DNA of 64,000 nt from NCBI RefSeq assembly GCF_003075455.1, contig NZ_QDAE01000006.1, positions 62,001 through 126,000 on the forward strand, written 5' to 3'. This document shows, one piece after another, positions 1 to 64,000 of the stretch. Source of the stretch: Arthrobacter sp. Bz4 (lineage in GTDB: Bacteria; Actinomycetota; Actinomycetes; Actinomycetales; Micrococcaceae). The translations under genes and the position numbers were made by a program. The first letter of the stretch is position 1. The number at the start of each line of letters is the position of its first letter. Under the pieces are notes generated by a model. It made no database searches. It worked only from the letters and a program-made list of their open reading frames with translations, and was not told the DNA's origin.

Positions 1-1513
1 CCGACGACGACGGGCCCGCAGCCGGACCTGAAGCATTCTGACCCGCAGCATTCTGCCCTGCAGTTGAACCTTCAGTGTTCGGAGCTGATGTGGCCGGCCC
101 TGATGCGGTCGGCGCTGGGCTGCTCGGGGCTACGCCAGCCGGGGTGACTGACGGTGTCGTTGGCTTCTCTGCGGGAGCAGTCTCCTCGGGCCACGTCGCA
201 GTACTGGCCGTCTTCCCATCCGGGTCGGAGCCCGCCGAGGGGGCAACGCCCTGGGAGCGGCCTGCCGGGATCGCGGGAGCGTGGTCCTGGGCGGTGGCAG
301 CAGGGGCTGTCGGTTGGCTGGGCGCGGCATCGGACCCGGCGTCGGACCCGGCGTACTGCAGGCGGCGTTCGATCCGGTCAACGCGGGCCAGGGTTCCCCG
401 CTCGGTCTCATCGGCGGCGGGCAGCAGGATCCGCGCGCAGATCAGCTCAAGGTGAAGACGCGGTGACGTGGCACCGGTCATCTCGGTCAGAGCCGTGTTG
501 GTGATGTCCGCGGCGCGGGAGAGTTCGCCGCGGCCCAGCTGGTTGGCTTGGGTGCGCATCCGGTTCAGCTGGTCGTCGGGGGTGCCCCGGAGGATCGCCG
601 CCGCACTGTCGGGAACCGCGTTCACGATAATCAAGTCGCGGAACCGCTCCAATAGGTCCTCAACGAACCTGCGTGGGTCATGCCCAGTCTGGATCACCCG
701 GTCGACGGCGCTGAACACCGTGCCAGCGTCGCCCGCGGCGAAGGCGTCGACGACGTCGTCAAGCAGGGACGCATGCGTGTAACCGAGGAGGGACACGGCA
801 AGCTCATAGTCGAGACCGTCCGGACCGGCGCCGGCCATGAGCTGGTCGAGTACGGACAGTGAGTCACGCACGGACCCGCCGCCGGCCCGGATCACGAGGG
901 ACAGCACCCCTGGGGCCACGGGGATGCCCTCCTGTTGGCAGAGCAGATCAAGGTAGGCCATCAGCGGCTCGGGCGGCACCAACCGGAACGGGTAGTGGTG
1001 GGTGCGGGACCGGATGGTACCGATCACTTTGTCAGGTTCGGTGGTGGCAAAGATGAACTTGATGTGTTCCGGGGGTTCTTCGACGATCTTCAGGAGGGCG
1101 TTGAAGCCCGCCGACGTGACCATATGGGCCTCATCGATGATGAAGATTTTGTACCGGTCGCGGACCGGTGCGAAGGTGGCGCGCTCCCGGAGATCACGGG
1201 CGTCGTCGACGCCGCCGTGGCTCGCAGCGTCGATTTCAATCACGTCAAGGCTGCCGGAGCCGCCGCGGGCGAGCTCAACACAGCTATCGCAGACCCCGCA
1301 GGGGACCGGGGTGGGGCCCTGGGCACAGTTCAGGCAGCGCGCCAGGATGCGTGCCGATGTTGTTTTTCCACAACCGCGCGGACCGGAGAACAGGTAGGCG
1401 TGGTTGACCCGGCCCTTCTCAATGGCAGCCATGAGGGGCTCGGTGACGTGCTCCTGGCCAATGACGTCCGCGAAGGCTTCGGGACGGTATCGGCGGTAAA
1501 GGGCTGTGCTCAC
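1..1513 (-). CDS. dnaX: DNA polymerase III subunit gamma/tau, 3' end cut by window
   Basis: This is the clamp-loader ATPase of the replicative polymerase. I translated the minus strand from a GTG at 1513 (start STALYRRYRPEAFADVIGQE), and the frame stays open to base 1. Visible are the AAA+ Walker A (GPRGCGKTT), the four-cysteine zinc module (CLNCAQG, then CGVCDSC), Walker B (FIIDEAH) and the sensor region (FIFATTEPDKV). After about residue 370 the chain becomes low-complexity, rich in A/P/S/G, including two AGQNA copies near the window edge; this is the variable tau-type linker. The SRP RNA lies upstream with gluQ between, an order I associate with Arthrobacter relatives. The C-terminus is outside the window. 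Confidence 0.96.
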   Translation of the reverse strand, partial: MSTALYRRYRPEAFADVIGQEHVTEPLMAAIEKGRVNHAYLFSGPRGCGKTTSARILARCLNCAQGPTPVPCGVCDSCVELARGGSGSLDVIEIDAASHGGVDDARDLRERATFAPVRDRYKIFIIDEAHMVTSAGFNALLKIVEEPPEHIKFIFATTEPDKVIGTIRSRTHHYPFRLVPPEPLMAYLDLLCQQEGIPVAPGVLSLVIRAGGGSVRDSLSVLDQLMAGAGPDGLDYELAVSLLGYTHASLLDDVVDAFAAGDAGTVFSAVDRVIQTGHDPRRFVEDLLERFRDLIIVNAVPDSAAAILRGTPDDQLNRMRTQANQLGRGELSRAADITNTALTEMTGATSPRLHLELICARILLPAADETERGTLARVDRIERRLQYAGSDAGSDAAPSQPTAPAATAQDHAPAIPAGRSQGVAPSAGSDPDGKTASTATWPEETAPAEKPTTPSVTPAGVAPSSPAPTASGPATSAPNTEGSTAGQNAAGQNASGPAAGPSSS

Positions 1514-1557
1514 AAAAGAACCCTATCGGTTGGTGGTGACGTATTGCGGTGGCGGAA

Positions 1558-2451
1558 TCAGGACAGCTCGCCGGGCTCAACTATCCAGGCTTCACGCGGC
1601 ACTCCTGCCGGGTGAAACGCCTCGAGCGCTCCTGCCAGCGTACCCGCCGGGAGCCCCGCCGACCGAAGGATCAGGTCCCTCACCGAGCTGGCGGTCCAGC
1701 CCTTATCGGCGAGCGATTCGAGGGTGACGGCGCCGTCACGCTTGGCGAGGCGCTGCCCTTCCCGGTTCAACGCGAGTGGGACATGCGCGTACTGGGGCGG
1801 GGCGATCCCCAGCAGGCTGGCCAAATAAGCCTGCCGGGGGGCGGAGCTGAGCAGGTCATCGCCGCGGACCACCTGGTCGATTCCCTGCGCGGCGTCGTCG
1901 ACCACCACCGCAAGATTGTACGCGGGAACACCGTCACTGCGGACAATGACCAGGTCATCCACCGGTCCGGTGTAGCTGCCGTGCAACTCATCCTGGACCG
2001 TCCAGTCGGTCACCTCGGATCGCAGCCGCAGAGCAGGGGGTCGGCCATGCTGGCGGTTACGAGCCGACGCCGGCAGGGTCCGGCAGGTGCCCGGGTAGGA
2101 CCCGGGTAGCGAATGGGGGGCGGTGGCGGCCTCGGCAATGTCACGGCGGGTGCAGTAGCACTCGTAAAGCAGGTCAGCTTTCCGCAAGGACCCGACAGCG
2201 GCCTGGTAGAGGGGGAGCCGGTCACTCTGACGGACCGGTGCCGCATCCCAATCGAGCCCGACGGCGGTGAGCTCGGCGAGCTGCGCGGCCTCGGCTCCGG
2301 CGCGGGCCCGGTCCAGGTCTTCGATCCGTAGCAGGAAGGTCCGGGAGGTGCTGCGTGCAAACAGCCAGGCGAAGATCGCGGTGCGGAGGTTCCCCAGATG
2401 TAGCTCGCCGGAGGGGCTGGGGGCGAAGCGGCCAGCGCCGGGGCTGTTCAT
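1558..2451 (-). CDS. gluQ: Glutamyl-Q tRNA(Asp) synthetase
   Basis: The 297-residue protein is a truncated class I glutamyl-tRNA synthetase paralogue lacking the anticodon-binding domain. The family attaches glutamate to the queuosine base of tRNA(Asp). Seen: the HIGH-type motif in RFAPSPSGELHLGNLRTA, the ARIEDLD-equivalent LLRIEDLDRAR, a zinc-binding CYC plus a later Y/C pair, and the KMSKS equivalent RLAKRDGA. Length matches GluQRS (about 300), not full GluRS (about 500). It is the first of three queuosine-linked genes in the window (with the YhhQ-type transporter and tgt), although it is 20 kb from the others. Confidence 0.93.
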   Translation of the reverse strand: MNSPGAGRFAPSPSGELHLGNLRTAIFAWLFARSTSRTFLLRIEDLDRARAGAEAAQLAELTAVGLDWDAAPVRQSDRLPLYQAAVGSLRKADLLYECYCTRRDIAEAATAPHSLPGSYPGTCRTLPASARNRQHGRPPALRLRSEVTDWTVQDELHGSYTGPVDDLVIVRSDGVPAYNLAVVVDDAAQGIDQVVRGDDLLSSAPRQAYLASLLGIAPPQYAHVPLALNREGQRLAKRDGAVTLESLADKGWTASSVRDLILRSAGLPAGTLAGALEAFHPAGVPREAWIVEPGELS

Positions 2452-2469
2452 CGGTGCTCCTGCAGCATC

Positions 2470-2568
2470 AGGGGATGAGAAGACCCCCCATGCACCTGCC
2501 AGAGCCCGCTTACCCTTGCTACCTTCCGGTCCTGGGGGAGTTCACAGGGTGACACCACATGAGGGGCC
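2470..2568 (-). ncRNA. ffs: Signal recognition particle RNA, small bacterial (4.5S) type
   Basis: The minus strand carries the conserved SRP apical domain, CCAGGACCGGAAGGTAGCAA, which is the symmetric-loop GGAAG tetraloop element bound by Ffh. Complementary GC-rich arms flank it: GGCCCCTCATG at the 5' side and CATGGGGGGTC at the 3' side. The approximately 99-nt size fits the small SRP RNA without an Alu domain. The ends are estimated from the limits of pairing. An SRP RNA upstream of dnaX is a common actinobacterial arrangement. Confidence 0.9.
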
Positions 2569-2762
2569 GGAAACGAGTCTACAGGAATCTCGGGGCCGGA
2601 TTCGAACCGGCAGAATCGTCGGTCGCCGTGCCGCGGGGCGGGCCGAACGCTGGCTGATTGTCCGCTGAACCGGGTGTGATCCCAGAGCTGCCCGACAAGG
2701 TCACACGGCGGCGATTCGTTAGATCGTTCGCTAGTGGGTATTCTGGTATCTGCTCCAAACTA

Positions 2763-2847
2763 GGAGGATTCGCCTAGCGGCCTATGGCGCACGCCTGGAA
2801 CGCGTGTTGGGTTAACGCCCTCGGGGGTTCAAATCCCCCATCCTCCG
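2763..2847 (+). tRNA. tRNA-Ser (anticodon GGA)
   Basis: A complete cloverleaf is visible. The acceptor stem GGAGGAT pairs with ATCCTCC, the anticodon stem CACGC/GCGTG encloses loop CTGGAAC (anticodon GGA, reading UCC/UCU), a long class II variable arm follows, and the T-arm is GGGGGTTCAAATCCCCC. Discriminator is G, as expected for serine; CCA is not encoded. It is transcribed alone and followed by a terminator. Confidence 0.97.
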
Positions 2848-2854
2848 CACATTG

Positions 2855-2907
2855 GAAAGCGGCTCAGACAAGGTATTACGCCTGTCAGGGCCGCTTTTCC
2901 TTTTTTC
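2855..2907 (+). terminator. Terminator after tRNA-Ser(GGA)
   Basis: AAAGCGGC pairs with GCCGCTTT around an inner bulged stem (GACAAGG with CCTGTC) and is followed by a T-rich tract. It lies 8 nt after the tRNA. Confidence 0.75.
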
Positions 2908-3045
2908 CGTGTATCGGATCCCGGTCCCGCGACACTTCCCGCAGGACCGGCTCAAACGACCACCCACCAGCCCGTTTCGCTGAGGATGAGAGGTCAGGCG
3001 CAGCGAAATCCCGTCCCGGCGGGCAGCTGTGACGTTGGCGGGACC

Positions 3046-4017
3046 TCACATCCCGGGCTGGGGTGGATTCGCTTCAGCGTCAGTGCCCCGCAGCCGGGCG
3101 AGCCGGCGGAGCGCGGCCGCCTCGCTCGGGCCCTCGGGGCCGAGGCCGAGACGGACGATGAACATGACCAGGCGCGTCGCGGTGCGCACCGGCAGCGGAA
3201 TGGGCCCCAGCGACGGAACACGGAGCCCTAACAGGTCCCGGTGGCGGGGTTCGAGTGTGGCCACGGCCCCTGCGAACAACACCCGGTAGCCGAATCGCTG
3301 TGACATCGGCAGCGGCGGACGTTTGATGTACCGGAGCGCTTCGGTGACCTGCGGGCCGCACACCAGCTCGTCGTCGAACGCTGCCAGTTGCGCTGCCAAT
3401 TCAGCCGCCGACTCCGGCGGATCGGTGACCCCCATGAGTCGCCCGGCCTGTGCCCACTCAGCCACATAGTTGTCGGCACCGCCGGGAATCGGCGGCCCAT
3501 ACGCCAGATGTGACGCCAGAAAAGCGTCAGTGAAGGCCAGATGCACCCAGCGCAGCAGATCGGGGGAACCCGCCGAGTAGGGCTGGGTGACACCCCTACT
3601 GTCGATGTAGGTACCAGTGACCCGCTGATGGAGCCGCTGCACCCAGGCCGAACCGGCCTTCGCCGTTTCGGCTGAGCCGTAGGTGACGGTGAAAATCCAC
3701 TGGATGGTGCCGGCGAGACGGCCGAGTGGGTCCTCGCGGTACCGGGAGAAGTCGTGGACGCCCGCCATCGCACCCGGGTGCAGGGCCTGCAGCAGCAGCG
3801 CCCGGATCCCGCCGACCAGGGGGGTCATTGACCCGTGCACCGCCCAGGCCGCTGACGACGGCGGGAAGTAGCCGACGTCGTCGCCCTCGTCCAGCTTCTC
3901 TGCCCAGGCTGGTGGGACCTCCGCGTTGCCGGTGAAGGTCTTGCGGAGCTGGGTTCGCCAGGCGGTTAGCCCGGTGTTTCTAAGTGAGGCCACTCCTTCA
4001 TTATTGCCTAGGCCCAT
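3046..4017 (-). CDS. MpaB-family (DUF2236) oxygenase-like protein
   Basis: The 323-residue protein matches the ER-bound oxygenase mpaB/rubber-oxygenase domain family (formerly DUF2236), which includes the heme latex-clearing proteins. The diagnostic segment ALLLQALHPGAMAGVHDFSR is present around residues 93-112, followed by the family R/T-rich block containing GRLAGTIQWIFTVTYG. There is no signal peptide or obvious membrane anchor. In this family a conserved His/Arg/Thr set surrounds the heme; the His of LHPGAM is a plausible axial ligand, but this is inferred. The substrate is unknown. It is divergent from the glutathione peroxidase gene, sharing a 51-bp intergenic region. Confidence 0.85.
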   Translation of the reverse strand: MGLGNNEGVASLRNTGLTAWRTQLRKTFTGNAEVPPAWAEKLDEGDDVGYFPPSSAAWAVHGSMTPLVGGIRALLLQALHPGAMAGVHDFSRYREDPLGRLAGTIQWIFTVTYGSAETAKAGSAWVQRLHQRVTGTYIDSRGVTQPYSAGSPDLLRWVHLAFTDAFLASHLAYGPPIPGGADNYVAEWAQAGRLMGVTDPPESAAELAAQLAAFDDELVCGPQVTEALRYIKRPPLPMSQRFGYRVLFAGAVATLEPRHRDLLGLRVPSLGPIPLPVRTATRLVMFIVRLGLGPEGPSEAAALRRLARLRGTDAEANPPQPGM

Positions 4018-4068
4018 CCGCTGGCTGTTACCGTACGAATGCTAAGCAGTCGCCTACCGGGAGTAACC

Positions 4069-4569
4069 ATGTCACCAACGAATCTGCATTCCATCCCTCT
4101 GACCATGAACGATGGCACCGAGAGGTCGTTCGGCGATTTCAAGGGCAAGACGGTGATGGTGGTGAATGTTGCGTCGAAGTGCGGCTATACCCCGCAGTAC
4201 GGGGGGCTGGAAAACCTGTACCAGAAGTATCGGGACCAGGGATTTGTGGTGGTCGGAGTGCCCTGCAACCAGTTCATGAGCCAGGAGCCCGGCACCGACG
4301 AGGACATCCAGTCCTTCTGCTCCACCACCTACGACGTCACGTTCCCGCTGACCAAGAAGGCCGACGTGCGCGGCAAGAATCAGCACCCGCTGTACTCGGA
4401 GCTGACCAAGTTCAAGAACGGAATCCTGCCCGGCATGGTGAAGTGGAACTTCGAGAAGTTCCTGGTGAATGATCAGGGCTCGGTGGTGGCGCGATTCGCT
4501 CCGACGGTTGAGCCAGAGTCGGCAGAGGTTGTCGCGGCGATCGAGGGTGCCCTCGATAAGGCAGCCTAA
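4069..4569 (+). CDS. Glutathione peroxidase-type thiol peroxidase
   Basis: The 166-residue thioredoxin-fold peroxidase reduces hydroperoxides. Bacterial Cys forms generally use thioredoxin (or mycothiol systems in actinobacteria) rather than glutathione. The peroxidatic site is VASKCGYTPQY (Cys in place of selenocysteine), with the family motifs VGVPCNQFMSQEPG and KWNFEKFLV giving the Gln and Trp of the catalytic set. ATG 4069 is preferred over the upstream in-frame ATG 4039 because it sits just after GGGAG and gives the usual N-terminus. The stop codon overlaps the stop of the convergent HAD gene by two bases. Confidence 0.93.
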   Translation: MSPTNLHSIPLTMNDGTERSFGDFKGKTVMVVNVASKCGYTPQYGGLENLYQKYRDQGFVVVGVPCNQFMSQEPGTDEDIQSFCSTTYDVTFPLTKKADVRGKNQHPLYSELTKFKNGILPGMVKWNFEKFLVNDQGSVVARFAPTVEPESAEVVAAIEGALDKAA

Positions 4570-5456
4570 CTGCGTGCCGGTTCCTCGCTGGCGGTCTGCA
4601 ACGATCGCACGCAGCGGGCCAGGAAGGCGGCTCCGGCGTCGTCGTTGGTCAGGTGATCCTCGGTGAGCACGGGGTACGGAGTCTCAGGGACCCCATCGGC
4701 GGGCCGGACGTCAACATGGGCGACGTCGTACCCGTGTTCGTGGAGGTAATCGGCCATCGCGTAGTCGGTGCGTGAATCCCCGACCGTCCGCCAGCGGGAC
4801 GGAATCTGGCCGAGCAGGGCCAGGGCCCGTTCGGCGCCGAGGTCCTTGCCGAGACGGACCGATTCAATGTCGGTGGAGATGATGGTCGGGTCGATCCGGT
4901 AGTCAATGTTGTCATCGCTGTCCGGTGCATGGTGGGCCAACCGGCAAACCCCCATCCCGAAGGACCGCATCAGGGCCAGCGCGTCGGCGTCGAACCCGGC
5001 CTGCTCAGCCAGGTAGTCGGTGTTGTCCACCTCAATGTGCTGTTCCACCGACACCATCGCGTATTTGGTCTCATCGAAAAACATGTGCCCGAAGTACTTT
5101 TCCGCCACCAGATCGCGGATCCCTGCCCCGAACTCCTTCGGCAGCGCCAGAGCCTGGTCGACATGCAGTTTGCCCGCCCCCGACCGGTCGAAGCTGAACC
5201 ACACGCCCCCCTTCTCGCAGATGGCGTGGAACACCACACCCTCGGGGATCCCCGCCGCCAGCATTGGCTCCATCACCTCGCTGCGGATGAACGAATCAGA
5301 CCGGCCCGTGTTGAAGATGACCGGCCACCCGGCGGCGGCGAGGGTCATCAGGTCCTTGATGATCGCCGGCCGCACGGTCCGGGACACGGGGCTCGCGATT
5401 GGTCCGTCGACATCCAGCAGAAGTCCGGTCAGCGGGTGAGTGATCGTAGCAGGCAT
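4566..5456 (-). CDS. HAD-superfamily hydrolase (Cof-like phosphatase)
   Basis: A cytoplasmic phosphatase of the haloacid dehalogenase superfamily, 296 residues. Motif I is LLLDVDGP (nucleophile and acid Asp), motif II FNTGRS, and motif IV VGDSRTDYAMADYL, typical of the C2-cap Cof/sugar-phosphatase branch. ATG 5456 is chosen over ATG 5471 because GGAG lies nine bases upstream of it; the longer form adds five residues. The substrate cannot be read from the sequence. It ends in a stop overlap with the convergent peroxidase. Confidence 0.88.
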   Translation of the reverse strand: MPATITHPLTGLLLDVDGPIASPVSRTVRPAIIKDLMTLAAAGWPVIFNTGRSDSFIRSEVMEPMLAAGIPEGVVFHAICEKGGVWFSFDRSGAGKLHVDQALALPKEFGAGIRDLVAEKYFGHMFFDETKYAMVSVEQHIEVDNTDYLAEQAGFDADALALMRSFGMGVCRLAHHAPDSDDNIDYRIDPTIISTDIESVRLGKDLGAERALALLGQIPSRWRTVGDSRTDYAMADYLHEHGYDVAHVDVRPADGVPETPYPVLTEDHLTNDDAGAAFLARCVRSLQTASEEPARS

Positions 5457-5552
5457 ACACCTATTCTCCATGTTTTCTACAAGGTGCCGAAGTGAAAATT
5501 GAGCGGTGACAGTTAATACCCGAAGAAGTCACTGTTAAGAGCGGATAGACCG

Positions 5553-6164
5553 ATGACCACACTGTTAGGGGAAGTATCGCAATCCATTGGCGACGCAGGG
5601 ATAGTCAGTGAGGTAGGTTGCACGGCCGATGAGAGCCCGGGCCTGACTCGCCGTGTCTTTGGTGTGCTGGTCGGGGTCACGGTGGCTGGCACAGCGGCAG
5701 CGGGCGGCCTGCTGGCAGCGGGTACCTCTGCCAATCCGCCGGGAGTCAAGACCTCCTTCGGCAGCGTTCGACTGACCGAGGCCGAGCGGCAGATGCGGCT
5801 TCCCCCGGCACAAGATTCCAGCGGCGGCGGTACGTCTGCTCAGGCCGTGACTGGCCACCGCGGTCACGGGCCTGCGGTCATCGGTCATTCAGTTCAACCG
5901 GCAAACAGCACCTGGGGGGACCATATTGCCCTTCGGTTGGAAGTCCATAATGCGACTGACCAACCGGTGCTCTTTGCCCCGGGCCAACTGCGGCTGCAGG
6001 TCGGGGTGGATGGACCCACCGTGACGAACCGAGACGCGGAAGCTGTCACTGGCCCGCTACCAGCCGGATCGACAACATCCCTGTGGATCAATTTCCTGGT
6101 GCCCTCAGATGAGACGAGTCTCTCCGCTGAGTTCACTGACCCTTGGGGCGGCGGGCCCCGCTGA
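5553..6164 (+). CDS. Exported hypothetical protein with Tat-like signal, first gene of multicopper-oxidase cluster
   Basis: I do not recognise a named family. The 203-residue protein has a segment LTRRVFGVLVGVTVAG at residues 31-46: a twin-arginine pair followed by a hydrophobic stretch, suggesting Tat export or an N-terminal anchor. The mature part has a low-complexity His/Gly/Gln-containing linker and a C-terminal domain (about 110-200) with beta-strand pattern (HIALRLEVHNATDQPVLFAP) like an immunoglobulin or cupredoxin-like sandwich without clear copper ligands. It lies 51 bp before the first oxidase gene and is probably co-transcribed. A partner or assembly role for the oxidases is inference. 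Confidence 0.7.
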   Translation: MTTLLGEVSQSIGDAGIVSEVGCTADESPGLTRRVFGVLVGVTVAGTAAAGGLLAAGTSANPPGVKTSFGSVRLTEAERQMRLPPAQDSSGGGTSAQAVTGHRGHGPAVIGHSVQPANSTWGDHIALRLEVHNATDQPVLFAPGQLRLQVGVDGPTVTNRDAEAVTGPLPAGSTTSLWINFLVPSDETSLSAEFTDPWGGGPR

Positions 6165-6215
6165 CCCTCGAACTGCCGTCCGTGCTCCACCGGCCTGGTT
6201 CGCTGGCGGTGGATC

Positions 6216-7661
6216 ATGACTGACATCCAGGAAACCGCGAAAACCAGCGTCGGGAACGTGGCGAAACCCACTGATCTTATGGCGACTGCCGGTCAGCTGG
6301 GCCGCTGGGACTTCCTCAGGTATGGAGCCGCCGCAAGCGTTGGGGCAGCGGCGTTGCTCTACGGGCAGTCTTCCAAGCCCGCCCAGGCCCGTGTAGTTGC
6401 ATCGAGCCAGCCTCTGGCGGTCACCCCTCTTCCAGGGGTTCTAGATCTGTACATCAACGATGGCTACCTGAAAATGGTCGATGCCTCACTGGTGTATCAC
6501 CGGGGATTTGGTGATCGTCCTACTGACGTCAACGACGCCAACCCTAGCCTGGCTATTGTTCCGAAGGTGTTCACAGCCGATGGTCGGCTAGTGGAGAGCC
6601 GAAGTTACCCTTTGGACGCCGTTCTTCCACCGGAAGGGACTCCGCTGCCTTACGGCCCGGATCCGGCTAACCCGGGGCAGTACTTCATCCGCCGCAACTA
6701 CTGGGCGAGCTATTTTCCACAACGAACTATCATCGCCGAAGTGGGAAGCAGAATTCGCCTTCGGGTGCACAACCGGCTGTCCAAGCCTCATGAGTTTACT
6801 CTGCATGGGGCCGGACCCAACCGCGGCAACGTCAGTACCGGGATCATTGATCCGGCAGGAAGCAAATTATTGGAACTTGATGCGCCCGCCCCCGGAACCT
6901 ATATCTACTCCGATCCGACCAATCAGCCAGTGGAAAGGGTTCTGGGTCTCTTCGGGGTCCTGCTGGTCATCCATCCGGACCATCAGTGGGCTATCGGGGA
7001 GGATCTTGCTTCGTTCGAACGGCAGTGGCTCTGGATCTGCCACAATGTCGACTCGGTGTGGGCCGGGATCGAGGCCTCCGGGGGAACCGTCGACCCACGC
7101 AAAACCAAAGCAGTACCGCGTTATTTCACGCTCAACGGACGCAGCGGCTATGAATCGCTCGGCATCACCACCAACGACGCGTTGAATCTGGCGACTGAGG
7201 AAGAGACGCTGATTTCGGGCTACCCGCGGCAGGTGGACGTGCGCCAGTTCGGCGAGGGCACTGAACTGGGGACGCTGCGCGGAGGGCAGCTTGTCAGGCT
7301 AGTCAACCCCGGCATTGTGTTCCATCAGATGCACTTCCACGGCAACCACCTGTGGACGGTGGGGCGAAACAATTATCCCTGGCCGCGCAGGGAAGGCTTC
7401 GTGGACCCCGAGGGGCATGTGGTGGTCCAACAATGGGAGGACGTAGTCGAACTGGAACCCATGGACCGTAAGGACTGCATTCTTCCGATCAAGCGGCCAC
7501 CAGATGCCGTCAACGCTGTCTGGGCAGCCAGGACCACCGACTGGGGATACCCAATGCACTGCCATGCGGAGCCATCGCAGACAGCCGCTGGTGGTATGTA
7601 CCCGGGCGGGATGGTTGCCCACTGGACGCTGAAAGCACCAATCATAGGAACAGGACCATGA
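6216..7661 (+). CDS. Multicopper oxidase-type protein A: trinuclear half-site, no type-1 site
   Basis: The 481-residue protein contains cupredoxin domains. The C-terminal one carries HQMHFHGNH (H370, H373, H375) and MHCHAEPSQTAAGGM (H448, C449, H450, M461), the two C-terminal copper motifs of multicopper oxidases. Residue 454, where the type-1 His normally sits in HCHxxxH, is Ser, so the type-1 site looks incomplete. The first cupredoxin domain is degenerate: HEFTLHGAG replaces HWHG, and YIYSDPTNQ replaces YHCH. The N-terminus has GRWDFLRYGAAASVGAAALL, resembling a degraded Tat signal. The stop overlaps the next gene as ATGA. On its own it has only half the trinuclear ligands. Confidence 0.88.
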   Translation: MTDIQETAKTSVGNVAKPTDLMATAGQLGRWDFLRYGAAASVGAAALLYGQSSKPAQARVVASSQPLAVTPLPGVLDLYINDGYLKMVDASLVYHRGFGDRPTDVNDANPSLAIVPKVFTADGRLVESRSYPLDAVLPPEGTPLPYGPDPANPGQYFIRRNYWASYFPQRTIIAEVGSRIRLRVHNRLSKPHEFTLHGAGPNRGNVSTGIIDPAGSKLLELDAPAPGTYIYSDPTNQPVERVLGLFGVLLVIHPDHQWAIGEDLASFERQWLWICHNVDSVWAGIEASGGTVDPRKTKAVPRYFTLNGRSGYESLGITTNDALNLATEEETLISGYPRQVDVRQFGEGTELGTLRGGQLVRLVNPGIVFHQMHFHGNHLWTVGRNNYPWPRREGFVDPEGHVVVQQWEDVVELEPMDRKDCILPIKRPPDAVNAVWAARTTDWGYPMHCHAEPSQTAAGGMYPGGMVAHWTLKAPIIGTGP

Positions 7662-9157
7662 CCAACGTTCAAGTACCCAATAGACGCGATGGTCGCCGCA
7701 CCTCGATGTTTAAACGCCAGGCAGAGCGGGATGAGGAGCTTGCCAAACGCCAGCGGGAGGCGGAGAAGAAGGCCCGGGAGGCCGCTGAGAAAAAGCGTAA
7801 GGAGGCGAAGAAGAAGGCCCGGGAGGCTAATCGTAGGAAGTCGACCCCTAGTCCGAGTGCAACAGCAACAGCGACTCCTTCGGCTACAGCCAGCGCATCT
7901 GCTACGCCTGTTCCCACTCCCACAGTTACTGCATCGCCCACTCCCACAGTTACTGCATCGCCCACTCCCACAGTTACTGCATCGCCCACTCCCACAGTTA
8001 CTGCATCGCCCACTCCCACACCTACACCTGTACCTCCTGTCAACGATGACGGGACGCCGAGTCACCGCTTCCGCAGTCAGGCGGACTTCAGCTCAGACCA
8101 GATGGATGTGGATAACCCCGTCACAGAATTTTTACAAACCCCGCAAACAGCAGTGGTTTTGAAATTCTTTTCCCGGGACCTTGAATTTGATGACGGAAAT
8201 AAATTCGAGATTTGGAGTTTCGAATCGGAAAATTCCGGGCGAAGCCTGCCGGGACCGACGCTGCGGCCCAAAGAGGGCGAGATATTCCACGCAACATTTA
8301 CTCCGAGTAAAGGAGCTCACACTATCCATTGGCACGGCATGGAGCCGGACCCACGCAACGACGGCGTAGGTCACACCTCCTTCGAGATTGGAGAAACCTA
8401 CACCTACCAGTGGCAGGCCGAACTGGGTAGACCCGGGGACCCCAACTATGGGGCGGCGGGAACCTACTTTTATCACTGCCACGTAAACACGGTTTTACAC
8501 GCCCAGATGGGAATGTTCGGTGCCCTGGTGGTTGACCCAACGGTGCATCCCGACTATCCGGTAAGCCCAGGAGCCCGCAGAGCCTTCGTGGACGGACCCG
8601 AGTACGACATCGCGACGGAATGCATCCTCGTTCCATATTCGGTGGATGCCCGCTGGCATGAGATGGACCATGCTGCCGGGCTGTCCGGCGAGGACGTCGG
8701 TTTGAATCGGTTTGAGCCCAAGCACTTCTATCTGCTGGGAGGTAATCTGGCGGACCCGGGTGACACTGATGACCGCGTCTGGAGCCTCTCGACCATCCAG
8801 GCCAACGTGGTTCCGGGGGAACGAAAGCCCACCCTCCTGCGGATTCTGAACGCCAACTATCTGCCCAACCGGATGTACTTCACTGACGCGGAGGGGAACC
8901 CAGCGCAGATTGCCGAGATCATTGCCCACGACGGGCGGCCCTTCAGGGACACCTCTGTGCCAGGGGTACCTTCTCCCCCCTGCTCGGCAGCGGGCTATCC
9001 GCTGCTCACCAGCCTGCTGAGTTTCGGGGCAGCCGAACGTTACGATGTCATGCTGACGCCGCCTTCGGCGGGCCGATACGAGCTAAGGGTCGAGTGGGAA
9101 GATTGGATTACCGGCGAAATCCTTGCGAAACGCACTGTGCCAATCATCGCTACCTGA
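7658..9157 (+). CDS. Multicopper oxidase-type protein B: type-1 site plus complementary trinuclear half-site
   Basis: The 499-residue protein starts inside the stop of protein A (ATGA). Residues 18-60 form a Lys/Glu/Arg-rich predicted helix, 61-130 a Pro/Thr/Ser linker with four PTPTVTAS-type repeats, then two cupredoxin domains. The first has HTIHWHG (H221, H224, H226) and YHCHVNTVLHAQMGM (H273, C274, H275, H281, M286), a full type-1 set plus four trinuclear histidines. The second (ends near AERYDVMLTPP) has no copper motifs and the chain stops where the third, ligand-bearing domain of a three-domain oxidase would begin. No signal peptide is visible. Confidence 0.88.
   Translation: MTNVQVPNRRDGRRTSMFKRQAERDEELAKRQREAEKKAREAAEKKRKEAKKKAREANRRKSTPSPSATATATPSATASASATPVPTPTVTASPTPTVTASPTPTVTASPTPTVTASPTPTPTPVPPVNDDGTPSHRFRSQADFSSDQMDVDNPVTEFLQTPQTAVVLKFFSRDLEFDDGNKFEIWSFESENSGRSLPGPTLRPKEGEIFHATFTPSKGAHTIHWHGMEPDPRNDGVGHTSFEIGETYTYQWQAELGRPGDPNYGAAGTYFYHCHVNTVLHAQMGMFGALVVDPTVHPDYPVSPGARRAFVDGPEYDIATECILVPYSVDARWHEMDHAAGLSGEDVGLNRFEPKHFYLLGGNLADPGDTDDRVWSLSTIQANVVPGERKPTLLRILNANYLPNRMYFTDAEGNPAQIAEIIAHDGRPFRDTSVPGVPSPPCSAAGYPLLTSLLSFGAAERYDVMLTPPSAGRYELRVEWEDWITGEILAKRTVPIIAT
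7913..8020 (+). repeat. 24-bp in-frame tandem repeat, 4.5 copies
   Basis: Four identical copies of CCCACTCCCACAGTTACTGC plus ATCG (7913-7936, 7937-7960, 7961-7984, 7985-8008) and a half copy to 8020 encode the PTPTVTAS linker of protein B. Exact identity at the DNA level, including third positions, points to recent expansion by slippage or recombination. Confidence 0.97.
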
Positions 9158-9242
9158 CGGCTGAACGTAACCTTTCGGCCACTAAGGACCGTTAGGTGCG
9201 GCTCATGTTCCATTGCCCGATGATGTTCTCTAGTCTGTATTG

Positions 9243-9542
9243 GTGATCTTCAAAGCCGTAAGCGCAGGACGCCCCTACCCTGACCATGGATATGTGACCC
9301 CCAAGGATTGGGCGGGTGTGGCACCCCGACAGGTACGGCTGGACGAACTGGTGACCACCAAAACCACCCTCGACCTCGAGGCGCTCCTCGCCGAGGATTC
9401 AACATTCTTCGGTGACCTGTTCCCGCACGTGGTTCAGTGGAACGAGACGCTTTATCTGGAAGACGGGCTGCACCGTGCCGTCCGCACGGCCCTGCATCAA
9501 CGAACCATTCTGCACGCGCGCGTGCTGGTGATCAATGACTGA
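9243..9542 (+). CDS. Small conserved actinobacterial protein, ParB-like or VapB-annotated type
   Basis: A 99-residue protein (GTG 9243; TTG 9240 is possible) with a strongly patterned sequence: KAVSAGRPYPDHGYVTPKDW, RQVRLDELVTTKTTLDL and LYLEDGLHRAVRTALHQR. The DGLHR block resembles the DGxHR element of ParB/sulfiredoxin-like folds. I recall homologues being labelled VapB-type antitoxins in actinobacterial annotation, but no toxin gene is adjacent, so that role is unsupported here. The stop overlaps the start of the following LytR_C gene by eight bases, suggesting coupled translation. Confidence 0.75.
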   Translation: MIFKAVSAGRPYPDHGYVTPKDWAGVAPRQVRLDELVTTKTTLDLEALLAEDSTFFGDLFPHVVQWNETLYLEDGLHRAVRTALHQRTILHARVLVIND

Positions 9543-10242
9543 CCAGCCCCCGCACCGGCACGAGACCAAAAAGTCCAAGAAAAACCCCATTGAATGGCAT
9601 GGCCACCGGATCGTTACTGAAAACGATCTGGACAGCGTCTTCGCAGACACGGGGGAGGTGGAGCGCCCGCACATTTACATGCGCCGGCTCCGCCACGGGG
9701 TGGTTCTGGTCGTACTGGTTGCTCTCCTCGCCGCGGCGGTTTTCGTCGCGATAGGAATCAACCGTGGAGACATCCGCATCGCTGCGCTGGAACCGGACCT
9801 GGAGCCGACGTACACCTGCCCGGCGGGCCCGTTCGAGGTGCAGTCCCCTTCGGCCGTCACCGTGAACCTGTACAACAGCACAACCATTTCCGGTCTGGCC
9901 GGTTCCGTCGGTGAGGGCCTGGCGGAGCGAGCATTCGTGTTGGGCGAGATCGGCAACCGCAAGGTGAACCGGGTCGGCATGACCGCCATCGTGGTTGCCG
10001 GACCAGAGGGCTACGCGAATGCCTTCACCGTACAGCGCCAGATTCCGGGAACCATCTTCGTGGAGGATGAGCGCACTGACGCGACCGTCGACGTCGTCGT
10101 CGGCTCAGGGTACGAGGGTCTCATCGCTGAAGCCGAGCTGGATGAAACTCCGGCCGGACTGGTGTGCACCGACCCGACGACGGCGTCTGCCGAGGCCGAG
10201 TCCACGTCGGGTGCACCGGAATCGACCCCGGCTGCCCCCTAG
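9535..10242 (+). CDS. Membrane-anchored LytR_C-domain protein
   Basis: The 235-residue protein has a charged cytosolic N-terminus (about 1-50), a single transmembrane helix (GVVLVVLVALLAAAVFVAIG, about 54-73) and an extracellular LytR/CpsA C-terminal-type domain with VNLYNSTTISGLAGSVGEGL and VVVGSGYEGL, the family's opening and closing motifs. The tail is rich in Ala/Ser/Thr/Glu. Such stand-alone domains accompany cell-wall polymer ligases; the exact role is unknown. It is translationally coupled to the upstream small protein. Confidence 0.87.
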   Translation: MTDQPPHRHETKKSKKNPIEWHGHRIVTENDLDSVFADTGEVERPHIYMRRLRHGVVLVVLVALLAAAVFVAIGINRGDIRIAALEPDLEPTYTCPAGPFEVQSPSAVTVNLYNSTTISGLAGSVGEGLAERAFVLGEIGNRKVNRVGMTAIVVAGPEGYANAFTVQRQIPGTIFVEDERTDATVDVVVGSGYEGLIAEAELDETPAGLVCTDPTTASAEAESTSGAPESTPAAP

Positions 10243-10249
10243 CTGCAGG

Positions 10250-10966
10250 CTAGTTGCAGCCCTCCGGCCCGCACGCTTCGCCGTCGGCGGAGGCCGCGGC
10301 GGATCCGGCGGGATTCACGAGGGTCAGCGGGTTCGCTTCCTGCCACGCGGTGGTGAGCGCCTCGGCGAACAGATCGGCGGGCTGGGCTCCGGAAATGCCG
10401 TACTTCCGGTCGATGACGAAGAACGGTACTCCGCTGATCCCGAGCGTGCGTGCCTCGGCAATATCGTGGCGGACGTCGTCGGCGAACCGGTCTGTGCCGA
10501 GGGTGGCCCGCACGTCGTGCTCCGTGAGGCCGATCTCCTTGCCGAGCTCCACCAGGAAGTCCGTGTCCGAGGTGTCTTTGCCCTGTTCAAAGTGGGCGGA
10601 CAGGATGGCCTCCTTGGCGGCGTCGCCGAGCCCCTGGGATTTGGCCAGGTGCAGGAACCGGTGGGCGGTGAAACTGTTGCCCACCACGACGTCCTCGAAC
10701 CTGAAGTTCAGTCCCTCGCCGGCGGCCGAGGCGGACAGGCTGTCCCACATCTCGCGGATCCGGTCTTCGGAGATACCCTTGCGTTCAGCGAGGTACTGCT
10801 GTTCGGTGCCGTCATAGTGATCCGGGAGATCCGGGTCCAACTGGAAGCTCTTCCAGGTCACGGTGACCTGATCGCGGTGTTCGAAGCCGGCGAGGGCGGT
10901 CTCAAACCGGCGCTTGCCGACGAAACACCAGGGGCACTTGACGTCTGACCAAATTTCAATCTGCAT
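10250..10966 (-). CDS. DsbA-family (FrnE-like) thiol-disulfide oxidoreductase
   Basis: A cytoplasmic thioredoxin-fold protein of 238 residues with an inserted helical domain. The active site is KCPWCFVGKRRFE and the cis-proline segment is GISGVPFFVID, as in FrnE/2-hydroxychromene isomerase relatives. A second cysteine pair occurs at the extreme C-terminus (ACGPEGCN), a feature of some FrnE proteins where it can relay electrons. The start at ATG 10966 (MQIEIWSD) is preferred to ATG 10975, which would add MRC. No signal peptide. Confidence 0.92.
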   Translation of the reverse strand: MQIEIWSDVKCPWCFVGKRRFETALAGFEHRDQVTVTWKSFQLDPDLPDHYDGTEQQYLAERKGISEDRIREMWDSLSASAAGEGLNFRFEDVVVGNSFTAHRFLHLAKSQGLGDAAKEAILSAHFEQGKDTSDTDFLVELGKEIGLTEHDVRATLGTDRFADDVRHDIAEARTLGISGVPFFVIDRKYGISGAQPADLFAEALTTAWQEANPLTLVNPAGSAAASADGEACGPEGCN

Positions 10967-11042
10967 ACATCGCACAACGCGGGGTTGGCTCCGGGGTATT
11001 CCCGCTACACCCCACCGCAGCCGCGCCGCACCCTCACCGCAC

Positions 11043-11086
11043 CCTCACCGCACCCCGCGGTGGAGGAGCGGCGGGGTGCGGTGAGG
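11043..11086 (-). terminator. 16-bp perfect hairpin downstream of aceB
   Basis: CCTCACCGCACCCCGC (11043-11058) pairs perfectly with 11071-11086 around a 12-nt loop, seven bases past the aceB stop. The T tract is weak, so it acts as a terminator-like or mRNA-stabilising hairpin. Confidence 0.65.
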
Positions 11087-11092
11087 ATCGGT

Positions 11093-12712
11093 CTAGACCG
11101 TCGCCAACTCGCGGTTCTCGTGCAGGTAGCGGGCGTAGGCAGGGACGGTGAGGAACGTGGGGAATTCCTCACCGAGGGCAACCTCCTCGAAGATTGCCAG
11201 GGCGTCGTCGAAACGGTCGCCGTCAAAACGCTCCATCGCCGCGAACTCCTCCTCCAGCAGCTCGGCGACCCACCCGTGGGTGATGGCCTCGCCGTCGTCG
11301 GTGACGGCGCCCGAGTAGATCCACTGCCAGATCTGAGACCGCGAAATCTCGGCCGTCGCAGCGTCCTCCATCAGGGAGTTGATCGCCGCAGCCCCGTTGC
11401 CACGCAACCACGACTCGATGTACCTCACGCCCACCTCAAGGTTCTCGCGGATCCCGGCCTCGGTGATGACCCCGGGGGTGCCTGCGATGTTGAGCAGTGC
11501 CTTGTCGTCGGGGAGGACGTCGTCGCGCAGCCTGGTCAGCTGGTTGGGCCGCTCGCCGAGGATGGCATCGAACACCTCCATCGCCACCGGAACCAGGTCC
11601 GGGTGGGCTACCCAGGAACCGTCGAAACCGTCGTTCGCTTCCCGGGTCTTGTCCGCCCTCACCTTTTCCAGTGCGACGGCGTTCGCTGCTTCGTCTCGCC
11701 GGTTCGGGATGTTGGCCGACATGCCGCCAATCGCGTGGGCGCCCCGGCGGTGGCAGATTCGCACCAGCTGCTCCGTGTAGGAGCGCATGAACGGCGCGGT
11801 CATGGTCACCATGGACCGGTCGGGGAGGACGAAGCGGGGTCCGCGGGTCCTGAAGTTCTTGATCACCGAGAAGATGTAGTCCCACCTGCCAGCGTTCAAA
11901 CCGGCGGCGTGTTCGCGCAGTTCGTACAGAATTTCCTCCATTTCGAACGCGGCGGTGATCGTTTCTATCAGCACCGTGGCGCGGATAGTGCCCTGGGGCA
12001 GCCCCAACAGTTGCTGGGCCTGGACGAAAATGTCATTCCAGAGCCGTGCCTCGAGATGGTTCTCGATCTTCGGCAGGTAGAAGTAGGGGCCCCGGCCCTG
12101 GGCGATGAGCGTCCGGGCGTTGTGGAAGAAATGCAATCCAAAGTCGACCAGGCCGCCGGCGATCGGGGTGTTGTTGATCAGCAGGTGCTTCTCGGGCAGG
12201 TGCCAGCCGCGGGGGCGCACCACGATGGTCGGCCGATCCTCTCCCAACCGGTATTCCTTCCCTTCCGGAGAGGTGAAGCTAATGCGGTCCGCCAGCGCGT
12301 CGCGCAGGTTGAGCTGCCCGTTGATGACATTGGACCAGCTGGGAGTGGAGGAGTCCTCCATGTCGGCAAGCCACACCTTGGCGCCTGAGTTGAGGGCGTT
12401 GATGGTCATTTTCCGGTCGACGGGTCCGGTGATCTCCACCCGGCGGTCCTCCAGGCCCGGGGCGACCGGCGCAACCCGCCAGCCGTCGTCGTCGCGAATG
12501 TGTTTGGTCTCGGGGAGGAAACGCGGATCGGTGCCGTTGGAGATCCTGGCGCGGGACTGTTGCCGCAGGTGTAGGAGTTCCTGCCGGCGGCTGGCCGTCG
12601 ACTGGTGCAGTTTCCGGAGAAAGTCGAGGGCTTCCGGGGTGAGGATTTCGTCCTGGCGGCGCACGGCCGGCGCCGTCAGGGTAACGCCGTTGAGGGTGAT
12701 CAGGTTGTTCAT
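11093..12712 (-). CDS. aceB: Malate synthase A
   Basis: Condenses glyoxylate with acetyl-CoA to malate, the second step of the glyoxylate bypass. The 539-residue length fits isoform A, not the 720-residue GlcB. Seen: [59 protein letters not shown] and [15 protein letters not shown], all family blocks including acidic magnesium ligands. ATG 12712 follows a textbook AGGAGG seven bases upstream. It lies downstream of aceA on the same strand with a 109-bp gap that holds a GC-rich hairpin, so expression may be partly uncoupled. Confidence 0.97.
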
Positions 12713-12745
12713 GGTGTGCCTCCTGGAAAAATGTGGGTGCCCCGC

Positions 12746-12785
12746 CCCCAGCCCCGGCCATCCTAGGTGGGGGCCGGGGTTGGGG
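12746..12785 (-). terminator. GC-rich hairpin between aceA and aceB
   Basis: CCCCAGCCCCGGCC (12746-12759) pairs with 12772-12785, with one A-T/G-T type wobble, around a 12-nt loop. It could attenuate readthrough from aceA into aceB or stabilise the 3' end of aceA mRNA. There is no T tract. Confidence 0.5.
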
Positions 12786-12821
12786 GTGTGGGACGGGGTG
12801 GAGCGGGGCGTGCAGCGGGGG

Positions 12822-14162
12822 TTAGTGGAACTGCTGCGCCTCGGTGGATCCGGCCAGGGCGAGGGTGCTGCCCGTGGGGTTGAGGGCGGTGGCAACCTGG
12901 TCGAAGTAGCCGGTTCCCACCTCACGCTGGTGCTTGGTGGCGGTGTAGCCCCGGGACTCGGCAGCGAATTCGCGCTCCTGGAGTTCGACGTACGCGCTCA
13001 TGCCGTCGCGGGCGTAGCCCTCGGCCAGGTCGAACATCGAGTAGTTGAGCGCGTGGAACCCTGCCAGGGTGATGAACTGGAAGGTGAACCCCATCGCGCC
13101 GAGCTCCCGCTGGAACTTGGCGATCGTTGCGTCGTCGAGGTGCTTTTTCCAGTTGAACGACGGCGAGCAGTTGTACGCCAGCATCTGGTCCGGGTGCTCC
13201 GACTTGATGCCCTCAGCAAACTTGCGCGCCAGGTCAAGGTCGGGGGTTCCGGTTTCCATCCACAGCAGATCCGCATACGGCGCGTAGGCCCGTCCCCGGG
13301 CAATGCACGCCTCGAGGCCGTTGCGCACCTTGTAGAAGCCCTCGGAGGTGCGCTCGCCGGTGATGAACGGCTGATCCCGTTCGTCGACGTCGGAAGTGAT
13401 GAGGGTCGCGGCCTCGGCGTCGGTGCGAGCAATTACTACTGACGGCGTCCCAGCGACGTCGGCGGCGAGCCGTGCGGCGTTGAGGGTGCGGACGTGCTGC
13501 TGGGTCGGGATAAGTACCTTACCGCCGAGGTGCCCGCACTTCTTCTCCGAAGCGAGCTGGTCCTCCCAGTGAACGCCAGCAGCGCCGGCCTGGATCATCG
13601 ATTTCATCAGCTCGTAAGCGTTGAGTGGGCCGCCGAAGCCTGCCTCGGCGTCGGCGATGATGGGAACCAAATAGTCCTCCACCGTCTGGACCCCTTCGGC
13701 GAAGTCGATCTGGTCCGCACGCAGCAGTGCGTTGTTGATGCGGCGCACCACGGTGGGCACCGAGTTGGCGGGGTACAGTGACTGGTCCGGATAGGTGTGC
13801 CCGGAGTTATTGGCGTCGGCGGCGACCTGCCAGCCGGACAGGTAAATTGCTTTCAGGCCCGCCTTGACCTGCTGCACCGCCTGATTACCGGTCAGTGCGC
13901 CAAGCGAGTGGGTGTACTCACCGGTGCGGGCCTGTTCGGTCAGCTGCGTCCACAGCTTCTCGGCGCCGCGCCGGGCGAGGGTGTGCTCCTCCTGGACCCG
14001 GCCGCGAAGGCGGACGACGTCGGACGCCGAGTAGTCGCGCGTGACGTTATCCCAGCGGGAATTGGCCGACCACTCGAGTTCCAGCTCCCGCTCGGCCGAT
14101 CCTTCGGCGCTCTGGCCTGTCGATGCGGTGTTTGCCTGTGGGGTGGTCTGGTCCTGTGTCAT
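12822..14162 (-). CDS. aceA: Isocitrate lyase
   Basis: Cleaves isocitrate to succinate and glyoxylate. The 446-residue protein carries the catalytic [13 protein letters not shown] loop, [10 protein letters not shown] (metal binding), [12 protein letters not shown], and [14 protein letters not shown]. The N-terminal 30 residues are a Gln/Thr/Ser-rich extension. The start ATG 14162 is preceded by AAAGGAGAATGCA. The divergent ramB-like regulator begins 146 bp away, and aceB follows, the typical actinobacterial glyoxylate locus. Confidence 0.98.
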
Positions 14163-14214
14163 TGCATTCTCCTTTGAATTCCCTGAGCCGTTGATTCGAG
14201 TGCGTGAAGTGTTC

Positions 14215-14234
14215 GTTGGCTTCGTAAAACCAAC
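14215..14234. promoter_or_regulatory. Palindromic operator candidate in aceA-ramB intergenic region
   Basis: The 20-mer GTTGGCTTCGTAAAACCAAC has GTTGG/CCAAC arms with partly symmetric interior and lies 52-71 bp upstream of the aceA start. Location suits control of acetate-responsive expression. It does not match the published corynebacterial RamB motif as I remember it, so the binder is unassigned. Confidence 0.4.
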
Positions 14235-14308
14235 CTTTCTCTCATTTCAACCCCTTGCCTAGCCGAAACTGCTGGCAAAAAACGCACTTCTTCGCGTAAC
14301 CTCAATAA

Positions 14309-15817
14309 ATGACCAACATGCCGATCAAACCAGCCACCTGGAACCGACCAGAATCCGGTGGAGCCGCTGAGGCGGGCGCCGGCGCGCCGGACGACCTCGA
14401 CGCGATCAGCCTGGGCCGACGGATCCGACATCTCCGGAAAGCGAAGGGGATGACGCTCGATGACCTGGGCGCCGTCGTCGGCACCGTCGCGTCGCAGCTG
14501 TCGCTGATCGAAAACGGCAAACGTGAACCAAAGCTGGGGATGCTGCAGGGCCTCGCGTCGGCCCTCGGGGTAGGCATCGATCAGCTGTTGGGTGCGGAAC
14601 CTCCCACCCGGAGGGCAGCACTGGAGATCGAGCTGGAGCGGGCGCAGCGCGGCCCGCTATACGGGGCGCTCGGGCTGCCGAAGGTGCGGATCTCCTCACG
14701 GCTGCCGATGGAGGTACTCGAATCGCTGGTGGGCCTTCAGGGCGAGTTGGAGCGCCGGCTCAACGAGCAGGTGGCCACCCCGGAGGAGGCCCGTCGGGCC
14801 AACGCCGAGCTGCGGCGCGAGATGCGCAAACAGAACAATTACTTCCCCGAACTCGAGGCCGAGGCGCAACGGGTGCTGGATTCGGTGGGGCACACCGCTG
14901 GGCCGATGTCCCAGCACCTGATTGCCGACATCGCCGCCCATCTGGGGTTCACCCTCCATCACGTGGGCGACCTGCCGCATTCAACTCGTTCTGTCACCGA
15001 TTTGAAGAACCGCAGAATTTACCTGACCCAGTCCCAGCGCACTGACCACGATCCGCGCTCGGTGCTGCTGCAGGCGCTCGGGCATTACGTGCTGGACCAC
15101 CAGACGCCTGAAAATTATCGGGAGTTCCTCAGGCAGCGCGTGGCCACCAACTACTTTGCCGCGGCACTTTTGCTGCCGGAGAAGCCTGCGGTGGAGTTCC
15201 TGCAGCGCTCGAAAGCGGCGAAGGAGATTGCCGTGGAGGATATCCGGGACGCGTTTGCCGTGTCCTATGAGACTGCGGCGCACAGGTTCACCAACCTCGC
15301 CACCGAGCACCTGGGCATCCCCACCCATTTTCAGAAGACCCATGAGAGCGGGATCATCTACAAAGCCTATGAGAACGACGGCGTCACCTTTCCCCAGGAC
15401 CACACGGGTGCCATTGAAGGCCAGCCCTCCTGTAAACGCTGGACTTCACGGGTGGTGTTTGAGGTGGCTGACAAATTCCGCGCCTACAACCAGTACACGG
15501 ATACGCCCAGCGGCACCTACTGGTGCACGGCCCGGACCGAACGGTCAGCGAGCGGGGAGTTCTCGTTGAGCATCGGGGTGCCGTATGCGCATGTGAAGTG
15601 GTTCAGGGGCAGGGACACCACCATGAGGGAGAAGTCCTTTTGCCCGGATGAGGCGTGCTGCCGGCGTCCGCCGTCGTCGCTGGCTGAAAATTGGGCAGGT
15701 CACGCCTGGCCGAGCGCCCGGGCGCACTCACATCTGCTGGCCGCAATGCCGCCCGGCGCGTTCCCCGGGGTAGATGAGACCGAGGTGTACAGCTTTCTTG
15801 AGGCCCACTCGGGTTGA
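14309..15817 (+). CDS. ramB: RamB-type transcriptional regulator (XRE HTH, IrrE-like, DUF2083)
   Basis: The 502-residue protein has an N-terminal Xre helix-turn-helix (LGRRIRHLRKAKGMTLDDLG and VASQLSLIENGKREPK, about residues 35-85), a middle ImmA/IrrE-type region, and a C-terminal short-chain fatty acyl transcriptional regulator domain with WTSRVVFEVADKFR and CPDEACC. The peptidase-like motif is ALGHYVLDH, lacking the Glu of HExxH, so proteolysis is unlikely. In Corynebacterium RamB represses acetate and glyoxylate genes; divergent placement from aceA suggests the same here. ATG 14318 is an alternative start. Confidence 0.88.
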   Translation: MTNMPIKPATWNRPESGGAAEAGAGAPDDLDAISLGRRIRHLRKAKGMTLDDLGAVVGTVASQLSLIENGKREPKLGMLQGLASALGVGIDQLLGAEPPTRRAALEIELERAQRGPLYGALGLPKVRISSRLPMEVLESLVGLQGELERRLNEQVATPEEARRANAELRREMRKQNNYFPELEAEAQRVLDSVGHTAGPMSQHLIADIAAHLGFTLHHVGDLPHSTRSVTDLKNRRIYLTQSQRTDHDPRSVLLQALGHYVLDHQTPENYREFLRQRVATNYFAAALLLPEKPAVEFLQRSKAAKEIAVEDIRDAFAVSYETAAHRFTNLATEHLGIPTHFQKTHESGIIYKAYENDGVTFPQDHTGAIEGQPSCKRWTSRVVFEVADKFRAYNQYTDTPSGTYWCTARTERSASGEFSLSIGVPYAHVKWFRGRDTTMREKSFCPDEACCRRPPSSLAENWAGHAWPSARAHSHLLAAMPPGAFPGVDETEVYSFLEAHSG

Positions 15818-15854
15818 TCTTTCACAATCTCAAACCACCGATCAGGAGAAGAAC

Positions 15855-16331
15855 ATGGACCTATCCACAGCGGACCTCTACGACCAGTTCGGAGACACCG
15901 TTCAATCAGTTTCAATCCAGTTCCAGGATCTGGGAGGGGAGCAGGCTTTCAGCGGGCCGATACGAACCGTGAAGTGCTATCACGACAACGTGGTGCTGAA
16001 GTCGGTCCTTTCCACGCCTGGTGCGGGCGCGGTCCTCGTCGTCGACGGCGGTGGCTCACTTGAGCGGGCGCTGATGGGAGACATGATTGCGGAGATCGCG
16101 GTGAAGAACGGGTGGAACGGCGTCATTATCAACGGTGCAATCCGTGACCGCGCGGTGCTCGCTGGGTTGCCCCTCGGCGTGAAGGCACTCGGCAGCAATC
16201 CCCGCAAGAGCGTCAAGAACGGCGTCGGTGAGATTGACGTGCCGGTGGCGATTGGAGGGGTCATCTTCACCCCCGGAGGGACCGTGTATGCCGATACCGA
16301 TGGGATTCTCGTGGCGGGCCCAGCAATGTAG
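15855..16331 (+). CDS. rraA: RraA-family protein
   Basis: The 158-residue protein matches RraA, trimeric regulators of RNase E activity; the same fold includes metal-dependent 4-hydroxy-4-methyl-2-oxoglutarate/oxaloacetate lyases. Seen: ADLYDQFGD at the start, GAVLVVDGGGSLERALMGD, GWNGVIINGAIRDRAVL and the C-terminal GGVIFTPGGTVYADTDGILV. The ..GGSLERALMGD and IRDR blocks form the putative active cleft. ATG 15855 follows AGGAGAAGA; the longer upstream frame overlaps ramB and is rejected. The stop region is duplicated (see repeat at 16325). Confidence 0.93.
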   Translation: MDLSTADLYDQFGDTVQSVSIQFQDLGGEQAFSGPIRTVKCYHDNVVLKSVLSTPGAGAVLVVDGGGSLERALMGDMIAEIAVKNGWNGVIINGAIRDRAVLAGLPLGVKALGSNPRKSVKNGVGEIDVPVAIGGVIFTPGGTVYADTDGILVAGPAM

Positions 16332-16356
16332 CCACTCGACAATGTAGCCACTCGAC
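16325..16356 (+). repeat. 16-bp tandem duplication spanning the rraA stop codon
   Basis: AATGTAGCCACTCGAC occurs twice back to back (16325-16340 and 16341-16356). The first copy contains the last rraA codon and its TAG; the second repeats both downstream. Confidence 0.95.
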
Positions 16357-16374
16357 ACAGTAGCTTCTGGGCAA

Positions 16375-16414
16375 AAAAGTGGTGGCCACCCGTTGCCGGG
16401 TGGCCACCACTTTT
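16375..16414. terminator. Strong bidirectional terminator between rraA and the S8 protease
   Basis: AAAAGTGGTGGCCACCCG (16375-16392) pairs perfectly with 16397-16414 around the tetraloop TTGC. A/T tracts on both sides suit both convergent genes. Confidence 0.92.
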
Positions 16415-16440
16415 CTGTGTCTAGCGTTTACTATCCGTGG

Positions 16441-19400
16441 TTACGGGTTGCAGCCGCCGTTGTCCTCGGTGTAACCATCGAGACGCTGGATGAAGGCTGC
16501 CATCGCGTCGCGGGCGACCGGCTGAAGGCGCTTGTACTCGCCGTCGTCGAAGCCCTGGGTGATGTTGTTCTCGGCCATCCAGGAGATCTCCCGGTGGAAC
16601 TGATCGTTCACCGGAACGTCCGGGAACGGTGCAACCTGCGGTGCAACGTAATCCGCTGCGTCGGCGATGATGCAGTACTCACCAGCGAAGCGGTTCATGA
16701 ACGCGGCCATCGCGTCACGGTTGACGGGAGCGAGCGGACGGAAGGTGCCATCGCTGTAGCCGGTCGACAGGCCGGTCTCGGCCATCCACGCCATCTCCTT
16801 GTAGAACTGGGTTCTAGGAGTGATGTCAGCGAATGGAGAGGTGGTGGGCTCCGCGAAAGCAGGCTCACCAGCCAGGCGGTAGAGGAACGCCGCCATGGCA
16901 TCGCGGTTGATCGAGGCCAGCGGACGGTAGGTGCCATCCGGGTAGCCGGTGGTCAGCCCCTGGTCAGCCAGCCAGTTAATGGCCTCCTCATGCTCATTGC
17001 CCGCAACATCCGGGAACCGGAGCTGGTCAACCTGCATGTCGAGGATTTCATCCTTCAGGCCCGTTGCGTTGTGGTGGTGCAGGAACAACGCGCGGGCGTC
17101 GGTGACGCCTTCCTGACGGTTGACGCCAATCGTTGTACCCTCGGCGGCAATGAATACCGTGTCGGGGGTGACGCCTTCGAACCACAGCTCAGGCTCGGTG
17201 ACGTTGAAGTCAATCCACTCGGTCTCGTCGACCGATCCCGCGGTGTTGCCATCCTCGTCCACATTGAACGGGCTGGCGGTGGAGACGCGGTACTGGATCG
17301 GAGCCGAAGCACTCAGGTCCAGGCCCAGGTCAGCAACCGGGACAGGCAGAGTGATGACGTTGGTGTCGAAGGTGTTCGTGTCCAGGCTGCCGTCGACGCC
17401 GTTGGCGAAGTACAGGCTGTCACCCTGGCCCAGCGAGCCATCGTCAAGCACCGGTGCCACCTCGAACAGGATCATGTCCAGGTCGTCGAGGCGCAGGGTG
17501 ATGACCACCATGTCGGCTTCGGTGTCACCGTCAAGATCCAGTTCAACTGCAACCTGGCTATTGCCACCCAGCTGAGCCCAGTTCTGCCAGGTGCTGATAC
17601 CGAGGTTCAGGTAACCCTCTTCTGCTTCGCCGCCGGCTGCGACAACTGCCGGAACCGTTGATGCGGCACCAACCGAGCGGAGGTCCAGGGAGTACAGGGA
17701 CTCCAGCGGACGCTCGTCGGCCCGGGGGCTTTCAGCGCCAAGAACCAGCGGGGTCACGAGCGATGCATAGCGCGAATCCGATCCACCCTGCAGCAGGCCG
17801 CGGCCCTCAAGCACTACTGAGCTCTCAAGGGTTGAGGCGTTCTCGAACATGATCTGGGCGCCAGCCGAGATTTCCGATGTGGGCTTCGGTGCTGAGTAGA
17901 CGGGAACACGCAGCGTGTTCACTTCACTCGCGAACTGCACGCGGCCCGACACATCGGCAAGGTACTGACGGGCGACGCCGAACTGAGTCTCCTCAGCAGC
18001 CGGGTCGATCGTCTTCGCCAGGGCGGCTGGATCATCAATGGTCAGCGTGACGTCGACAGTTGCCGTGCCGTTGGCTGGAACATCGAAGGCATTGGTGAGC
18101 GTTTCAGGCGCAAGCACCTGCGGCGTCACACTGATCTCGGCGCCTGGCATCGTTGACGCCTCAAGGTAGGAGGCGCTGTAGCGAATCACGTCGTCCGACT
18201 TGTTTTCCACGGTGATCTGCTTGGTCATGGTCATCGCTTCGCTGCCAAGCTCCAGAACGCCGAAGTTCACCGAGGTGAGCGATGGCTGTTCTGTCGAGTA
18301 GGCCAGGACCGGGGTGTCCAGTGCCAATACGGCGTCGACGCGTCCGGAACCTACGCGGTTCGGGGCGTACTCGACGCCATCGGCTGTCACCAGATCGGCG
18401 ATGGCCGTATTCATGATCATGGACTTGATCTCATACGGGTTGAAGTTGGTCTCTGCGTACAGCAGTGCAGCGATGCCAGCCACGTGTGGGGCTGCCATTG
18501 AGGTGCCGCTCTTGACCGATGCGCCGGTTCCCGTGCCAACCTGGACCGAACCAGTTGAGACGCCGGGGGCTGCTACATCGGGCTTCACAACTCCGTTGGA
18601 GCCGTGCAGCCCGCGGGAGGAGAAAGCTGCGAGCGTGTCGAGTGCGTCGGAGCTGCCGCCGGCAGTTGCCTGGTAACCGGAATCGAGACGAACTTCAAGG
18701 GTGCCAGCTTCTGCTGCTGGTTCCAGCTGCTCGGAGAATTCGGCGTTGAACTGGACGCCGGGAATGGTGGCGTTGCCGCCGATGCCGGACTCGAAGACTG
18801 AGCGGGGCGAGTCGAGGACCACACCTGCTCCGCCTGCGGCTTCAACGTTGTTGAAGCGGGTAACGGATCCGCAAGGGAATGTTCCATCCTCTTCCCACTG
18901 CAGCCAGACCCATTCACCGTCGAAGGTGCCCGGTGCGAAGGGCTGGCAACCGAACGCGTTGGCGGGATCAGCCTTGACAACCGTGCCCGTGAGCTCTTCC
19001 TCAGTGGCCGTGGAGTAGTCGTAGTTGACGCTGTACTGGCCAGCAGCCTGCCCGACGACGTCGTCAGGTGCGAGCACGTCAACCCGGTCGAGGGTGATCT
19101 GCGAACCGACGCTTGCGGCGACGGTCAGGGCGGACTCTGAGCTGCCTGGGGAGCCGCCGATGTCGTAGACGTCGCCGCTGTTGCCTGAGGAGACAACGGA
19201 AAGGACGCCCTGAGCCGTCAGAGCGTTAACGATGTCGTTTTCAGGATCGTCATAGGCGGGGAATGCCGCGCCGAGTGACATGTTGACAACCTGAGCGCGG
19301 TCGTCGAAGTTGCCGTCACCGTTCGGGTCCAGCACGAAGTCGAGTGCTGAACCGACAACTGCGCTGGAACCCGTGCAGCCGAAGACCCGGAGGGCGACCA

Positions 19401-20334
19401 GCTGGGATTCGGGAGCCGAGCCGGGACCGATCCGCATGGCGTTGACGCCGTCGGCGTCGAGGGTGGCGTAATCGCCGTCAAAAGTGGAGCCGTCGTCGTT
19501 GACGCCGTAGCCCGAAGAGGTACCGGCGACGTGCGAACCGTGGCTCTGGCAGTCGAGGGGGTTGAGGTCTGGTTGAGGAATGTCATTGTCGGGGTCACCG
19601 GCGTCATAGTCGTCGCCCACCAGGTCGTAGCCGCCCACAAACTTAGCGGCGTCGAAGAGAGCTGGGTCTGGGACCAGGTCTGCCTGCGCCTGCTCGAAGG
19701 CCTCGATCGTGCCCGGGCCGCCGAAACCGGAGTGGGTGTAATCAAGTCCGGTGTCCAGCACGGCAACGGTGATGCCGTCGCCGGTCTGATCGCGTGCGGT
19801 CCAGGCATCAAGCGCGCGGGTGTCGATGTCCGCGCCCTTGTTGGTCACGGTCTTCGGCACAATACCGGTGATCTTCACGACGTCGGGGCGGGCAGCAAGT
19901 GCCTTGATTGCCTCGGCGTCACCTTGAATGGCAACACCAGGGATGGTGTTGGTGGTGGTGTAGAGCTGCGAGGCTGACGCCTCGGCCGCTACCTCATCGG
20001 CCTGGGCCTGAATTCCGGCCCTGATGTTCAGAACATCGTTGGTCCGATCGACGGGGGACTGAATTCCATTGCGAACCGCTACCGGCTGCGTTTGTTCGAA
20101 GGCGCCTTTTCCTGCGAACTGGATATAGGCCGCTGTGGGGCCTGTCCGATCCGCCAGATCCCTGCTGACCTTAAGATCGGGTACTGCCTGGAGCTCAATT
20201 CCCTCGGCTGTGGGTTCACCCGATGACGGTGATTCCAGAGCCGAAGCAGGCGCCCACATGCTGGAAGCCAGAACAAGGCCAGTTAGCGATGCCAACACAG
20301 CCTTCCCCGTATTCCGGTGGTATGACTTGCTCAT
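16441..20334 (-). CDS. Secreted S8 subtilisin-like protease with PA insert and SLH-like repeats
   Basis: The 1297-residue precursor has a Sec signal peptide (KAVLASLTGLVLASSMWAPASA, cleavage near 32), an I9-like propeptide, and a catalytic domain with AVLDTGLDYT (D194), CQSHGSHVAGT (H265) and SGTSMAAPHVAG (S612). The long gap between His and Ser holds a PA domain (VTRFNNVEAAGGAGVVLDSP). Fibronectin/Fn3-like domains follow, then three SLH-like repeats at about 1115-1290 (LTTGYPDGTYRPLASINRDA, LSTGYSDGTFRPLAPVNRDA, ITQGFDDGEYKRLQPVARDA), probably binding cell-wall polymer. It likely acts at the cell surface on extracellular protein. Monocistronic, with a strong terminator downstream. Confidence 0.95.
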   Translation of the reverse strand: MSKSYHRNTGKAVLASLTGLVLASSMWAPASALESPSSGEPTAEGIELQAVPDLKVSRDLADRTGPTAAYIQFAGKGAFEQTQPVAVRNGIQSPVDRTNDVLNIRAGIQAQADEVAAEASASQLYTTTNTIPGVAIQGDAEAIKALAARPDVVKITGIVPKTVTNKGADIDTRALDAWTARDQTGDGITVAVLDTGLDYTHSGFGGPGTIEAFEQAQADLVPDPALFDAAKFVGGYDLVGDDYDAGDPDNDIPQPDLNPLDCQSHGSHVAGTSSGYGVNDDGSTFDGDYATLDADGVNAMRIGPGSAPESQLVALRVFGCTGSSAVVGSALDFVLDPNGDGNFDDRAQVVNMSLGAAFPAYDDPENDIVNALTAQGVLSVVSSGNSGDVYDIGGSPGSSESALTVAASVGSQITLDRVDVLAPDDVVGQAAGQYSVNYDYSTATEEELTGTVVKADPANAFGCQPFAPGTFDGEWVWLQWEEDGTFPCGSVTRFNNVEAAGGAGVVLDSPRSVFESGIGGNATIPGVQFNAEFSEQLEPAAEAGTLEVRLDSGYQATAGGSSDALDTLAAFSSRGLHGSNGVVKPDVAAPGVSTGSVQVGTGTGASVKSGTSMAAPHVAGIAALLYAETNFNPYEIKSMIMNTAIADLVTADGVEYAPNRVGSGRVDAVLALDTPVLAYSTEQPSLTSVNFGVLELGSEAMTMTKQITVENKSDDVIRYSASYLEASTMPGAEISVTPQVLAPETLTNAFDVPANGTATVDVTLTIDDPAALAKTIDPAAEETQFGVARQYLADVSGRVQFASEVNTLRVPVYSAPKPTSEISAGAQIMFENASTLESSVVLEGRGLLQGGSDSRYASLVTPLVLGAESPRADERPLESLYSLDLRSVGAASTVPAVVAAGGEAEEGYLNLGISTWQNWAQLGGNSQVAVELDLDGDTEADMVVITLRLDDLDMILFEVAPVLDDGSLGQGDSLYFANGVDGSLDTNTFDTNVITLPVPVADLGLDLSASAPIQYRVSTASPFNVDEDGNTAGSVDETEWIDFNVTEPELWFEGVTPDTVFIAAEGTTIGVNRQEGVTDARALFLHHHNATGLKDEILDMQVDQLRFPDVAGNEHEEAINWLADQGLTTGYPDGTYRPLASINRDAMAAFLYRLAGEPAFAEPTTSPFADITPRTQFYKEMAWMAETGLSTGYSDGTFRPLAPVNRDAMAAFMNRFAGEYCIIADAADYVAPQVAPFPDVPVNDQFHREISWMAENNITQGFDDGEYKRLQPVARDAMAAFIQRLDGYTEDNGGCNP

Positions 20335-20514
20335 ACTTCTCCTTAGTGAGGCTCAGTCATGACCACCCGCTGAGACCTGTGATTAGCTCCCCGCAAGTAC
20401 TGCTGACACGGCCATGACAGATGTGAGTGACGTTCCCTGAATGAACAAGTTGCGTCAGCAGTAGTTGAACAGTGGATGCCGGTTGCCCGACCCCCTCCAC
20501 CGGTACTACCTTTC

Positions 20515-20530
20515 TGTGTGATCAGTCACA
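20515..20530. promoter_or_regulatory. CRP/GlxR-like site upstream of the S8 protease
   Basis: TGTGTGATCAGTCACA matches the TGTGANNNNNNTCACA consensus at all arm positions but one. It lies about 185 bp upstream of the protease start in a 298-bp intergenic region. On the minus strand a TTGACT hexamer follows directly, possibly a -35 element, but I find no convincing -10 at proper spacing. Confidence 0.35.
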
Positions 20531-20632
20531 AGTCAACGGCTACCACACAAAAAACTTAGTTAAGTTAGGCAATTTCCTGGTAATTCCCTGAGCAGGCCCA
20601 CGCGGTGTGAAATCGATGACTATTCAGGGCTT

Positions 20633-21622
20633 CTAGCGCCCCAGTATTCTGCTTTTCAGCTGGCGATAGCGACGCCTCACCAGCGAGACGAGGCTAGCGT
20701 CACTGACTGCTTCCTCAAGCCGCTGCACCCGTTCGGCCAGCCGGTTGTTGGATTCGAGAATCTGGCGCAGGAGGTCTTCCGAATAGTTCTGCCGGTGATG
20801 CAGGTGGTCGAACTCGCGCTGCTGATAGGACGTCTGGTAAAGCAGTGAGCCCAGCCCTGACTGGCTGACGTGCTCTTTGAGGTGGATCTCGCGCACCAAC
20901 TGATCCAGCCGCCTGTGCTCGGCGTCACCAACGATCACGCTGTTCCCGAGGTCTCCGGTCGCGTCTTTTCGCTGGTTCCAGAACGCCAGCGGCTCCTCAT
21001 CGAGGAAACCCAGCGTGTGCTGCTGGAGCAGGCGGAGCTGAAATTCCCAGTCGCCCACTACCGAGAGGGATTCGTTGTAATAGCCAATCCGGTCATGAAC
21101 TGAACGGCGATAAAGCAGCGAAATGGGGACGCACCGGTTGTGCCGGAGAGTATCAAACAAGGTGATTGACTGCAGCTGCGGCTGGAAAATCTCCCGGCTA
21201 ATTTCTTCGATTGTCCCGTCGGTGATCCGCTCGTAGACCAGTTCGGTGCGGACAGCCACGCCGGCGTCGTCGTGGTGCGCCAGATAAGCCAGGGTCCGTT
21301 CGAGGAACTCAGGGTGCCATTCGTCGTCGTCATCGTGGATGGCGATGAACTCGGAGTCCGACGCTTTGATGCCGGCATTGGAGGCTGCCTCCATTCCGCG
21401 CGCCACGTCATGGTGGATGACCTGGACCCGATCGCCGAGCTGCAAGCGGTAGCGGTCCACCACCGGGTCCACTTCGGCGCGGTCGCCGCCGTCGTTCACG
21501 ACGACGAGGGTCCACTGGGTCATGGACTGGCCGAGGAGATCGCGCAGTGCGCGGTCCAGCAGCACCGACCGGTTCCGGGACCGCATGATAACGGCGACTG
21601 AGGGAGAAGGAGGGAGTGTCAC
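20633..21622 (-). CDS. Family 2 glycosyltransferase
   Basis: The 329-residue protein has a GT-A fold: VAVIMRSRNRSVLLDRAL at the start, LVVVNDGGDR, the DxD-type HDDDDEWHPEF at about residues 97-107, and GDWEFQLRLL. The C-terminal quarter (DHLHHRQNYSEDLLRQ onwards) is predicted coiled coil with a basic tail, possibly membrane-associating. GTG 21622 is the start, ten bases after the stop of the pyruvyltransferase-like gene, so the two are likely an operon for a surface polysaccharide. Donor and acceptor sugars are unknown. Confidence 0.9.
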   Translation of the reverse strand: MTLPPSPSVAVIMRSRNRSVLLDRALRDLLGQSMTQWTLVVVNDGGDRAEVDPVVDRYRLQLGDRVQVIHHDVARGMEAASNAGIKASDSEFIAIHDDDDEWHPEFLERTLAYLAHHDDAGVAVRTELVYERITDGTIEEISREIFQPQLQSITLFDTLRHNRCVPISLLYRRSVHDRIGYYNESLSVVGDWEFQLRLLQQHTLGFLDEEPLAFWNQRKDATGDLGNSVIVGDAEHRRLDQLVREIHLKEHVSQSGLGSLLYQTSYQQREFDHLHHRQNYSEDLLRQILESNNRLAERVQRLEEAVSDASLVSLVRRRYRQLKSRILGR

Positions 21623-21631
21623 TGAAAGTCC

Positions 21632-23113
21632 TCAGACGGCTTTGCGCGGTCGGAACCGCGTACGTAGGGAGGCTAGTTTGCGGACCAGCCTGAAACTGGA
21701 GGAATTGAACCAGCCTTGCAGCTCGTCCCGGGCGGCGGCGGCTTCCCCCTCAAGGTGCTCGCGGGTTTTGCGGAGGTCAGCCAATTCTGCCGCCATCGGG
21801 AGGAACACCACCCGCGCCGTGTCGGCGGCTGCGGACCAAGTTCCCCGTGGGACCCATTGGCGGTGCGGCAACGGCGACTGAACCTTGGCTGGCTTGCCTT
21901 GCAGGGTCCCAACCACTGAGTCCCACCAGGCGGAAGATTCGGTGAGCTTCTGGGGTCGGAGAGACTGCACCTGTTCCGCTATGACTGTGCGGCGTTGCCA
22001 GGCCTCACGGAGGGCCTGCCCGATCGTGCCGTCGAGCAGTGACGGCAGGGGCAGAGCGAAGTCGGCCAGGCCCCAGTTGGCGAGGGCCCCACGCAACCGC
22101 ACGTCGCTGTATTCATCGAGGGACAAGGCAACCGTGGGGACGCCGCCGTCGAGAGCGAAAACCACCGGGTGATACCGCGACGTGACCACCAGGGCTGCCC
22201 GGGAGGTGAGGACTGCGGTGTCGCGCGCCGACGCGATGGGTTGTGACTGGACGGAGGAAGTCATCGCCGCTGCAATCTCCGCGTGTATTGCTTCATCGAT
22301 GCCGCCCTCACCCTCAACAGCCATGTGGGGCAGGAGAAGGACCGGCAGGCCGGTGAGGTCGGCCGCGTCGTCCAGGGCTTTCGCGACGGCCGTTACGAAC
22401 AGGTCGCGGGGACAGGCGCCAGTGTTGCCGGCGAAGGTGCCAACGATATAGGAGGCCACAGGTGGGGTGCTTCCCGGCGGGTGACCGCCGTCGTCGGGCT
22501 GCTGCCGGGCGGCGGTGTTGGACGCGAGGAAGGAAGCATCGTCAAGGCACCGCACCACGCTGGATCCTGCCAACTCCCGTCCGAGGCTGAGCGAACTGTC
22601 CTCACGTGCACCTACCAGAGCGGCGCGGGAGAGCATCTGTACTGCCACTTCACGGTCAGCGCCGTACAGCATAGGCCCGATAGTCTGGCCAGCAATCACC
22701 ACTGCCTTGCCGAGGTGCCGCGCAATTGCGGTGACCGCTGCGCGTTCGTAGAGCAGCCAGCCGTACACCGAGTTCATGTTGCCGCCCCCTGCGATCAGCA
22801 CTGAGTCGCAGCCGCGGATGGTCTCGATGAGCCCGTGCACCTGGTCGTTGTCGGCAAGGCTATGAGGCTCGCCGTTGAGGAGTGAGAGTATCTCGTTGAG
22901 GTAATGCTGGTAGTCGGCGTACGGCCACGGAAATTCGATGGTCGGCGCTGCCTCGGTGCCGAACCGACCGGTCGTGTCAGCTGCGTTCCGGCTGAGCAGG
23001 ACAACGTCCTTGATGCCGCGGGCTGCGAGTTCATCCACGGCGGCATGAGTCATTGCATCATCACCGACGTGGTAAATGCGCTGTCCGATATCGCCCAGAA
23101 TCGCTACCCTCAT
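21632..23113 (-). CDS. Polysaccharide pyruvyl transferase family protein
   Basis: The 493-residue protein resembles the CsaB/PssM family, which adds pyruvate ketals to surface sugars: [51 protein letters not shown], and ALVVTSRYHPVVFALDGGVP (the family SRYH motif). The last 60 residues form a predicted coiled coil (LADLRKTREHLEGEAAAARD), similar in style to the neighbouring glycosyltransferase tail. Its start overlaps the stop of thiD as ATGA. True ketal transfer is inferred from family only. Confidence 0.87.
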   Translation of the reverse strand: MRVAILGDIGQRIYHVGDDAMTHAAVDELAARGIKDVVLLSRNAADTTGRFGTEAAPTIEFPWPYADYQHYLNEILSLLNGEPHSLADNDQVHGLIETIRGCDSVLIAGGGNMNSVYGWLLYERAAVTAIARHLGKAVVIAGQTIGPMLYGADREVAVQMLSRAALVGAREDSSLSLGRELAGSSVVRCLDDASFLASNTAARQQPDDGGHPPGSTPPVASYIVGTFAGNTGACPRDLFVTAVAKALDDAADLTGLPVLLLPHMAVEGEGGIDEAIHAEIAAAMTSSVQSQPIASARDTAVLTSRAALVVTSRYHPVVFALDGGVPTVALSLDEYSDVRLRGALANWGLADFALPLPSLLDGTIGQALREAWQRRTVIAEQVQSLRPQKLTESSAWWDSVVGTLQGKPAKVQSPLPHRQWVPRGTWSAAADTARVVFLPMAAELADLRKTREHLEGEAAAARDELQGWFNSSSFRLVRKLASLRTRFRPRKAV

Positions 23114-23934
23114 GCCGGGATCCCGGCGGCGCCGCCCTGCCAGACTGCATCGAATGGTGCCTGCGAGGACAACCTGTGACGAATCGCCTCGGTCACGAAA
23201 CTCTTGGCTGTTCGAGCCGCATCAAGAGGACTGGCGCCCTTGGACAGTTCCGCAGCAATGGCGGCGGCGAGGGTGCAGCCCGCGCCGCTGACAGCTACTT
23301 CGCCGACCTTCGGGGCTGACAGCAGCTCCAGGGTAGTGCCATCGAAGTAGACGTCGACGGCGTTTTCACCTTCCAGGCGGATGCCGCCCTTGGCGACGAC
23401 GACGGCGCCGCTGATCTCATGGATCCGTTTGGCGGCCTCCTGCAGATCCTCGATGCTGTTGATGGTCATGCCCGACAACGACTCAGCCTCGAAGTGGTTG
23501 GGAGTGACAACAGTTGCGAGCGGGAGAATGTTTGCCTTCAGTGCCTGATCCGTGTCGAGCGCGGCGCCGGGCTCCTGGCCCTTGCAGATCAGCACCGGGT
23601 CCAGCACGATGTTGCGCCACTGCTGGCTCTTCAACGCCGTCGCAACAGTGTCAATGGTTGCCGGAGTACCCAACATGCCGATCTTGACGGTTTCCACGGG
23701 GTAACAGGTCAGGACTGCCTCCAACTGGTCGGCGATGACCTGCGGCTCGACCGCCACGAAACGATGGTTCCAGTTGTCCTTCGGATTGAACGACACGATG
23801 CAGGTCAGCGTCGCGATGCCGAAAACGCCGAGTTCCTGGAAGGTCCTGAGGTCCGCCTGGGCGCCAGCGCCACCGGTCGCCTCGGATCCGGCGATGGTGA
23901 GAGTCACTGCGGGGGCGGAATGAGTTAGGGGCAT
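23110..23934 (-). CDS. thiD: Hydroxymethylpyrimidine/phosphomethylpyrimidine kinase (ThiD-like)
   Basis: A ribokinase-fold kinase of about 274 residues, phosphorylating HMP(-P) for thiamine; close relatives act as pyridoxal kinases. Seen: [61 protein letters not shown] and the anion-hole [19 protein letters not shown] replaces the usual GTGD/GAGD catalytic Asp position with Cys, a substitution I associate with PdxK-type ThiD relatives, so pyridoxal kinase activity is a real alternative. MPLTHSAP at 23934 is the preferred start; an in-frame GTG at 23982 would add 16 residues. No TPP riboswitch is seen upstream. Confidence 0.83.
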
Positions 23935-24069
23935 TTGTACAGTCTGCCTACTTTCGGGCAGGGCGGCCAGTTCAGGGCGCACCGCGGGCGTGGCAGAATT
24001 GGACTGCCCGGGGGCAGCCGGGCATCAGTGCTAATACAGCGGACCCAATCGTGTCCGCGAACCACTTCG

Positions 24070-24792
24070 ATGAATGAGATGACGTTGACTCAACTGCAGG
24101 AAAAAACCCGCGCCAAATTCGCCTCCTCGGGCAGTACCTACTTCGCGATCATGCTGGCGACCCTCGCCGTCGTCGTGCTGCTGTCCAATATCGGGGCCTC
24201 CAAGGGTGTGCTGATCGGTCCGATTATTGGTGACTTCAGCATCATCACCGACGGCGGATTCTTCCTTTTCCCGCTGGCCTACATCCTCGGCGACGTCATC
24301 AGCGAGGTGTACGGTTTCAAAGCCGCCCGGCTGGCGATCATCGTGACCTTTGTATTGTCGGCGTTCGCCTCGCTCTGCTACCTGGTCATCATCGCCCTGC
24401 CCGGGTTCGACGACGACTTCGGCACCTCGAAGCAGGCTGCCCTGGAAGGAGCGCTCGGACCGGTTCCCTTAATTGTGCTTGCCTCCCTCCTGGCCTTCGC
24501 CGTCGGTCAGACCCTCAACGCCTGGGTCCTGGTCAAAATGAAGGGGCGCTTCGGCGAGCGCGGTCTAGTGGGCCGGCTGCTCGGCTCGACAGTGGTCGGC
24601 GAGTTCGCTGACACCCTGATTTTTTGTGCCATTGCTGCGTCGGTTATTGGTATCACCACCTTCAGCGGGTTCCTCAATTACCTGCTCTTCGGCTTTCTGT
24701 ACAAAACCCTGATCGAGGTGCTGTTCGTGCCGGTCACGACGCTGGTCATCAAGGCCATCAAAAAGCGCGAACCGAGTTACGCCGCGTCCTAA
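24070..24792 (+). CDS. Queuosine precursor transporter, YhhQ/QPTR family
   Basis: A 240-residue integral membrane protein (formerly DUF165) with about six helices. Seen: ATLAVVVLLSNIGASKGV, the family FFLFPLAYILGDVISEVYGF, and the C-terminal VIKAIKKRE. Family members import preQ0/preQ1 or queuine-type precursors. The start is the ATG at 24070; a longer frame from 23935 overlaps the thiD upstream region and lacks support. tgt lies about 1.2 kb away, making a queuosine salvage locus. I looked for a preQ1 riboswitch in the 135-bp leader; only a short GCGGAC/GTCCGC hairpin is seen. Confidence 0.9.
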   Translation: MNEMTLTQLQEKTRAKFASSGSTYFAIMLATLAVVVLLSNIGASKGVLIGPIIGDFSIITDGGFFLFPLAYILGDVISEVYGFKAARLAIIVTFVLSAFASLCYLVIIALPGFDDDFGTSKQAALEGALGPVPLIVLASLLAFAVGQTLNAWVLVKMKGRFGERGLVGRLLGSTVVGEFADTLIFCAIAASVIGITTFSGFLNYLLFGFLYKTLIEVLFVPVTTLVIKAIKKREPSYAAS

Positions 24793-24813
24793 CGGTCCCG
24801 GTCTCACGCTCAC

Positions 24814-24883
24814 CCGGAAAAGTGCCGGAGCCGCAGACGAGTGGTGGGGCGGCCACCCGTCTGCAGGTCACGCACTTTTCCGG
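24814..24883. repeat. 70-bp palindromic element, copy A
   Basis: CCGGAAAAGTGC at 24814 pairs with GCACTTTTCCGG ending at 24883 (12 bp perfect), and an inner 12-bp stem GCAGACGAGTGG/CCACCCGTCTGC closes an 8-nt loop. It begins 21 bp past the transporter stop and overlaps the 3' end of the DUF559 pseudogene. A related 70-bp element lies at 25952-26021 on the other side of that gene. Confidence 0.88.
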
Positions 24884-25822
24884 TGCAATGAGCTCGCGCG
24901 GTGCAGAGCCACCAGGATGCGTGCCTTAAGCTCTGCCTCACGGAAGAGGTCCGCCCATTCGATGCGGATGAACTGCCAGCCGTCCTCCATCAAGGCCTTT
25001 TCCCGCGGCGCTCCTCGAACAGCACCTCCTGCGTCGGGGAGAAGTCGAAATACTTGATCCTGCCGTCGAACTCAAGGGCCAACAGAAGCTCCCGCCAGGC
25101 AAAGTCGAGCCGGTGATCGCCGTGCCTGGTCCGGACAGAGACCTGTTCCTCCGGCATCGGCAGCCCCATCCGGCGGAGAAAATGTCTGGTCAAGGTCTCG
25201 CCCGGGGACTCTGCCAAAGCGCTGGCTCTGGCGGTGATCGCCCGAGCGTTGGCGATGCCCTTGTGGCCGGAGAGCTGCAAGGCGATGTCCTGCATCAGGG
25301 ACTGGTTTCCGCCGAGTTGCAGTGCGTGATCGGCGATGATGAGCGACTGGCGGTAGGAAAGTATTCGGGCACAGTCCACCACGGTGCGCTCCAGGGCTGT
25401 GATTCGCAGGCCCTTCCCGGAGGAAACGTCCTGGGGTGACAGTGACGAGTAATGGGCCCGGACGTCCGGACCATGCCCGTGTGGGCTGGTCGGAAACCCC
25501 TGGGTGAGGTGGACCAGGTCATCAACCTTCCACAGGTGTAGGCCATGGATGCGGGCAGCCGAGGTATGGCTGTACACCATCCCCCTCCGTGTTGTGGGCA
25601 GCAGCGCGTGATGATGAGCGTAGATGCGTTGCAGGGCCCGGGTCTCAAGCGACTGTTGCTGCCAGAGCTGGCCGGAAAGGTAACAGCCGCGTCGCAACCG
25701 GACCAGATCTCCGCCTGGACGAACCGGGCAATCTGCCGATCGCTGACGTTTCGCTCGGCGAGTTCCTCAGTGGTCCACGGACTCGTGGAGGCCTTTAGCC
25801 AGGGCGGGCACTCGATGTTCAT
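24868..25822 (-). pseudogene. AbiEi/DUF559-type protein gene with two frameshifts
   Basis: Three reading-frame segments join to one protein. Segment 1 (from ATG 25822, MNIECPPW) holds a winged-helix N-terminus (TTEELAERNVSDRQIARFVQ). Segment 2 (RRGCYLSGQLWQQQ to FEERRGKRP) covers the middle and the DUF559 nuclease core (HRLDFAWRELLLALEFDG). Segment 3 (LMEDGWQFIRIEWADLF to LHRKSA, stop 24868) ends the PD-(D/E)xK-like fold. Breaks are near 25701-25720 and 24995-25012, each repaired by one extra base. Homologues are often classed as AbiEi-type antitoxin or Vsr-like endonuclease domain proteins. It is bracketed by two 70-bp palindromes. Confidence 0.85.
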
Positions 25823-25951
25823 GCAGCCAGCATGCGCCGATCCAAACTCGATGGGGTGGGTCGACGCCGTTATGTGGACAACTCGGCGCGGTTGATGGCT
25901 GTGGAGGAGGAGTCGGGCCGCGGGGGACGCAGGCGTGACGCCCTGCCGCAC

Positions 25952-28187
<2,236 letters not shown>

Positions 28188-28227
28188 GGCGACACTCTAC
28201 TCCCGCAGCAGGTTTCACTCCAGAGCC

Positions 28228-29079
28228 CTACAGGGCGCGGATCGCCACCAATTCGTTGTGGATCCGCCGGGTCAGTTCATCAGCGGTCAGCGTCTCGGAT
28301 CCGCCGTGGGATCGCAGGTACAACAGAGACGACAGCCGCACCACGCGCCAAGCCCTTTCGACGGCGGCATCCCCCGCGGCTGCTGCGCGGCTGATCTCCG
28401 GGTCGTAAAGGTTGGGAGCGTTCAGTTGGCGCTGCCGGACCGCAGCAGCGAGCTTGGCTTTCAAAGGGTCCGTCTCGGCGTCGTCGGCGGTACGGAGAGA
28501 CGCCGAATAGGCCTCCGAGCGGGCGACGTCGCCGTCGTCGTAGGCGAGGTAGGAGGCCAGCGCCAACGCTCCCTCAATCCACTTCCACCGCCCGAAATTA
28601 CCGTCGAAGGGTAGCGGGGTCAACAGGTCGCAGACCCGGAGCGCGTTTGCGGCGTCGGCGAAGTCAACCAGAAGGCTCACCGCGAGATCGTGCACATCCT
28701 GCAGGTTGCTTCCCGACTTGAAGTTCACGCCCTTGGTGAGCCGGTCAGCAAGACCCTGCAACTGGGCGCTTTCGGGATGCACCGACACGGCGTGGGCGAT
28801 GACAGCCTCTGGGGTCCCATCCTGGGCGGGGATGGCACCTACCACCGGTGCGCCGTCGTCGACGGTGATCTGGACCTGCGACCCGGCCGCGATCCGCAGG
28901 GTGTCGCCGGACTCCAGGGTTGCGACGACGACGGCGGGAGTCCCGAAATCGTCCGTCTCAATGTCGGTTTCCACCACCTCTGCGGGGTCCGCGCCCGCCG
29001 GTCCAATGATGTGGTGACCGGCGGTGACAGCTTCGGCGCCAACCCGTCGGACACGCGTGGGTTTCCGGTTGCCGGTCAC
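28228..29079 (-). CDS. Hypothetical protein, two-part
   Basis: I am not certain of the family (it resembles what is labelled DUF6707 in Arthrobacter). The 283-residue soluble protein has an N-terminal beta-rich part (residues 30-90, ESGDTLRIAAGSQVQITVDD) and an alpha-helical rest resembling a TPR-like array (FDGNFGRWKWIEGALALASY, DGDVARSEAYSASLRTAD). No signal peptide or membrane segment. It starts three bases after the stop of the NUDIX-like gene, so the two form an operon. Confidence 0.7.
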   Translation of the reverse strand: MTGNRKPTRVRRVGAEAVTAGHHIIGPAGADPAEVVETDIETDDFGTPAVVVATLESGDTLRIAAGSQVQITVDDGAPVVGAIPAQDGTPEAVIAHAVSVHPESAQLQGLADRLTKGVNFKSGSNLQDVHDLAVSLLVDFADAANALRVCDLLTPLPFDGNFGRWKWIEGALALASYLAYDDGDVARSEAYSASLRTADDAETDPLKAKLAAAVRQRQLNAPNLYDPEISRAAAAGDAAVERAWRVVRLSSLLYLRSHGGSETLTADELTRRIHNELVAIRAL

Positions 29080-29082
29080 TGG

Positions 29083-29622
29083 TTAGCGTCCCCAGCCGGC
29101 GTAGGCCAACGCCTGACGGAGCAGTCCGCCGCGCCCGCCGGAGAACTCTGCCTGAACACCATCGCTTAATGCCTCATCGGGGGTCATCCAGGAAAGCTCC
29201 AGCGCATCCTGGCGCGGCTGGCATTCACCGGTGACAGGAATCAGGTAGGCGAGGGCGACGGCGTGCTGGCGGTCATCGGTCATGCCGGTTTCCGACGGTG
29301 AAGGGAAATACTCCGCGACGGTGAAGGGCGTCGGGCAGGGCGGCAACTGCGGCAGGGCGAACGGCCCCAGATCCTTCTCCAGATGCCGCACCAGCGCGGC
29401 GCGGATAGTTTCCCGATACATCACCCGACCAGAGACGAACGTCCTGACCATTTCACCCTGATCGTTGGCCTGCAACAGCAAACCCACCTCAGTGACATAA
29501 CCGAGCGAGTCGCACCGCACCGGGATGGCCTCCACATAGACCATGGGGAGGCGGCGGCGGGCTTCGTAGAGGTCATCCTCTGAAAGCCACCCGGGATTGG
29601 GGTCTGGGGTGCGAACGTTCAT
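29083..29622 (-). CDS. NUDIX-like (DUF4916) hydrolase
   Basis: A 179-residue protein with a NUDIX-fold layout: PMVYVEAIPVRCDSLGYVTE, GRVMYRETIRAALVRHLEKD in the position of the Nudix helix, and AVALAYLIPVTGECQPRQDA. The canonical GX5EX7REUXEEXGU signature is degraded (RETIRAALVRHLEKDLG), so catalysis is uncertain. ATG 29622 is chosen; a TTG seven codons upstream is possible. It is followed three bases later by the hypothetical gene ending at 28228. Confidence 0.75.
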   Translation of the reverse strand: MNVRTPDPNPGWLSEDDLYEARRRLPMVYVEAIPVRCDSLGYVTEVGLLLQANDQGEMVRTFVSGRVMYRETIRAALVRHLEKDLGPFALPQLPPCPTPFTVAEYFPSPSETGMTDDRQHAVALAYLIPVTGECQPRQDALELSWMTPDEALSDGVQAEFSGGRGGLLRQALAYAGWGR

Positions 29623-29725
29623 ACCTTGTTTTATCGCAGACAAGCCGTCGACGGCGGGCGGCGCGCTGCACTTCGGCCATTGGCTGAATTGCCAGACCGC
29701 AGCACACCCCTGATGCGGTGACCGC

Positions 29726-29769
29726 CGGGCGGGGGCGGCCGGGCAGCGATCGCCGGGGGTGGCCGCCCG
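29726..29769 (-). terminator. GC-rich hairpin after the VOC gene
   Basis: CGGGCGG plus GCC (29726-29740, bulged) pairs with GGCCGCCCG (29761-29769), just beyond the stop of the VOC gene on the minus strand. It is imperfect and has no T tract. Confidence 0.3.
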
Positions 29770-29777
29770 CCGTCAGC

Positions 29778-30434
29778 TCAGCCTTCCGGCCGCTCACTGA
29801 TGGTGAATGACCGGTGCGCTGAGACAGGCACGGTCAGGATGCGGTTCCTGCCCGTCCCTGACATTTCGGCGGAGAAGCCGGCGTGCTGCACCCGGAGCCG
29901 GAGGTCCGCGACGTCGCCCGCATAGTCAAAACCCACCTGGAAGTACTGGTGTCCGCCGGTCCGTACGACCACCCGCCCGCCGTTCTTGGCGGTGAAATCC
30001 GTTGCTTCGGCCGCCGGGCCGTGGGGGCGTGCCCCAATGTCTCTGAGCATCCTGGCTGCCCTCTGCGGGTCGGGGGTCGACCAGATGCAGACAACGGTCA
30101 AGGCGTGATCCACGTCGGGGTCCAGGAGCCGATCGCCCTGATCGACGGGGATGGTTTGTCCCGGCGCCTCGACCCGGACAGCCGTCATGCCAGCCGCATC
30201 CCTGATCACTTCCGCTGCTGTTCCGCTCTCGGCGGTGCGGCGGGCAAACTCTTCGAGAACTCCCGCCTCGAAGCCCAATAGCGTCAGTTCGGCGGTGCCC
30301 GGCTGGAGCGCGATCCGGCCACCGCCCGCGTCGAAGAAAGCAGTCCCCTGCTGCTGGACCATTCCCAGGGCCGGAAGCAGGTCTCCCAGCAGCTGGGGGT
30401 CGGTGGTGATCAGGGTGGGGCGAACGCGCAGCAT
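29778..30434 (-). CDS. VOC-family (glyoxalase-like) protein
   Basis: The 218-residue protein shows two beta-alpha-beta-beta-beta modules (LRVRPTLITTDPQLLGDLLP and ALTVVCIWSTPDPQRAARML), the vicinal oxygen chelate layout. Metal ligands are not obvious: GRIALQPG and KNGGRVVVRTG hold the positions where His/Glu usually lie, so it may be a non-catalytic member. The start MLRVRP (30434) is preferred to ATG 30446. Confidence 0.72.
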   Translation of the reverse strand: MLRVRPTLITTDPQLLGDLLPALGMVQQQGTAFFDAGGGRIALQPGTAELTLLGFEAGVLEEFARRTAESGTAAEVIRDAAGMTAVRVEAPGQTIPVDQGDRLLDPDVDHALTVVCIWSTPDPQRAARMLRDIGARPHGPAAEATDFTAKNGGRVVVRTGGHQYFQVGFDYAGDVADLRLRVQHAGFSAEMSGTGRNRILTVPVSAHRSFTISERPEG

Positions 30435-30499
30435 GTGGGGCCTCAACGGATTCTGGGGGTCGGGAAGCTCAGCCGAGCATGAAGGTTTACAGTAACCCC

Positions 30500-31090
30500 A
30501 TGAAGGCTGAACTGCCCGAACTGTTGGTTCCCGATGCGTCGGCGTGGAAGGAATGGCTTGGCGCCAATCACTCCGTCTCCCCGGGAGTCTGGCTGATCCT
30601 GCACAAGAAGGGCGGCTCCGTCACCGGGCTGACCTACGCCGCGGCGTTGGATGAGGCACTGTGCGTGGGCTGGATCGATGGCCAGGCCCGACGACGGGAC
30701 GAGGGGAGTAGCTTCCAGCGGTTTACCCCGCGCGGCCCGCGCAGCATCTGGTCGGTACGCAACATTGGCTTCATTGAACGCCTCACGGCTGAAGGCCGAA
30801 TGATGCCGGCAGGGCAGGCCGCCGTCGACGCCGCGAAAGCCGATGGTCGATGGGAGCGGGCCTACGCTGGGCCGGCCACTGCTGAGGTTCCGGACGACCT
30901 AGCCGCGGCCATTGCCGCCGAACCGGAAGCACAGGCCATGTTCGATGTCCTGACCTCACAAAACAGGTACGCCCTGATCTTCCGTCTGACCCAGCTGAAA
31001 ACCGAGGCCGCCAGGGAACGGAACATCGCCAAGTTCGTGGCAATGCTCGCTCGACACGAGACTTTGTATCCACAGCGGAAGCTACCCTGA
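30500..31090 (+). CDS. YdeI/OmpD-associated family protein
   Basis: The 196-residue protein carries the YdeI signature: PDASAWKEWLGANHS, GVWLILHKKGGS, LTYAAALDEALCVGWIDGQA, RRRDEGSSFQRFTPRGPRSI and WSVRNIGFIERL, then C-terminal helices (NRYALIFRLTQLKTEAARER). Family members are linked to stress and antimicrobial-peptide tolerance, but the biochemical function is not settled. ATG 30500 gives the conserved N-terminus; ATG 30479 would add seven residues. It is divergent from the VOC gene. Confidence 0.88.
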   Translation: MKAELPELLVPDASAWKEWLGANHSVSPGVWLILHKKGGSVTGLTYAAALDEALCVGWIDGQARRRDEGSSFQRFTPRGPRSIWSVRNIGFIERLTAEGRMMPAGQAAVDAAKADGRWERAYAGPATAEVPDDLAAAIAAEPEAQAMFDVLTSQNRYALIFRLTQLKTEAARERNIAKFVAMLARHETLYPQRKLP

Positions 31091-31146
31091 GCCGTCACAA
31101 AACTAATTAGGGCACACTTCTGTGACTAATTCGAAAAATTCCCGTG

Positions 31147-31165
31147 TAAGGTAATCCTTACCAAC
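31147..31165 (+). promoter_or_regulatory. DtxR/IdeR-type iron box upstream of iron ABC operon
   Basis: TAAGGTAATCCTTACCAAC aligns with the DtxR/IdeR consensus core AGGTWAGSCTWACCT, with two mismatches that I count. It has GTAAGG/CCTTAC symmetry. It ends 38 bp before the iron-binding lipoprotein gene, which suits iron-dependent repression. Confidence 0.65.
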
Positions 31166-31202
31166 ACTTCAACACTGGAACATCTTCGGAGACATCACAC
31201 TC

Positions 31203-32258
31203 ATGACCAACAGATTTGCTGCCCTAGCCGCTGGCGCCACCATCCTCGCCCTCGTGGGCTGTGGGGCGACGACCGAATCAGGCTCCGATCAAACGGATCC
31301 AGCACCAGCCGCCGAGTTGGAGAGCGACAATGCGTTCACCCTCTACTCCGGCCGCGACGAAGCACTGGTCCAGCCACTGATCGACATGTTCGAAGAATCC
31401 ACGGGCGTTGAGGTGGACGTGCGTTACGGGAACACCGCTGAACTCGGTGCACTCCTCCTGGAAGAAGGCGAGCAGACGCCGGCCCAGGTCTTCCTTTCCC
31501 AGGATGCGGGGGCGCTCGGCGCTCTCAGCAGCGCCGGGTTGTTCAGTACCCTCCCGGAGGACCTCGCGGCCACCGTTCCCGACGGATTCACCTCCACGGA
31601 TGACAGCTGGGTGGGTGTCACGGGCCGGGCCCGCGTCATCGTGTACGACGGCGAGGAGCTGACGGCTGAGGAAGTCCCAGTCTCCGTGGATGACCTGACC
31701 GAACCCGAATGGTCCGGTCGGGTGGGGGTAGCCCCATCGAACGCCAGCTTCCAGGCCTTCGTCACGGCCTACCGGGTGCTGAACGGTGAAGAGGCAGCCG
31801 ATGAATGGGTATCGGCGCTCGCGGCCAACGACCCACAGATCTTCGAGAACAACGGGGCTGTCCTGACCGCTGTGAACGAGGGAGTTGTCGAAACCGGTTT
31901 GATCAACCACTACTACTGGTTCCGCCAGGCAGCCGAGGCCGGCGAGGAAAACATGCGCGCCCAGCTGTCCTACCCCGAAGCCGGAGACCCAGGCTCCATC
32001 GTGAACGTCACCGGTGCGGGCATCCTGTCCAACGCCGCGCAGGACGCCGACGCCCTCAAGTTCGTCGAATTCCTGGTCTCGGCTGAAGCGCAGCAGTACT
32101 TCGTCGATGAAACGTTCGAGTACCCGCTCGCGGACGGTATTGACGCACCCGAGGGATTGCCAGCGTTGGATTCGCTGGTCAACCCGGACCTGGACCTCTC
32201 GGATCTGGAATCCCTGGAACAGACCCAGGAACTGCTCAGCAAGCATGGGCTGATCTGA
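31203..32258 (+). CDS. Iron(III) ABC transporter substrate-binding lipoprotein
   Basis: The 351-residue precursor has a signal peptide with lipobox LVGC (Cys20), so the protein is anchored outside the membrane. The body is a FbpA/FutA-type periplasmic-binding fold: LYSGRDEALVQPLIDMFEES, AELGALLLEEGEQTPAQVFL, GVAPSNASFQAFVTAYRVL, and LINHYYWFR, whose adjacent Tyr pair is the usual Fe(III) ligand. The permease gene follows after 26 bp. A DtxR-type box upstream supports regulation by iron. Confidence 0.93.
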   Translation: MTNRFAALAAGATILALVGCGATTESGSDQTDPAPAAELESDNAFTLYSGRDEALVQPLIDMFEESTGVEVDVRYGNTAELGALLLEEGEQTPAQVFLSQDAGALGALSSAGLFSTLPEDLAATVPDGFTSTDDSWVGVTGRARVIVYDGEELTAEEVPVSVDDLTEPEWSGRVGVAPSNASFQAFVTAYRVLNGEEAADEWVSALAANDPQIFENNGAVLTAVNEGVVETGLINHYYWFRQAAEAGEENMRAQLSYPEAGDPGSIVNVTGAGILSNAAQDADALKFVEFLVSAEAQQYFVDETFEYPLADGIDAPEGLPALDSLVNPDLDLSDLESLEQTQELLSKHGLI

Positions 32259-32284
32259 TCTAGGTAGGAGCCGGTGACCCTCGA

Positions 32285-33877
32285 ATGACCCTCGTCCGAA
32301 CTGGACGCGCCAGCAGCACGCCGGCGCGTTCAGTTCGTGCGCCCGGCACCGGCCGTGCCCCCTGGGTCAAGCCTCCCGCCTGGCTGCTGCTTCTGGCCAT
32401 GCTGGCTGCCACCACGGCAGCGATCCCGTTGGTCTACCTCGTCGCACGCACCACCGACGCCGGGTTCACCGAACTCGTCGACACGCTCCTGCGGGCCAGG
32501 GTCCTGCAGCTTGCGCTGAACTCGGTCCTGCTGGCGGCATCGGTGACCATCGCATGCCTGGTGTTGGGTACCGCATCGGCGTGGGTGTTGACCCGGGTCA
32601 GAATCCCCGCACCCCGCGCCATGCTCCTGATCTCAGCTTTGCCGCTCGCCGTCCCCTCCTACCTCGCTGCCTACGGCTGGCTGGTCTGGTTGCCGACCCT
32701 CGACGGATTCTTTGCGAGTTGGCTGATCATGACGGCCGTCTGCACGCCCTATGTCACCTTGCCGGTTGCCGCAGCGCTCCGAGGCGCCTCGGGCGATCTC
32801 GAGGCGGTGGCCCGCACGTTGGGCCGCGGTCCCTGGGGAGCGTTCAAAGCCGCGACCTGGCCGAGGGTCAGGCCTGCGGCCGCCGCGGGCGCCCTCCTCG
32901 TTGCCCTGTACACACTCTCGGACTTCGGGCTGGTGTCCATGTTGCGGTACCAGACCCTCACCTGGGGCATCAATTCGGCCTACGGCGCAAGCTTCGACCG
33001 CAACCAGGCGGCGCTGCTCGCGCTCATGCTCGTTGTCCTGGCGCTGACGGTGGTGGCGGGGGAGAAACGGTTCCGTGGCCGGGTCAGCCAGGGGGCAGGC
33101 CGCGGCAGGGTGCCGCTGGTCGCGCCCCGGCGCTGGCTCGCCGGGGCGCTGGCCCTGGTACTGGCCGCCCCAGTGGTCGCCGTCGTCGTGCCCGTCGGAG
33201 GACTCACCAGCCGCCTGCTGGACGCTGCGACGTTACGCGAGATGGACGTCAGCCGCCTGATTGAGGCGATTGGGGCCACGCTGGGACTCGCCGCAGCCGG
33301 GGCCGTCGCAGCAGTGTTGTTGGCCCTCCCCATCGCGGTCCTGGCCGCACGCTATCGTGGGCGCCTGATCGCGGCAGTCGAGGCGGTCGGGTTCCTGGGG
33401 CACGCGCTCCCCGGCATTGTGGTGGGTCTGTCGCTGGTGTTTTTCGCGCTTGGGGCGGTCCCAATCCTGTACCAAACCGTAGTGGTGCTGATCTTCGGGT
33501 ACGCCGTCCTGTTCATGCCGAAGGCTATCGGCACCATGCGCAACGGGATAGCCGCGGTGCCGGAAAACCTGGTTGACGTGTCCCGAATGCTGGGGTTGTC
33601 CCCGCTGCAGACCTGGTGGCGGGTGACCGCGCGGCTGGCGCTGCCCGGTATCGGAGTTAGCGCGCTGCTGGTAGCCATCTCGGTCATGAAAGAATTGCCT
33701 GCGACGCTGCTGTTGCGCCCCACCGGCACCGCCACCCTCGCGACAGAACTGTGGTCCAGGACCACAGTGTTCGAGTATGGGGCTGCCGCACCCTACGCGG
33801 CCACCCTGGTGCTGCTCGCCGCCGTCCCGGCGGTGGTGCTTTCTGGATTCCGGGGCGTAGCGAAGGAGGACTTGTGA
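32285..33877 (+). CDS. Iron(III) ABC transporter permease (fused two-domain)
   Basis: The 530-residue membrane protein has two BPD_transp_1 domains in one chain, as in FbpB/AfuB/FutB. Each carries an EAA-like loop: LEAVARTLGRGPWGAFKAAT (about 175-195) and LVDVSRMLGLSPLQTWWRVT (about 430-450). About twelve hydrophobic segments are visible. It overlaps the ATPase gene start (GTGA), so the operon is lipoprotein, permease, ATPase. Confidence 0.93.
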   Translation: MTLVRTGRASSTPARSVRAPGTGRAPWVKPPAWLLLLAMLAATTAAIPLVYLVARTTDAGFTELVDTLLRARVLQLALNSVLLAASVTIACLVLGTASAWVLTRVRIPAPRAMLLISALPLAVPSYLAAYGWLVWLPTLDGFFASWLIMTAVCTPYVTLPVAAALRGASGDLEAVARTLGRGPWGAFKAATWPRVRPAAAAGALLVALYTLSDFGLVSMLRYQTLTWGINSAYGASFDRNQAALLALMLVVLALTVVAGEKRFRGRVSQGAGRGRVPLVAPRRWLAGALALVLAAPVVAVVVPVGGLTSRLLDAATLREMDVSRLIEAIGATLGLAAAGAVAAVLLALPIAVLAARYRGRLIAAVEAVGFLGHALPGIVVGLSLVFFALGAVPILYQTVVVLIFGYAVLFMPKAIGTMRNGIAAVPENLVDVSRMLGLSPLQTWWRVTARLALPGIGVSALLVAISVMKELPATLLLRPTGTATLATELWSRTTVFEYGAAAPYAATLVLLAAVPAVVLSGFRGVAKEDL

Positions 33878-35256
33878 GCTGGGTAGTCATTGATGGGCTG
33901 AGCGTTGCCTACGGGGGCACGACGGTGCTCGACGGCGTGCACCTGGAGATCCCGAGGGGATCGCTCACCGCTGTCCTGGGCCCGAGCGGTTGTGGCAAAA
34001 CCACCCTGCTGCGAGCCATCGCCGGATTGCTCCCGGCGGCGGGTGGAACCATCCGGGTGGGCGAGAATCTCCTCTCTTCTCCTACGGTCCAACGGGCACC
34101 CGAGAAGCGGGGTGTCGGCTGGGTCCCGCAGGACGCCTCACTCTTCCCTCACCTGACGGTCGGCGAGAACATCGGTTTCGGGCTGAAGCGGAGCGCTGGC
34201 AGGTCCGGGCGGATCGCGGACCTCGCCGCGATGGTGGGCCTCGGCGAACTGATCGACCGGGCACCATCCCAGCTTTCCGGCGGCCAGGCGCAACGGGTGG
34301 CACTCGCCCGGTCCCTCGCACCACGGCCCGATCTGGTGCTCCTCGATGAGCCGTTCGCTGCCCTGGACCCCCAACTCCGGTCAACCCTTCGCCGGGAGGT
34401 CGCGGACCTGTTGCGAGGCCAAAGCAACACCAGCCTGCTCGTCACCCACGACCAGGAGGAGGCGTTGTCCCTGGCCGACTATGTTGCGGTGATGCGGGAG
34501 GGCCGGATCCTCCAGTGGGGCACGCCCCACGAAGTGTATGAGCGCCCGATCAGCCGCTGGGTGGCAGCCTTCGTCGGGGACACCGTGGAAATGGATGGTT
34601 TGTGGGCCGGCGGCCGGGTGCAGTGTGCTCTGGGGCTGGTGGAGGCCGAGATGGCCGACGGCAGCGAACCGGTAGACGGTTCACCGGTGTGCGTCATGCT
34701 CCGCCCGGAATGGTTGGATGTGACGGCTGGCGGGACGGATGCGACAGTCACCGCAGTGTCCTACGCGGGCCACGATGCCCTGGTCGGTCTTGAGTTGCCG
34801 TCCGGCTTCACCGTGCGCGCACGGGTCGCCGCCCCCGATCTGCCGCGCCGCGGGGACCGGGTGACGGTGGGTATCAGGCACCGGGCGCTGGCCTATCCGG
34901 TCGTTTCGGCCTCGGTGCCGCGCCCGCGGTCACCCGGTAGGCGGCTTCCAGAATCATCCACGCCTGCAGCTGCGTCGACAGCTCGGAGCCCCGGGTGCCA
35001 GCGTCGGCCCCGGTTCCTGCCGGGAATTCCAGCACACCCGCCGCCGCAGGAGAACGACGGCGGCCGGTGCCGCCGCGGGCCGTCGTCCCCTGCGCCGTCT
35101 TCCGCTTCGGCGCTGGCGTCCCGTCAGGTACAGTCCGTCCGGTCCACAGCGTCTCGGCCGTCGTCGTCACCAGTGCTCCGGCGGTGCGCCGTGTCGCGGA
35201 CGGCAGGGCGGGGGTCGCAGCAGCGACAGCCAGGTAGCGGGCCAGAATTCCGGTGA
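33874..35256 (+). CDS. Iron(III) ABC transporter ATP-binding protein with antisense-overlapping tail
   Basis: ATPase of the FbpC type, starting at GTG 33874 inside the permease stop after GGAGG. Seen: Walker [11 protein letters not shown]-loop [12 protein letters not shown], signature LSGGQAQR, Walker B LVLLDEP, H-loop THDQEEA, and a TOBE-like C-terminal domain ([12 protein letters not shown]). The expected end is near [12 protein letters not shown] (about residue 345), but no stop follows, and the frame runs another 110 Arg/Pro/Ser-rich residues to 35256, entirely antisense to the GH76 gene. The tail is probably junk arising from a lost stop or a base error. Confidence 0.9.
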
Positions 35257-36055
35257 ACAATCCGCCGTCGCCCCCACCATGCGTCCACAGCACGCCGTCG
35301 TGCGTCAGCTGCTTGTCGACGGCGAGGATCAGGTCTTCAGCACTGGACAGGTTATCCGGCCCACCGAGTTCCAGGAGGGCACCAAGCACGGGCCCCTGGT
35401 TATAGGTGTAGATGGTTGGTATCAGCCTCTCGCGTCCGCCAGCGATCCGGATACCATCCTGGAACAACCCGGTGCGGGGATCCTGCAGGCGACCCTGCAG
35501 CCAGTCGACCAGCTCCTGGGCCCGGACCGTATCGCCTCGCCGGGCGAACAACAGGGCGGCGGGTCCCGTGGCCGGGGTGTTCTTGAAGTCACGGTCGGTG
35601 TTCCAGTACAGCCCGCCGTCGAGCTCGGGGGTGTGCGCAGACCGAAGCGCCCGCATCAGAGGCGAGCCGGGATGTCCACCGCCGCGCCCCAGCTGACGGA
35701 ACCGATCGGCGGCGAGCGCAAGCCACGCCATATCGTCGTAATAAGAGTTGGTCCAGCGCAGTCCGTTGCGTAAGTAGATGCTCCGGAGCAGCCGGCGTGC
35801 CGTGACAGCCTGCTTTTCGGCGGCACACTCATCGGATTCGCGCAGGGCCGCATCCACCAGTGCGTCAAGGTAATGAGCCTGCCACCAATAGTGCCAGGGG
35901 GACAGGCCCCGCCCGGGAGGAAAACGCACGGCGCCGAGGTGGGTGCCCGGCAGACCCCACAGCCGATGACCGAACCTGGACCCCACGGATTCAGCTGCGG
36001 CCCGAGCCCGCAACCCGGCTGTACGGACCGGGTGTTCCTCCCGCGAATTGAGCAT
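34874..36055 (-). CDS. Glycoside hydrolase family 76 protein
   Basis: The 393-residue protein belongs to the GH76 endo-alpha-1,6-mannanase family. The catalytic pair appears in TNSYYDDMAWLALAADRF (two consecutive Asp, about residues 104-105). Other family features are GLSPWHYWWQAHYLDALVDA, GLYWNTDRDFKNTPATGPAA and PTIYTYNQGPVLGALLEL. No signal peptide is visible, so an intracellular or salvage role is possible. The region after about 320 is Arg/Pro/Ala-rich before [19 protein letters not shown]. The 3' third is overlapped in antisense by the iron ABC ATPase frame. Confidence 0.87.
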   Translation of the reverse strand: MLNSREEHPVRTAGLRARAAAESVGSRFGHRLWGLPGTHLGAVRFPPGRGLSPWHYWWQAHYLDALVDAALRESDECAAEKQAVTARRLLRSIYLRNGLRWTNSYYDDMAWLALAADRFRQLGRGGGHPGSPLMRALRSAHTPELDGGLYWNTDRDFKNTPATGPAALLFARRGDTVRAQELVDWLQGRLQDPRTGLFQDGIRIAGGRERLIPTIYTYNQGPVLGALLELGGPDNLSSAEDLILAVDKQLTHDGVLWTHGGGDGGLFTGILARYLAVAAATPALPSATRRTAGALVTTTAETLWTGRTVPDGTPAPKRKTAQGTTARGGTGRRRSPAAAGVLEFPAGTGADAGTRGSELSTQLQAWMILEAAYRVTAGAAPRPKRPDRPAPGA

Positions 36056-36224
36056 AAAACCACCCTAGCCGGACAGCGCGGTACCTGTATTGAGCAATCT
36101 GCCAATTCCCGGCCACCCCGGATGCAGTATGGGCTACGTCACAGTAATGTTTAGTGGGCATCAGGTTCCATCCCAGCACCAAATGGCGGCAAATCGCCCA
36201 ATGGCACCAACTCGAGGAGACTTC

Positions 36225-37121
36225 ATGGACATCAACCACACTGTGGCCCTGATCACCGGAGGAGCCTCCGGCCTGGGACAGGCCACTGCCAGGCAACTGC
36301 ACGGCGAAGGCGCCACCGTGGTGCTGGTGGACCTGCCCCAGTCGGCCGGCGCCGAGTTCGCTGCCGCGCTGGGCGACCGGGCCGTGTTTGCCCCGGCAGA
36401 CGTCACCGATCCAGCACAGGTCCAGGCTGCGGTCGATACTGCTGTTGCGCTCGGCCCGCTTCGCACAGTGGTCAACTGCGCGGGGATCGCCACCCCCGGG
36501 AAGGTCCTCGGACGTGACGGGGTACTTCCCCTGGAGCAGTTCACCAAGGTCATCAACATCAACCTGATCGGCACCTTCAACGTGATCCGGTTGTCCGCGG
36601 AGGCGATGGCAGCAACCGATCCCGTGACGCCGGAGGACGGCTCGGCTGAACGCGGGGTCATTGTGAACACCGCGTCAGTCGCAGCGTTCGACGGTCAGAT
36701 CGGCCAGCCAGCCTATGCCGCCTCCAAGGGTGCCGTCGCCGCGATGACCCTGCCCATCGCGCGTGAACTGGCCCGGTCGCTGATCCGGGTGGTCACCATT
36801 GCGCCCGGGATTTTCGAGACCCCAATGATGTCGGGGCTGCCCCAGGAGGCGCAGGATTCCCTCGGCGCCCAGGTCCCTCACCCGTCCCGGCTCGGCAAGC
36901 CCGCCGAGTACGCAGCCCTCGTCTCCCACATCGTGCAGAATCAGATGCTCAACGGCGAAACGATTCGCCTCGACGGTGCCATCCGGATGCGCCGAAATAG
37001 CTGCCCAGCGCAGCCCAGAAAGGAACAGCTCAATGGAGAGCACCCTCCCCTCCGCCGATTTTATGGGCTTCGAATCCCTCCTCAGCCCCACCGAAAGCGC
37101 CAAACTCGACGACGTCCGTGA
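36225..37121 (+). CDS. SDR-family 3-hydroxyacyl-CoA dehydrogenase-like, frameshifted end
   Basis: An NAD-dependent short-chain dehydrogenase of the type II HADH (HSD17B10) branch: [15 protein letters not shown] (cofactor), [26 protein letters not shown] in VNTASVAAF and the catalytic YAASK, with [12 protein letters not shown] in the substrate loop. The start ATG 36225 follows GAGGAG. The family usually ends [13 protein letters not shown] plus two or three residues. Here one missing base near 36987-36993 shifts the frame and adds about 48 residues overlapping the next gene; restoring it gives stop TAG at 36998-37000. The active site is unaffected. Confidence 0.9.
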
Positions 37122-38196
37122 CTTTCTTGCTAAAGAGGTCGCTCCGTCGGCGGAGGAGTGGTGGAACCGGGCCGAGTTTCCCATCGAGGTGCTGCCCAAA
37201 CTCGCCGCACTGAACCTGAGCACGCCCGTCCAACAGGGGTACAGCTACCTCTTCGGCGGCATGGTCATCGCTGAAATGACCCGCGCGGACACGTCCCTGG
37301 CCACGTTCTTCATGGTGCACCACGACCTGTTTGTCGAAGCATTGCACGAGTTCGGGTCCGAAGATCAGAAGGCCCGTCTCCTCCAGGACGCGATGGATCT
37401 GAAGATTACCGGCGCGTTTGCGCTCACCGAGCCGCTGCACGGGTCGGACGTGGCGGGAGGCCTGTCCACGACGGCCACGCGCGACGGCGACACCTGGGTC
37501 CTCAACGGAGCCAAACGCTGGATCGGGAACGGGACGTTCTGCGACTACATGCTGCTCTGGGCCAAAGACACCGCCGACGGAAGCATCAGGGGCTTCATCC
37601 TGGACGCAACACTACCGGGGATAACCCGCACCCGGATCGAGAACAAGATCGCATTGCGTACCGTCCAAAACGCCGACATCGTGCTCGACAATGTGCGGGT
37701 CCCCGAAGCGGACCGGTTCGCCGGTATCAGTACCTTCGCCGATACCCGTCGGCTGCTGCGCGGCTCCCGGATCCTCGTCGGCTGGCAGGCGGTGGGCCAG
37801 CAGCTGGCCGCGTTCGACGTCGCCCGCCAATACGCGGTGGAGCGCCACCAGTTCGGTCGCCCCATCGGCGGTTTCCAATTGGTGCAGGACCAACTGGTGC
37901 GGATGCTCGGCAACACCACGGCCAGCCTGGGGATGATGGCGAGGGTGGCCCAGCTGCAGGAGGACGGCGGAGGGGACATGCCGCAGGCAGCGCTGGCCAA
38001 GGCCTACACCACCGCACGAATGCGGGAAACTGTCGCACTGGGACGCGGGATCCTCGGCGGCAACGGCATCACCACCGACTTCCGGATGGGCAAAATCTTC
38101 GCCGACGCCGAGGCAATCTACACCTATGAGGGTTCCTATGAAATCAACACCCTCATTGTCGGTCGGGCGATCACAGGGCTTTCGGCGATCAACTAG
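37033..38196 (+). CDS. Acyl-CoA dehydrogenase
   Basis: A 387-residue FAD flavoenzyme oxidising acyl-CoA in the alpha-beta position. Seen: [70 protein letters not shown], and the catalytic-base region [20 protein letters not shown]. This last block resembles glutaryl-CoA and related dehydrogenases, but the substrate is not certain. Paired with the SDR gene upstream (33 bp between the restored SDR stop and this start, with AAAGGAA), it forms a beta-oxidation-type operon. Confidence 0.93.
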
Positions 38197-38531
38197 AAGA
38201 CTGAACTTGTCCCATCTGGTACCTGAATCACATCGGGCAGTCACTGTGGGTCGCCACCCTGCTTAGGTGGATCGTCAACGACAAAATGAAATCCCTGAGC
38301 CACCCGATCCGAGGCTCGAACTAGGGACTTGATCCGGAAGTCGTGCTCGTGCCCAAAGCAGGGGTGCGGTTCGCCGTCGATCATCAGAAGCTTGTCACTA
38401 TCGTCGAACGCGCCGCCGGCTGGGAAAGCAGCGCTTGTTCCCGACGCGTCGGGGATCGGCTCCGCCGAAGACCTGGTGACCGCCCCACACGAGGACCGCG
38501 ACTAGAGGGCCAGCGGTGGCAGACTGGGGGG
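38197..38531. other. 335-bp region without a confident gene
   Basis: No hairpin terminator or RNA gene is clear. The only protein-like reading is on the minus strand, a short frame 38241-38384 listed separately. GC composition is like the flanks. Confidence 0.5.
38241..38384 (-). CDS. Possible short hypothetical protein or gene remnant
   Basis: A 47-residue frame from ATG 38384 (LLMIDGEPHPCFGHEHDFR) with Cys and His residues that could bind metal, ending DDPPKQGGDPQ. The frame remains open upstream to about 38504 without another ATG. The sequence looks protein-like, but I do not recognise it, and it may be a decayed gene end. Confidence 0.25.
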   Translation of the reverse strand: MIDGEPHPCFGHEHDFRIKSLVRASDRVAQGFHFVVDDPPKQGGDPQ

Positions 38532-38837
38532 ATGCCCTCGTTCCGTGCCCAACTCGACATCATGGGATTGCTCCCCGGCCATCCACCGGAGGCGGTGATG
38601 GATTCCGCTACGGCCGCTCTGGGGGCGGCCCACCTGGTGGAAGCAAAGCAGCTGGACGTGGTGGCCGGAGTACCGCGGATCACACTCCGGTTCCTGGTCG
38701 AGGAAACCGACTACGAGACCGGGGCGCGGCAGGCAATCAGCGCTGCAGTGAACATGCGCCACGCAGTGGAGCGGGTGGCTACAGTGGGGATCCTGCGGGT
38801 TCTCCGTCGTCGTAGAAATCGATGGGAGCGACTGTAG
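38532..38837 (+). CDS. Small conserved hypothetical protein
   Basis: A 101-residue protein starting at ATG 38532 behind a G-rich ribosome site. It shows a regular alternation (LDIMGLLPGHPPEAVMDSAT, AAVNMRHAVERVATV) with an alpha/beta look. I do not recognise a named family or active site. The last 58 bp overlap the convergent membrane-protein gene, and the C-terminal RVLRRRRNRWERL is strongly basic. Confidence 0.6.
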   Translation: MPSFRAQLDIMGLLPGHPPEAVMDSATAALGAAHLVEAKQLDVVAGVPRITLRFLVEETDYETGARQAISAAVNMRHAVERVATVGILRVLRRRRNRWERL

Positions 38838-39969
38838 CCATCTGTCGTGCGCGCAATTCACGACGGTAGGCATGGTCCACCCGGTGCCGCCGCGATCCGG
38901 CAGAGATGATCAGGAAGAAGACACCCAGCCCGGCTGCGAAGGCCACGGGGGTTGATTGCAGGTCGCCGAACAACCGCTCGGGCACTATCAGTGTCACTCC
39001 CCAGACCACAGCCATAGCGACGGCGATCCGGCCACGATCCGTCATGCATACGGCCATCGCCGCCAGAATGAGCAGGATGACTCCGATCAGGGCCCAACGC
39101 TGGGCACCCCACCCCAGCCAGTCGACTTCCAGGACCGTCAGCACCGCTCCGGTGTGGACCACTGCGGTGACCCCAGCCCAGCCGAGGAACAGCCCGAGCG
39201 GGACGTCCACGAGGGCAGCCTCAGTCCTGGTCTGCGCCGGGTAGCGGTTGAGCCACCGCAGGGCACCCAGCAGAAGAACCACCAGCAGCCAGATCAGCAC
39301 CAGGCTCGCCGTCGCGTTGGCCTGCTGGAGGGTGAGCGCCCATGCAAGTGTGACGAGCAGCGAAGCCACGACCAGCCAGCCAAGCAGCCGGTGCCGGGGA
39401 CTACGCCGTTGGGACGGCAGCCACTGGTGCGCGGTGTAGCCGAGCAACCCGGCCCCGATCACCAGCCACAAATAGGGTGCAGGGAAGGCGGGTGAGACCA
39501 GCGTCGCCGCGGGATCGAATGTCCCCAATGAAGCCTCCCGGATATCCGGTCCGCCGAGGGCCCCTGCGGCATTGGCGGTGCCCAGAGTCGATCCAATCAC
39601 CACGATTGTGACTGCGATCCGCCTGACCAGGTCCGGGTCCCACGACCTGACACTCTGAATAACGGTGCTGCTGCCCCGCGCTGCTCGGCGAGCAGCAGCA
39701 CGGGACGCGCTCCGTCGTTCCCCCGCGGGCGGCCGGGGGCCGGCATCGGGTGCAGGGGCAGCGATCGAGCCCGGGGGGTGCTCCGCCGTCGGCCCGCTGG
39801 CTAATCCGATTTTGGGGCGGCCAGCCCGCAGGCGCTCCAACGCGGGAGACACCTGACCGTGTCCGGTTTCGTCCGAGGAGGAGTGCGGCTCCCGGGAATC
39901 CTGCGCCGCGGCTGGCGAACTAGTCGGTTTGTTCGGCAGTCGGGGAACGGGCGGGGTCGGGGTGCTCAT
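38779..39969 (-). CDS. Multi-pass membrane protein, possibly TspO/MBR-like
   Basis: The 396-residue protein has a Pro/Ser/Ala-rich cytosolic N-terminus (about 110 residues) and about eight hydrophobic segments. Trp-rich helices (APYLWLVIGAGLLGYTAHQW, GLFLGWAGVTAVVHTGAVL) recall tryptophan-rich sensory protein relatives, but the match is loose. ATG 39969 is preferred over an ATG 54 bp upstream. It overlaps the DedA stop by 50 bp, suggesting coupled translation. Function unknown. Confidence 0.65.
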   Translation of the reverse strand: MSTPTPPVPRLPNKPTSSPAAAQDSREPHSSSDETGHGQVSPALERLRAGRPKIGLASGPTAEHPPGSIAAPAPDAGPRPPAGERRSASRAAARRAARGSSTVIQSVRSWDPDLVRRIAVTIVVIGSTLGTANAAGALGGPDIREASLGTFDPAATLVSPAFPAPYLWLVIGAGLLGYTAHQWLPSQRRSPRHRLLGWLVVASLLVTLAWALTLQQANATASLVLIWLLVVLLLGALRWLNRYPAQTRTEAALVDVPLGLFLGWAGVTAVVHTGAVLTVLEVDWLGWGAQRWALIGVILLILAAMAVCMTDRGRIAVAMAVVWGVTLIVPERLFGDLQSTPVAFAAGLGVFFLIISAGSRRHRVDHAYRRELRARQMATVAPIDFYDDGEPAGSPL

Positions 39970-40567
39970 TAGTGGTTTTAACCTTCCGGCGTTGCTTGAG
40001 CGCGAGGAATGCGGCAATGACAAGTCCCACCAGCGTACCTACACCCATTCCCAGGAGGGCACTGACCCACAACGGGAAGCCTGTGGTGACGTCCGTGATA
40101 TACCCGAGCATCACCAGCCAGGAGGCCCAAAGGATGCCCCCGACGGCGGCGCACACGAGGAAGGGGCGGATCGGAAGATTAGCGATGCCTGCCGCCGCGA
40201 CGCCCGCAGAACGGCCAGCAGGAAGGAACCGGAGGGCAATGAGCCCGGCGTAAGTCGGTGACTTCCCGGCCTTTTCCACGGCGCCCCGGATGCTCCGATG
40301 GATGCTGCGCCCCCACTTGAACTTGTCCAACCATGAGGTCAGGCGGTTGCGGAACAGCAGGTACAGGATGATATCGCCCAGCCAGCTGCCCAGGGTGGCC
40401 GTCAACAGGGCGACGGGCAGCAGCAGGGCACCTTCGGACGCCATGGTGCCCGACGCGATTACCAAAAATTCGGAGGGCACAGCTGGAATGAACACGTCGA
40501 TCACCACGATGACGAAGGTCAGAGGATGGAACAGCGGTGACCATGCTCCGAGATCGGTGAGGTCCAC
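39920..40567 (-). CDS. DedA-family membrane protein
   Basis: The 215-residue protein carries the VTT/SNARE-associated domain of the DedA family, which acts in lipid carrier recycling and membrane homeostasis. Seen: FIPAVPSEFLVIASGTMASE near the start, LGSWLGDIILYLLFR, and the family RFLPAGRSAGVAAAG with its conserved Arg residues. Four to five membrane spans are visible and the C-terminus is charged. It overlaps the downstream membrane gene. Confidence 0.92.
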   Translation of the reverse strand: MDLTDLGAWSPLFHPLTFVIVVIDVFIPAVPSEFLVIASGTMASEGALLLPVALLTATLGSWLGDIILYLLFRNRLTSWLDKFKWGRSIHRSIRGAVEKAGKSPTYAGLIALRFLPAGRSAGVAAAGIANLPIRPFLVCAAVGGILWASWLVMLGYITDVTTGFPLWVSALLGMGVGTLVGLVIAAFLALKQRRKVKTTNEHPDPARSPTAEQTD

Positions 40568-40619
40568 CGTCCCAATCTACAGGGGTCCTGCGGGGTGCGG
40601 TCTAGAGCAGGGAACCGCG

Positions 40620-41531
40620 TTAGGCGAAGTTCTGGAGCTGTAGCTCGCTGTCGAACCGCCGGGGGGTGCCGCTGAGCGGGTCATTGAACCCGATACTCTT
40701 GGCCAGCAACTGGAGCGGCCTGGTGTAATCGTCGGGTGCCTGAGGGTGCAGTACCGGGTAGAACGGGTCGTTGATGATCCCGAGCCCCAGCCCCGCCATG
40801 TGCAGTCTAAGCTGGTGGGTTTTGCCGGTATGCGGGGTGAGCCGGTAACGTCCGCACCCGTCCCGTTCTTCGACCAGGCTGACCAGGGTTTCAGTGTTGG
40901 GTTCACCGGCCACCTCCTGCGCCAGCAGATAGGTGCGGCTCTTGACGATCCGGCTGCGCACCACCCGCGGATGGTCCATCAGGTCCAGGGCCGGGTCCAC
41001 CGGCGCGGCGGCCTCGTACTCCTTGGAGATCAGCCGGTTCTCGAACAGCAGCTGGTAGTTCCCCCGAGTCGCCGGATTGGTGGAAAACAACAGAATTCCC
41101 GCCGTCAGCCGGTCCAAACGGTGCATGGGGATCAGATCGGGGAGGTCCAGCTGAACGCGCAACCGCACCAGCGCCGACTCGGCCACGTACCGGCCGCCCG
41201 GAGTGGTGGGAAGGAAATGGGGTTTGTCCACCACCAGCAGGTTGTCGTCCTGGTGCAGGATGTTCACCTCCACGGGCAGGCGTTCCTCAACCGGCAACTC
41301 GCGGTAGTACCAGACGAAGGTGTGCTCGGCGAGCGGGGTGGTCCGGGTCAGCCGCTCCCCGTTCAGTGCGACCACCTCACCGCGGTCGAAGCGGGCGGCG
41401 ATGCCCTCGGGATCCACATGGTCCCACCGGTCCAGAATGTAGTCGAGTGCGGTACCCCACGGGCCCTCAGTGGGCAGGCGCAACCGGGTGGCGTTGACAC
41501 CGTTGCGGACAGGAAGCGGGGATTGCATCAC
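40620..41531 (-). CDS. RluA-type RNA pseudouridine synthase
   Basis: A 303-residue enzyme isomerising uridine in RNA. The catalytic motif MHRLDRLTAGILLFS contains the Asp nucleophile (about residue 140). The N-terminus is S4-like (VDPEGIAARFDRGEVVALNG), and HTGKTHQLRLHMAGLG is the second conserved block. The target, 23S rRNA or tRNA, cannot be told from sequence alone. ATG 41531 or the next codon can start. Confidence 0.92.
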   Translation of the reverse strand: MMQSPLPVRNGVNATRLRLPTEGPWGTALDYILDRWDHVDPEGIAARFDRGEVVALNGERLTRTTPLAEHTFVWYYRELPVEERLPVEVNILHQDDNLLVVDKPHFLPTTPGGRYVAESALVRLRVQLDLPDLIPMHRLDRLTAGILLFSTNPATRGNYQLLFENRLISKEYEAAAPVDPALDLMDHPRVVRSRIVKSRTYLLAQEVAGEPNTETLVSLVEERDGCGRYRLTPHTGKTHQLRLHMAGLGLGIINDPFYPVLHPQAPDDYTRPLQLLAKSIGFNDPLSGTPRRFDSELQLQNFA

Positions 41532-41547
41532 CTATCAAGGGTACGCG

Positions 41548-43491
41548 CTAGGGGCAGCCCACTATCTTGTACAGGGCTGCATCACCTTCCCGGTCTACCA
41601 GCTCGAAGCCAGCGCTGGGGGAGAGGTCCCTGAGGCCGGAGAACACCGGTGCGTCCCCGCCATGGACCGAGTCGGTTCCGAAGTCCAGGACAAAGGTTGT
41701 GTTGGTGCTGCGTACAGCCGCGCAGACCTCAGGGTTTTCCCGCATGGTGTCCAGCTCGTCAAAGATGAGCCTGGCCTCGGCTGTAGCCGGGCTGGTCCCG
41801 AAGGGCAGGAGGGATCTCCGGCCAGCGAACGCATAGTTGAGAGCCGCCCCGGTCAGCGGCTGGCCCGCAATCACCGCGTCGGCGGGGACGTGCTCGGGTA
41901 GGCGCTGCAGCAACGCCAACTCATCCGAGGTCAGCAACCGGGACTCTTCGGTATACCGGTAGTGGTAGGCGGCCTCGCTGACCGCCCGCTGCACCGCAAA
42001 CAGCGGCGCCACCGCCAACCCAATGACCACCAGCACGGTGGTCACCAACGGCACAAACCAGACGGGCTCCGGGGCACTGCGGGTCGAGCGGACCCGCCGC
42101 GCCGTCTGCATCAGGGAACCGGCCAGCGCGACGCCTCCGATGCTGGCCACCAGCATCCCCGCCGGGGCGAGCATCGCACTGATCCGGAAGTAGTCGTTGT
42201 ACCAGACCCCCGCGACGATCCACCGGAGGGTGGGTGCTTCCTGCCAGCTGCCGACGACGAATAGCGTGCCGGCCACCAGATACATGACGATCACCCACCG
42301 ATGGCTGCGCAGATACAGCACGACGGCGGCTCCCACGGCGGTGAGGATCGCGGCCAGGAGAGCTATCGGTCGGCCAAGCGGTCCGTGGAACACCACTTCC
42401 GAAATGGCTCCACCGGCATCGCCCATCTGGTCCCAGTTGGTGGACCGGGCGGGGCGCACCGTCATCCACAGGACCGCAGAGAGCACCACGAACGTGACCG
42501 TGCCCGCGGCCACCGCCAGTCGTCGTCGGCCGCGTTCGGACCGGAACCGGGCGTACGCCACCGCGAGGATGGCTGGCGCGGCCAGCGCCAGGAGGCTCAG
42601 AAGGGACGAGGGGTGGGCCAGGAGCAGGCCGGGTAGCAGGCCCAGCAACAGCAGGAGGCTCCCGAACCATCTGAGGGGCACCTCGGTGCCCGCCCCCACG
42701 AGCTGGATCACTACCCCCAGTGCTGCCGGGAGAATCGCGATGGACAGCATGAAGGGGTAGACCACCCCGAACTCCAGCAGCAGATAGGGGAAGGAACTGT
42801 AGGCGGTGGATAGCACGGCGGCGACCAGCAGGGGCATGGTTCGCTCCCCGGTGAGGCGGCTGACCAGGAAAAGGCAGCCCAGACTCCAGATCCCGGTGAT
42901 CAGCACCAGATTGGCCACGTTGATGGCAGCGGTTAGTGGAATGCCAGCGGTCGCCATGACCAGTGACACCATCGCATGCCAGCCGGCCGGATAGAACGTG
43001 CCTTCCCGGCTTCCCAGATAGCCCAGGGTCAGCGATGACGAGTTGCCGGTTTCGGAGATGTAGCGCAGGGCGTTGAGATGGAAAATGTTGTCGTGGGATT
43101 GGGCGATGTTCTCCGGCACGCCGAACATCCAGAACATCCACGCCGCCACCGGCACCGCAGCGACCGCCCACGCGATGAGGACCGGCGCCCAACGGGCCAG
43201 CGGTTCAGCATTCGCGACGTCGCCGTGGATCAGTTGCCCGAAGCTGCGGCGCAGCAGCCACAACGCGGCGCCAACCGTGACGGTGACGGCCAGCACCGGT
43301 GCCAGCGACCAATCAACACCAGCGAGGGCGGCGACCTCGGCGGACACTACCACCGCCGTGATACTGAACGGTCCGGCCAGGGCCAGCAGAGTCAACCGGC
43401 GCAACCCCAGCGCCGCACCCCAGGCCAGCCCGGGCCCGAAGACCACGAGGATGGCGACCGCAAACGCCGGCAGGGTTTCCGCCCAACTCAT
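41548..43491 (-). CDS. Large multi-pass membrane protein (DUF6541-like)
   Basis: A 647-residue membrane protein with about twelve hydrophobic spans, from LPAFAVAILVVFGPGLAWGA onward, and a C-terminal soluble part (about 540-647: VPADAVIAGQPLTGAALNYA). The conserved ENIAQSHDNIFHLNALRYI in the first large loop and GTFYPAGWHAMVSLV have Asp/His residues typical of GT-C-like membrane glycosyltransferases; DUF6541 is my family guess. The role in cell-wall glycan modification is inferred. Confidence 0.75.
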   Translation of the reverse strand: MSWAETLPAFAVAILVVFGPGLAWGAALGLRRLTLLALAGPFSITAVVVSAEVAALAGVDWSLAPVLAVTVTVGAALWLLRRSFGQLIHGDVANAEPLARWAPVLIAWAVAAVPVAAWMFWMFGVPENIAQSHDNIFHLNALRYISETGNSSSLTLGYLGSREGTFYPAGWHAMVSLVMATAGIPLTAAINVANLVLITGIWSLGCLFLVSRLTGERTMPLLVAAVLSTAYSSFPYLLLEFGVVYPFMLSIAILPAALGVVIQLVGAGTEVPLRWFGSLLLLLGLLPGLLLAHPSSLLSLLALAAPAILAVAYARFRSERGRRRLAVAAGTVTFVVLSAVLWMTVRPARSTNWDQMGDAGGAISEVVFHGPLGRPIALLAAILTAVGAAVVLYLRSHRWVIVMYLVAGTLFVVGSWQEAPTLRWIVAGVWYNDYFRISAMLAPAGMLVASIGGVALAGSLMQTARRVRSTRSAPEPVWFVPLVTTVLVVIGLAVAPLFAVQRAVSEAAYHYRYTEESRLLTSDELALLQRLPEHVPADAVIAGQPLTGAALNYAFAGRRSLLPFGTSPATAEARLIFDELDTMRENPEVCAAVRSTNTTFVLDFGTDSVHGGDAPVFSGLRDLSPSAGFELVDREGDAALYKIVGCP

Positions 43492-43519
43492 AGGTCCCCT
43501 CGGGTTGTGGTGGATGACG

Positions 43520-44326
43520 TCATTGGGCGGCGGTCGGACTGGCTGGCTGACAATACGGACAGTAGTACAAATCCCGCAATTCCAGGGCGTTGTCCCCGAG
43601 CTGTTCCAGGGTCACCCTGGTGCCGCACCGCAGGCAGCCGCGGTGTTCCCGGCCATAGACCCACAGCGTGTCGCCCCTCAGATTGCCGGTGGTGGCTCGA
43701 GTGGACCGTGCCTTGTTTGCTTCCAGCAGCTTCTTCGCCAGTGCCACCATCCGCGGCAGGTCCCTGACCCCGGCGACCGGGGTCAGAGGGTGCACCCCGG
43801 CGAGGAAGCACAGCTCACATCGATACACGTTTCCGATGCCCGCAAGGTTCCGTTGATCCAGCAGGGCCAGCCCAATCGGCCGGTCGGGCTGCGACAGCAG
43901 ACGACGCAGCACCTCGTCGGGGTCCCAGCCCGGCCCCAGCAGGTCAGGGCCCAGATAGCCCACAGCTTCATCCTCACCGGACCGGGGGAGGACCTTCAGT
44001 AACCCCAGTTCGAATCCGACGGCGGCGGACTCGGGCGTTTCGAGAATGCAGCGTGCTTTGAATGCCGGACGGCGCCATTTGGCGCCCTTCGGGTAGATAT
44101 GCCACAGGCCTTCCATCTTCAGGTGCGAGTGGATGGTCCAGCCGTCGTCGCCCCCCACCCGGATCAGCAGGTGCTTTCCACGCGCCACCACGTTCTGCAC
44201 CGTCTCGCCCGTGAAGTCGACGGTCGCGAAGCGGGGGACCCGGATGTCGCAGCGCGTCAGCGTGCGGCCGGCCAGGGCCGCATTCAGTTCCCGGGCGGCG
44301 CGCCAGACGGTATCTCCCTCAGGCAC
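43520..44326 (-). CDS. nei: Endonuclease VIII-type DNA glycosylase
   Basis: The 268-residue Fpg/Nei-family enzyme excises oxidised bases and nicks DNA. The N-terminal MPEGDTVWRAAR contains the catalytic Pro2 and Glu3. An H2TH module (LLDQRNLAGIGNVYRCELCF) and a C-terminal zinc finger (CLRCGT, then YYCPYC) follow. The start overlaps the 3' end of lhr by eight bases, so the two are translationally coupled. The pairing suggests a joint DNA-repair role. Confidence 0.94.
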   Translation of the reverse strand: MPEGDTVWRAARELNAALAGRTLTRCDIRVPRFATVDFTGETVQNVVARGKHLLIRVGGDDGWTIHSHLKMEGLWHIYPKGAKWRRPAFKARCILETPESAAVGFELGLLKVLPRSGEDEAVGYLGPDLLGPGWDPDEVLRRLLSQPDRPIGLALLDQRNLAGIGNVYRCELCFLAGVHPLTPVAGVRDLPRMVALAKKLLEANKARSTRATTGNLRGDTLWVYGREHRGCLRCGTRVTLEQLGDNALELRDLYYCPYCQPASPTAAQ

Positions 44327-47300
44327 GGATCCTCAGCCCTCTCGGGGTGGAGTAGAACCCTGCGGCGGTCAGGGCGCGGCCCACCTCCGAGTCCAGGACC
44401 GGCTCGCCGTTGACCTTTTCGATTGCCATTTTCTCGGCTGCCCCACGCCGGATGATCGCTACCAACGCGGCCGCGGCGGCGTGCAGGGCCGCCGAATCGT
44501 CGGTGAACGCCAGGACAGTCTTGCCGCCCCGCTCCACATAGAGGGCGAGCCGCCCGTCCTGCAGGATCACCAGCGCTCCGGCCTTCCGGCCAGGGCGGTG
44601 CCCGCCGTCGGAGGCGGGCCACGCCAGTGCCGCACCATAGGGGTTCGCCGGGTCGGTCGCGGCGAGGGCAATCGAGGACCGCACGACGGTGGGGTCCTCA
44701 CCCGGGCGGCGTTCCTGCTGGGCGTCGGCTCCGAACGAGCGCAACCGGTCCACTGTCGCGGGGACGGCGAACTGGGCGGCGCCGAGGTGTTCGATGAAGT
44801 ATCCGCGCCGGCACCTGCCCATTTCCTCAAGCCGGGCCAGGACTTTGTACTGCAGTCCGAACCCGCCGGGGGTACCTTCGCTGCCCACCGACCCGCGGGT
44901 GACCACTCCGTACCGGTCGAGCAGCAGTTCGGCTGTGGCATGGGCGTGGACGGTGGTTTCGGTCTCGACCTGCGGCAGCACCGTCCAGCGACCGGCCGCC
45001 ATGGGAGGGGTGCTGCGCTGGTAGCCGCGGACGCCGTCGTCGTTACCCTTGACCCGCATTGACGACCCGGTCAGGGACGCACCGGGCGCCCGGCCGAGCC
45101 GTCCGACCCGCGATGACCGGGCGCGCGGCGGGGCGGCGCGCTGCTTGTGGGCGGTTTTGCCGCCGGCCAGCAGACTCCGCACGGGGGTGAAGGTGTCGTT
45201 ACTGATCCGGCCGCCCCACACCAGCTCCCAGAGCGCGGTGACCACCTCGGAATCGTTCCGTGGCGCCTCGGAGTCGAGCGACTCGACCAACTGCCTGAAG
45301 AAGTAGGCGCCACCCCGGTCCAGGAGCTCCAGGAGGTTCAGTTGCAGGGCGGATGGTTCGAACACCGGGTCGGGTCTGAGGGTGAGTGGTGCGTTCTCGG
45401 CCAGGTGCAGGGCAATCCACCCGTCGTTGCCGGGCAGCGACCCGGCCCCGGACCAGACCACCTCCCCGGTGGCGGTCAGCTCGTCGAGCATCGCCGGCGT
45501 GTAGTTGGCGACCCGTGAGGCGAGGATGAGCGGCTCCCACGCCGACGCCGGAATGGGAACCCCCGAGAGTTGGTCGACCACGGTGGCCACCCCGTCCAAC
45601 CCGCGGAGGGAGGAACCGACGTGCTGCCAGGCGGGAAGGAACCTGCCGTAGGCTGCGGGGTCCACCGGTTCCACTTCCTGCCGCAGCGCGGCCAGGGACC
45701 GACGGCGGAGCCGACGCAGCACCTCGACGTCGCACCATTCGCTGGGAGCCGCAGCGTGGGAGGACGCGGGGGTGTTCTCGGGGAGTGAGGCAACCGGGCG
45801 GAACTCACCTTCGACCACCCGGCCGTCTGCGGCGAGGCGCTGCAGGGCAGTCAACACCACGGCGACCCCCAGGCCCAGGCGCTGCGCCGTTTCGGCGGCG
45901 GTGAACGGTCCATGGGTGCGGGCGTAGCGCCCCACGAGGTCTCCCAGCGGATCCGCCACCGGTTCGATGAAGGCCAGCGGGATGCCCATCGGCAGTGGGA
46001 CCCCCAGCGCGTCGCGCAGGCGGGCAGCATCCTCGACAGCCGACCAGCGTTCCTCGCCGGCGATGAAGACCTGCAGCGCCCGGTTGGCCTGACCGAGTTG
46101 CAGGAGCAGCGACCCCACCTGTTCGACAGCTGGGGTAGCGGCGGACTCCTCAGGAGGCTGGAACCGGTCAGCTACCTCCTGCGTGGTGAGCGGGCCGAGG
46201 AGCCGCAGGAGGTCGGCGACGCCTTCGAGACCACGCACGGTCCGGTCCGGTGCGAGGCGCTGCAGTTCGCTTTCAGTGGTGGCAATGACCTGCGGGTCCA
46301 GCAGTTCACGCAGTTCCGCGCGACCGAGCAGCTCGTTGAGGAGAGTGGGATCCAATGACAGGGCGGCGGCGCGGCGCTCGGCGAGCGGGGAATCGCCCTC
46401 GTAGAGGAAGGACGCTACGTAACCAAACAGCATGGATCGGGCGAACGGAGACGGCTGGGAGGTGGTCGTTTCGACTATGCGCAGTTCCCGGCGCTCGATG
46501 CTGGCAGCGATGTCCTTCAGCGCGGGCAGGTCATAGACGTCCTGCAGGCACTCGCGGACCGTCTCCAGGACGATCGGGAACGTGGGGTACTTCCGCGCAA
46601 CGTCGAGCAGCTGCGCCGAACGTTGCCGCTGCTGCCAGAGTGGGGAGCGTTTCCCGGGGTTTTGCCGGGGCAGCAGGAGGGCGCGGGCAGCACACTCGCG
46701 GAACCGTGAGGCGAACAGGGCCGAACCGCCCACCTCGGTGGTGACGATGCCATCAAGTTCCTCCGCGTCGAAGAGGAACAACTCAGCACCCGGCGGCTCA
46801 TCATCCATCAAGGGCACCCGCAGCACGATCCCGTCGTCGGAGGCCATCGCCGAGCCGTCCATGCCGTAACGCTGCTCGAGGCGCGCCCCGACGGCGAGCG
46901 CCCAGGGGGCGTGCACCGGCATGCCGAAGGGGCTATGCAGGATCACCCGCCAGTCGCCGAGTTCGTCGTGGAACCGTTCAACCACCAGGGTGCGGTCGTT
47001 CGGGACAATCTCGGTGGCCGCACGCTGTTCGGCGAGGTAGGTCAGGAGGTTTCCCGACGCCCAGTCATCGAGACCGATCGCCTTGCACCGCGCCTGCGCG
47101 TCCTCGGGGGAGGCAACAGAGGTTTCGCGGACAAATCCGCCGATCGCGCGGCCAAGTTCCACCGGTCGGCCCAGGGAATCGCCCTTCCAGAACGGCAACC
47201 GGCCCGGCTGCCCGAACGCGGGGGAGACCAGCACCCGGTCGTGGGTGATGTCCTCGATCCGCCAGCTGGTGGCGCCGAGCGCAAACACGTCACCCACCCG

Positions 47301-49139
47301 CGACTCGTAGACCATTTCCTCGTCGAGTTCCCCGACCCGACGGCCGCCCTGTTTCCCCCCGGTGCCGGGTTCGGCTGAACCGACCAGGAAAACGCCGAAG
47401 AGCCCCCGGTCGGGGATGGTGCCACCAGACGTGACCGCTAGCCGCTGGGCGCCGGGCCTCCCGGTGATGGTGCCTTCCACCCGGTCCCAGATGATCCGGG
47501 GCCGCAGCTCAGCGAACTCGTCGGAGGGGTAGCGCCCCGCCAACAGGTCGAGGGTGGCATCAAACGCAGATCGGGGGAGGGTGGCGAAGGGGGCGGAGCG
47601 GCGGACGACGTCGAACCACTCCTCCACATCGATGGTGCCCAGGGCTGCCGCTGCCACCGTTTGCTGCGCCAGGATGTCCAGCGGGTTGGCGGGGATGTAC
47701 AGCGGCTCGATTTTCCCGGCGAGCATCCGCTCCACGGTAACGGCGGTGTTTACCAGGTCTCCCCGGTGTTTGGGGAAGAGCACACCCTGCGAGACTTCGC
47801 CCACCTGGTGCCCGGCACGGCCCACCCGCTGCAGTCCGCTCGCCACCGAGAAGGGTGACTCCACCTGGACCACCAGGTCCACTGCACCCATATCGATTCC
47901 CAGTTCAAGCGAGGACGTCGCCACCACGCAACGCAGCCGCCCGGATTTAAGGTCATCCTCGATCAGCGCCCGCTGGTCTTTCGATACCGACCCGTGGTGT
48001 GCGCGGGCCAGGAGGGGCTCTGAGCCGTCAGTCTGGCCGGCCTGGCCCATCAGCTGGGCCGGTGGTGACTGGGTCGCCTGGTCCGCCGGAGCCTTCTCGG
48101 CGCGCTGGCCGGTCCCGGTGCCTGCCTTCGGCGCTGAGTCCTCAGCCGGTGCTGCCCGCAGTGCCGCCGCTTCCAGCCGTTCGGCGTGGATCTCGTTGAG
48201 GCGGGCGGTGAGGCGTTCGGCGAGCCTGCGGGAGTTGGCAAACACGATCGTGGAGCGGTTGGCCTGGATCAGGTCAACGATCTTCTCCTCGACGTGCGGC
48301 CAGATGCTGCCCTGCGGGACAGCTTCGGCGCCGTACGCGTCGTCGTCGTCGTTCCGCGTCGGCGGCCCGCCGAGCTCGGTCATATCCTCCACCGGCACAG
48401 TGACGGTCAGGTCCCACTGTTTTTTCGACGGCGGCGCGACGATCTCAACTGGAGCGTTGCCGCCCAGGAACCGGGCGACGGTCTCCTGCGGTTCTACTGT
48501 TGCTGAGAGCCCGATCCGCTGCACGGGTTTCTCCAGCAGGGCATCCAGCCGGGCGAGGGACACCGCGAGGTGCGCTCCCCGTTTGGAACCGGCCACCGCG
48601 TGGACCTCGTCGACGATGACCGTATCGACGTCGGTGAGGGTCTCCCGCGCCTTGGACGTCAGCATGAGGAACAAGGATTCGGGGGTAGTGATGAGGATGT
48701 CGGGTGGCCGGGTCAGCAGGGCGCGGCGATCCGCCTGGGAGGTGTCACCGGATCGCACTCCCACAGTGATTGACGGCGCTGGAAGACCCAGCCGTTTGGC
48801 AGTCTGGGTGATACCGATCATGGGGGCACGCAGGTTACGTTCGACGTCGACGCCGAGCGCCTTCAACGGCGAGATGTACAAGACCCTGGTGCCGCGCTTC
48901 TTCGCGGGTACTCCCTTGGTGGCCGGTGCCTCCTCGGCCGCGCCGGCGGCGATGAACTTGTCCAGCGCCCACAGGAACGCTGCCAGGGTTTTCCCGGAAC
49001 CCGTCGGCGCAATGACCAGGGCGTTCGAGCCCGCCGAAATGGCGTTCCAGGCCCCCTCCTGCGCGGAGGTGGGCGCGGCAAAGGCTCCGGCAAACCACTG
49101 ATGGGTTGCGGGAGTGAACTTATCCAACACCGATGTCAC
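44319..49139 (-). CDS. lhr: Lhr-type ATP-dependent helicase
   Basis: The 1606-residue superfamily 2 helicase acts 3' to 5' on DNA and RNA:DNA duplexes in repair. Seen: TSAQEGAWNAI, Walker A ALVIAPTGSGKTLAA, DEVH in VDTVIVDEVHAVAGSKRGAH, SAT in IGLSATVEP, and motif VI in LQRVGRAGHQVG. The large C-terminal Lhr-CTD extends to about 1600. A short Ala/Glu-rich linker (EEAPATKGVPAKKRG) interrupts the ATPase domain. GTG 49139 (TSVLDKFTPA) gives the expected start; the upstream ATG 49361 lies in the divergent gene's promoter region. It ends overlapping nei. Confidence 0.95.
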   Translation of the reverse strand: MTSVLDKFTPATHQWFAGAFAAPTSAQEGAWNAISAGSNALVIAPTGSGKTLAAFLWALDKFIAAGAAEEAPATKGVPAKKRGTRVLYISPLKALGVDVERNLRAPMIGITQTAKRLGLPAPSITVGVRSGDTSQADRRALLTRPPDILITTPESLFLMLTSKARETLTDVDTVIVDEVHAVAGSKRGAHLAVSLARLDALLEKPVQRIGLSATVEPQETVARFLGGNAPVEIVAPPSKKQWDLTVTVPVEDMTELGGPPTRNDDDDAYGAEAVPQGSIWPHVEEKIVDLIQANRSTIVFANSRRLAERLTARLNEIHAERLEAAALRAAPAEDSAPKAGTGTGQRAEKAPADQATQSPPAQLMGQAGQTDGSEPLLARAHHGSVSKDQRALIEDDLKSGRLRCVVATSSLELGIDMGAVDLVVQVESPFSVASGLQRVGRAGHQVGEVSQGVLFPKHRGDLVNTAVTVERMLAGKIEPLYIPANPLDILAQQTVAAAALGTIDVEEWFDVVRRSAPFATLPRSAFDATLDLLAGRYPSDEFAELRPRIIWDRVEGTITGRPGAQRLAVTSGGTIPDRGLFGVFLVGSAEPGTGGKQGGRRVGELDEEMVYESRVGDVFALGATSWRIEDITHDRVLVSPAFGQPGRLPFWKGDSLGRPVELGRAIGGFVRETSVASPEDAQARCKAIGLDDWASGNLLTYLAEQRAATEIVPNDRTLVVERFHDELGDWRVILHSPFGMPVHAPWALAVGARLEQRYGMDGSAMASDDGIVLRVPLMDDEPPGAELFLFDAEELDGIVTTEVGGSALFASRFRECAARALLLPRQNPGKRSPLWQQRQRSAQLLDVARKYPTFPIVLETVRECLQDVYDLPALKDIAASIERRELRIVETTTSQPSPFARSMLFGYVASFLYEGDSPLAERRAAALSLDPTLLNELLGRAELRELLDPQVIATTESELQRLAPDRTVRGLEGVADLLRLLGPLTTQEVADRFQPPEESAATPAVEQVGSLLLQLGQANRALQVFIAGEERWSAVEDAARLRDALGVPLPMGIPLAFIEPVADPLGDLVGRYARTHGPFTAAETAQRLGLGVAVVLTALQRLAADGRVVEGEFRPVASLPENTPASSHAAAPSEWCDVEVLRRLRRRSLAALRQEVEPVDPAAYGRFLPAWQHVGSSLRGLDGVATVVDQLSGVPIPASAWEPLILASRVANYTPAMLDELTATGEVVWSGAGSLPGNDGWIALHLAENAPLTLRPDPVFEPSALQLNLLELLDRGGAYFFRQLVESLDSEAPRNDSEVVTALWELVWGGRISNDTFTPVRSLLAGGKTAHKQRAAPPRARSSRVGRLGRAPGASLTGSSMRVKGNDDGVRGYQRSTPPMAAGRWTVLPQVETETTVHAHATAELLLDRYGVVTRGSVGSEGTPGGFGLQYKVLARLEEMGRCRRGYFIEHLGAAQFAVPATVDRLRSFGADAQQERRPGEDPTVVRSSIALAATDPANPYGAALAWPASDGGHRPGRKAGALVILQDGRLALYVERGGKTVLAFTDDSAALHAAAAALVAIIRRGAAEKMAIEKVNGEPVLDSEVGRALTAAGFYSTPRGLRIRA

Positions 49140-49263
49140 CGATTCATCATCTCTCAGGCGACTGACATTTTGCGACGCAGCGGGCCGAGGCTCCCGCACC
49201 GCGGCCAAATGGAGGGTAGCTTTCAAGGTAGAACGCCCCAACTGCAGCAGGAAAGGCTCACCC

Positions 49264-49800
49264 ATGAGAGGCCAGGTAGGAAACAACTGGGTTCCGATGG
49301 CCGGTGTGTCTGCTCTTTTTCTGGGCGGTGCGGTGGCCAGCCTGATCGCCGGTGAAAACACTGGCGCCGTGGCAGCCTACTTTGTGGTGGCGACCCTGAT
49401 CCTCATCCTGTTGGCGGCGCCCTGGCTGGTGCGCAACCCGCCAGCGATCAACGCCAACTCGGGCACCTACCTGATTCTGGCGGTGGTTCTGGAACTCGCG
49501 GCGCTGCTCGGCGGATCAATCGAAGCGCTCCGGGGGCTTGGCGGCTGGATCGTTCTGGGCGCGGGTCTGGTCACCTACGGACTGCTGGAACGGGGTCGGG
49601 TAATGGTGACCGCCGGAGCCTTCGCGGCGCTGGCCGGCGTCGCCGCCGTCGTTGGCCAGCAGACCTGGTTGACCTTGACGCTCCAGCTCCTCACCGCAGC
49701 GATTTTCGCCCTCGCCGCTGGACGGTTGAGGCACCTATTATTCAGCGAGCGTCGGGCATCGGACGGCACCACTGACTCACGATCGCCAGTCTTCCGCTAA
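49264..49800 (+). CDS. Hypothetical membrane protein
   Basis: A 178-residue protein from ATG 49264 behind AGGAAAGG, with about five hydrophobic segments (VPMAGVSALFLGGAVASLIA, YFVVATLILILLAAPWL, YLILAVVLELAALLGG and others) and a charged C-terminus. I do not recognise the family. Divergent from lhr with a 124-bp spacer. Confidence 0.72.
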   Translation: MRGQVGNNWVPMAGVSALFLGGAVASLIAGENTGAVAAYFVVATLILILLAAPWLVRNPPAINANSGTYLILAVVLELAALLGGSIEALRGLGGWIVLGAGLVTYGLLERGRVMVTAGAFAALAGVAAVVGQQTWLTLTLQLLTAAIFALAAGRLRHLLFSERRASDGTTDSRSPVFR

Positions 49801-49824
49801 GACTGGTTCCCGGCAGTATCTGGG

Positions 49825-50499
49825 CTACATGGCGGTGACAGGGCCAACGGTCATGAGGATGATGTCCTCGGCCGCGCAGCCAACCGATTCCTGGACCGCG
49901 ATCAGCGAGTCGGTGGCACCTGGTGGGTAGACCCTGACACCGGTGGTTTCGGTGATGCTGCAGCCGTCACCGTAATTCTGGGCATTGGTCTGTTGCAGGG
50001 TGGCGATGGCGGACTGGCCCGGCGCCAACACCACGGTGGGGGACTCCGCTCCGGGTTCCCGGTCGGCGGGGGCGCCGACCTGCGCCTCTGATGCATCGAC
50101 GTAGGACACTCCCGGGTAGCCGGTCATGGTGCATTCCTCGTCCGACATATTCGAGAGGATCAGGTTGCGTGCGGCGGTACCCGCGCTGCCAGCACCCATC
50201 GGTGTTTCCACTGTGGCGGCCAAATCGGCAGCGGTGCAGCTCCCGTCGTCCTCGGGCTCGGCTGCGGTGGGCTCTTCCGACGCTTCTTCGGTCGGGGTGG
50301 CTGAAGCCTCCGGGGAGGGGGATTCGCTGGCTTCCTCGGTCGGTTCCGTGGTCGGAGCGGCGGAGGTGGTGGCTTCCGGAGCGGGCGTCGATTCCTGCTC
50401 GGTGGAACTGGACGCACCACATCCCGCAACCAACGCGATGGAACTGATGGCCGCGAGGACGGCAGCGGCTTTGGACGAAGTGCGTGTGTGGATACCCAT
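49825..50499 (-). CDS. DUF4232-type secreted lipoprotein
   Basis: The 224-residue precursor has a signal peptide with lipobox LVAGC (Cys27), a Thr/Glu/Ser/Pro-rich linker (about 30-85) and a C-terminal DUF4232-like domain with two disulfide-type Cys pairs (DEECTMTGYPGVSYVDASEA, DGCSITETTGVRVYPPG). It would sit outside the membrane on a flexible stalk. Function unknown. Confidence 0.87.
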   Translation of the reverse strand: MGIHTRTSSKAAAVLAAISSIALVAGCGASSSTEQESTPAPEATTSAAPTTEPTEEASESPSPEASATPTEEASEEPTAAEPEDDGSCTAADLAATVETPMGAGSAGTAARNLILSNMSDEECTMTGYPGVSYVDASEAQVGAPADREPGAESPTVVLAPGQSAIATLQQTNAQNYGDGCSITETTGVRVYPPGATDSLIAVQESVGCAAEDIILMTVGPVTAM

Positions 50500-50524
50500 G
50501 GACTCACCTTCGCCGGTGATTGCC

Positions 50525-50568
50525 CCTGCGTCATCGGCCGCACTAATGAGACGACCGATTGACGCAGG
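50525..50568 (-). terminator. Hairpin between ycnI-like gene and DUF4232 gene
   Basis: CCTGCGTCATCGG (50525-50537) pairs with CCGATTGACGCAGG (50555-50568) around a 17-nt loop. It lies 16 bp past the stop of the ycnI-like gene, suiting a terminator, though no T tract is present. Confidence 0.55.
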
Positions 50569-50583
50569 GATCGTTACCGACTG

Positions 50584-51321
50584 CTATTTGGCGCCGCGGC
50601 TCCGGACCAGGGCCAAGACGCCCGCTGCCAGACCGAGCAGGCCGGCGGCCAGTGCCACCCAAATCACGGGCTGGGTTGCCGTTGATTCGGTGGCGGAAGC
50701 CTGCTCAGTATCGGCGGCGTCGGCCTCATCGGTGGCTGACGCGTCGTGGCCGTGCCCGCCTTCCGCGGTCTCGGCGGTGGTGACGAAGGAGGGTGCCGGG
50801 CTTTCGGGTTCCTCGGCACCTTCCTCGGCTACCTCATCCCAGCTGGACACACTGCCATCGGAGTACGTCTGGATGGCAGGCAGCGTGACAGTGGTTCCGG
50901 CCTCGGGTAGCCGCCCCACTGACAGCGAGAAGACCTGGTACTCGTCGGCGGACAGCGAGTCCCCTTCGCTGTCCGCGGTCCACACCACTAACAGGGCGCC
51001 CTCGGTGATGGTGGCGCCGTCGACCTCGACGGGCTCGGGAAGCTCGCCGCGGACGACCTCGGCGGTCCAGCCCTCTACCGGTTTGGCACGCACCGAGGTG
51101 AAGGGGTTATCGGTGGGCAGCTGGACCTCAACTTTCTCGGTCAGGGCCGTGTCCGATTCGCTGGGTACCGAGAAGTTGAGTTGCGTGTAGCCGCCCGCAG
51201 TGGTGCTGGCTGGACTCACATTGACGTGGGCTGAGGCCGTACCGAGACCGAGGGCCATGAGGCCCGCGGTGGTAACGGCGAGTGCCGAGGTGGTGACGGT
51301 CCGGCGTGATGAAGCGTTCAT
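50584..51321 (-). CDS. YcnI-family copper-binding protein
   Basis: The 245-residue precursor has a signal peptide ending ...GTASA and a mature N-terminus of His-Val-Asn-Val (HVNVSPASTTAGGYTQLNFS), where the terminal His binds copper in YcnI. The domain continues with VQLPTDNPFTSVRAKPVEGW. The tail has a His/Asp/Glu-rich linker (EGGHGHDASATDEADAA), then a C-terminal membrane anchor (PVIWVALAAGLLGLAAGVLA). ATG 51321 is the start. Copper delivery or storage is inferred; the adjacent membrane gene is a likely partner. Confidence 0.9.
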   Translation of the reverse strand: MNASSRRTVTTSALAVTTAGLMALGLGTASAHVNVSPASTTAGGYTQLNFSVPSESDTALTEKVEVQLPTDNPFTSVRAKPVEGWTAEVVRGELPEPVEVDGATITEGALLVVWTADSEGDSLSADEYQVFSLSVGRLPEAGTTVTLPAIQTYSDGSVSSWDEVAEEGAEEPESPAPSFVTTAETAEGGHGHDASATDEADAADTEQASATESTATQPVIWVALAAGLLGLAAGVLALVRSRGAK

Positions 51322-51419
51322 GGGAATGCCTTTCAGGATGCTGCCCGGGCGCACAGCGCTCGCAGGGTCAGCAAAAAATGGGTGTTGTGATGAGGCGGTT
51401 GCCCCCGTGGCAACAAGGT

Positions 51420-52034
51420 TCAGGCAGGCAGCAAGACGGGGACGGGCAGGTGCGGTGGCCCCCGGAGCGCGGGAGTGTCGCGCAGGGCGCGTACCGAACG
51501 GAGCGCCGGTGCCGGCGGGAACAGGGGCATTCGTGGGACAGGGACGCCGATGACGACGTCGGGCAGTCGGAGTAGTGGTACGAGCCAGGCGGCTGCCAGG
51601 TGCAGGGCGGATTCGCCCCGGTGGAGCATGAACCCGGTGGCGGCGACGGCGACGCCGTGGAGCGTGAGCATCCAGAGGTCGGTGTGCGCGGCGGCGGGGT
51701 GCGCGTGCGCACCATTCGGCATGCAGTTGACCGCCTGGACGGCGTAGTGGGTGGCGGGTGCGGTGACGCAGGCCGCCGTCGTCGACGTCAGACTGAACGC
51801 GTGGTGCAGGAGCCATTGCCCCAAAGCGAGAACGAGAAGGAGGGCGGGTAGCGATAATGCCTTTTTGGAGATGACTGTCACTGCCAAGAGCGTTGCCGAC
51901 CCCAGCACGGCAACGATCAACGGGGCTGGGAGGTTTCCCCCACCAATAACGTGCGCCCCGGCAGCAAGGGCGAGGACAACTGCTGAAGTCACCGAGGAGC
52001 GGACCAGACGATGCGAAGCCGGTGCGCCGCTCAT
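51420..52034 (-). CDS. Hypothetical membrane protein, possible copper-related partner of YcnI
   Basis: The 204-residue protein has about five hydrophobic spans and several His/Met/Cys residues in loops (GQWLLHHAF, CMPNGAHAHPAAAHTD, LTLHGVAVAATGFMLHRGES). It precedes the YcnI-like gene on the same strand (98 bp apart), and I have seen similar proteins next to ycnI, but the family has no name I recall. The C-terminus is Pro/Leu/Arg-rich. The copper link is context only. Confidence 0.65.
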   Translation of the reverse strand: MSGAPASHRLVRSSVTSAVVLALAAGAHVIGGGNLPAPLIVAVLGSATLLAVTVISKKALSLPALLLVLALGQWLLHHAFSLTSTTAACVTAPATHYAVQAVNCMPNGAHAHPAAAHTDLWMLTLHGVAVAATGFMLHRGESALHLAAAWLVPLLRLPDVVIGVPVPRMPLFPPAPALRSVRALRDTPALRGPPHLPVPVLLPA

Positions 52035-52142
52035 GATCCTCCCTCAGGTCCAGTGGTTGTCCGCACTCGTACTACGGCTGAAGGGCTACCCGCCCTACCC
52101 AAGGGTATTCGACGCCGGGTGGGGGACGGCTTGGTGAGGGTG

Positions 52143-52594
52143 TTACTCGTGGTGATAGGGGCGCCCGGCTACGATCTCCTGCGCGCGGTACAACTGTTCG
52201 GCGAGGATCAGCCGGACCAGCTGGTGCGGAAAGACCAGGGGGGATAGCGACCACACCAGGTTGGCGCGACTGTGGACTGACGGGTCAACCCCGTATGCGC
52301 CGCCGATGATCAAAATCACAGTCCGGGCGTGTCGATGGGCTGTTGGAGGGTCCGGGCCAGGCCGGGGGAATTGAGGGCTTTGCCGCGTTCGTCGAGCAGG
52401 ATGACGAAGTCGTTGGCCGTGAGTTTCGCGAGGAGCCGTTCGGATTCTTCGCGGCGGGCGGCGTCGTTCTTCCGGGCCGAGTGGGGAATGAGCTGCCAGC
52501 TCAGGTCGAAGGGTTTCTTGAGGCGCTTCTCGTAACGCGCGATGCCGTCACTGACCCACGCCTCGTGCTTCTTACCTACCGCCAGAATCCGCAT
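52143..52594 (-). pseudogene. rlmH: 23S rRNA pseudouridine-1915 methyltransferase gene, frameshifted
   Basis: The SPOUT-fold methyltransferase acts on pseudouridine 1915 of 23S rRNA. From ATG 52594 the frame reads MRILAVGKKHEAWVSDGIAR through VILLDERGKALNSPGL, then breaks near 52322-52332 and stops at 52316. Adding one base restores RTVILIIGGAYGVDPSVHSR and YRAQEIVAGRPYHHE to stop 52143, including the knot-forming GGAYG SAM-binding loop. RlmH is widely conserved, so a single-base deletion in the assembly is as likely as a real null. Confidence 0.88.
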
Positions 52595-52648
52595 AGCCAC
52601 AGGTGACACCCTACAAGGGTGCCCCTGCGTCTCGGGGACAATGAAGTT

Positions 52649-53035
52649 ATGGCCCACCGACAGCGCGGAACCACGCAGGAACCCGACGACAAGACCTGCG
52701 TGTCCTGCGGGCGACGGATGGAGTGGCGCGCCAAATGGGCGGCGAATTGGGCTGAGGTGCGCTACTGCTCGACCGCCTGTCGACGCCGGGGGGTCACCCC
52801 CACCGATCAGGAACTGGAAGCCAAAATCCTTAGCCTGCTGGCTGCGGCGCCGACCATCTACCCTTCCGATGCAGCGCGTGCGGTGGGTGGCGATGACGGG
52901 TCTCGCCTGGAGGAGCCCGCGCGACGGGCGGCCCGGAGGCTGGTCGCTGCCGGCCAGGTTCAGATCACCCAGGCAGGCTCAGTGGTCGATCCCTCGACGG
53001 CCAAAGGGCCATTCCGCATCCGGCGGGCGCGGTAG
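52649..53035 (+). CDS. DUF2256-DUF3253 fusion protein
   Basis: A 128-residue protein from ATG 52649. Residues 15-48 form the DUF2256 zinc module (CVSCGRRMEWRAKWAANWAE followed by YCSTACRR, four Cys), and residues 50-128 match DUF3253 (a winged-helix-like domain, TPTDQELEAKILSLLAAAPT and RLEEPARRAARRLVAAGQVQ). The combination suggests nucleic-acid binding. No function is known to me. Confidence 0.82.
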   Translation: MAHRQRGTTQEPDDKTCVSCGRRMEWRAKWAANWAEVRYCSTACRRRGVTPTDQELEAKILSLLAAAPTIYPSDAARAVGGDDGSRLEEPARRAARRLVAAGQVQITQAGSVVDPSTAKGPFRIRRAR

Positions 53036-53144
53036 ACGGGTCGACCCCCGCACCAGACATCGACAACTGTCGATGCCATCACGTAGTCTAGCGCCATCGA
53101 ATGAAGCCGCCCTCTCAGGGTGCAAACACAAAGAGTGAGGCGCG

Positions 53145-53588
53145 ATGACCGATCCCGACGAAAAAAGACTGGTACCCATGAAGCCATCAGTGCTGTTCGT
53201 ATGTGTCAAGAACGGCGGCAAATCCCAGCTGGCCGCAGGCCTCATGAGGTTGGAAGCAGGTGATGGGATCTCAGTCAGTTCTGCTGGCACCAAACCCGGA
53301 ACCGCCATCAACGCACTCTCGGCTGAGGTTCTTGCAGACCTCGGTGTTGACATTTCAGCGGAGCAGCCCACCCTGTTGACCGAGGAGGACATGCGTGCCG
53401 CCGGGCTCGTCGTGGTTCTCGGCGGGGAAGCAAAGGTCCCTGCAGTCCAAGGCGTTGAGGTGGAAATCTGGGAAACCGATGAACCTTCCCTGCGCGGTAT
53501 CGAAGGGCGTGACCGGATGGTACTGGTCCGCGACGACATCCACGCCCGGGTGAAGGGCCTGAGGGAACGGCTGCTTTCCCCGAGCTGA
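53145..53588 (+). CDS. LMW protein tyrosine phosphatase/ArsC-type protein with CX5K loop
   Basis: The 147-residue protein has the fold and P-loop of low-molecular-weight phosphatases: VLFVCVKNGGKSQLAAGLMR, where Cys-X5 is followed by Lys rather than Arg. Similar actinobacterial ArsC proteins (mycothiol-linked arsenate reductases) have CxxNGGKS-type loops as I recall. Downstream DEPSLRGIEGRDRMVLVRDD holds the DP-like acidic region. GTG/ATG 53145 is supported by GAGG six bases upstream. Arsenate reductase or phosphatase cannot be decided here; no ars operon adjoins it. Confidence 0.8.
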   Translation: MTDPDEKRLVPMKPSVLFVCVKNGGKSQLAAGLMRLEAGDGISVSSAGTKPGTAINALSAEVLADLGVDISAEQPTLLTEEDMRAAGLVVVLGGEAKVPAVQGVEVEIWETDEPSLRGIEGRDRMVLVRDDIHARVKGLRERLLSPS

Positions 53589-53628
53589 CGAACCCGTTTC
53601 GAGGGCAGCGTACGCCCGCCGGAAACAG

Positions 53629-53673
53629 GTAAGGCCCCGGTTCCCTTTGTTTACAAGGGAACCGGGGCCTTAC
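53629..53673. terminator. Strong terminator between arsC-like gene and tRNA-Ser(CGA)
   Basis: GTAAGGCCCCGGTTCCCTT pairs with AAGGGAACCGGGGCCTTAC (19 bp) around a short loop with one bulge. It can serve both the arsC-like gene and the convergent tRNA. Confidence 0.9.
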
Positions 53674-53680
53674 TCACTCG

Positions 53681-53765
53681 CGGTGACGGTGGGATTTGAA
53701 CCCACGTTGGCTTTCACCAAACAACATTTCGAGTGTTGCACCTTCGGCCGCTCGGACACGTCACC
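53681..53765 (-). tRNA. tRNA-Ser (anticodon CGA)
   Basis: Minus-strand acceptor GGTGACG pairs with CGTCACC; anticodon stem CAACA/TGTTG encloses CTCGAAA (anticodon CGA, reading UCG); a long class II variable arm and T-arm GTGGGTTCAAATCCCAC follow. Discriminator is G. CCA is not encoded. It is flanked by a terminator on its downstream side. Confidence 0.97.
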
Positions 53766-53808
53766 AACGCAGTTACTTTACCGGTTGGCGGGCCCAAGCC
53801 CCAAAACG

Positions 53809-54297
53809 CTAGAGATCGACGACGTCGTTCTTGCCTGGATCGGCGCGCTCACCGGTCATCAGACCCTTGGCGATCTTGAAAGCCGAGACGATCTTCGGGG
53901 AATCCAGGGTCCAGTATTCGGCGGTATCGGCGTCGACCTTGATCAGGGCCACCGAGTTGTCGTCCTTGCCGTTCTCGAACCACGGCTCCACCGAAGCACT
54001 CCACAGCTCGTCGATCTTGGCGCGGTCCTTGGTCAGCGACGCGGTGCCCGTGATCGATACGTAGCCCTTGCCGCTGCTGATCGACACGTTCACCTGCGGA
54101 TTGGTGCGGATTTCCGCGGACTTCGGCGAGGGGTCCTCCGTGAAGAACCACAGATCGCCGTCGAACTCGGCCTTCTGCACGGCGAGCGGGCGGCTGACCA
54201 GCTGGCCCTCACCGTTGATGGTGGTCAGGATTGCGATGTCTGCATCCTTCAAAACCTTGTGTAGTTCCTTCATGCCATCCTGCTGCGAGGTCATCAA
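53809..54297 (-). CDS. Pyridoxamine 5'-phosphate oxidase-related general stress protein
   Basis: The 162-residue split-barrel flavin-binding protein resembles the general stress protein 26 family: DADIAILTTINGEGQLVSRP, LWFFTEDPSPKSAEI, VNVSISSGKGYVSITGTASL and WFENGKDDNSVALIKVDADT. It binds FMN or F420 in relatives; PNP oxidase activity is not implied. ATG 54297 or 54294 can start. Confidence 0.9.
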   Translation of the reverse strand: MMTSQQDGMKELHKVLKDADIAILTTINGEGQLVSRPLAVQKAEFDGDLWFFTEDPSPKSAEIRTNPQVNVSISSGKGYVSITGTASLTKDRAKIDELWSASVEPWFENGKDDNSVALIKVDADTAEYWTLDSPKIVSAFKIAKGLMTGERADPGKNDVVDL

Positions 54298-54407
54298 GTG
54301 CTCCTTTTAACTATGCGGCTTACCGGATTTAGTCAGCCTACGCAGTACCTCAGGTCAGCGATACCGGCTTAGCCTCCAGCGAAATCCGCTGGCACTGCCC
54401 GACGGTG

Positions 54408-54893
54408 TCACCGTTCGTTGCGCTGGGCGGTGAAAAAGTCCTTCAGCAACTCGGCACACTCGTCTTCGCGGATCCCGGGCACAACCTCGGTCCAATGGTT
54501 GAGCCGTCGTTCCCGCAGCACATCAAAAACCGACCCTGCCGCGCCCGCCTTGAGGTCCCATGCCCCGAACGCGACGCGCGGGACGCGTGCCAGCACCGAG
54601 GCGCCGGCGCACATGGCGCACGGCTCGAGGGTGACCACCAGGGTGCACCCGTCCAGCCGCCAGTTGCCGGTGGTCGCCGCGGCACGGCGCAAGGCCAGCA
54701 CCTCGGCGTGGGCTGTCGGATCCCCGGTCGCTTCACGCTCATTCCAGCCGGTCCCCAGTACCGTGCCATCTGCGGCGACGACGACGGCGCCAATCGGCAC
54801 ATCCGCCGTCTCCAGGGCGCGGTGTGCAGCATCCAGTGCGAGGCCCATCCACTGGGAAAGGAGCGGGTCGGTTCCGAGGGGGTTTGGCGGCAT
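54408..54893 (-). CDS. tadA: tRNA-specific adenosine deaminase
   Basis: The 161-residue zinc enzyme deaminates A34 to inosine in tRNA(Arg). Seen: HAEV (zinc and catalytic Glu) in PTAHAEVLALRRAAA, and PCAMCAGASVLARV (two Cys ligands). Length is normal. Divergent from upp, with starts 23 bp apart. Confidence 0.94.
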   Translation of the reverse strand: MPPNPLGTDPLLSQWMGLALDAAHRALETADVPIGAVVVAADGTVLGTGWNEREATGDPTAHAEVLALRRAAATTGNWRLDGCTLVVTLEPCAMCAGASVLARVPRVAFGAWDLKAGAAGSVFDVLRERRLNHWTEVVPGIREDECAELLKDFFTAQRNER

Positions 54894-54916
54894 GCCCCCA
54901 ATGATACTTTTGAGCT

Positions 54917-55552
54917 ATGCGCGTACTGGTTGTAGATCATCCCCTTGTAGCCCACAAACTCACCGTCCTCCGGGACAAGGACACGGCATCGCCGGTGTTC
55001 CGGCAGTTGACCGAGGAACTGGTGACGCTGCTCGCCTACGAGGCAACCCGCAATGTCCGGGTGGAGCCCGTCGAGATCGAAACGCCGGTGACTACCGCGA
55101 TCGGGACGGGATTGGTGAAGCCCACCCCCCTCGTCGTCCCCATTCTTCGTGCTGGCCTGGGCATGCTGGAAGGCATGACCCGGTTGGTTCCCACCGCCGA
55201 GGTGGGTTTCCTGGGCATGGCCCGCAACGAGGAGACCCTCGAGGCCATCACCTACGCGGAACGGCTGCCCGACGACCTCACCGGCCGCCAGATTTTCGTC
55301 CTCGACCCGATGCTCGCCACCGGCGGCACCCTGCGCGAAGCGATCAAGTTCCTGTTCAAACGCGGCGCCGCCGATGTCACCTGCATCTGCCTCCTCGCCG
55401 CACCCGAGGGCCTTGCCGCACTGCAGGCCGAGCTCGAGGACGCCAACGTGACCATCGTGCTGGCCTCCATTGACGAGAAGCTCAACGAAAATGCCTACAT
55501 TGTGCCCGGACTGGGTGACGCGGGAGACCGCCTGTACGGCGTCGTCGGCTAG
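54917..55552 (+). CDS. upp: Uracil phosphoribosyltransferase
   Basis: The 211-residue enzyme converts uracil plus PRPP to UMP. The PRPP loop is [20 protein letters not shown], and [13 protein letters not shown] and the C-terminal [15 protein letters not shown] bind uracil. Length is typical (about 208-211). Divergent from tadA with a 23-bp gap. Confidence 0.96.
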
Positions 55553-56070
55553 TCGCGGCCTCGATCGCGGCAGCTGCGTGGGGGCGCCGCCGTCGACGTC
55601 GTCGTTGACCGATTTCGCGTTCGGTGAGCCTGTGTGCGACGGCGTTGCGCCCTGCTCCGGTGGGCAAGCTCGACTCAGGCGGTCAACCAGGGCCTGGGTG
55701 AGCGGAATGTCGCCCACCGATTTCCAGGTTGCTCACCCAGAGCGGGGAATTTGGTCCGCACCGGCGGAATCGCAGCGGGAAAAGGGCGACTGGCCGCACC
55801 CCAAACCATTGTTACTTGCGCGTAAAGGAATGTGACGTGCAATAATTTGTAACGTGTTTACCCACTCATCGGCATCTCCAGTTGCAGCATCAACCGCAGG
55901 CGCACAGCCTGCGAGTGCCACGCGCTGGTGTCGAATGCACGCGTAACGGCTTACCCACACCCCTTACGCACTCCTAGCCCAACGGCGGGCTCCATTGAAG
56001 CCATCTCGACTCGGGCATACCCCCGCATTCGTGCCGTGATGACGGCCATTCACGTAGAGGCAAGCGATAT
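55553..56070. other. 518-bp intergenic region upstream of the regulator triad
   Basis: No conserved gene is clear. The right half (from 55800) is AT-richer around CAATAATTTGTAAC, a plausible promoter, and includes a 30-codon frame listed separately. A direct pair of GGTGAGC-type words (55699, 55732 region) is seen but looks casual. Confidence 0.5.
55854..55946 (+). CDS. Possible leader peptide upstream of regulator triad
   Basis: A 30-residue frame, GTG 55854 to TAA 55944-55946, reading VFTHSSASPVAASTAG and ending ATRWCRMHA. No convincing ribosome site. Its location 125 bp upstream of the winged-helix gene and rare-codon-type residues (Trp, Cys, Met, His) near the end fit an attenuator leader, but chance cannot be excluded. 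Confidence 0.25.
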   Translation: MFTHSSASPVAASTAGAQPASATRWCRMHA

Positions 56071-56910
56071 ATGTCAGTAGCATCCGGATACGTCCACATC
56101 TCTCTCCGCAACGCACAGAGCCGCGCCAACCTTCAGGGCCGCTCCTACCAGTCGCGCCCCTCCTTCGTCCCCTACGGCGAGGTTCCGGCGCAGGACCAGG
56201 CCGCGTCCGGGTACCGCCCCCTCCAGGCCGTGGCTGGCCCACTGGACAGCGCCCACCCCGATACGGCGCCCACCCCGGTAGTCACCCCGAACGGAGTGCC
56301 CGGCCCCCAGTCCGTGACCGGTGATACCACCGCGCGCGGCTTCGTGCTATATGTCGCACTGGATGAGGGAATCGCTGCCACCTGCGGCACCACGTTGACC
56401 AAGCTGGCCCAGGACGTCAGGGCCTACGTTCGGTCCGTCGTCCCAGAGGCCCAAAGCCACGCTGCTGTGGCGCTGGCACCCGCCGACGCCGTGGGAAGCG
56501 ATATCGACGTCGTCCGGCAGGCTCTCGGCGACCCCACAGTTACCCGGCGCGTCCCCGCTCAGGCGGCCCAGCCTGCCGCACCGCGACCCACGGGTGTCCT
56601 TATCGACCTGTCCCGGCGAGAGGTTCACCTCGACGGCGACACGCTCAACCTCACTTTCAAGGAGTTCGAACTCCTCAACTACCTGGTCGAAAACGCGACC
56701 CGGACAGTTGGCCGTGAGGAACTTCTCAGTGGGTTGTGGCGCAATGCCGAAGAGGTGCCCAACGAGCGCACCATCGACGTCCACATTCGCCGTCTTCGCT
56801 CCAAGCTGGGGCGGCTCGCGAACACCGTCCGAACGGTCAGGGGGCAGGGCTACCGGTTCTACGAGCACCCTGAAGTCATCGTCTGGGCCGCCCCCGAATA
56901 CTCCATCTAG
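56071..56910 (+). CDS. OmpR/PhoB-type winged-helix regulator without receiver domain
   Basis: The 279-residue protein has a poorly conserved N-terminus (1-85, Pro/Gln/Ser/Gly-rich), a middle alpha/beta domain (about 88-160, GFVLYVALDEGIAATCGTTL) and a C-terminal Trans_reg_C winged helix (about 175-270: LTFKEFELLNYLVEN, RTVGREELLSGLWR, RTIDVHIRRLRSKLG, TVRGQGYRFYE). The receiver domain with its Asp is absent, so phosphorylation control is unlikely. It is 276 bp upstream of two large LuxR-type regulators and probably belongs with them. Confidence 0.88.
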   Translation: MSVASGYVHISLRNAQSRANLQGRSYQSRPSFVPYGEVPAQDQAASGYRPLQAVAGPLDSAHPDTAPTPVVTPNGVPGPQSVTGDTTARGFVLYVALDEGIAATCGTTLTKLAQDVRAYVRSVVPEAQSHAAVALAPADAVGSDIDVVRQALGDPTVTRRVPAQAAQPAAPRPTGVLIDLSRREVHLDGDTLNLTFKEFELLNYLVENATRTVGREELLSGLWRNAEEVPNERTIDVHIRRLRSKLGRLANTVRTVRGQGYRFYEHPEVIVWAAPEYSI

Positions 56911-57000
56911 TCGGGTCAGCGCCTAATCGCCGCCGCCAGCCGATAGCAAAACCGCCACCAGGGGTACCAAACCGCAGCGGCAAGTGCTAACCTGTGGCAA

Positions 57001-57048
57001 TCTCATCATCGGGGTGACTGTTGGGAGTCAGTCGCCCTCAAGATGAGA
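57001..57048 (+). promoter_or_regulatory. Two-stem structured leader before the LuxR-type regulators
   Basis: TCTCATC (57001-57007) pairs with GATGAGA (57042-57048), enclosing a second stem GGGTGACTG (57012-57020) with CAGTCGCCC (57029-57037). It sits about 140 bp upstream of ATG 57186. It could be a terminator of the upstream gene or a regulatory leader; T tract is absent. Confidence 0.5.
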
Positions 57049-57185
57049 TGGGCCGGGTAACCAGTGGCTGCAGAAGCGGAAGACTATACGATTCCCTGCG
57101 CCCTGGCGGGTGTTCGGGATGGTGTGTGACGAGGCGGTAGTAGTTGCCAGTTCCCATTTCCACACTCGCCACATTGGGGATAGGT

Positions 57186-59642
57186 ATGACTGGGGACAGA
57201 ACCCGCGGCCAGTTGCTTTCGCAACTGGAGGTGCTGCTTCGTCGCGGAGTGTCGGTGGTCGTCGAAGGCCAATTCGGTTCCGGAAAAACGGAGTCCCTGA
57301 AGATCGCTGCCCGGTCGCTTGAGTCCGACCGAACCATTGTGCGCCTCCGCGGAACCCCCCGAGGCACCAAGACCGCATACCTGGCGCTCGCAGACCTGGT
57401 CAGGGTCCGTCCAGGCACGGTCCCACACCCGGCCGTGATGTTCGCCCAGCTCGCCCAGCGGCTGAGGAAGCTGGCCGTTGAACGCCCGGTGATCCTCCTG
57501 ATCGACAATTTCGATTTCCTCGACCCGCAGAGCAGGGCCATGTGCACCATGCTGCTGGAAATGCCCTCGGTAACCCTCCTGGTCTCCTGCAACCGGGTCG
57601 AGGACACCCCCGAACTTCGCGCGGCCGTCAACAGCCGCACCATGGAAGCCCTCACCCTTTCCTCGCTATCGGTTGCCGAGGGTAGGGAGGTTATCGAGCG
57701 CTTCCTCGGGGGCGAGGTCTCGACTTCGGTTGTTAACTCGCTGCACGCCCATTCCAGAGGCAATGCAAGGATTCTGACCATGCTCGCCGCGCATGGTCGC
57801 GAGAACGGCAACATTGCACACGTCGACGGACTCTGGCGCACCACCGCCCACTACGCCGAGCCCTTCACCAGTAGCTCATTGCGCAGCGGCCTGGCGGTGC
57901 TGCAATCGCGGCTGAACGCCGATGAACGCGCCGCATTGGAAGTACTTGCTGCGGCCGGATCAGTCCACATTGATGTGCTGGCACGCCACTGCGATATGCG
58001 GGCACTCGAACACCTGCAGCGCGAAGGCATGGTGGACGCCCGCGACGGCGGAAACACCTACTGGCTGCATAGCAAAGGGCTGGCCCACATTCTGCGGCAG
58101 ACTCTGGGGGACGCCAGAAGCCGTCAGATCTGGACCGAAATCGTGGAGCCCGGGATGGCCCTCCGAGGGGTACGCCCACCGGGCGCGAACATTGTTTGGG
58201 CGCTCCAACGCGGAATCGAGGTCAATGACACGGCCCTCCTGAACGCCGCCGACGACGCGATGCGCGCCTATTCCCCCCGCATCGCCCTCGATCTGGTTTC
58301 CGCCGTGAAACGGAAGACTGAACTCTCGGCCCGGGTGCAAGCGGAAGCCCACTGGTTCCTCGGGCAGGTGGAGGAGGGCCGGCGTGCCCTGGATGGTCAG
58401 GCCGACGCGCCGGAGGCGTCGACCGCACCGGCCGTCGATGACGCGGCAACCAGCCAACTGGTCCGGTCTGTCTTCGCGGCCGATGATGTGGCCTGGGATG
58501 AGGACCCGGAGCAGCTGACCGAGGACCCGCTGCGGCAGCTGCTGATTCACCGGCGGACCGGCAACTACCCCGCCCTGTTGTACGTCTTCCGCGCGAACAG
58601 TTTTCCTTCGGGTTCGGACGCCCGCTACCTGGTCACAATGCTGGCCGCGGAGGCCTATGCCGCGTGTGGAGACTCGGCGCGGGCACGACTCATGACCATC
58701 GAATGCGGGCTCGTGGCTGGGAGCGTCCGGTCCGCCGTCGTGCGTGAACTTGGTGAAACCGCCCACTACCGGGTGCTGTTCCTCAACGGCGAGTGGCGGG
58801 TGCTCACTGACATGCTCTCCCAGCACGTACTGCGACGGCCAGGCCGCTTGTTGTTTGGCGAACAGTCGACCCTGTCGCTCCCACGCCTGATCTCCCGAGA
58901 GTCGCGGGACGGCGTCATCGCCGGAGATCGTAGTGCGGCGCGTCCCGCTGACCTGTTCGCCTGGTTTATCCAACGGTCGGCGGACCTGTTCGCCCTGCAA
59001 GGCTCAGGCCGTTCACCGGCCACCGGGTTGCAGGAATTGGCGGGGGACAGGAAGCTCACCGGCCTGTTTGGGCTGCAGCTGTTCGCGCTGGGTTCCCTGG
59101 TGCTCTTGCAGGGGGAAGGCGACACGGAGGCTGCCCTCGCTGACCATTTCAACGAACTGGACCTCAAGCGCCTCGAACGGTGCGCCCGAAACACGTCGGG
59201 CCCACTGGCTCGGCAGTTGGGGCTCCTCGCCGAAGGTCTGCTGGCCGGCGATCCAGCTACCCTCGTCCGGGCAGCGCAGGTCGCCGCCCGCCACGGAAAC
59301 GTCGGACTGTCGGCCGTGGCCGCCACTCTCGCCTCGCGGGCTGCTGGCAGGATCAAACAACCCGAGGTCCAGCGGGCTGCGCAGGTACTGGTGCCTGGTT
59401 CGGATTCCCGCCCCACCATGCCTGAGGACACCTCGATGCTGACCCGCCGAGAGCGTCAGGTGGTTGATCTCGCTATGTCCCGCAGCAAGAACTCGGAGAT
59501 CGCCGCAGTCCTTGGCATTTCACCGCGGACAGCCGAACGCCACCTTCAAAACGCCTACCGCAAACTGGGTGTCTCCACCCGCGAGCAGTTGCGGCTCGTG
59601 CTGCAGTCACCGGATGGCGCCGCCGAATCGGGCGGTGCGTGA
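57186..59642 (+). CDS. LuxR-family STAND-type regulator with intact P-loop
   Basis: The 818-residue protein starts at ATG 57186 (MTGDRTRGQLLSQLEVLLRR). The N-terminal ATPase has Walker A (VVEGQFGSGKTES, about 25-37) and Walker B (VILLIDNFDFLD, about 108-119). A TPR-like helical middle follows, and a C-terminal LuxR HTH (LTRRERQVVDLAMSRSKNSE, then LGISPRTAERHLQNAYRKLG, about 750-810). The layout is that of LAL/MalT-type activators that sense a ligand in the helical region. GTG 59639 of the next gene overlaps its stop. Confidence 0.93.
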   Translation: MTGDRTRGQLLSQLEVLLRRGVSVVVEGQFGSGKTESLKIAARSLESDRTIVRLRGTPRGTKTAYLALADLVRVRPGTVPHPAVMFAQLAQRLRKLAVERPVILLIDNFDFLDPQSRAMCTMLLEMPSVTLLVSCNRVEDTPELRAAVNSRTMEALTLSSLSVAEGREVIERFLGGEVSTSVVNSLHAHSRGNARILTMLAAHGRENGNIAHVDGLWRTTAHYAEPFTSSSLRSGLAVLQSRLNADERAALEVLAAAGSVHIDVLARHCDMRALEHLQREGMVDARDGGNTYWLHSKGLAHILRQTLGDARSRQIWTEIVEPGMALRGVRPPGANIVWALQRGIEVNDTALLNAADDAMRAYSPRIALDLVSAVKRKTELSARVQAEAHWFLGQVEEGRRALDGQADAPEASTAPAVDDAATSQLVRSVFAADDVAWDEDPEQLTEDPLRQLLIHRRTGNYPALLYVFRANSFPSGSDARYLVTMLAAEAYAACGDSARARLMTIECGLVAGSVRSAVVRELGETAHYRVLFLNGEWRVLTDMLSQHVLRRPGRLLFGEQSTLSLPRLISRESRDGVIAGDRSAARPADLFAWFIQRSADLFALQGSGRSPATGLQELAGDRKLTGLFGLQLFALGSLVLLQGEGDTEAALADHFNELDLKRLERCARNTSGPLARQLGLLAEGLLAGDPATLVRAAQVAARHGNVGLSAVAATLASRAAGRIKQPEVQRAAQVLVPGSDSRPTMPEDTSMLTRRERQVVDLAMSRSKNSEIAAVLGISPRTAERHLQNAYRKLGVSTREQLRLVLQSPDGAAESGGA

Positions 59643-62254
59643 AGAGGGTGTCCCCCGCCGGCAAGCTGACACGGAGCATCCTCGACGAGGTACTCCACGC
59701 CGCGGGACGGGAACTCGTCACCGCCCGCTCTGGGGGGCTGCTCCTCACGACGTCGACGGTTTTCGGCGGGGACTTCCTCCTCACGCGCGTTCTTGCGTCC
59801 GCCGATCCCTTTTATACGGTCAGTGTGCAGGGAACGGAGTCGTTTTCGGATGTTCCGTACGCGCCGCTGGCACCCTTGCTCCAGGATTCTCCGGACATCG
59901 ACTTCGAGTCGGAGCTGGACGTCCTCTCCGCGGTTCGCGATCGGATCCAGCGACTGACTGGGGGGCGGAGCTGTGTTGTGGTGGTGCGTGGACCGGAGCA
60001 TCTCGATTCGGCGAGTATCGCCCTGTTGACTAGGCTCGCCGAGTCGCCCTCGGTCGGCTTGCTGATCCGGAGCGGCCCCCGCAGCAAGCTACCGCTGGAC
60101 CTGGAACTCGTCCTTGCTGACGGTTTTATCGAGGAGGTTCACATCCCGGTGCTGACCGCCGCCGACGTCAGGGAGTACTTCGATTCCATCCTGGGAGCCA
60201 CCCTCCCGATGTTGTCCAGCACCCTGGTCTGCGACGTCATCGGTGGGAGTCCGGTCCTGCTGGAAATGGTGACCCGGGACGGCGAACTGAAGGACCTGAT
60301 CCAACTGCGCGACGGCGTCTGGATCCTGCCGCGTGAACTCAGCCTGACCGACCGGATGGCCGAGCGCATTTTCAGCCTGATCGCCGATTATGCTCCGGAG
60401 GAGACCGACGTTCTCCTGACTGTTGCGCTCGCCCACCAGATACCGGTCGAGGTGGCGGTCCACTTTTGGGGGGTGGACCCGGTCAACGCCTTGTTGCTGG
60501 AGGGTGCGCTCTCCAGGGAAGAAGATGCCGGGACGATCTGGCTGCGCGCGGCGCCGCCCATCCTCGGCGCAGCTATCCGGCACCAGGTTGAACCTTTCCG
60601 GTCCCGACGGCTCTGGGAGAACGTCCACGAGCACCTCACCGACCTCACGAACACCCCGGGCATCATCCACCGGGTGCTGTGGAAACTGTCAGTCGGGGTC
60701 ACCGTCGACGACCATGAGGTGCTGACCGCTGCCACGATGGCGAACCGCCTCGACCAGCCAGACACGGCGGAACTCCTGCTCCGCCGGCTACCGTCCGATG
60801 TTGCAGCGGACCACTCCGGCGTCTTTGCAGCTGCAGAGGTGCAGCGTGCACGCACCGAGTTCTATAACGGCCGAACCGACCTCGCCCTGGCGCGCCTCCG
60901 ACGGCTCGTTCTCAGCGATCCCGGATCCGAGGTCCTGATCTCGGTGATCCACTTCATCTTTCAAATTAATCTCGCCACGGGGTTGGGAGCATCCGCACTC
61001 TCCGAGGCGATCCGGCGTCACACAGCGACTGGCCCGGCGGGCAAGGCCTACGAAAGCACCCTGATCGTGCGGCTGGGCCGCGAGCTGCAGCAGCTCACCG
61101 CCGGAATCATCCCCAAGAACCCGGTGGTCGAAGCAACCGGGGTGCCGCAGGATCCCCGGGAAGCGCTTTGCTGGCATCTCGTCTCGGGTGAGCTGCTCTA
61201 CCGGCGCGGCGACCTCCTGGGCGCAGCAGCAGAACTGGACCTCGCGCTGGACCTGGTGCTCGATCATGAGCACCTGCGCAACCATGGCGGATACATCGTG
61301 ACCCGGCTGATGTTCCTGCTGGCCGGAGGCGGCTTCTGGGACGAGCTGGCGGCACTCCAAACCAAGGTGACGGCCCGCCGGGCTCCCTGGATCAAGCGGT
61401 TCACCGGGTTTTGGGAGCTGGTTGAGGGGCTGACAGCGCTCCGGAGGGGACGGCCCCTGACCGCACTCGCGCACTTCAGGACAGCTGTTGTGGTTCTCCG
61501 GGCACGCGACATCAAGCAGTTCAGGCCCCTCGCCGCCGCGCTTGCTACCTATACGGCGTGGCTTATCGGCGATCCGAGTCTGAGCGATTTCGTGGGGGAG
61601 TACCGGAGGCTTACCCACCTCGGACCGCCGGAACGCCGGATGCTCGCCGAAGCCTACATGGCCGTGGTGGGTGAGGCTCCGGCCAGCGCCTCAACGCGTC
61701 AGCGCGGACTGATCCCGGTTGAGGCAGCAAATCCGCAGATTCGCGCCGAGCTGAGTGTCCTGCGGGTGCAGATCGGCGCCGATGACGCCGTCGACGTCGC
61801 CATCGAACGTACCGCTGGACTTTCTGATCCGCGCGCCCAAAGCCTTCACACAGTGCTGACCGCGCTCGCCTCCGGAAGCGTGAGCGAGCTGGTTGACGCA
61901 GCAGAGTTTTGCCTCGACCGGGGGCAGGACCTGTTGGTTCCGGTCTGTCTGGGGGTCCTGCTGACCCAGTCGCCGGGATCGAACAGCAAGGTGGTGCGTA
62001 GTGCCTCGAAGCTGCTCGCTCGGCTCGACCCCGAACTTCAGCGGCTACACCCCCAGCTGGCGTCGCTGCGTCACGCCACCCGCCTCACCTCGCGTGAGGC
62101 AACCATCGCCGCTGACGTCGCTGCCGGGAAGACCGCCAAGCAGATCGCCAAGCAATACGGAGTGTCGATCAGGACGGTCGACGGGCACGTGGAAAGCGTC
62201 CTCACAAAGCTGGGATTGTCGTCCCGGAAGGACATCGGAAAGCGTTCACCGTAG
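59639..62254 (+). CDS. LuxR-family STAND-type regulator with degraded P-loop
   Basis: The 871-residue partner of the preceding gene begins at GTG 59639 inside its stop codon (GTGA). The ATPase-like N-terminus keeps a strand pattern (SCVVVVRGPEHLDSASIALL), but the P-loop region is LLLTTSTVFGGDFLLTR, lacking the GK(S/T), so ATP binding is doubtful. A TPR-like middle and a C-terminal LuxR HTH (LTSREATIAADVAAGKTAKQ, then YGVSIRTVDGHVESVLTKLG, about 805-860) are intact. It may be the non-ATPase subunit of a heteromeric regulator with the upstream protein. Confidence 0.92.
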   Translation: MKRVSPAGKLTRSILDEVLHAAGRELVTARSGGLLLTTSTVFGGDFLLTRVLASADPFYTVSVQGTESFSDVPYAPLAPLLQDSPDIDFESELDVLSAVRDRIQRLTGGRSCVVVVRGPEHLDSASIALLTRLAESPSVGLLIRSGPRSKLPLDLELVLADGFIEEVHIPVLTAADVREYFDSILGATLPMLSSTLVCDVIGGSPVLLEMVTRDGELKDLIQLRDGVWILPRELSLTDRMAERIFSLIADYAPEETDVLLTVALAHQIPVEVAVHFWGVDPVNALLLEGALSREEDAGTIWLRAAPPILGAAIRHQVEPFRSRRLWENVHEHLTDLTNTPGIIHRVLWKLSVGVTVDDHEVLTAATMANRLDQPDTAELLLRRLPSDVAADHSGVFAAAEVQRARTEFYNGRTDLALARLRRLVLSDPGSEVLISVIHFIFQINLATGLGASALSEAIRRHTATGPAGKAYESTLIVRLGRELQQLTAGIIPKNPVVEATGVPQDPREALCWHLVSGELLYRRGDLLGAAAELDLALDLVLDHEHLRNHGGYIVTRLMFLLAGGGFWDELAALQTKVTARRAPWIKRFTGFWELVEGLTALRRGRPLTALAHFRTAVVVLRARDIKQFRPLAAALATYTAWLIGDPSLSDFVGEYRRLTHLGPPERRMLAEAYMAVVGEAPASASTRQRGLIPVEAANPQIRAELSVLRVQIGADDAVDVAIERTAGLSDPRAQSLHTVLTALASGSVSELVDAAEFCLDRGQDLLVPVCLGVLLTQSPGSNSKVVRSASKLLARLDPELQRLHPQLASLRHATRLTSREATIAADVAAGKTAKQIAKQYGVSIRTVDGHVESVLTKLGLSSRKDIGKRSP

Positions 62255-62617
62255 CGGCGGATCCAGAAAAGGAAAAAACTACGTAGCGTCTTCGAAAAGT
62301 CGGGTAGTACCTGCGTAGTGATGGTAAGCGGTTCGCAGCCTATGTTGATTACAGGGAAGAAATTCCCAGGTCGGTGCAGACACCAGCACTGAAGCTTAGA
62401 GCCGGAGGCGGCGGAGGGACTCCCCAACGAACCTCGCCGCCTCTGCCTCCGCCAGTGTGGAGGGCAGCATCGACCGAAGCGGAACACCGACCGCTGACCC
62501 ACAGATCGGAGCGGTTTCCCGGGGCGAGAGCCGGGAAGCCGCTCTTTCTGTTGGATCCCTGGAAGTGGCGATCCGAGGTGCGTCACCCTGGCGGGGAAAC
62601 ACCATAGACTTCAGGCC
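62255..62617. other. 363-bp intergenic region after the regulator triad
   Basis: Left part has AT-rich A runs and TACGTAG words (ACTACGTAGCGTC at 62278, CCTGCGTAGTGATG at 62312) that could be a promoter or operator. The hairpin at 62405 follows. A minus-strand reading 62396-62617 (APICGSAVGVPLRSM and EAARFVGESLRRL) looks faintly protein-like but has no start or known family. Confidence 0.45.
62405..62443. terminator. GC-rich hairpin
   Basis: GAGGCGGCG (62405-62413) pairs with CGCCGCCTC (62435-62443). It is 150 bp beyond the second LuxR-type gene. No T tract. Confidence 0.4.
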
Positions 62618-63142
62618 ATGGCATCTCACCACCTCAAACGGCTCATGCTGCTGCGGCACGCCAAATCGGACTGGCCGCGCAACGTCGAAGACTTTGAGCG
62701 TCCGCTCAGCACCCGCGGGCACCGTGATGCACCGTTGCCCGGGCTCTGGATGGTGGAAAACGACTCCGTCCCGGACCTTATTCTGTGCTCGTCCGCCCTG
62801 CGCACGCGGCAGACCTGCACCTGGGTCTGTAAGGAGCTCGGTGATAAGGCGCCGACCCCCAAACTTGAGGACCGGCTGTACTCGGCGTCTGCGGCAGCGA
62901 TCCTGGCGTTGATCAACCACGTTCCCGAGACGGTCACCAGCCTTCTGGTGATCAGCCATCTGCCCGGAGTCCAGGAACTCGCCATGCGGCTGGCCTCGGT
63001 GGATTCGGACGAGGAAGCGGTGATGGACATGGCGACCCACTACCCGACGTCGGGCCTGTCAGTCCTGCAGCACGACCGACGCTGGGCGGAGCTGGATGGC
63101 CGGGACGCCGTGATGACCAACTTCGTGGTGCAGCGGGCCTAG
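62618..63142 (+). CDS. SixA-like histidine phosphatase
   Basis: The 174-residue protein is a short histidine phosphatase family member: LMLLRHAKSDWPRNVEDFER (RHA in place of RHG; His phosphoacceptor and Arg) at about 10-29, LILCSSALRTRQTC, and SHLPGVQELA with the second His. SixA acts on phosphohistidine of signalling proteins, but the substrate here is not known. Its stop overlaps the stop of the convergent reductase. Confidence 0.93.
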   Translation: MASHHLKRLMLLRHAKSDWPRNVEDFERPLSTRGHRDAPLPGLWMVENDSVPDLILCSSALRTRQTCTWVCKELGDKAPTPKLEDRLYSASAAAILALINHVPETVTSLLVISHLPGVQELAMRLASVDSDEEAVMDMATHYPTSGLSVLQHDRRWAELDGRDAVMTNFVVQRA

Positions 63143-64000
63143 AGGCCGTACTTCTCCAGCAGGCGTAGCCAGACTTCGCTGATGGTCGGGTAGGCCGGCA
63201 CAGCGTGCCACAACCGGTCCAGTGGGACTTCCCCAGCGATCGCAATGGTCGCGGCATGCAGTAATTCAGCGACGTCCGGGCCGGCGAAGGTCATCCCGAC
63301 CAGGACTTTACGATCCTCGTCCACCACCATCTGCGCCCACCCCTGATAGTTGTCGGCGTGGAGCGCGGACCCGGCCACCGCAATCTCCAGCGATGTCTCG
63401 CTGACGTTGAGGCCCGCGTCCTGCGCCTGCTCCAGGGTTCGCCCCGCCATCGCGATTTCGGGGTCCGTGAAGACCACCTGCGGGACGGCGTACTGATCAG
63501 CGGAGGCGGCGTAGGCGCTCCAGTCCTCGACGGCGTCCTTGAGGGTGCCAGCCGCACGGGCGGCGATCGCCGAACCGGTGATCCTTGCCTCGTATTTACC
63601 CTGGTGGGTCAGCAGGACCTTGCCCGCGGCGTCGCCGACGGCATACAGCCAGTCGACCCCCTGTACCCGGCCCGACGGGTCGATGACGAGCTTCTTCGGG
63701 TCAAGACCGAAATCCTCCAGGCCGAGGCCGGCCAGGGCAGGGGACCGACCGGTGGATACCAGTAGCTTCTCGGCGGTCACTGTCTCGCCACCTTCAAGGT
63801 GTACGGTCACCGAGCCGTTGTCCTGCTGCCTCACCGATTCGGTTGCAGTGTCAGTCCTGATGTCGATGCCGTCACTCTCAAGCCCCAGACGCACCAGTTT
63901 GCTGGCCGGGGCGGGGTAATTGGAGAGGAGGCCGCTGCGGGCAATAATCGTCACCGCCGAGCCGAGCCGGGCGAAGGCTTGTGCCAGTTCGGTGCCCGCG
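63139..64000 (-). CDS. FAD/NAD(P)-dependent pyridine nucleotide-disulfide oxidoreductase, 5' end cut by window
   Basis: The visible 287 residues are the NAD(P) and dimerisation portion of a class I disulfide reductase family protein: GTELAQAFARLGSAVTIIAR (NAD motif), ATEKLLVSTGRSPALAGLG-type region, VQGVDWLYAVGDAAGKVLLT (FAD GD motif), VPQVVFTDPEIAMAGRTLEQ, and the dimer-domain AATIAIAGEVPLDRLWHAVP with HAVPAYPT. The active-site Cys pair is beyond the window edge. Dihydrolipoyl dehydrogenase, mercuric reductase or mycothione reductase types cannot be distinguished. Confidence 0.88.
   Translation of the reverse strand, partial: AGTELAQAFARLGSAVTIIARSGLLSNYPAPASKLVRLGLESDGIDIRTDTATESVRQQDNGSVTVHLEGGETVTAEKLLVSTGRSPALAGLGLEDFGLDPKKLVIDPSGRVQGVDWLYAVGDAAGKVLLTHQGKYEARITGSAIAARAAGTLKDAVEDWSAYAASADQYAVPQVVFTDPEIAMAGRTLEQAQDAGLNVSETSLEIAVAGSALHADNYQGWAQMVVDEDRKVLVGMTFAGPDVAELLHAATIAIAGEVPLDRLWHAVPAYPTISEVWLRLLEKYGL

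Follow-up and report, generated by a model that had tools for sequence, protein, structure and literature searches.

Two overlapping genes of Arthrobacter sp. Bz4 probably encode complementary halves of a multicopper oxidase with one shared trinuclear centre

In the fungal laccase POXA3, the laccase chain holds all the copper sites. Heterodimeric laccases of this kind consist of a laccase and a small protein (available part of PMC3129051), and those encountered in the open-licence PMC literature, as far as the accessible portions of the texts go, are fungal. In two-domain multicopper oxidases (MCOs), the trinuclear copper centre (TNC) is formed between subunits, and type C designates the enzymes with the type-1 copper in the N-terminal domain (excerpts of PMC13151041). 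Six-domain oxidases, such as MnxG and the algal FOX1, locate the TNC at the junction of domains 2 and 3, and the bacterial ones bear a mononuclear copper site in domain 2; the origin of multi-domain from two-domain homo-oligomeric copper oxidases is an old question, for which schemes have been laid out (partial text of PMC3600357). The MCOs of Arthrobacter are the subject of PMC9436591, according to the portion of it available.

The genes described here lie in a stretch of 64,000 nucleotides from Arthrobacter sp. Bz4, hereafter the window. Gene A (6216..7661, forward strand, 481 aa; delimited by open reading frame, Pfam and conservation) encodes an oxidase half with the putative C-terminal, Cu-oxidase_2-type TNC ligands, and gene B (7658..9157, forward strand, 499 aa) one with the putative N-terminal TNC ligands and a type-1 site, in which no signal peptide was seen. 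We put the probability at about 0.82 that the two products are subunits of one heteromeric MCO which shares one TNC and is exported through the Tat system with the product of a neighbouring gene, C.

A sequence-only reading of the window had likened the pair to type C two-domain MCOs; the likeness extends to the type-1 site in the N-terminal domain, found in B only, and stops at the half-sets of TNC ligands, which are not in the same chain. Type C enzymes are encoded by one gene and form homotrimers with both half-sets on each chain, whereas A and B have one half-set each. The pair resembles six-domain MCOs in that domains 2 and 3, by motif position in its fused homologues, bear the putative TNC ligands, but those oxidases comprise six cupredoxin domains in one chain, as opposed to four domains in two genes in the window, and the mononuclear copper of the bacterial ones is in domain 2, whereas the complete type-1 site of A/B falls in domain 3, the first domain of B (B1). 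POXA3 and A/B are both two-polypeptide oxidases, but the copper site itself would be shared between chains only in A/B. The open-licence PMC literature, searched mostly via listings, yielded no oxidase of like design, whether split or heteromeric; two-subunit Arthrobacter oxidases gave no match there, and the titles and abstract openings of 12 of 21 papers on Arthrobacter and manganese or multicopper oxidases name no similar pair. As far as this search reached, the A/B pair would be a new heteromeric variant of MCOs.

Both Cu-oxidase_3 and Cu-oxidase_2 score above the Pfam cutoff in A and in B. The first cupredoxin domain of A (A1; 6714..6974, forward strand, Cu-oxidase_3 match, residues 167-253) has been called degenerate, which is borne out by the lack of HWH and HCH motifs, but H192 is still present in 65 of 67 A sequences (H197 in 43 of 67). 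In the second domain, A2, the motif HQMHFHGNH (residues 370-378; 7323..7349, forward strand) contains the predicted TNC ligands H373 and H375 together with a residual type-1 ligand, H370, and the HCH (7557..7565, forward strand) within MHCH (residues 447-450) contains H448 and H450 for the TNC and a residual type-1 ligand, C449. In B1, HTIHWHG (residues 221-227; 8318..8338, forward strand) would provide H221 to the type-1 site and H224 and H226 to the TNC, and YHCHVNTVLHAQMGM (residues 272-286; 8471..8515, forward strand) would add H273 and H275 to the TNC and C274, H281 and M286 to the type-1 site, all of these roles being assigned from the motifs. The suggestion that B ends where a terminal ligand domain would start proved wrong, as a second, ligand-poor domain follows (B2; 8579..9154, forward strand, boundary approximate). 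When the profiles are compared, B2 aligns to the second half of A; it includes the invariant H334 and H338, as well as H424 in 64 of 66 sequences, without any HxH motif. At its N-terminus, B bears a Lys/Arg/Glu-rich stretch, then a Pro/Thr/Ser linker with 24-nt repeats (7658..8044, forward strand); this extension is missing or short in several split homologues. Copper nitrite reductase (NirK) was rejected as an identity, with NCBIfam TIGR02376 scores of 18.5 for A and 31.4 for B against a cutoff of 296.3.

The ligand counts cover 67 sequences of A and 66 of B, with identical proteins taken once, solo copies included and fragmented rows excluded. H373, H375, H448 and H450, along with H370 and C449, are invariant in A, and H224, H226, H273, H275, H221, C274 and H281 are invariant in B, whose position 286 is occupied by Met in 61 of the 66 sequences and by Leu in the other 5; given this invariance, the ligand motifs are not a product of chance. 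A complete type-1 site occurs in B1 only, the set in A2 (H370, C449) being partial. Among HxH motifs and conserved histidines, a second TNC half-set was found in none of the A or B sequences, and no A sequence has a histidine within 14 residues after the A2 HCH. Judged from sequence, the eight TNC histidines in four HxH motifs would thus be supplied by A and B jointly and by neither singly. The earlier assignments accordingly stand as regards the C-terminal half of the ligand set in A, four TNC histidines plus the sole complete type-1 set in B (M286 being its one variable member), and the division of eight histidines into four and four.

The previously noticed ATGA, in which the stop of A overlaps the start of B (7658..7661, forward strand), is present, and exactly this 4-nt overlap recurs in 23 of 31 split sites; it would couple the synthesis of the two proteins. 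Both reading frames are intact and under purifying selection, with dN/dS of about 0.05-0.11 for both genes (7 of 8 comparisons with estimable dS), values which are rough because dS is above 1. A sequencing or assembly artefact was rejected on account of the 31 split sites, the conserved overlap and the low dN/dS.

A was detected in 15 of 149 family genomes, including that of the window, and strong B matches occurred in those same 15 genomes (best matches above 340 bits; at most 48.6 bits in the other 38 matching genomes). After removal of 13 anonymous loci with DNA in common with named ones, the sites numbered 74 sharing no long DNA. The two halves adjoin at 70 of these non-redundant sites, as one frame at 39 and as two genes at 31, and the remainder are solo copies, namely three of A and one of B; the contig scan used patterns from A only, which solo B genes on those contigs would escape. 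The genomes with solo copies also hold pairs. Among these sites the predicted co-occurrence is conserved, and the halves are not commonly found apart. The fusions are always in the order A-B, with linkers of 3-35 aa, and the fused chains, of approximately 780-850 aa, correspond to two two-domain halves. The pair is rare: with the A3 profile, two genomes were found among 396 of the phylum and two among 297 of the order, in both cases that of the window and one other (G009). Distant split A/B pairs occur in the alphaproteobacterium Indioceanicola, where a gene for a SCO1/SenC copper chaperone directly follows B at one site (L126). On an Indioceanicola plasmid, A is annotated as a hypothetical protein and B as a multicopper oxidase domain-containing protein. 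In a tree rooted on this genus (fragmented rows and solo copies excluded, identical proteins once), the split forms are basal and a minimum of three transitions between the two states is required, most simply explained by an ancestral split pair that became fused on three independent occasions.

AlphaFold2 modelled a fused homologue as one four-domain protein with a pTM of 0.89 and a mean pLDDT of 85.8 in the best of five models (80.0 to 65.8 in the others), and an excised A2-B1 fragment poorly, at a pLDDT of 53.6 and a pTM of 0.41. The first match in VIA-align was 3g5w (Z 25.6, rmsd 3.1, 278 aligned), over the A half of the modelled protein, and the best 50 matches included no three-domain oxidase. 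This structure, the blue copper oxidase of Nitrosomonas europaea, which we take to be a type C two-domain MCO, was also the best sequence match of B1 among the best 60 PDB matches of an A2-B1 profile. In Foldseek, rank 2 was chain 9bxa_A of the Mnx complex, taken as MnxG from its length (TMq 0.48, rmsd 9.3), and the rest of ranks 1-17 were chains of factor V, factor VIII and ceruloplasmin. By sequence, B1 resembles two-domain oxidases and nitrite reductases, and for A1 there are matches to nitrite reductases (lowest E 2.4e-13 among the best 60 PDB matches of the A profile). The A and B profiles align with each other over 237 columns (hhalign, E 4.7e-12); on this sequence comparison the two proteins are paralogues, and the pair therefore has the look of a two-domain oxidase that underwent duplication, with one half of the active site retained in one copy and the opposite half in the other.

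A and B might instead be separate homo-oligomeric cupredoxins of one operon, B nitrite-reductase-like or active in electron transfer and A accessory, which we consider improbable: the solo copies and the resemblances of B1 and A1 just described would agree with it, but the co-occurrence is complete within the family sample, more than half of the sites (39/74) are fused in the same order, and two invariant TNC half-sets would be superfluous in a pure type-1 protein. It is scarcely credible that the split is accidental, the window holding a broken or misassembled single-chain oxidase. Related single-gene forms exist and a few fused relatives (L069, L097, L119 and L125) match only piecemeal, as though a frameshift or break had occurred; against this, the split state is found at 31 of the 74 sites, with the identical overlap at 23, dN/dS is low, split forms are basal in the rooted tree and occur also in an alphaproteobacterium, and the B of the window has a long N-terminal extension in contrast to the short linkers of the fused forms.

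Cooperation of A and B is likewise assumed by a further account, in which their ancestor was a longer MnxG- or ceruloplasmin-like chain that was later split; we regard this as possible but doubtful. It would fit the inter-domain position of the TNC (domains 2 and 3) in bacterial six-domain oxidases (partial text of PMC3600357) and the Foldseek ranking of 9bxa_A, factor V, factor VIII and ceruloplasmin, but the split form is basal under the Indioceanicola root, though that root is a long branch, and domain 3, counted from A to B, rather than domain 2 contains the complete type-1 site. That two proteins complete one trinuclear site is well supported, and the inter-protein TNC originally proposed gains from the co-occurrence, the A-B fusions, the lack of a double half-set and the pTM of the fused model.

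Gene C (5553..6164, forward strand, 203 aa) encodes a twin-arginine motif, LTRRVFG, and a hydrophobic stretch followed by a small domain, and is a proposed Tat escort; its only Pfam match is a sub-threshold one to DUF4352 (E 0.015). By a simple motif rule, twin arginines with a hydrophobic stretch are present in 48 of 49 C homologues. Across the 70 paired sites, C is upstream on the same strand at 45, on the other strand at 4 and absent from the fetched DNA at 21. Where C stands in line with a fused gene, a 4-nt overlap joins the stop of C to the start of the oxidase in 17 of 18 cases, and 16 of these 17 oxidases begin two residues ahead of the domain, L096 having twin arginines of its own. 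A itself has a degenerate Tat-like stretch, read by eye (RWDFLRYG and following residues; 6303..6359, forward strand), which is of only moderate hydrophobicity (highest Kyte-Doolittle mean over 15 residues, 1.27), and several deep A homologues have twin arginines at this position. A mean of 1.6 is reached by none of the 31 B N-termini of split sites and is exceeded by C of the window (2.03), though the measure separates A and B poorly (1.27 for A of the window versus 1.25 for B of L101). Because C, and in the deep lineages A as well, carries a twin-arginine signal, of which no B gives a sign, we infer passage of a complex through Tat with C as escort. Most likely, the A/B complex would fold in the cytoplasm and then cross the membrane, and C may escort it out of the cell. 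In Streptomyces tyrosinase, MelC1 represents such a Tat-signal escort, its gene lying just upstream of that of the signal-less copper enzyme MelC2; C and the fused forms are similar to it in gene layout alone.

The complex, the geometry of its histidines, copper loading, electron path and export are inferred. A2 and B1 would meet and, from four histidines of each, build a single trinuclear centre for O2 reduction; electrons would arrive through the type-1 copper of B1 and travel via H273-C274-H275 to the TNC. Oxidation of metals by the enzyme is only hinted at. Among nine neighbours of other loci examined with Pfam, one had a copper-related match (SCO1/SenC) and one a sub-cutoff ZIP match. On an Arthrobacter plasmid, a fused copy in two overlapping frames lies next to genes for an Nramp transporter and for a metal-dependent regulator. 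The other recurring neighbours in the window, none of them seen at more than 18 of 73 loci, have by eye the look of ordinary chromosomal genes.

On a broader view, to which we give even odds, a two-domain oxidase was duplicated, the copies lost complementary TNC halves (A keeping the C-terminal and B the N-terminal one), and the pair, taken out as a completed complex by C as its dedicated Tat escort, was fused about three times and is a living step from two-domain oxidases towards those of MnxG and ceruloplasmin type. Since split and fused forms of one family exist side by side in living bacteria, the passage from a shared active site to one chain is testable, and a heteromeric oxidase would permit halves to be mixed to study TNC assembly. 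Enzymes of this kind can be overlooked by annotation, as the labels on the Indioceanicola plasmid illustrate. If true, a homo-oligomeric active site would have turned into an obligate hetero-oligomeric one, later sealed by fusion into four-domain chains.

The sequence-only reading had described A (6216-7661) and B (7658-9157) as two ATGA-coupled genes with divided copper motifs, an observation that was confirmed: both are real open reading frames sharing the ATGA, both matched Pfam multicopper oxidase domains above cutoff, and the motifs HQMHFHGNH and HCH lie close to the C-terminus of A, with HTIHWHG and YHCHVNTVLHAQMGM in the first domain of B. No second copy of B was found in a search of the window's own genome, where the sole other match was weak, spanned residues 10-93 (a low-complexity part of B) and contained two stops. 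The Pro/Thr/Val/Ser linker of B is encoded by 24-nt tandem repeats (approximately window 7915-8030) behind a Lys/Arg/Glu-rich stretch; the make-up and length of this repeat region differ among split homologues, and L105 is without the linker.

Copper ligands were counted over 67 A and 66 B sequences. Every histidine of the trinuclear copper centre (TNC) is invariant, as are the type-1 His, Cys and His of B, whose axial type-1 residue is Met in 61/66 and Leu in 5/66. H370, H378 and C449 of A are kept without exception; since no row (0/67) has a His within the 14 residues after HCH, the type-1 set of the second domain (His370, Cys449), invariant but partial, looks to form an incomplete site. The first domain of A lacks an HCH motif and carries H192 in 65/67 sequences, aligned by profile with the type-1 H221 of B. 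The second domain of B has no HxH motif; there, H334 and H338 are invariant (66/66) outside any known copper motif, and H424 occurs in 64/66. Judged by its motifs, neither chain could complete a canonical centre alone. The proposed division of eight TNC histidines between A and B, neither being sufficient alone, was thus upheld by their invariance and by the absence of a second half-set.

The profiles of A and B align collinearly (97.6%, E 4.7e-12, 237 columns), so the two are paralogues, and the half of the site missing from each is the half retained by the other. The dN/dS ratio was about 0.05-0.11 in seven of eight comparisons (one dS was not estimable, other dS exceeded 1), low values indicating constraint on both A and B. 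Structurally, the best of five models of a fused homologue (L067, 782 aa, 52 rows) reached a mean pLDDT of 85.8 and a pTM of 0.89, the other four ranging from 80.0 to 65.8. Its best 17 Foldseek chains comprised factor V, factor VIII, ceruloplasmin and the Mnx complex chain 9bxa_A (TMq 0.48, rmsd 9.3). VIA-align matched two-domain oxidases and nitrite reductases to each half, including 3g5w (Z 25.6, rmsd 3.1, 278 aligned over 1-423) and 4kns (Z 22.2, rmsd 2.6, 249 aligned over 445-782). An excised piece joining the second domain of A to the first of B gave no predicted fold (pLDDT 53.6); from motif homology, we infer that the His ligands would cluster.

Co-occurrence of the two genes was checked in 149 Micrococcaceae genomes: A was present in 15 at E 1e-5, the window's own included, and B-domain queries matched 53, with strong B matches (best match >340 bits each) only in the same 15 and the remaining 38 at ≤48.6 bits. 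Some A matches sit in open frames of at least 800 aa, among them L019, whose 804 aa were interpreted as an A-B fusion. Scanning a single genome for each species returned 54 loci, mostly in Arthrobacter and also in Zafaria, Paeniglutamicibacter, Cryobacterium, Herbiconiux, Terracoccus, Nocardioidaceae and Solirubrobacterales; both scan patterns were derived from A, so B-only loci lay beyond its reach. Two plasmids of the alphaproteobacterium Indioceanicola profundi bear distant pairs, which are 27-40% identical to the window. A split pair in a Solirubrobacterales MAG (L124) sits on a long branch near the root, the spread being wider but sparse.

Removal of 13 scan loci duplicating those from earlier searches left 74 gene sites, with no long DNA common to any of them: 39 fused into one A-B frame, 31 split, three with A alone and one with B alone. 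Four fused sites (L069, L097, L119, L125) were matched in pieces only, and one solo A (L048) falls into two pieces. The exact 4-nt A-B overlap recurs in 23/31 split sites, and the linker of fused forms measures 3-35 aa. The solo copies belong to genomes G122, G062 and G035, which carry A-B pairs as well; those at L058, L051 (the plus-strand copy) and L050 retain all ligands and could act in trans, teaming up with a partner encoded elsewhere in the genome. With Indioceanicola as root, a tree of 65 joined pairs, built by a quick method and with long branches meeting at the root, needs three split/fused changes, the starred branches forcing three; as split forms occupy the root and deep actinobacterial lines, three fusion events are the simplest reading.

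The interpretation as an inter-protein copper centre is therefore supported by invariant split ligands, co-occurrence and A-B fusions, with A and B each probably supplying half of one TNC. Two-domain oxidases, for which types A, B and C are defined, are described as trimers with a TNC common to two protomers (PMC13151041), the bacterial six-domain oxidases analysed place it between domains 2 and 3 (PMC3600357), and in fungal heterodimeric laccases the partner of the laccase is reported to be a small protein (PMC3129051). In the parts of the open-licence PMC literature searched, no oxidase was found whose split runs through the TNC.

Among neighbouring genes, a SCO1/SenC copper-chaperone gene (L126, 8015-8824) lies directly behind a distant pair on an Indioceanicola plasmid, and an Arthrobacter plasmid carries a fused copy spread over two overlapping frames (L125, 240-5993), next to genes for an Nramp transporter and a metal-dependent regulator. 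These neighbours hint at copper handling and metals, and no further; that of L125 hints at manganese.

Upstream of A, the conserved gene C (5553-6164) encodes a twin-arginine motif, found in 48 of 49 C homologues, and its stop lies 51 nt before A. Across 70 paired sites, C was on the same strand in 45 and on the opposite strand in four; at the other 21, of which some are truncated, it was not found. Where a fused site has C in line (18 sites), the stop of C and the start of the oxidase share 4 nt in 17, and 16 of those 17 oxidases start two residues ahead of the first domain, without a signal; at the split sites L112 and L114, both A and B lack one. The window's A has a degenerate twin-arginine motif (GRWDFLRYG), and RR is present in L096, L115, L118, L122, L124, L126 and L127. 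No B N-terminus among the 31 split sites exceeded a 15-residue hydrophobic mean of 1.6 (highest 1.25, L101), a blunt measure given that the window's A scores only 1.27; the window's C scores 2.03. These motifs fit Tat export of a complex that is already folded, in which C would act as escort, possibly for a copper enzyme that carries no signal of its own.
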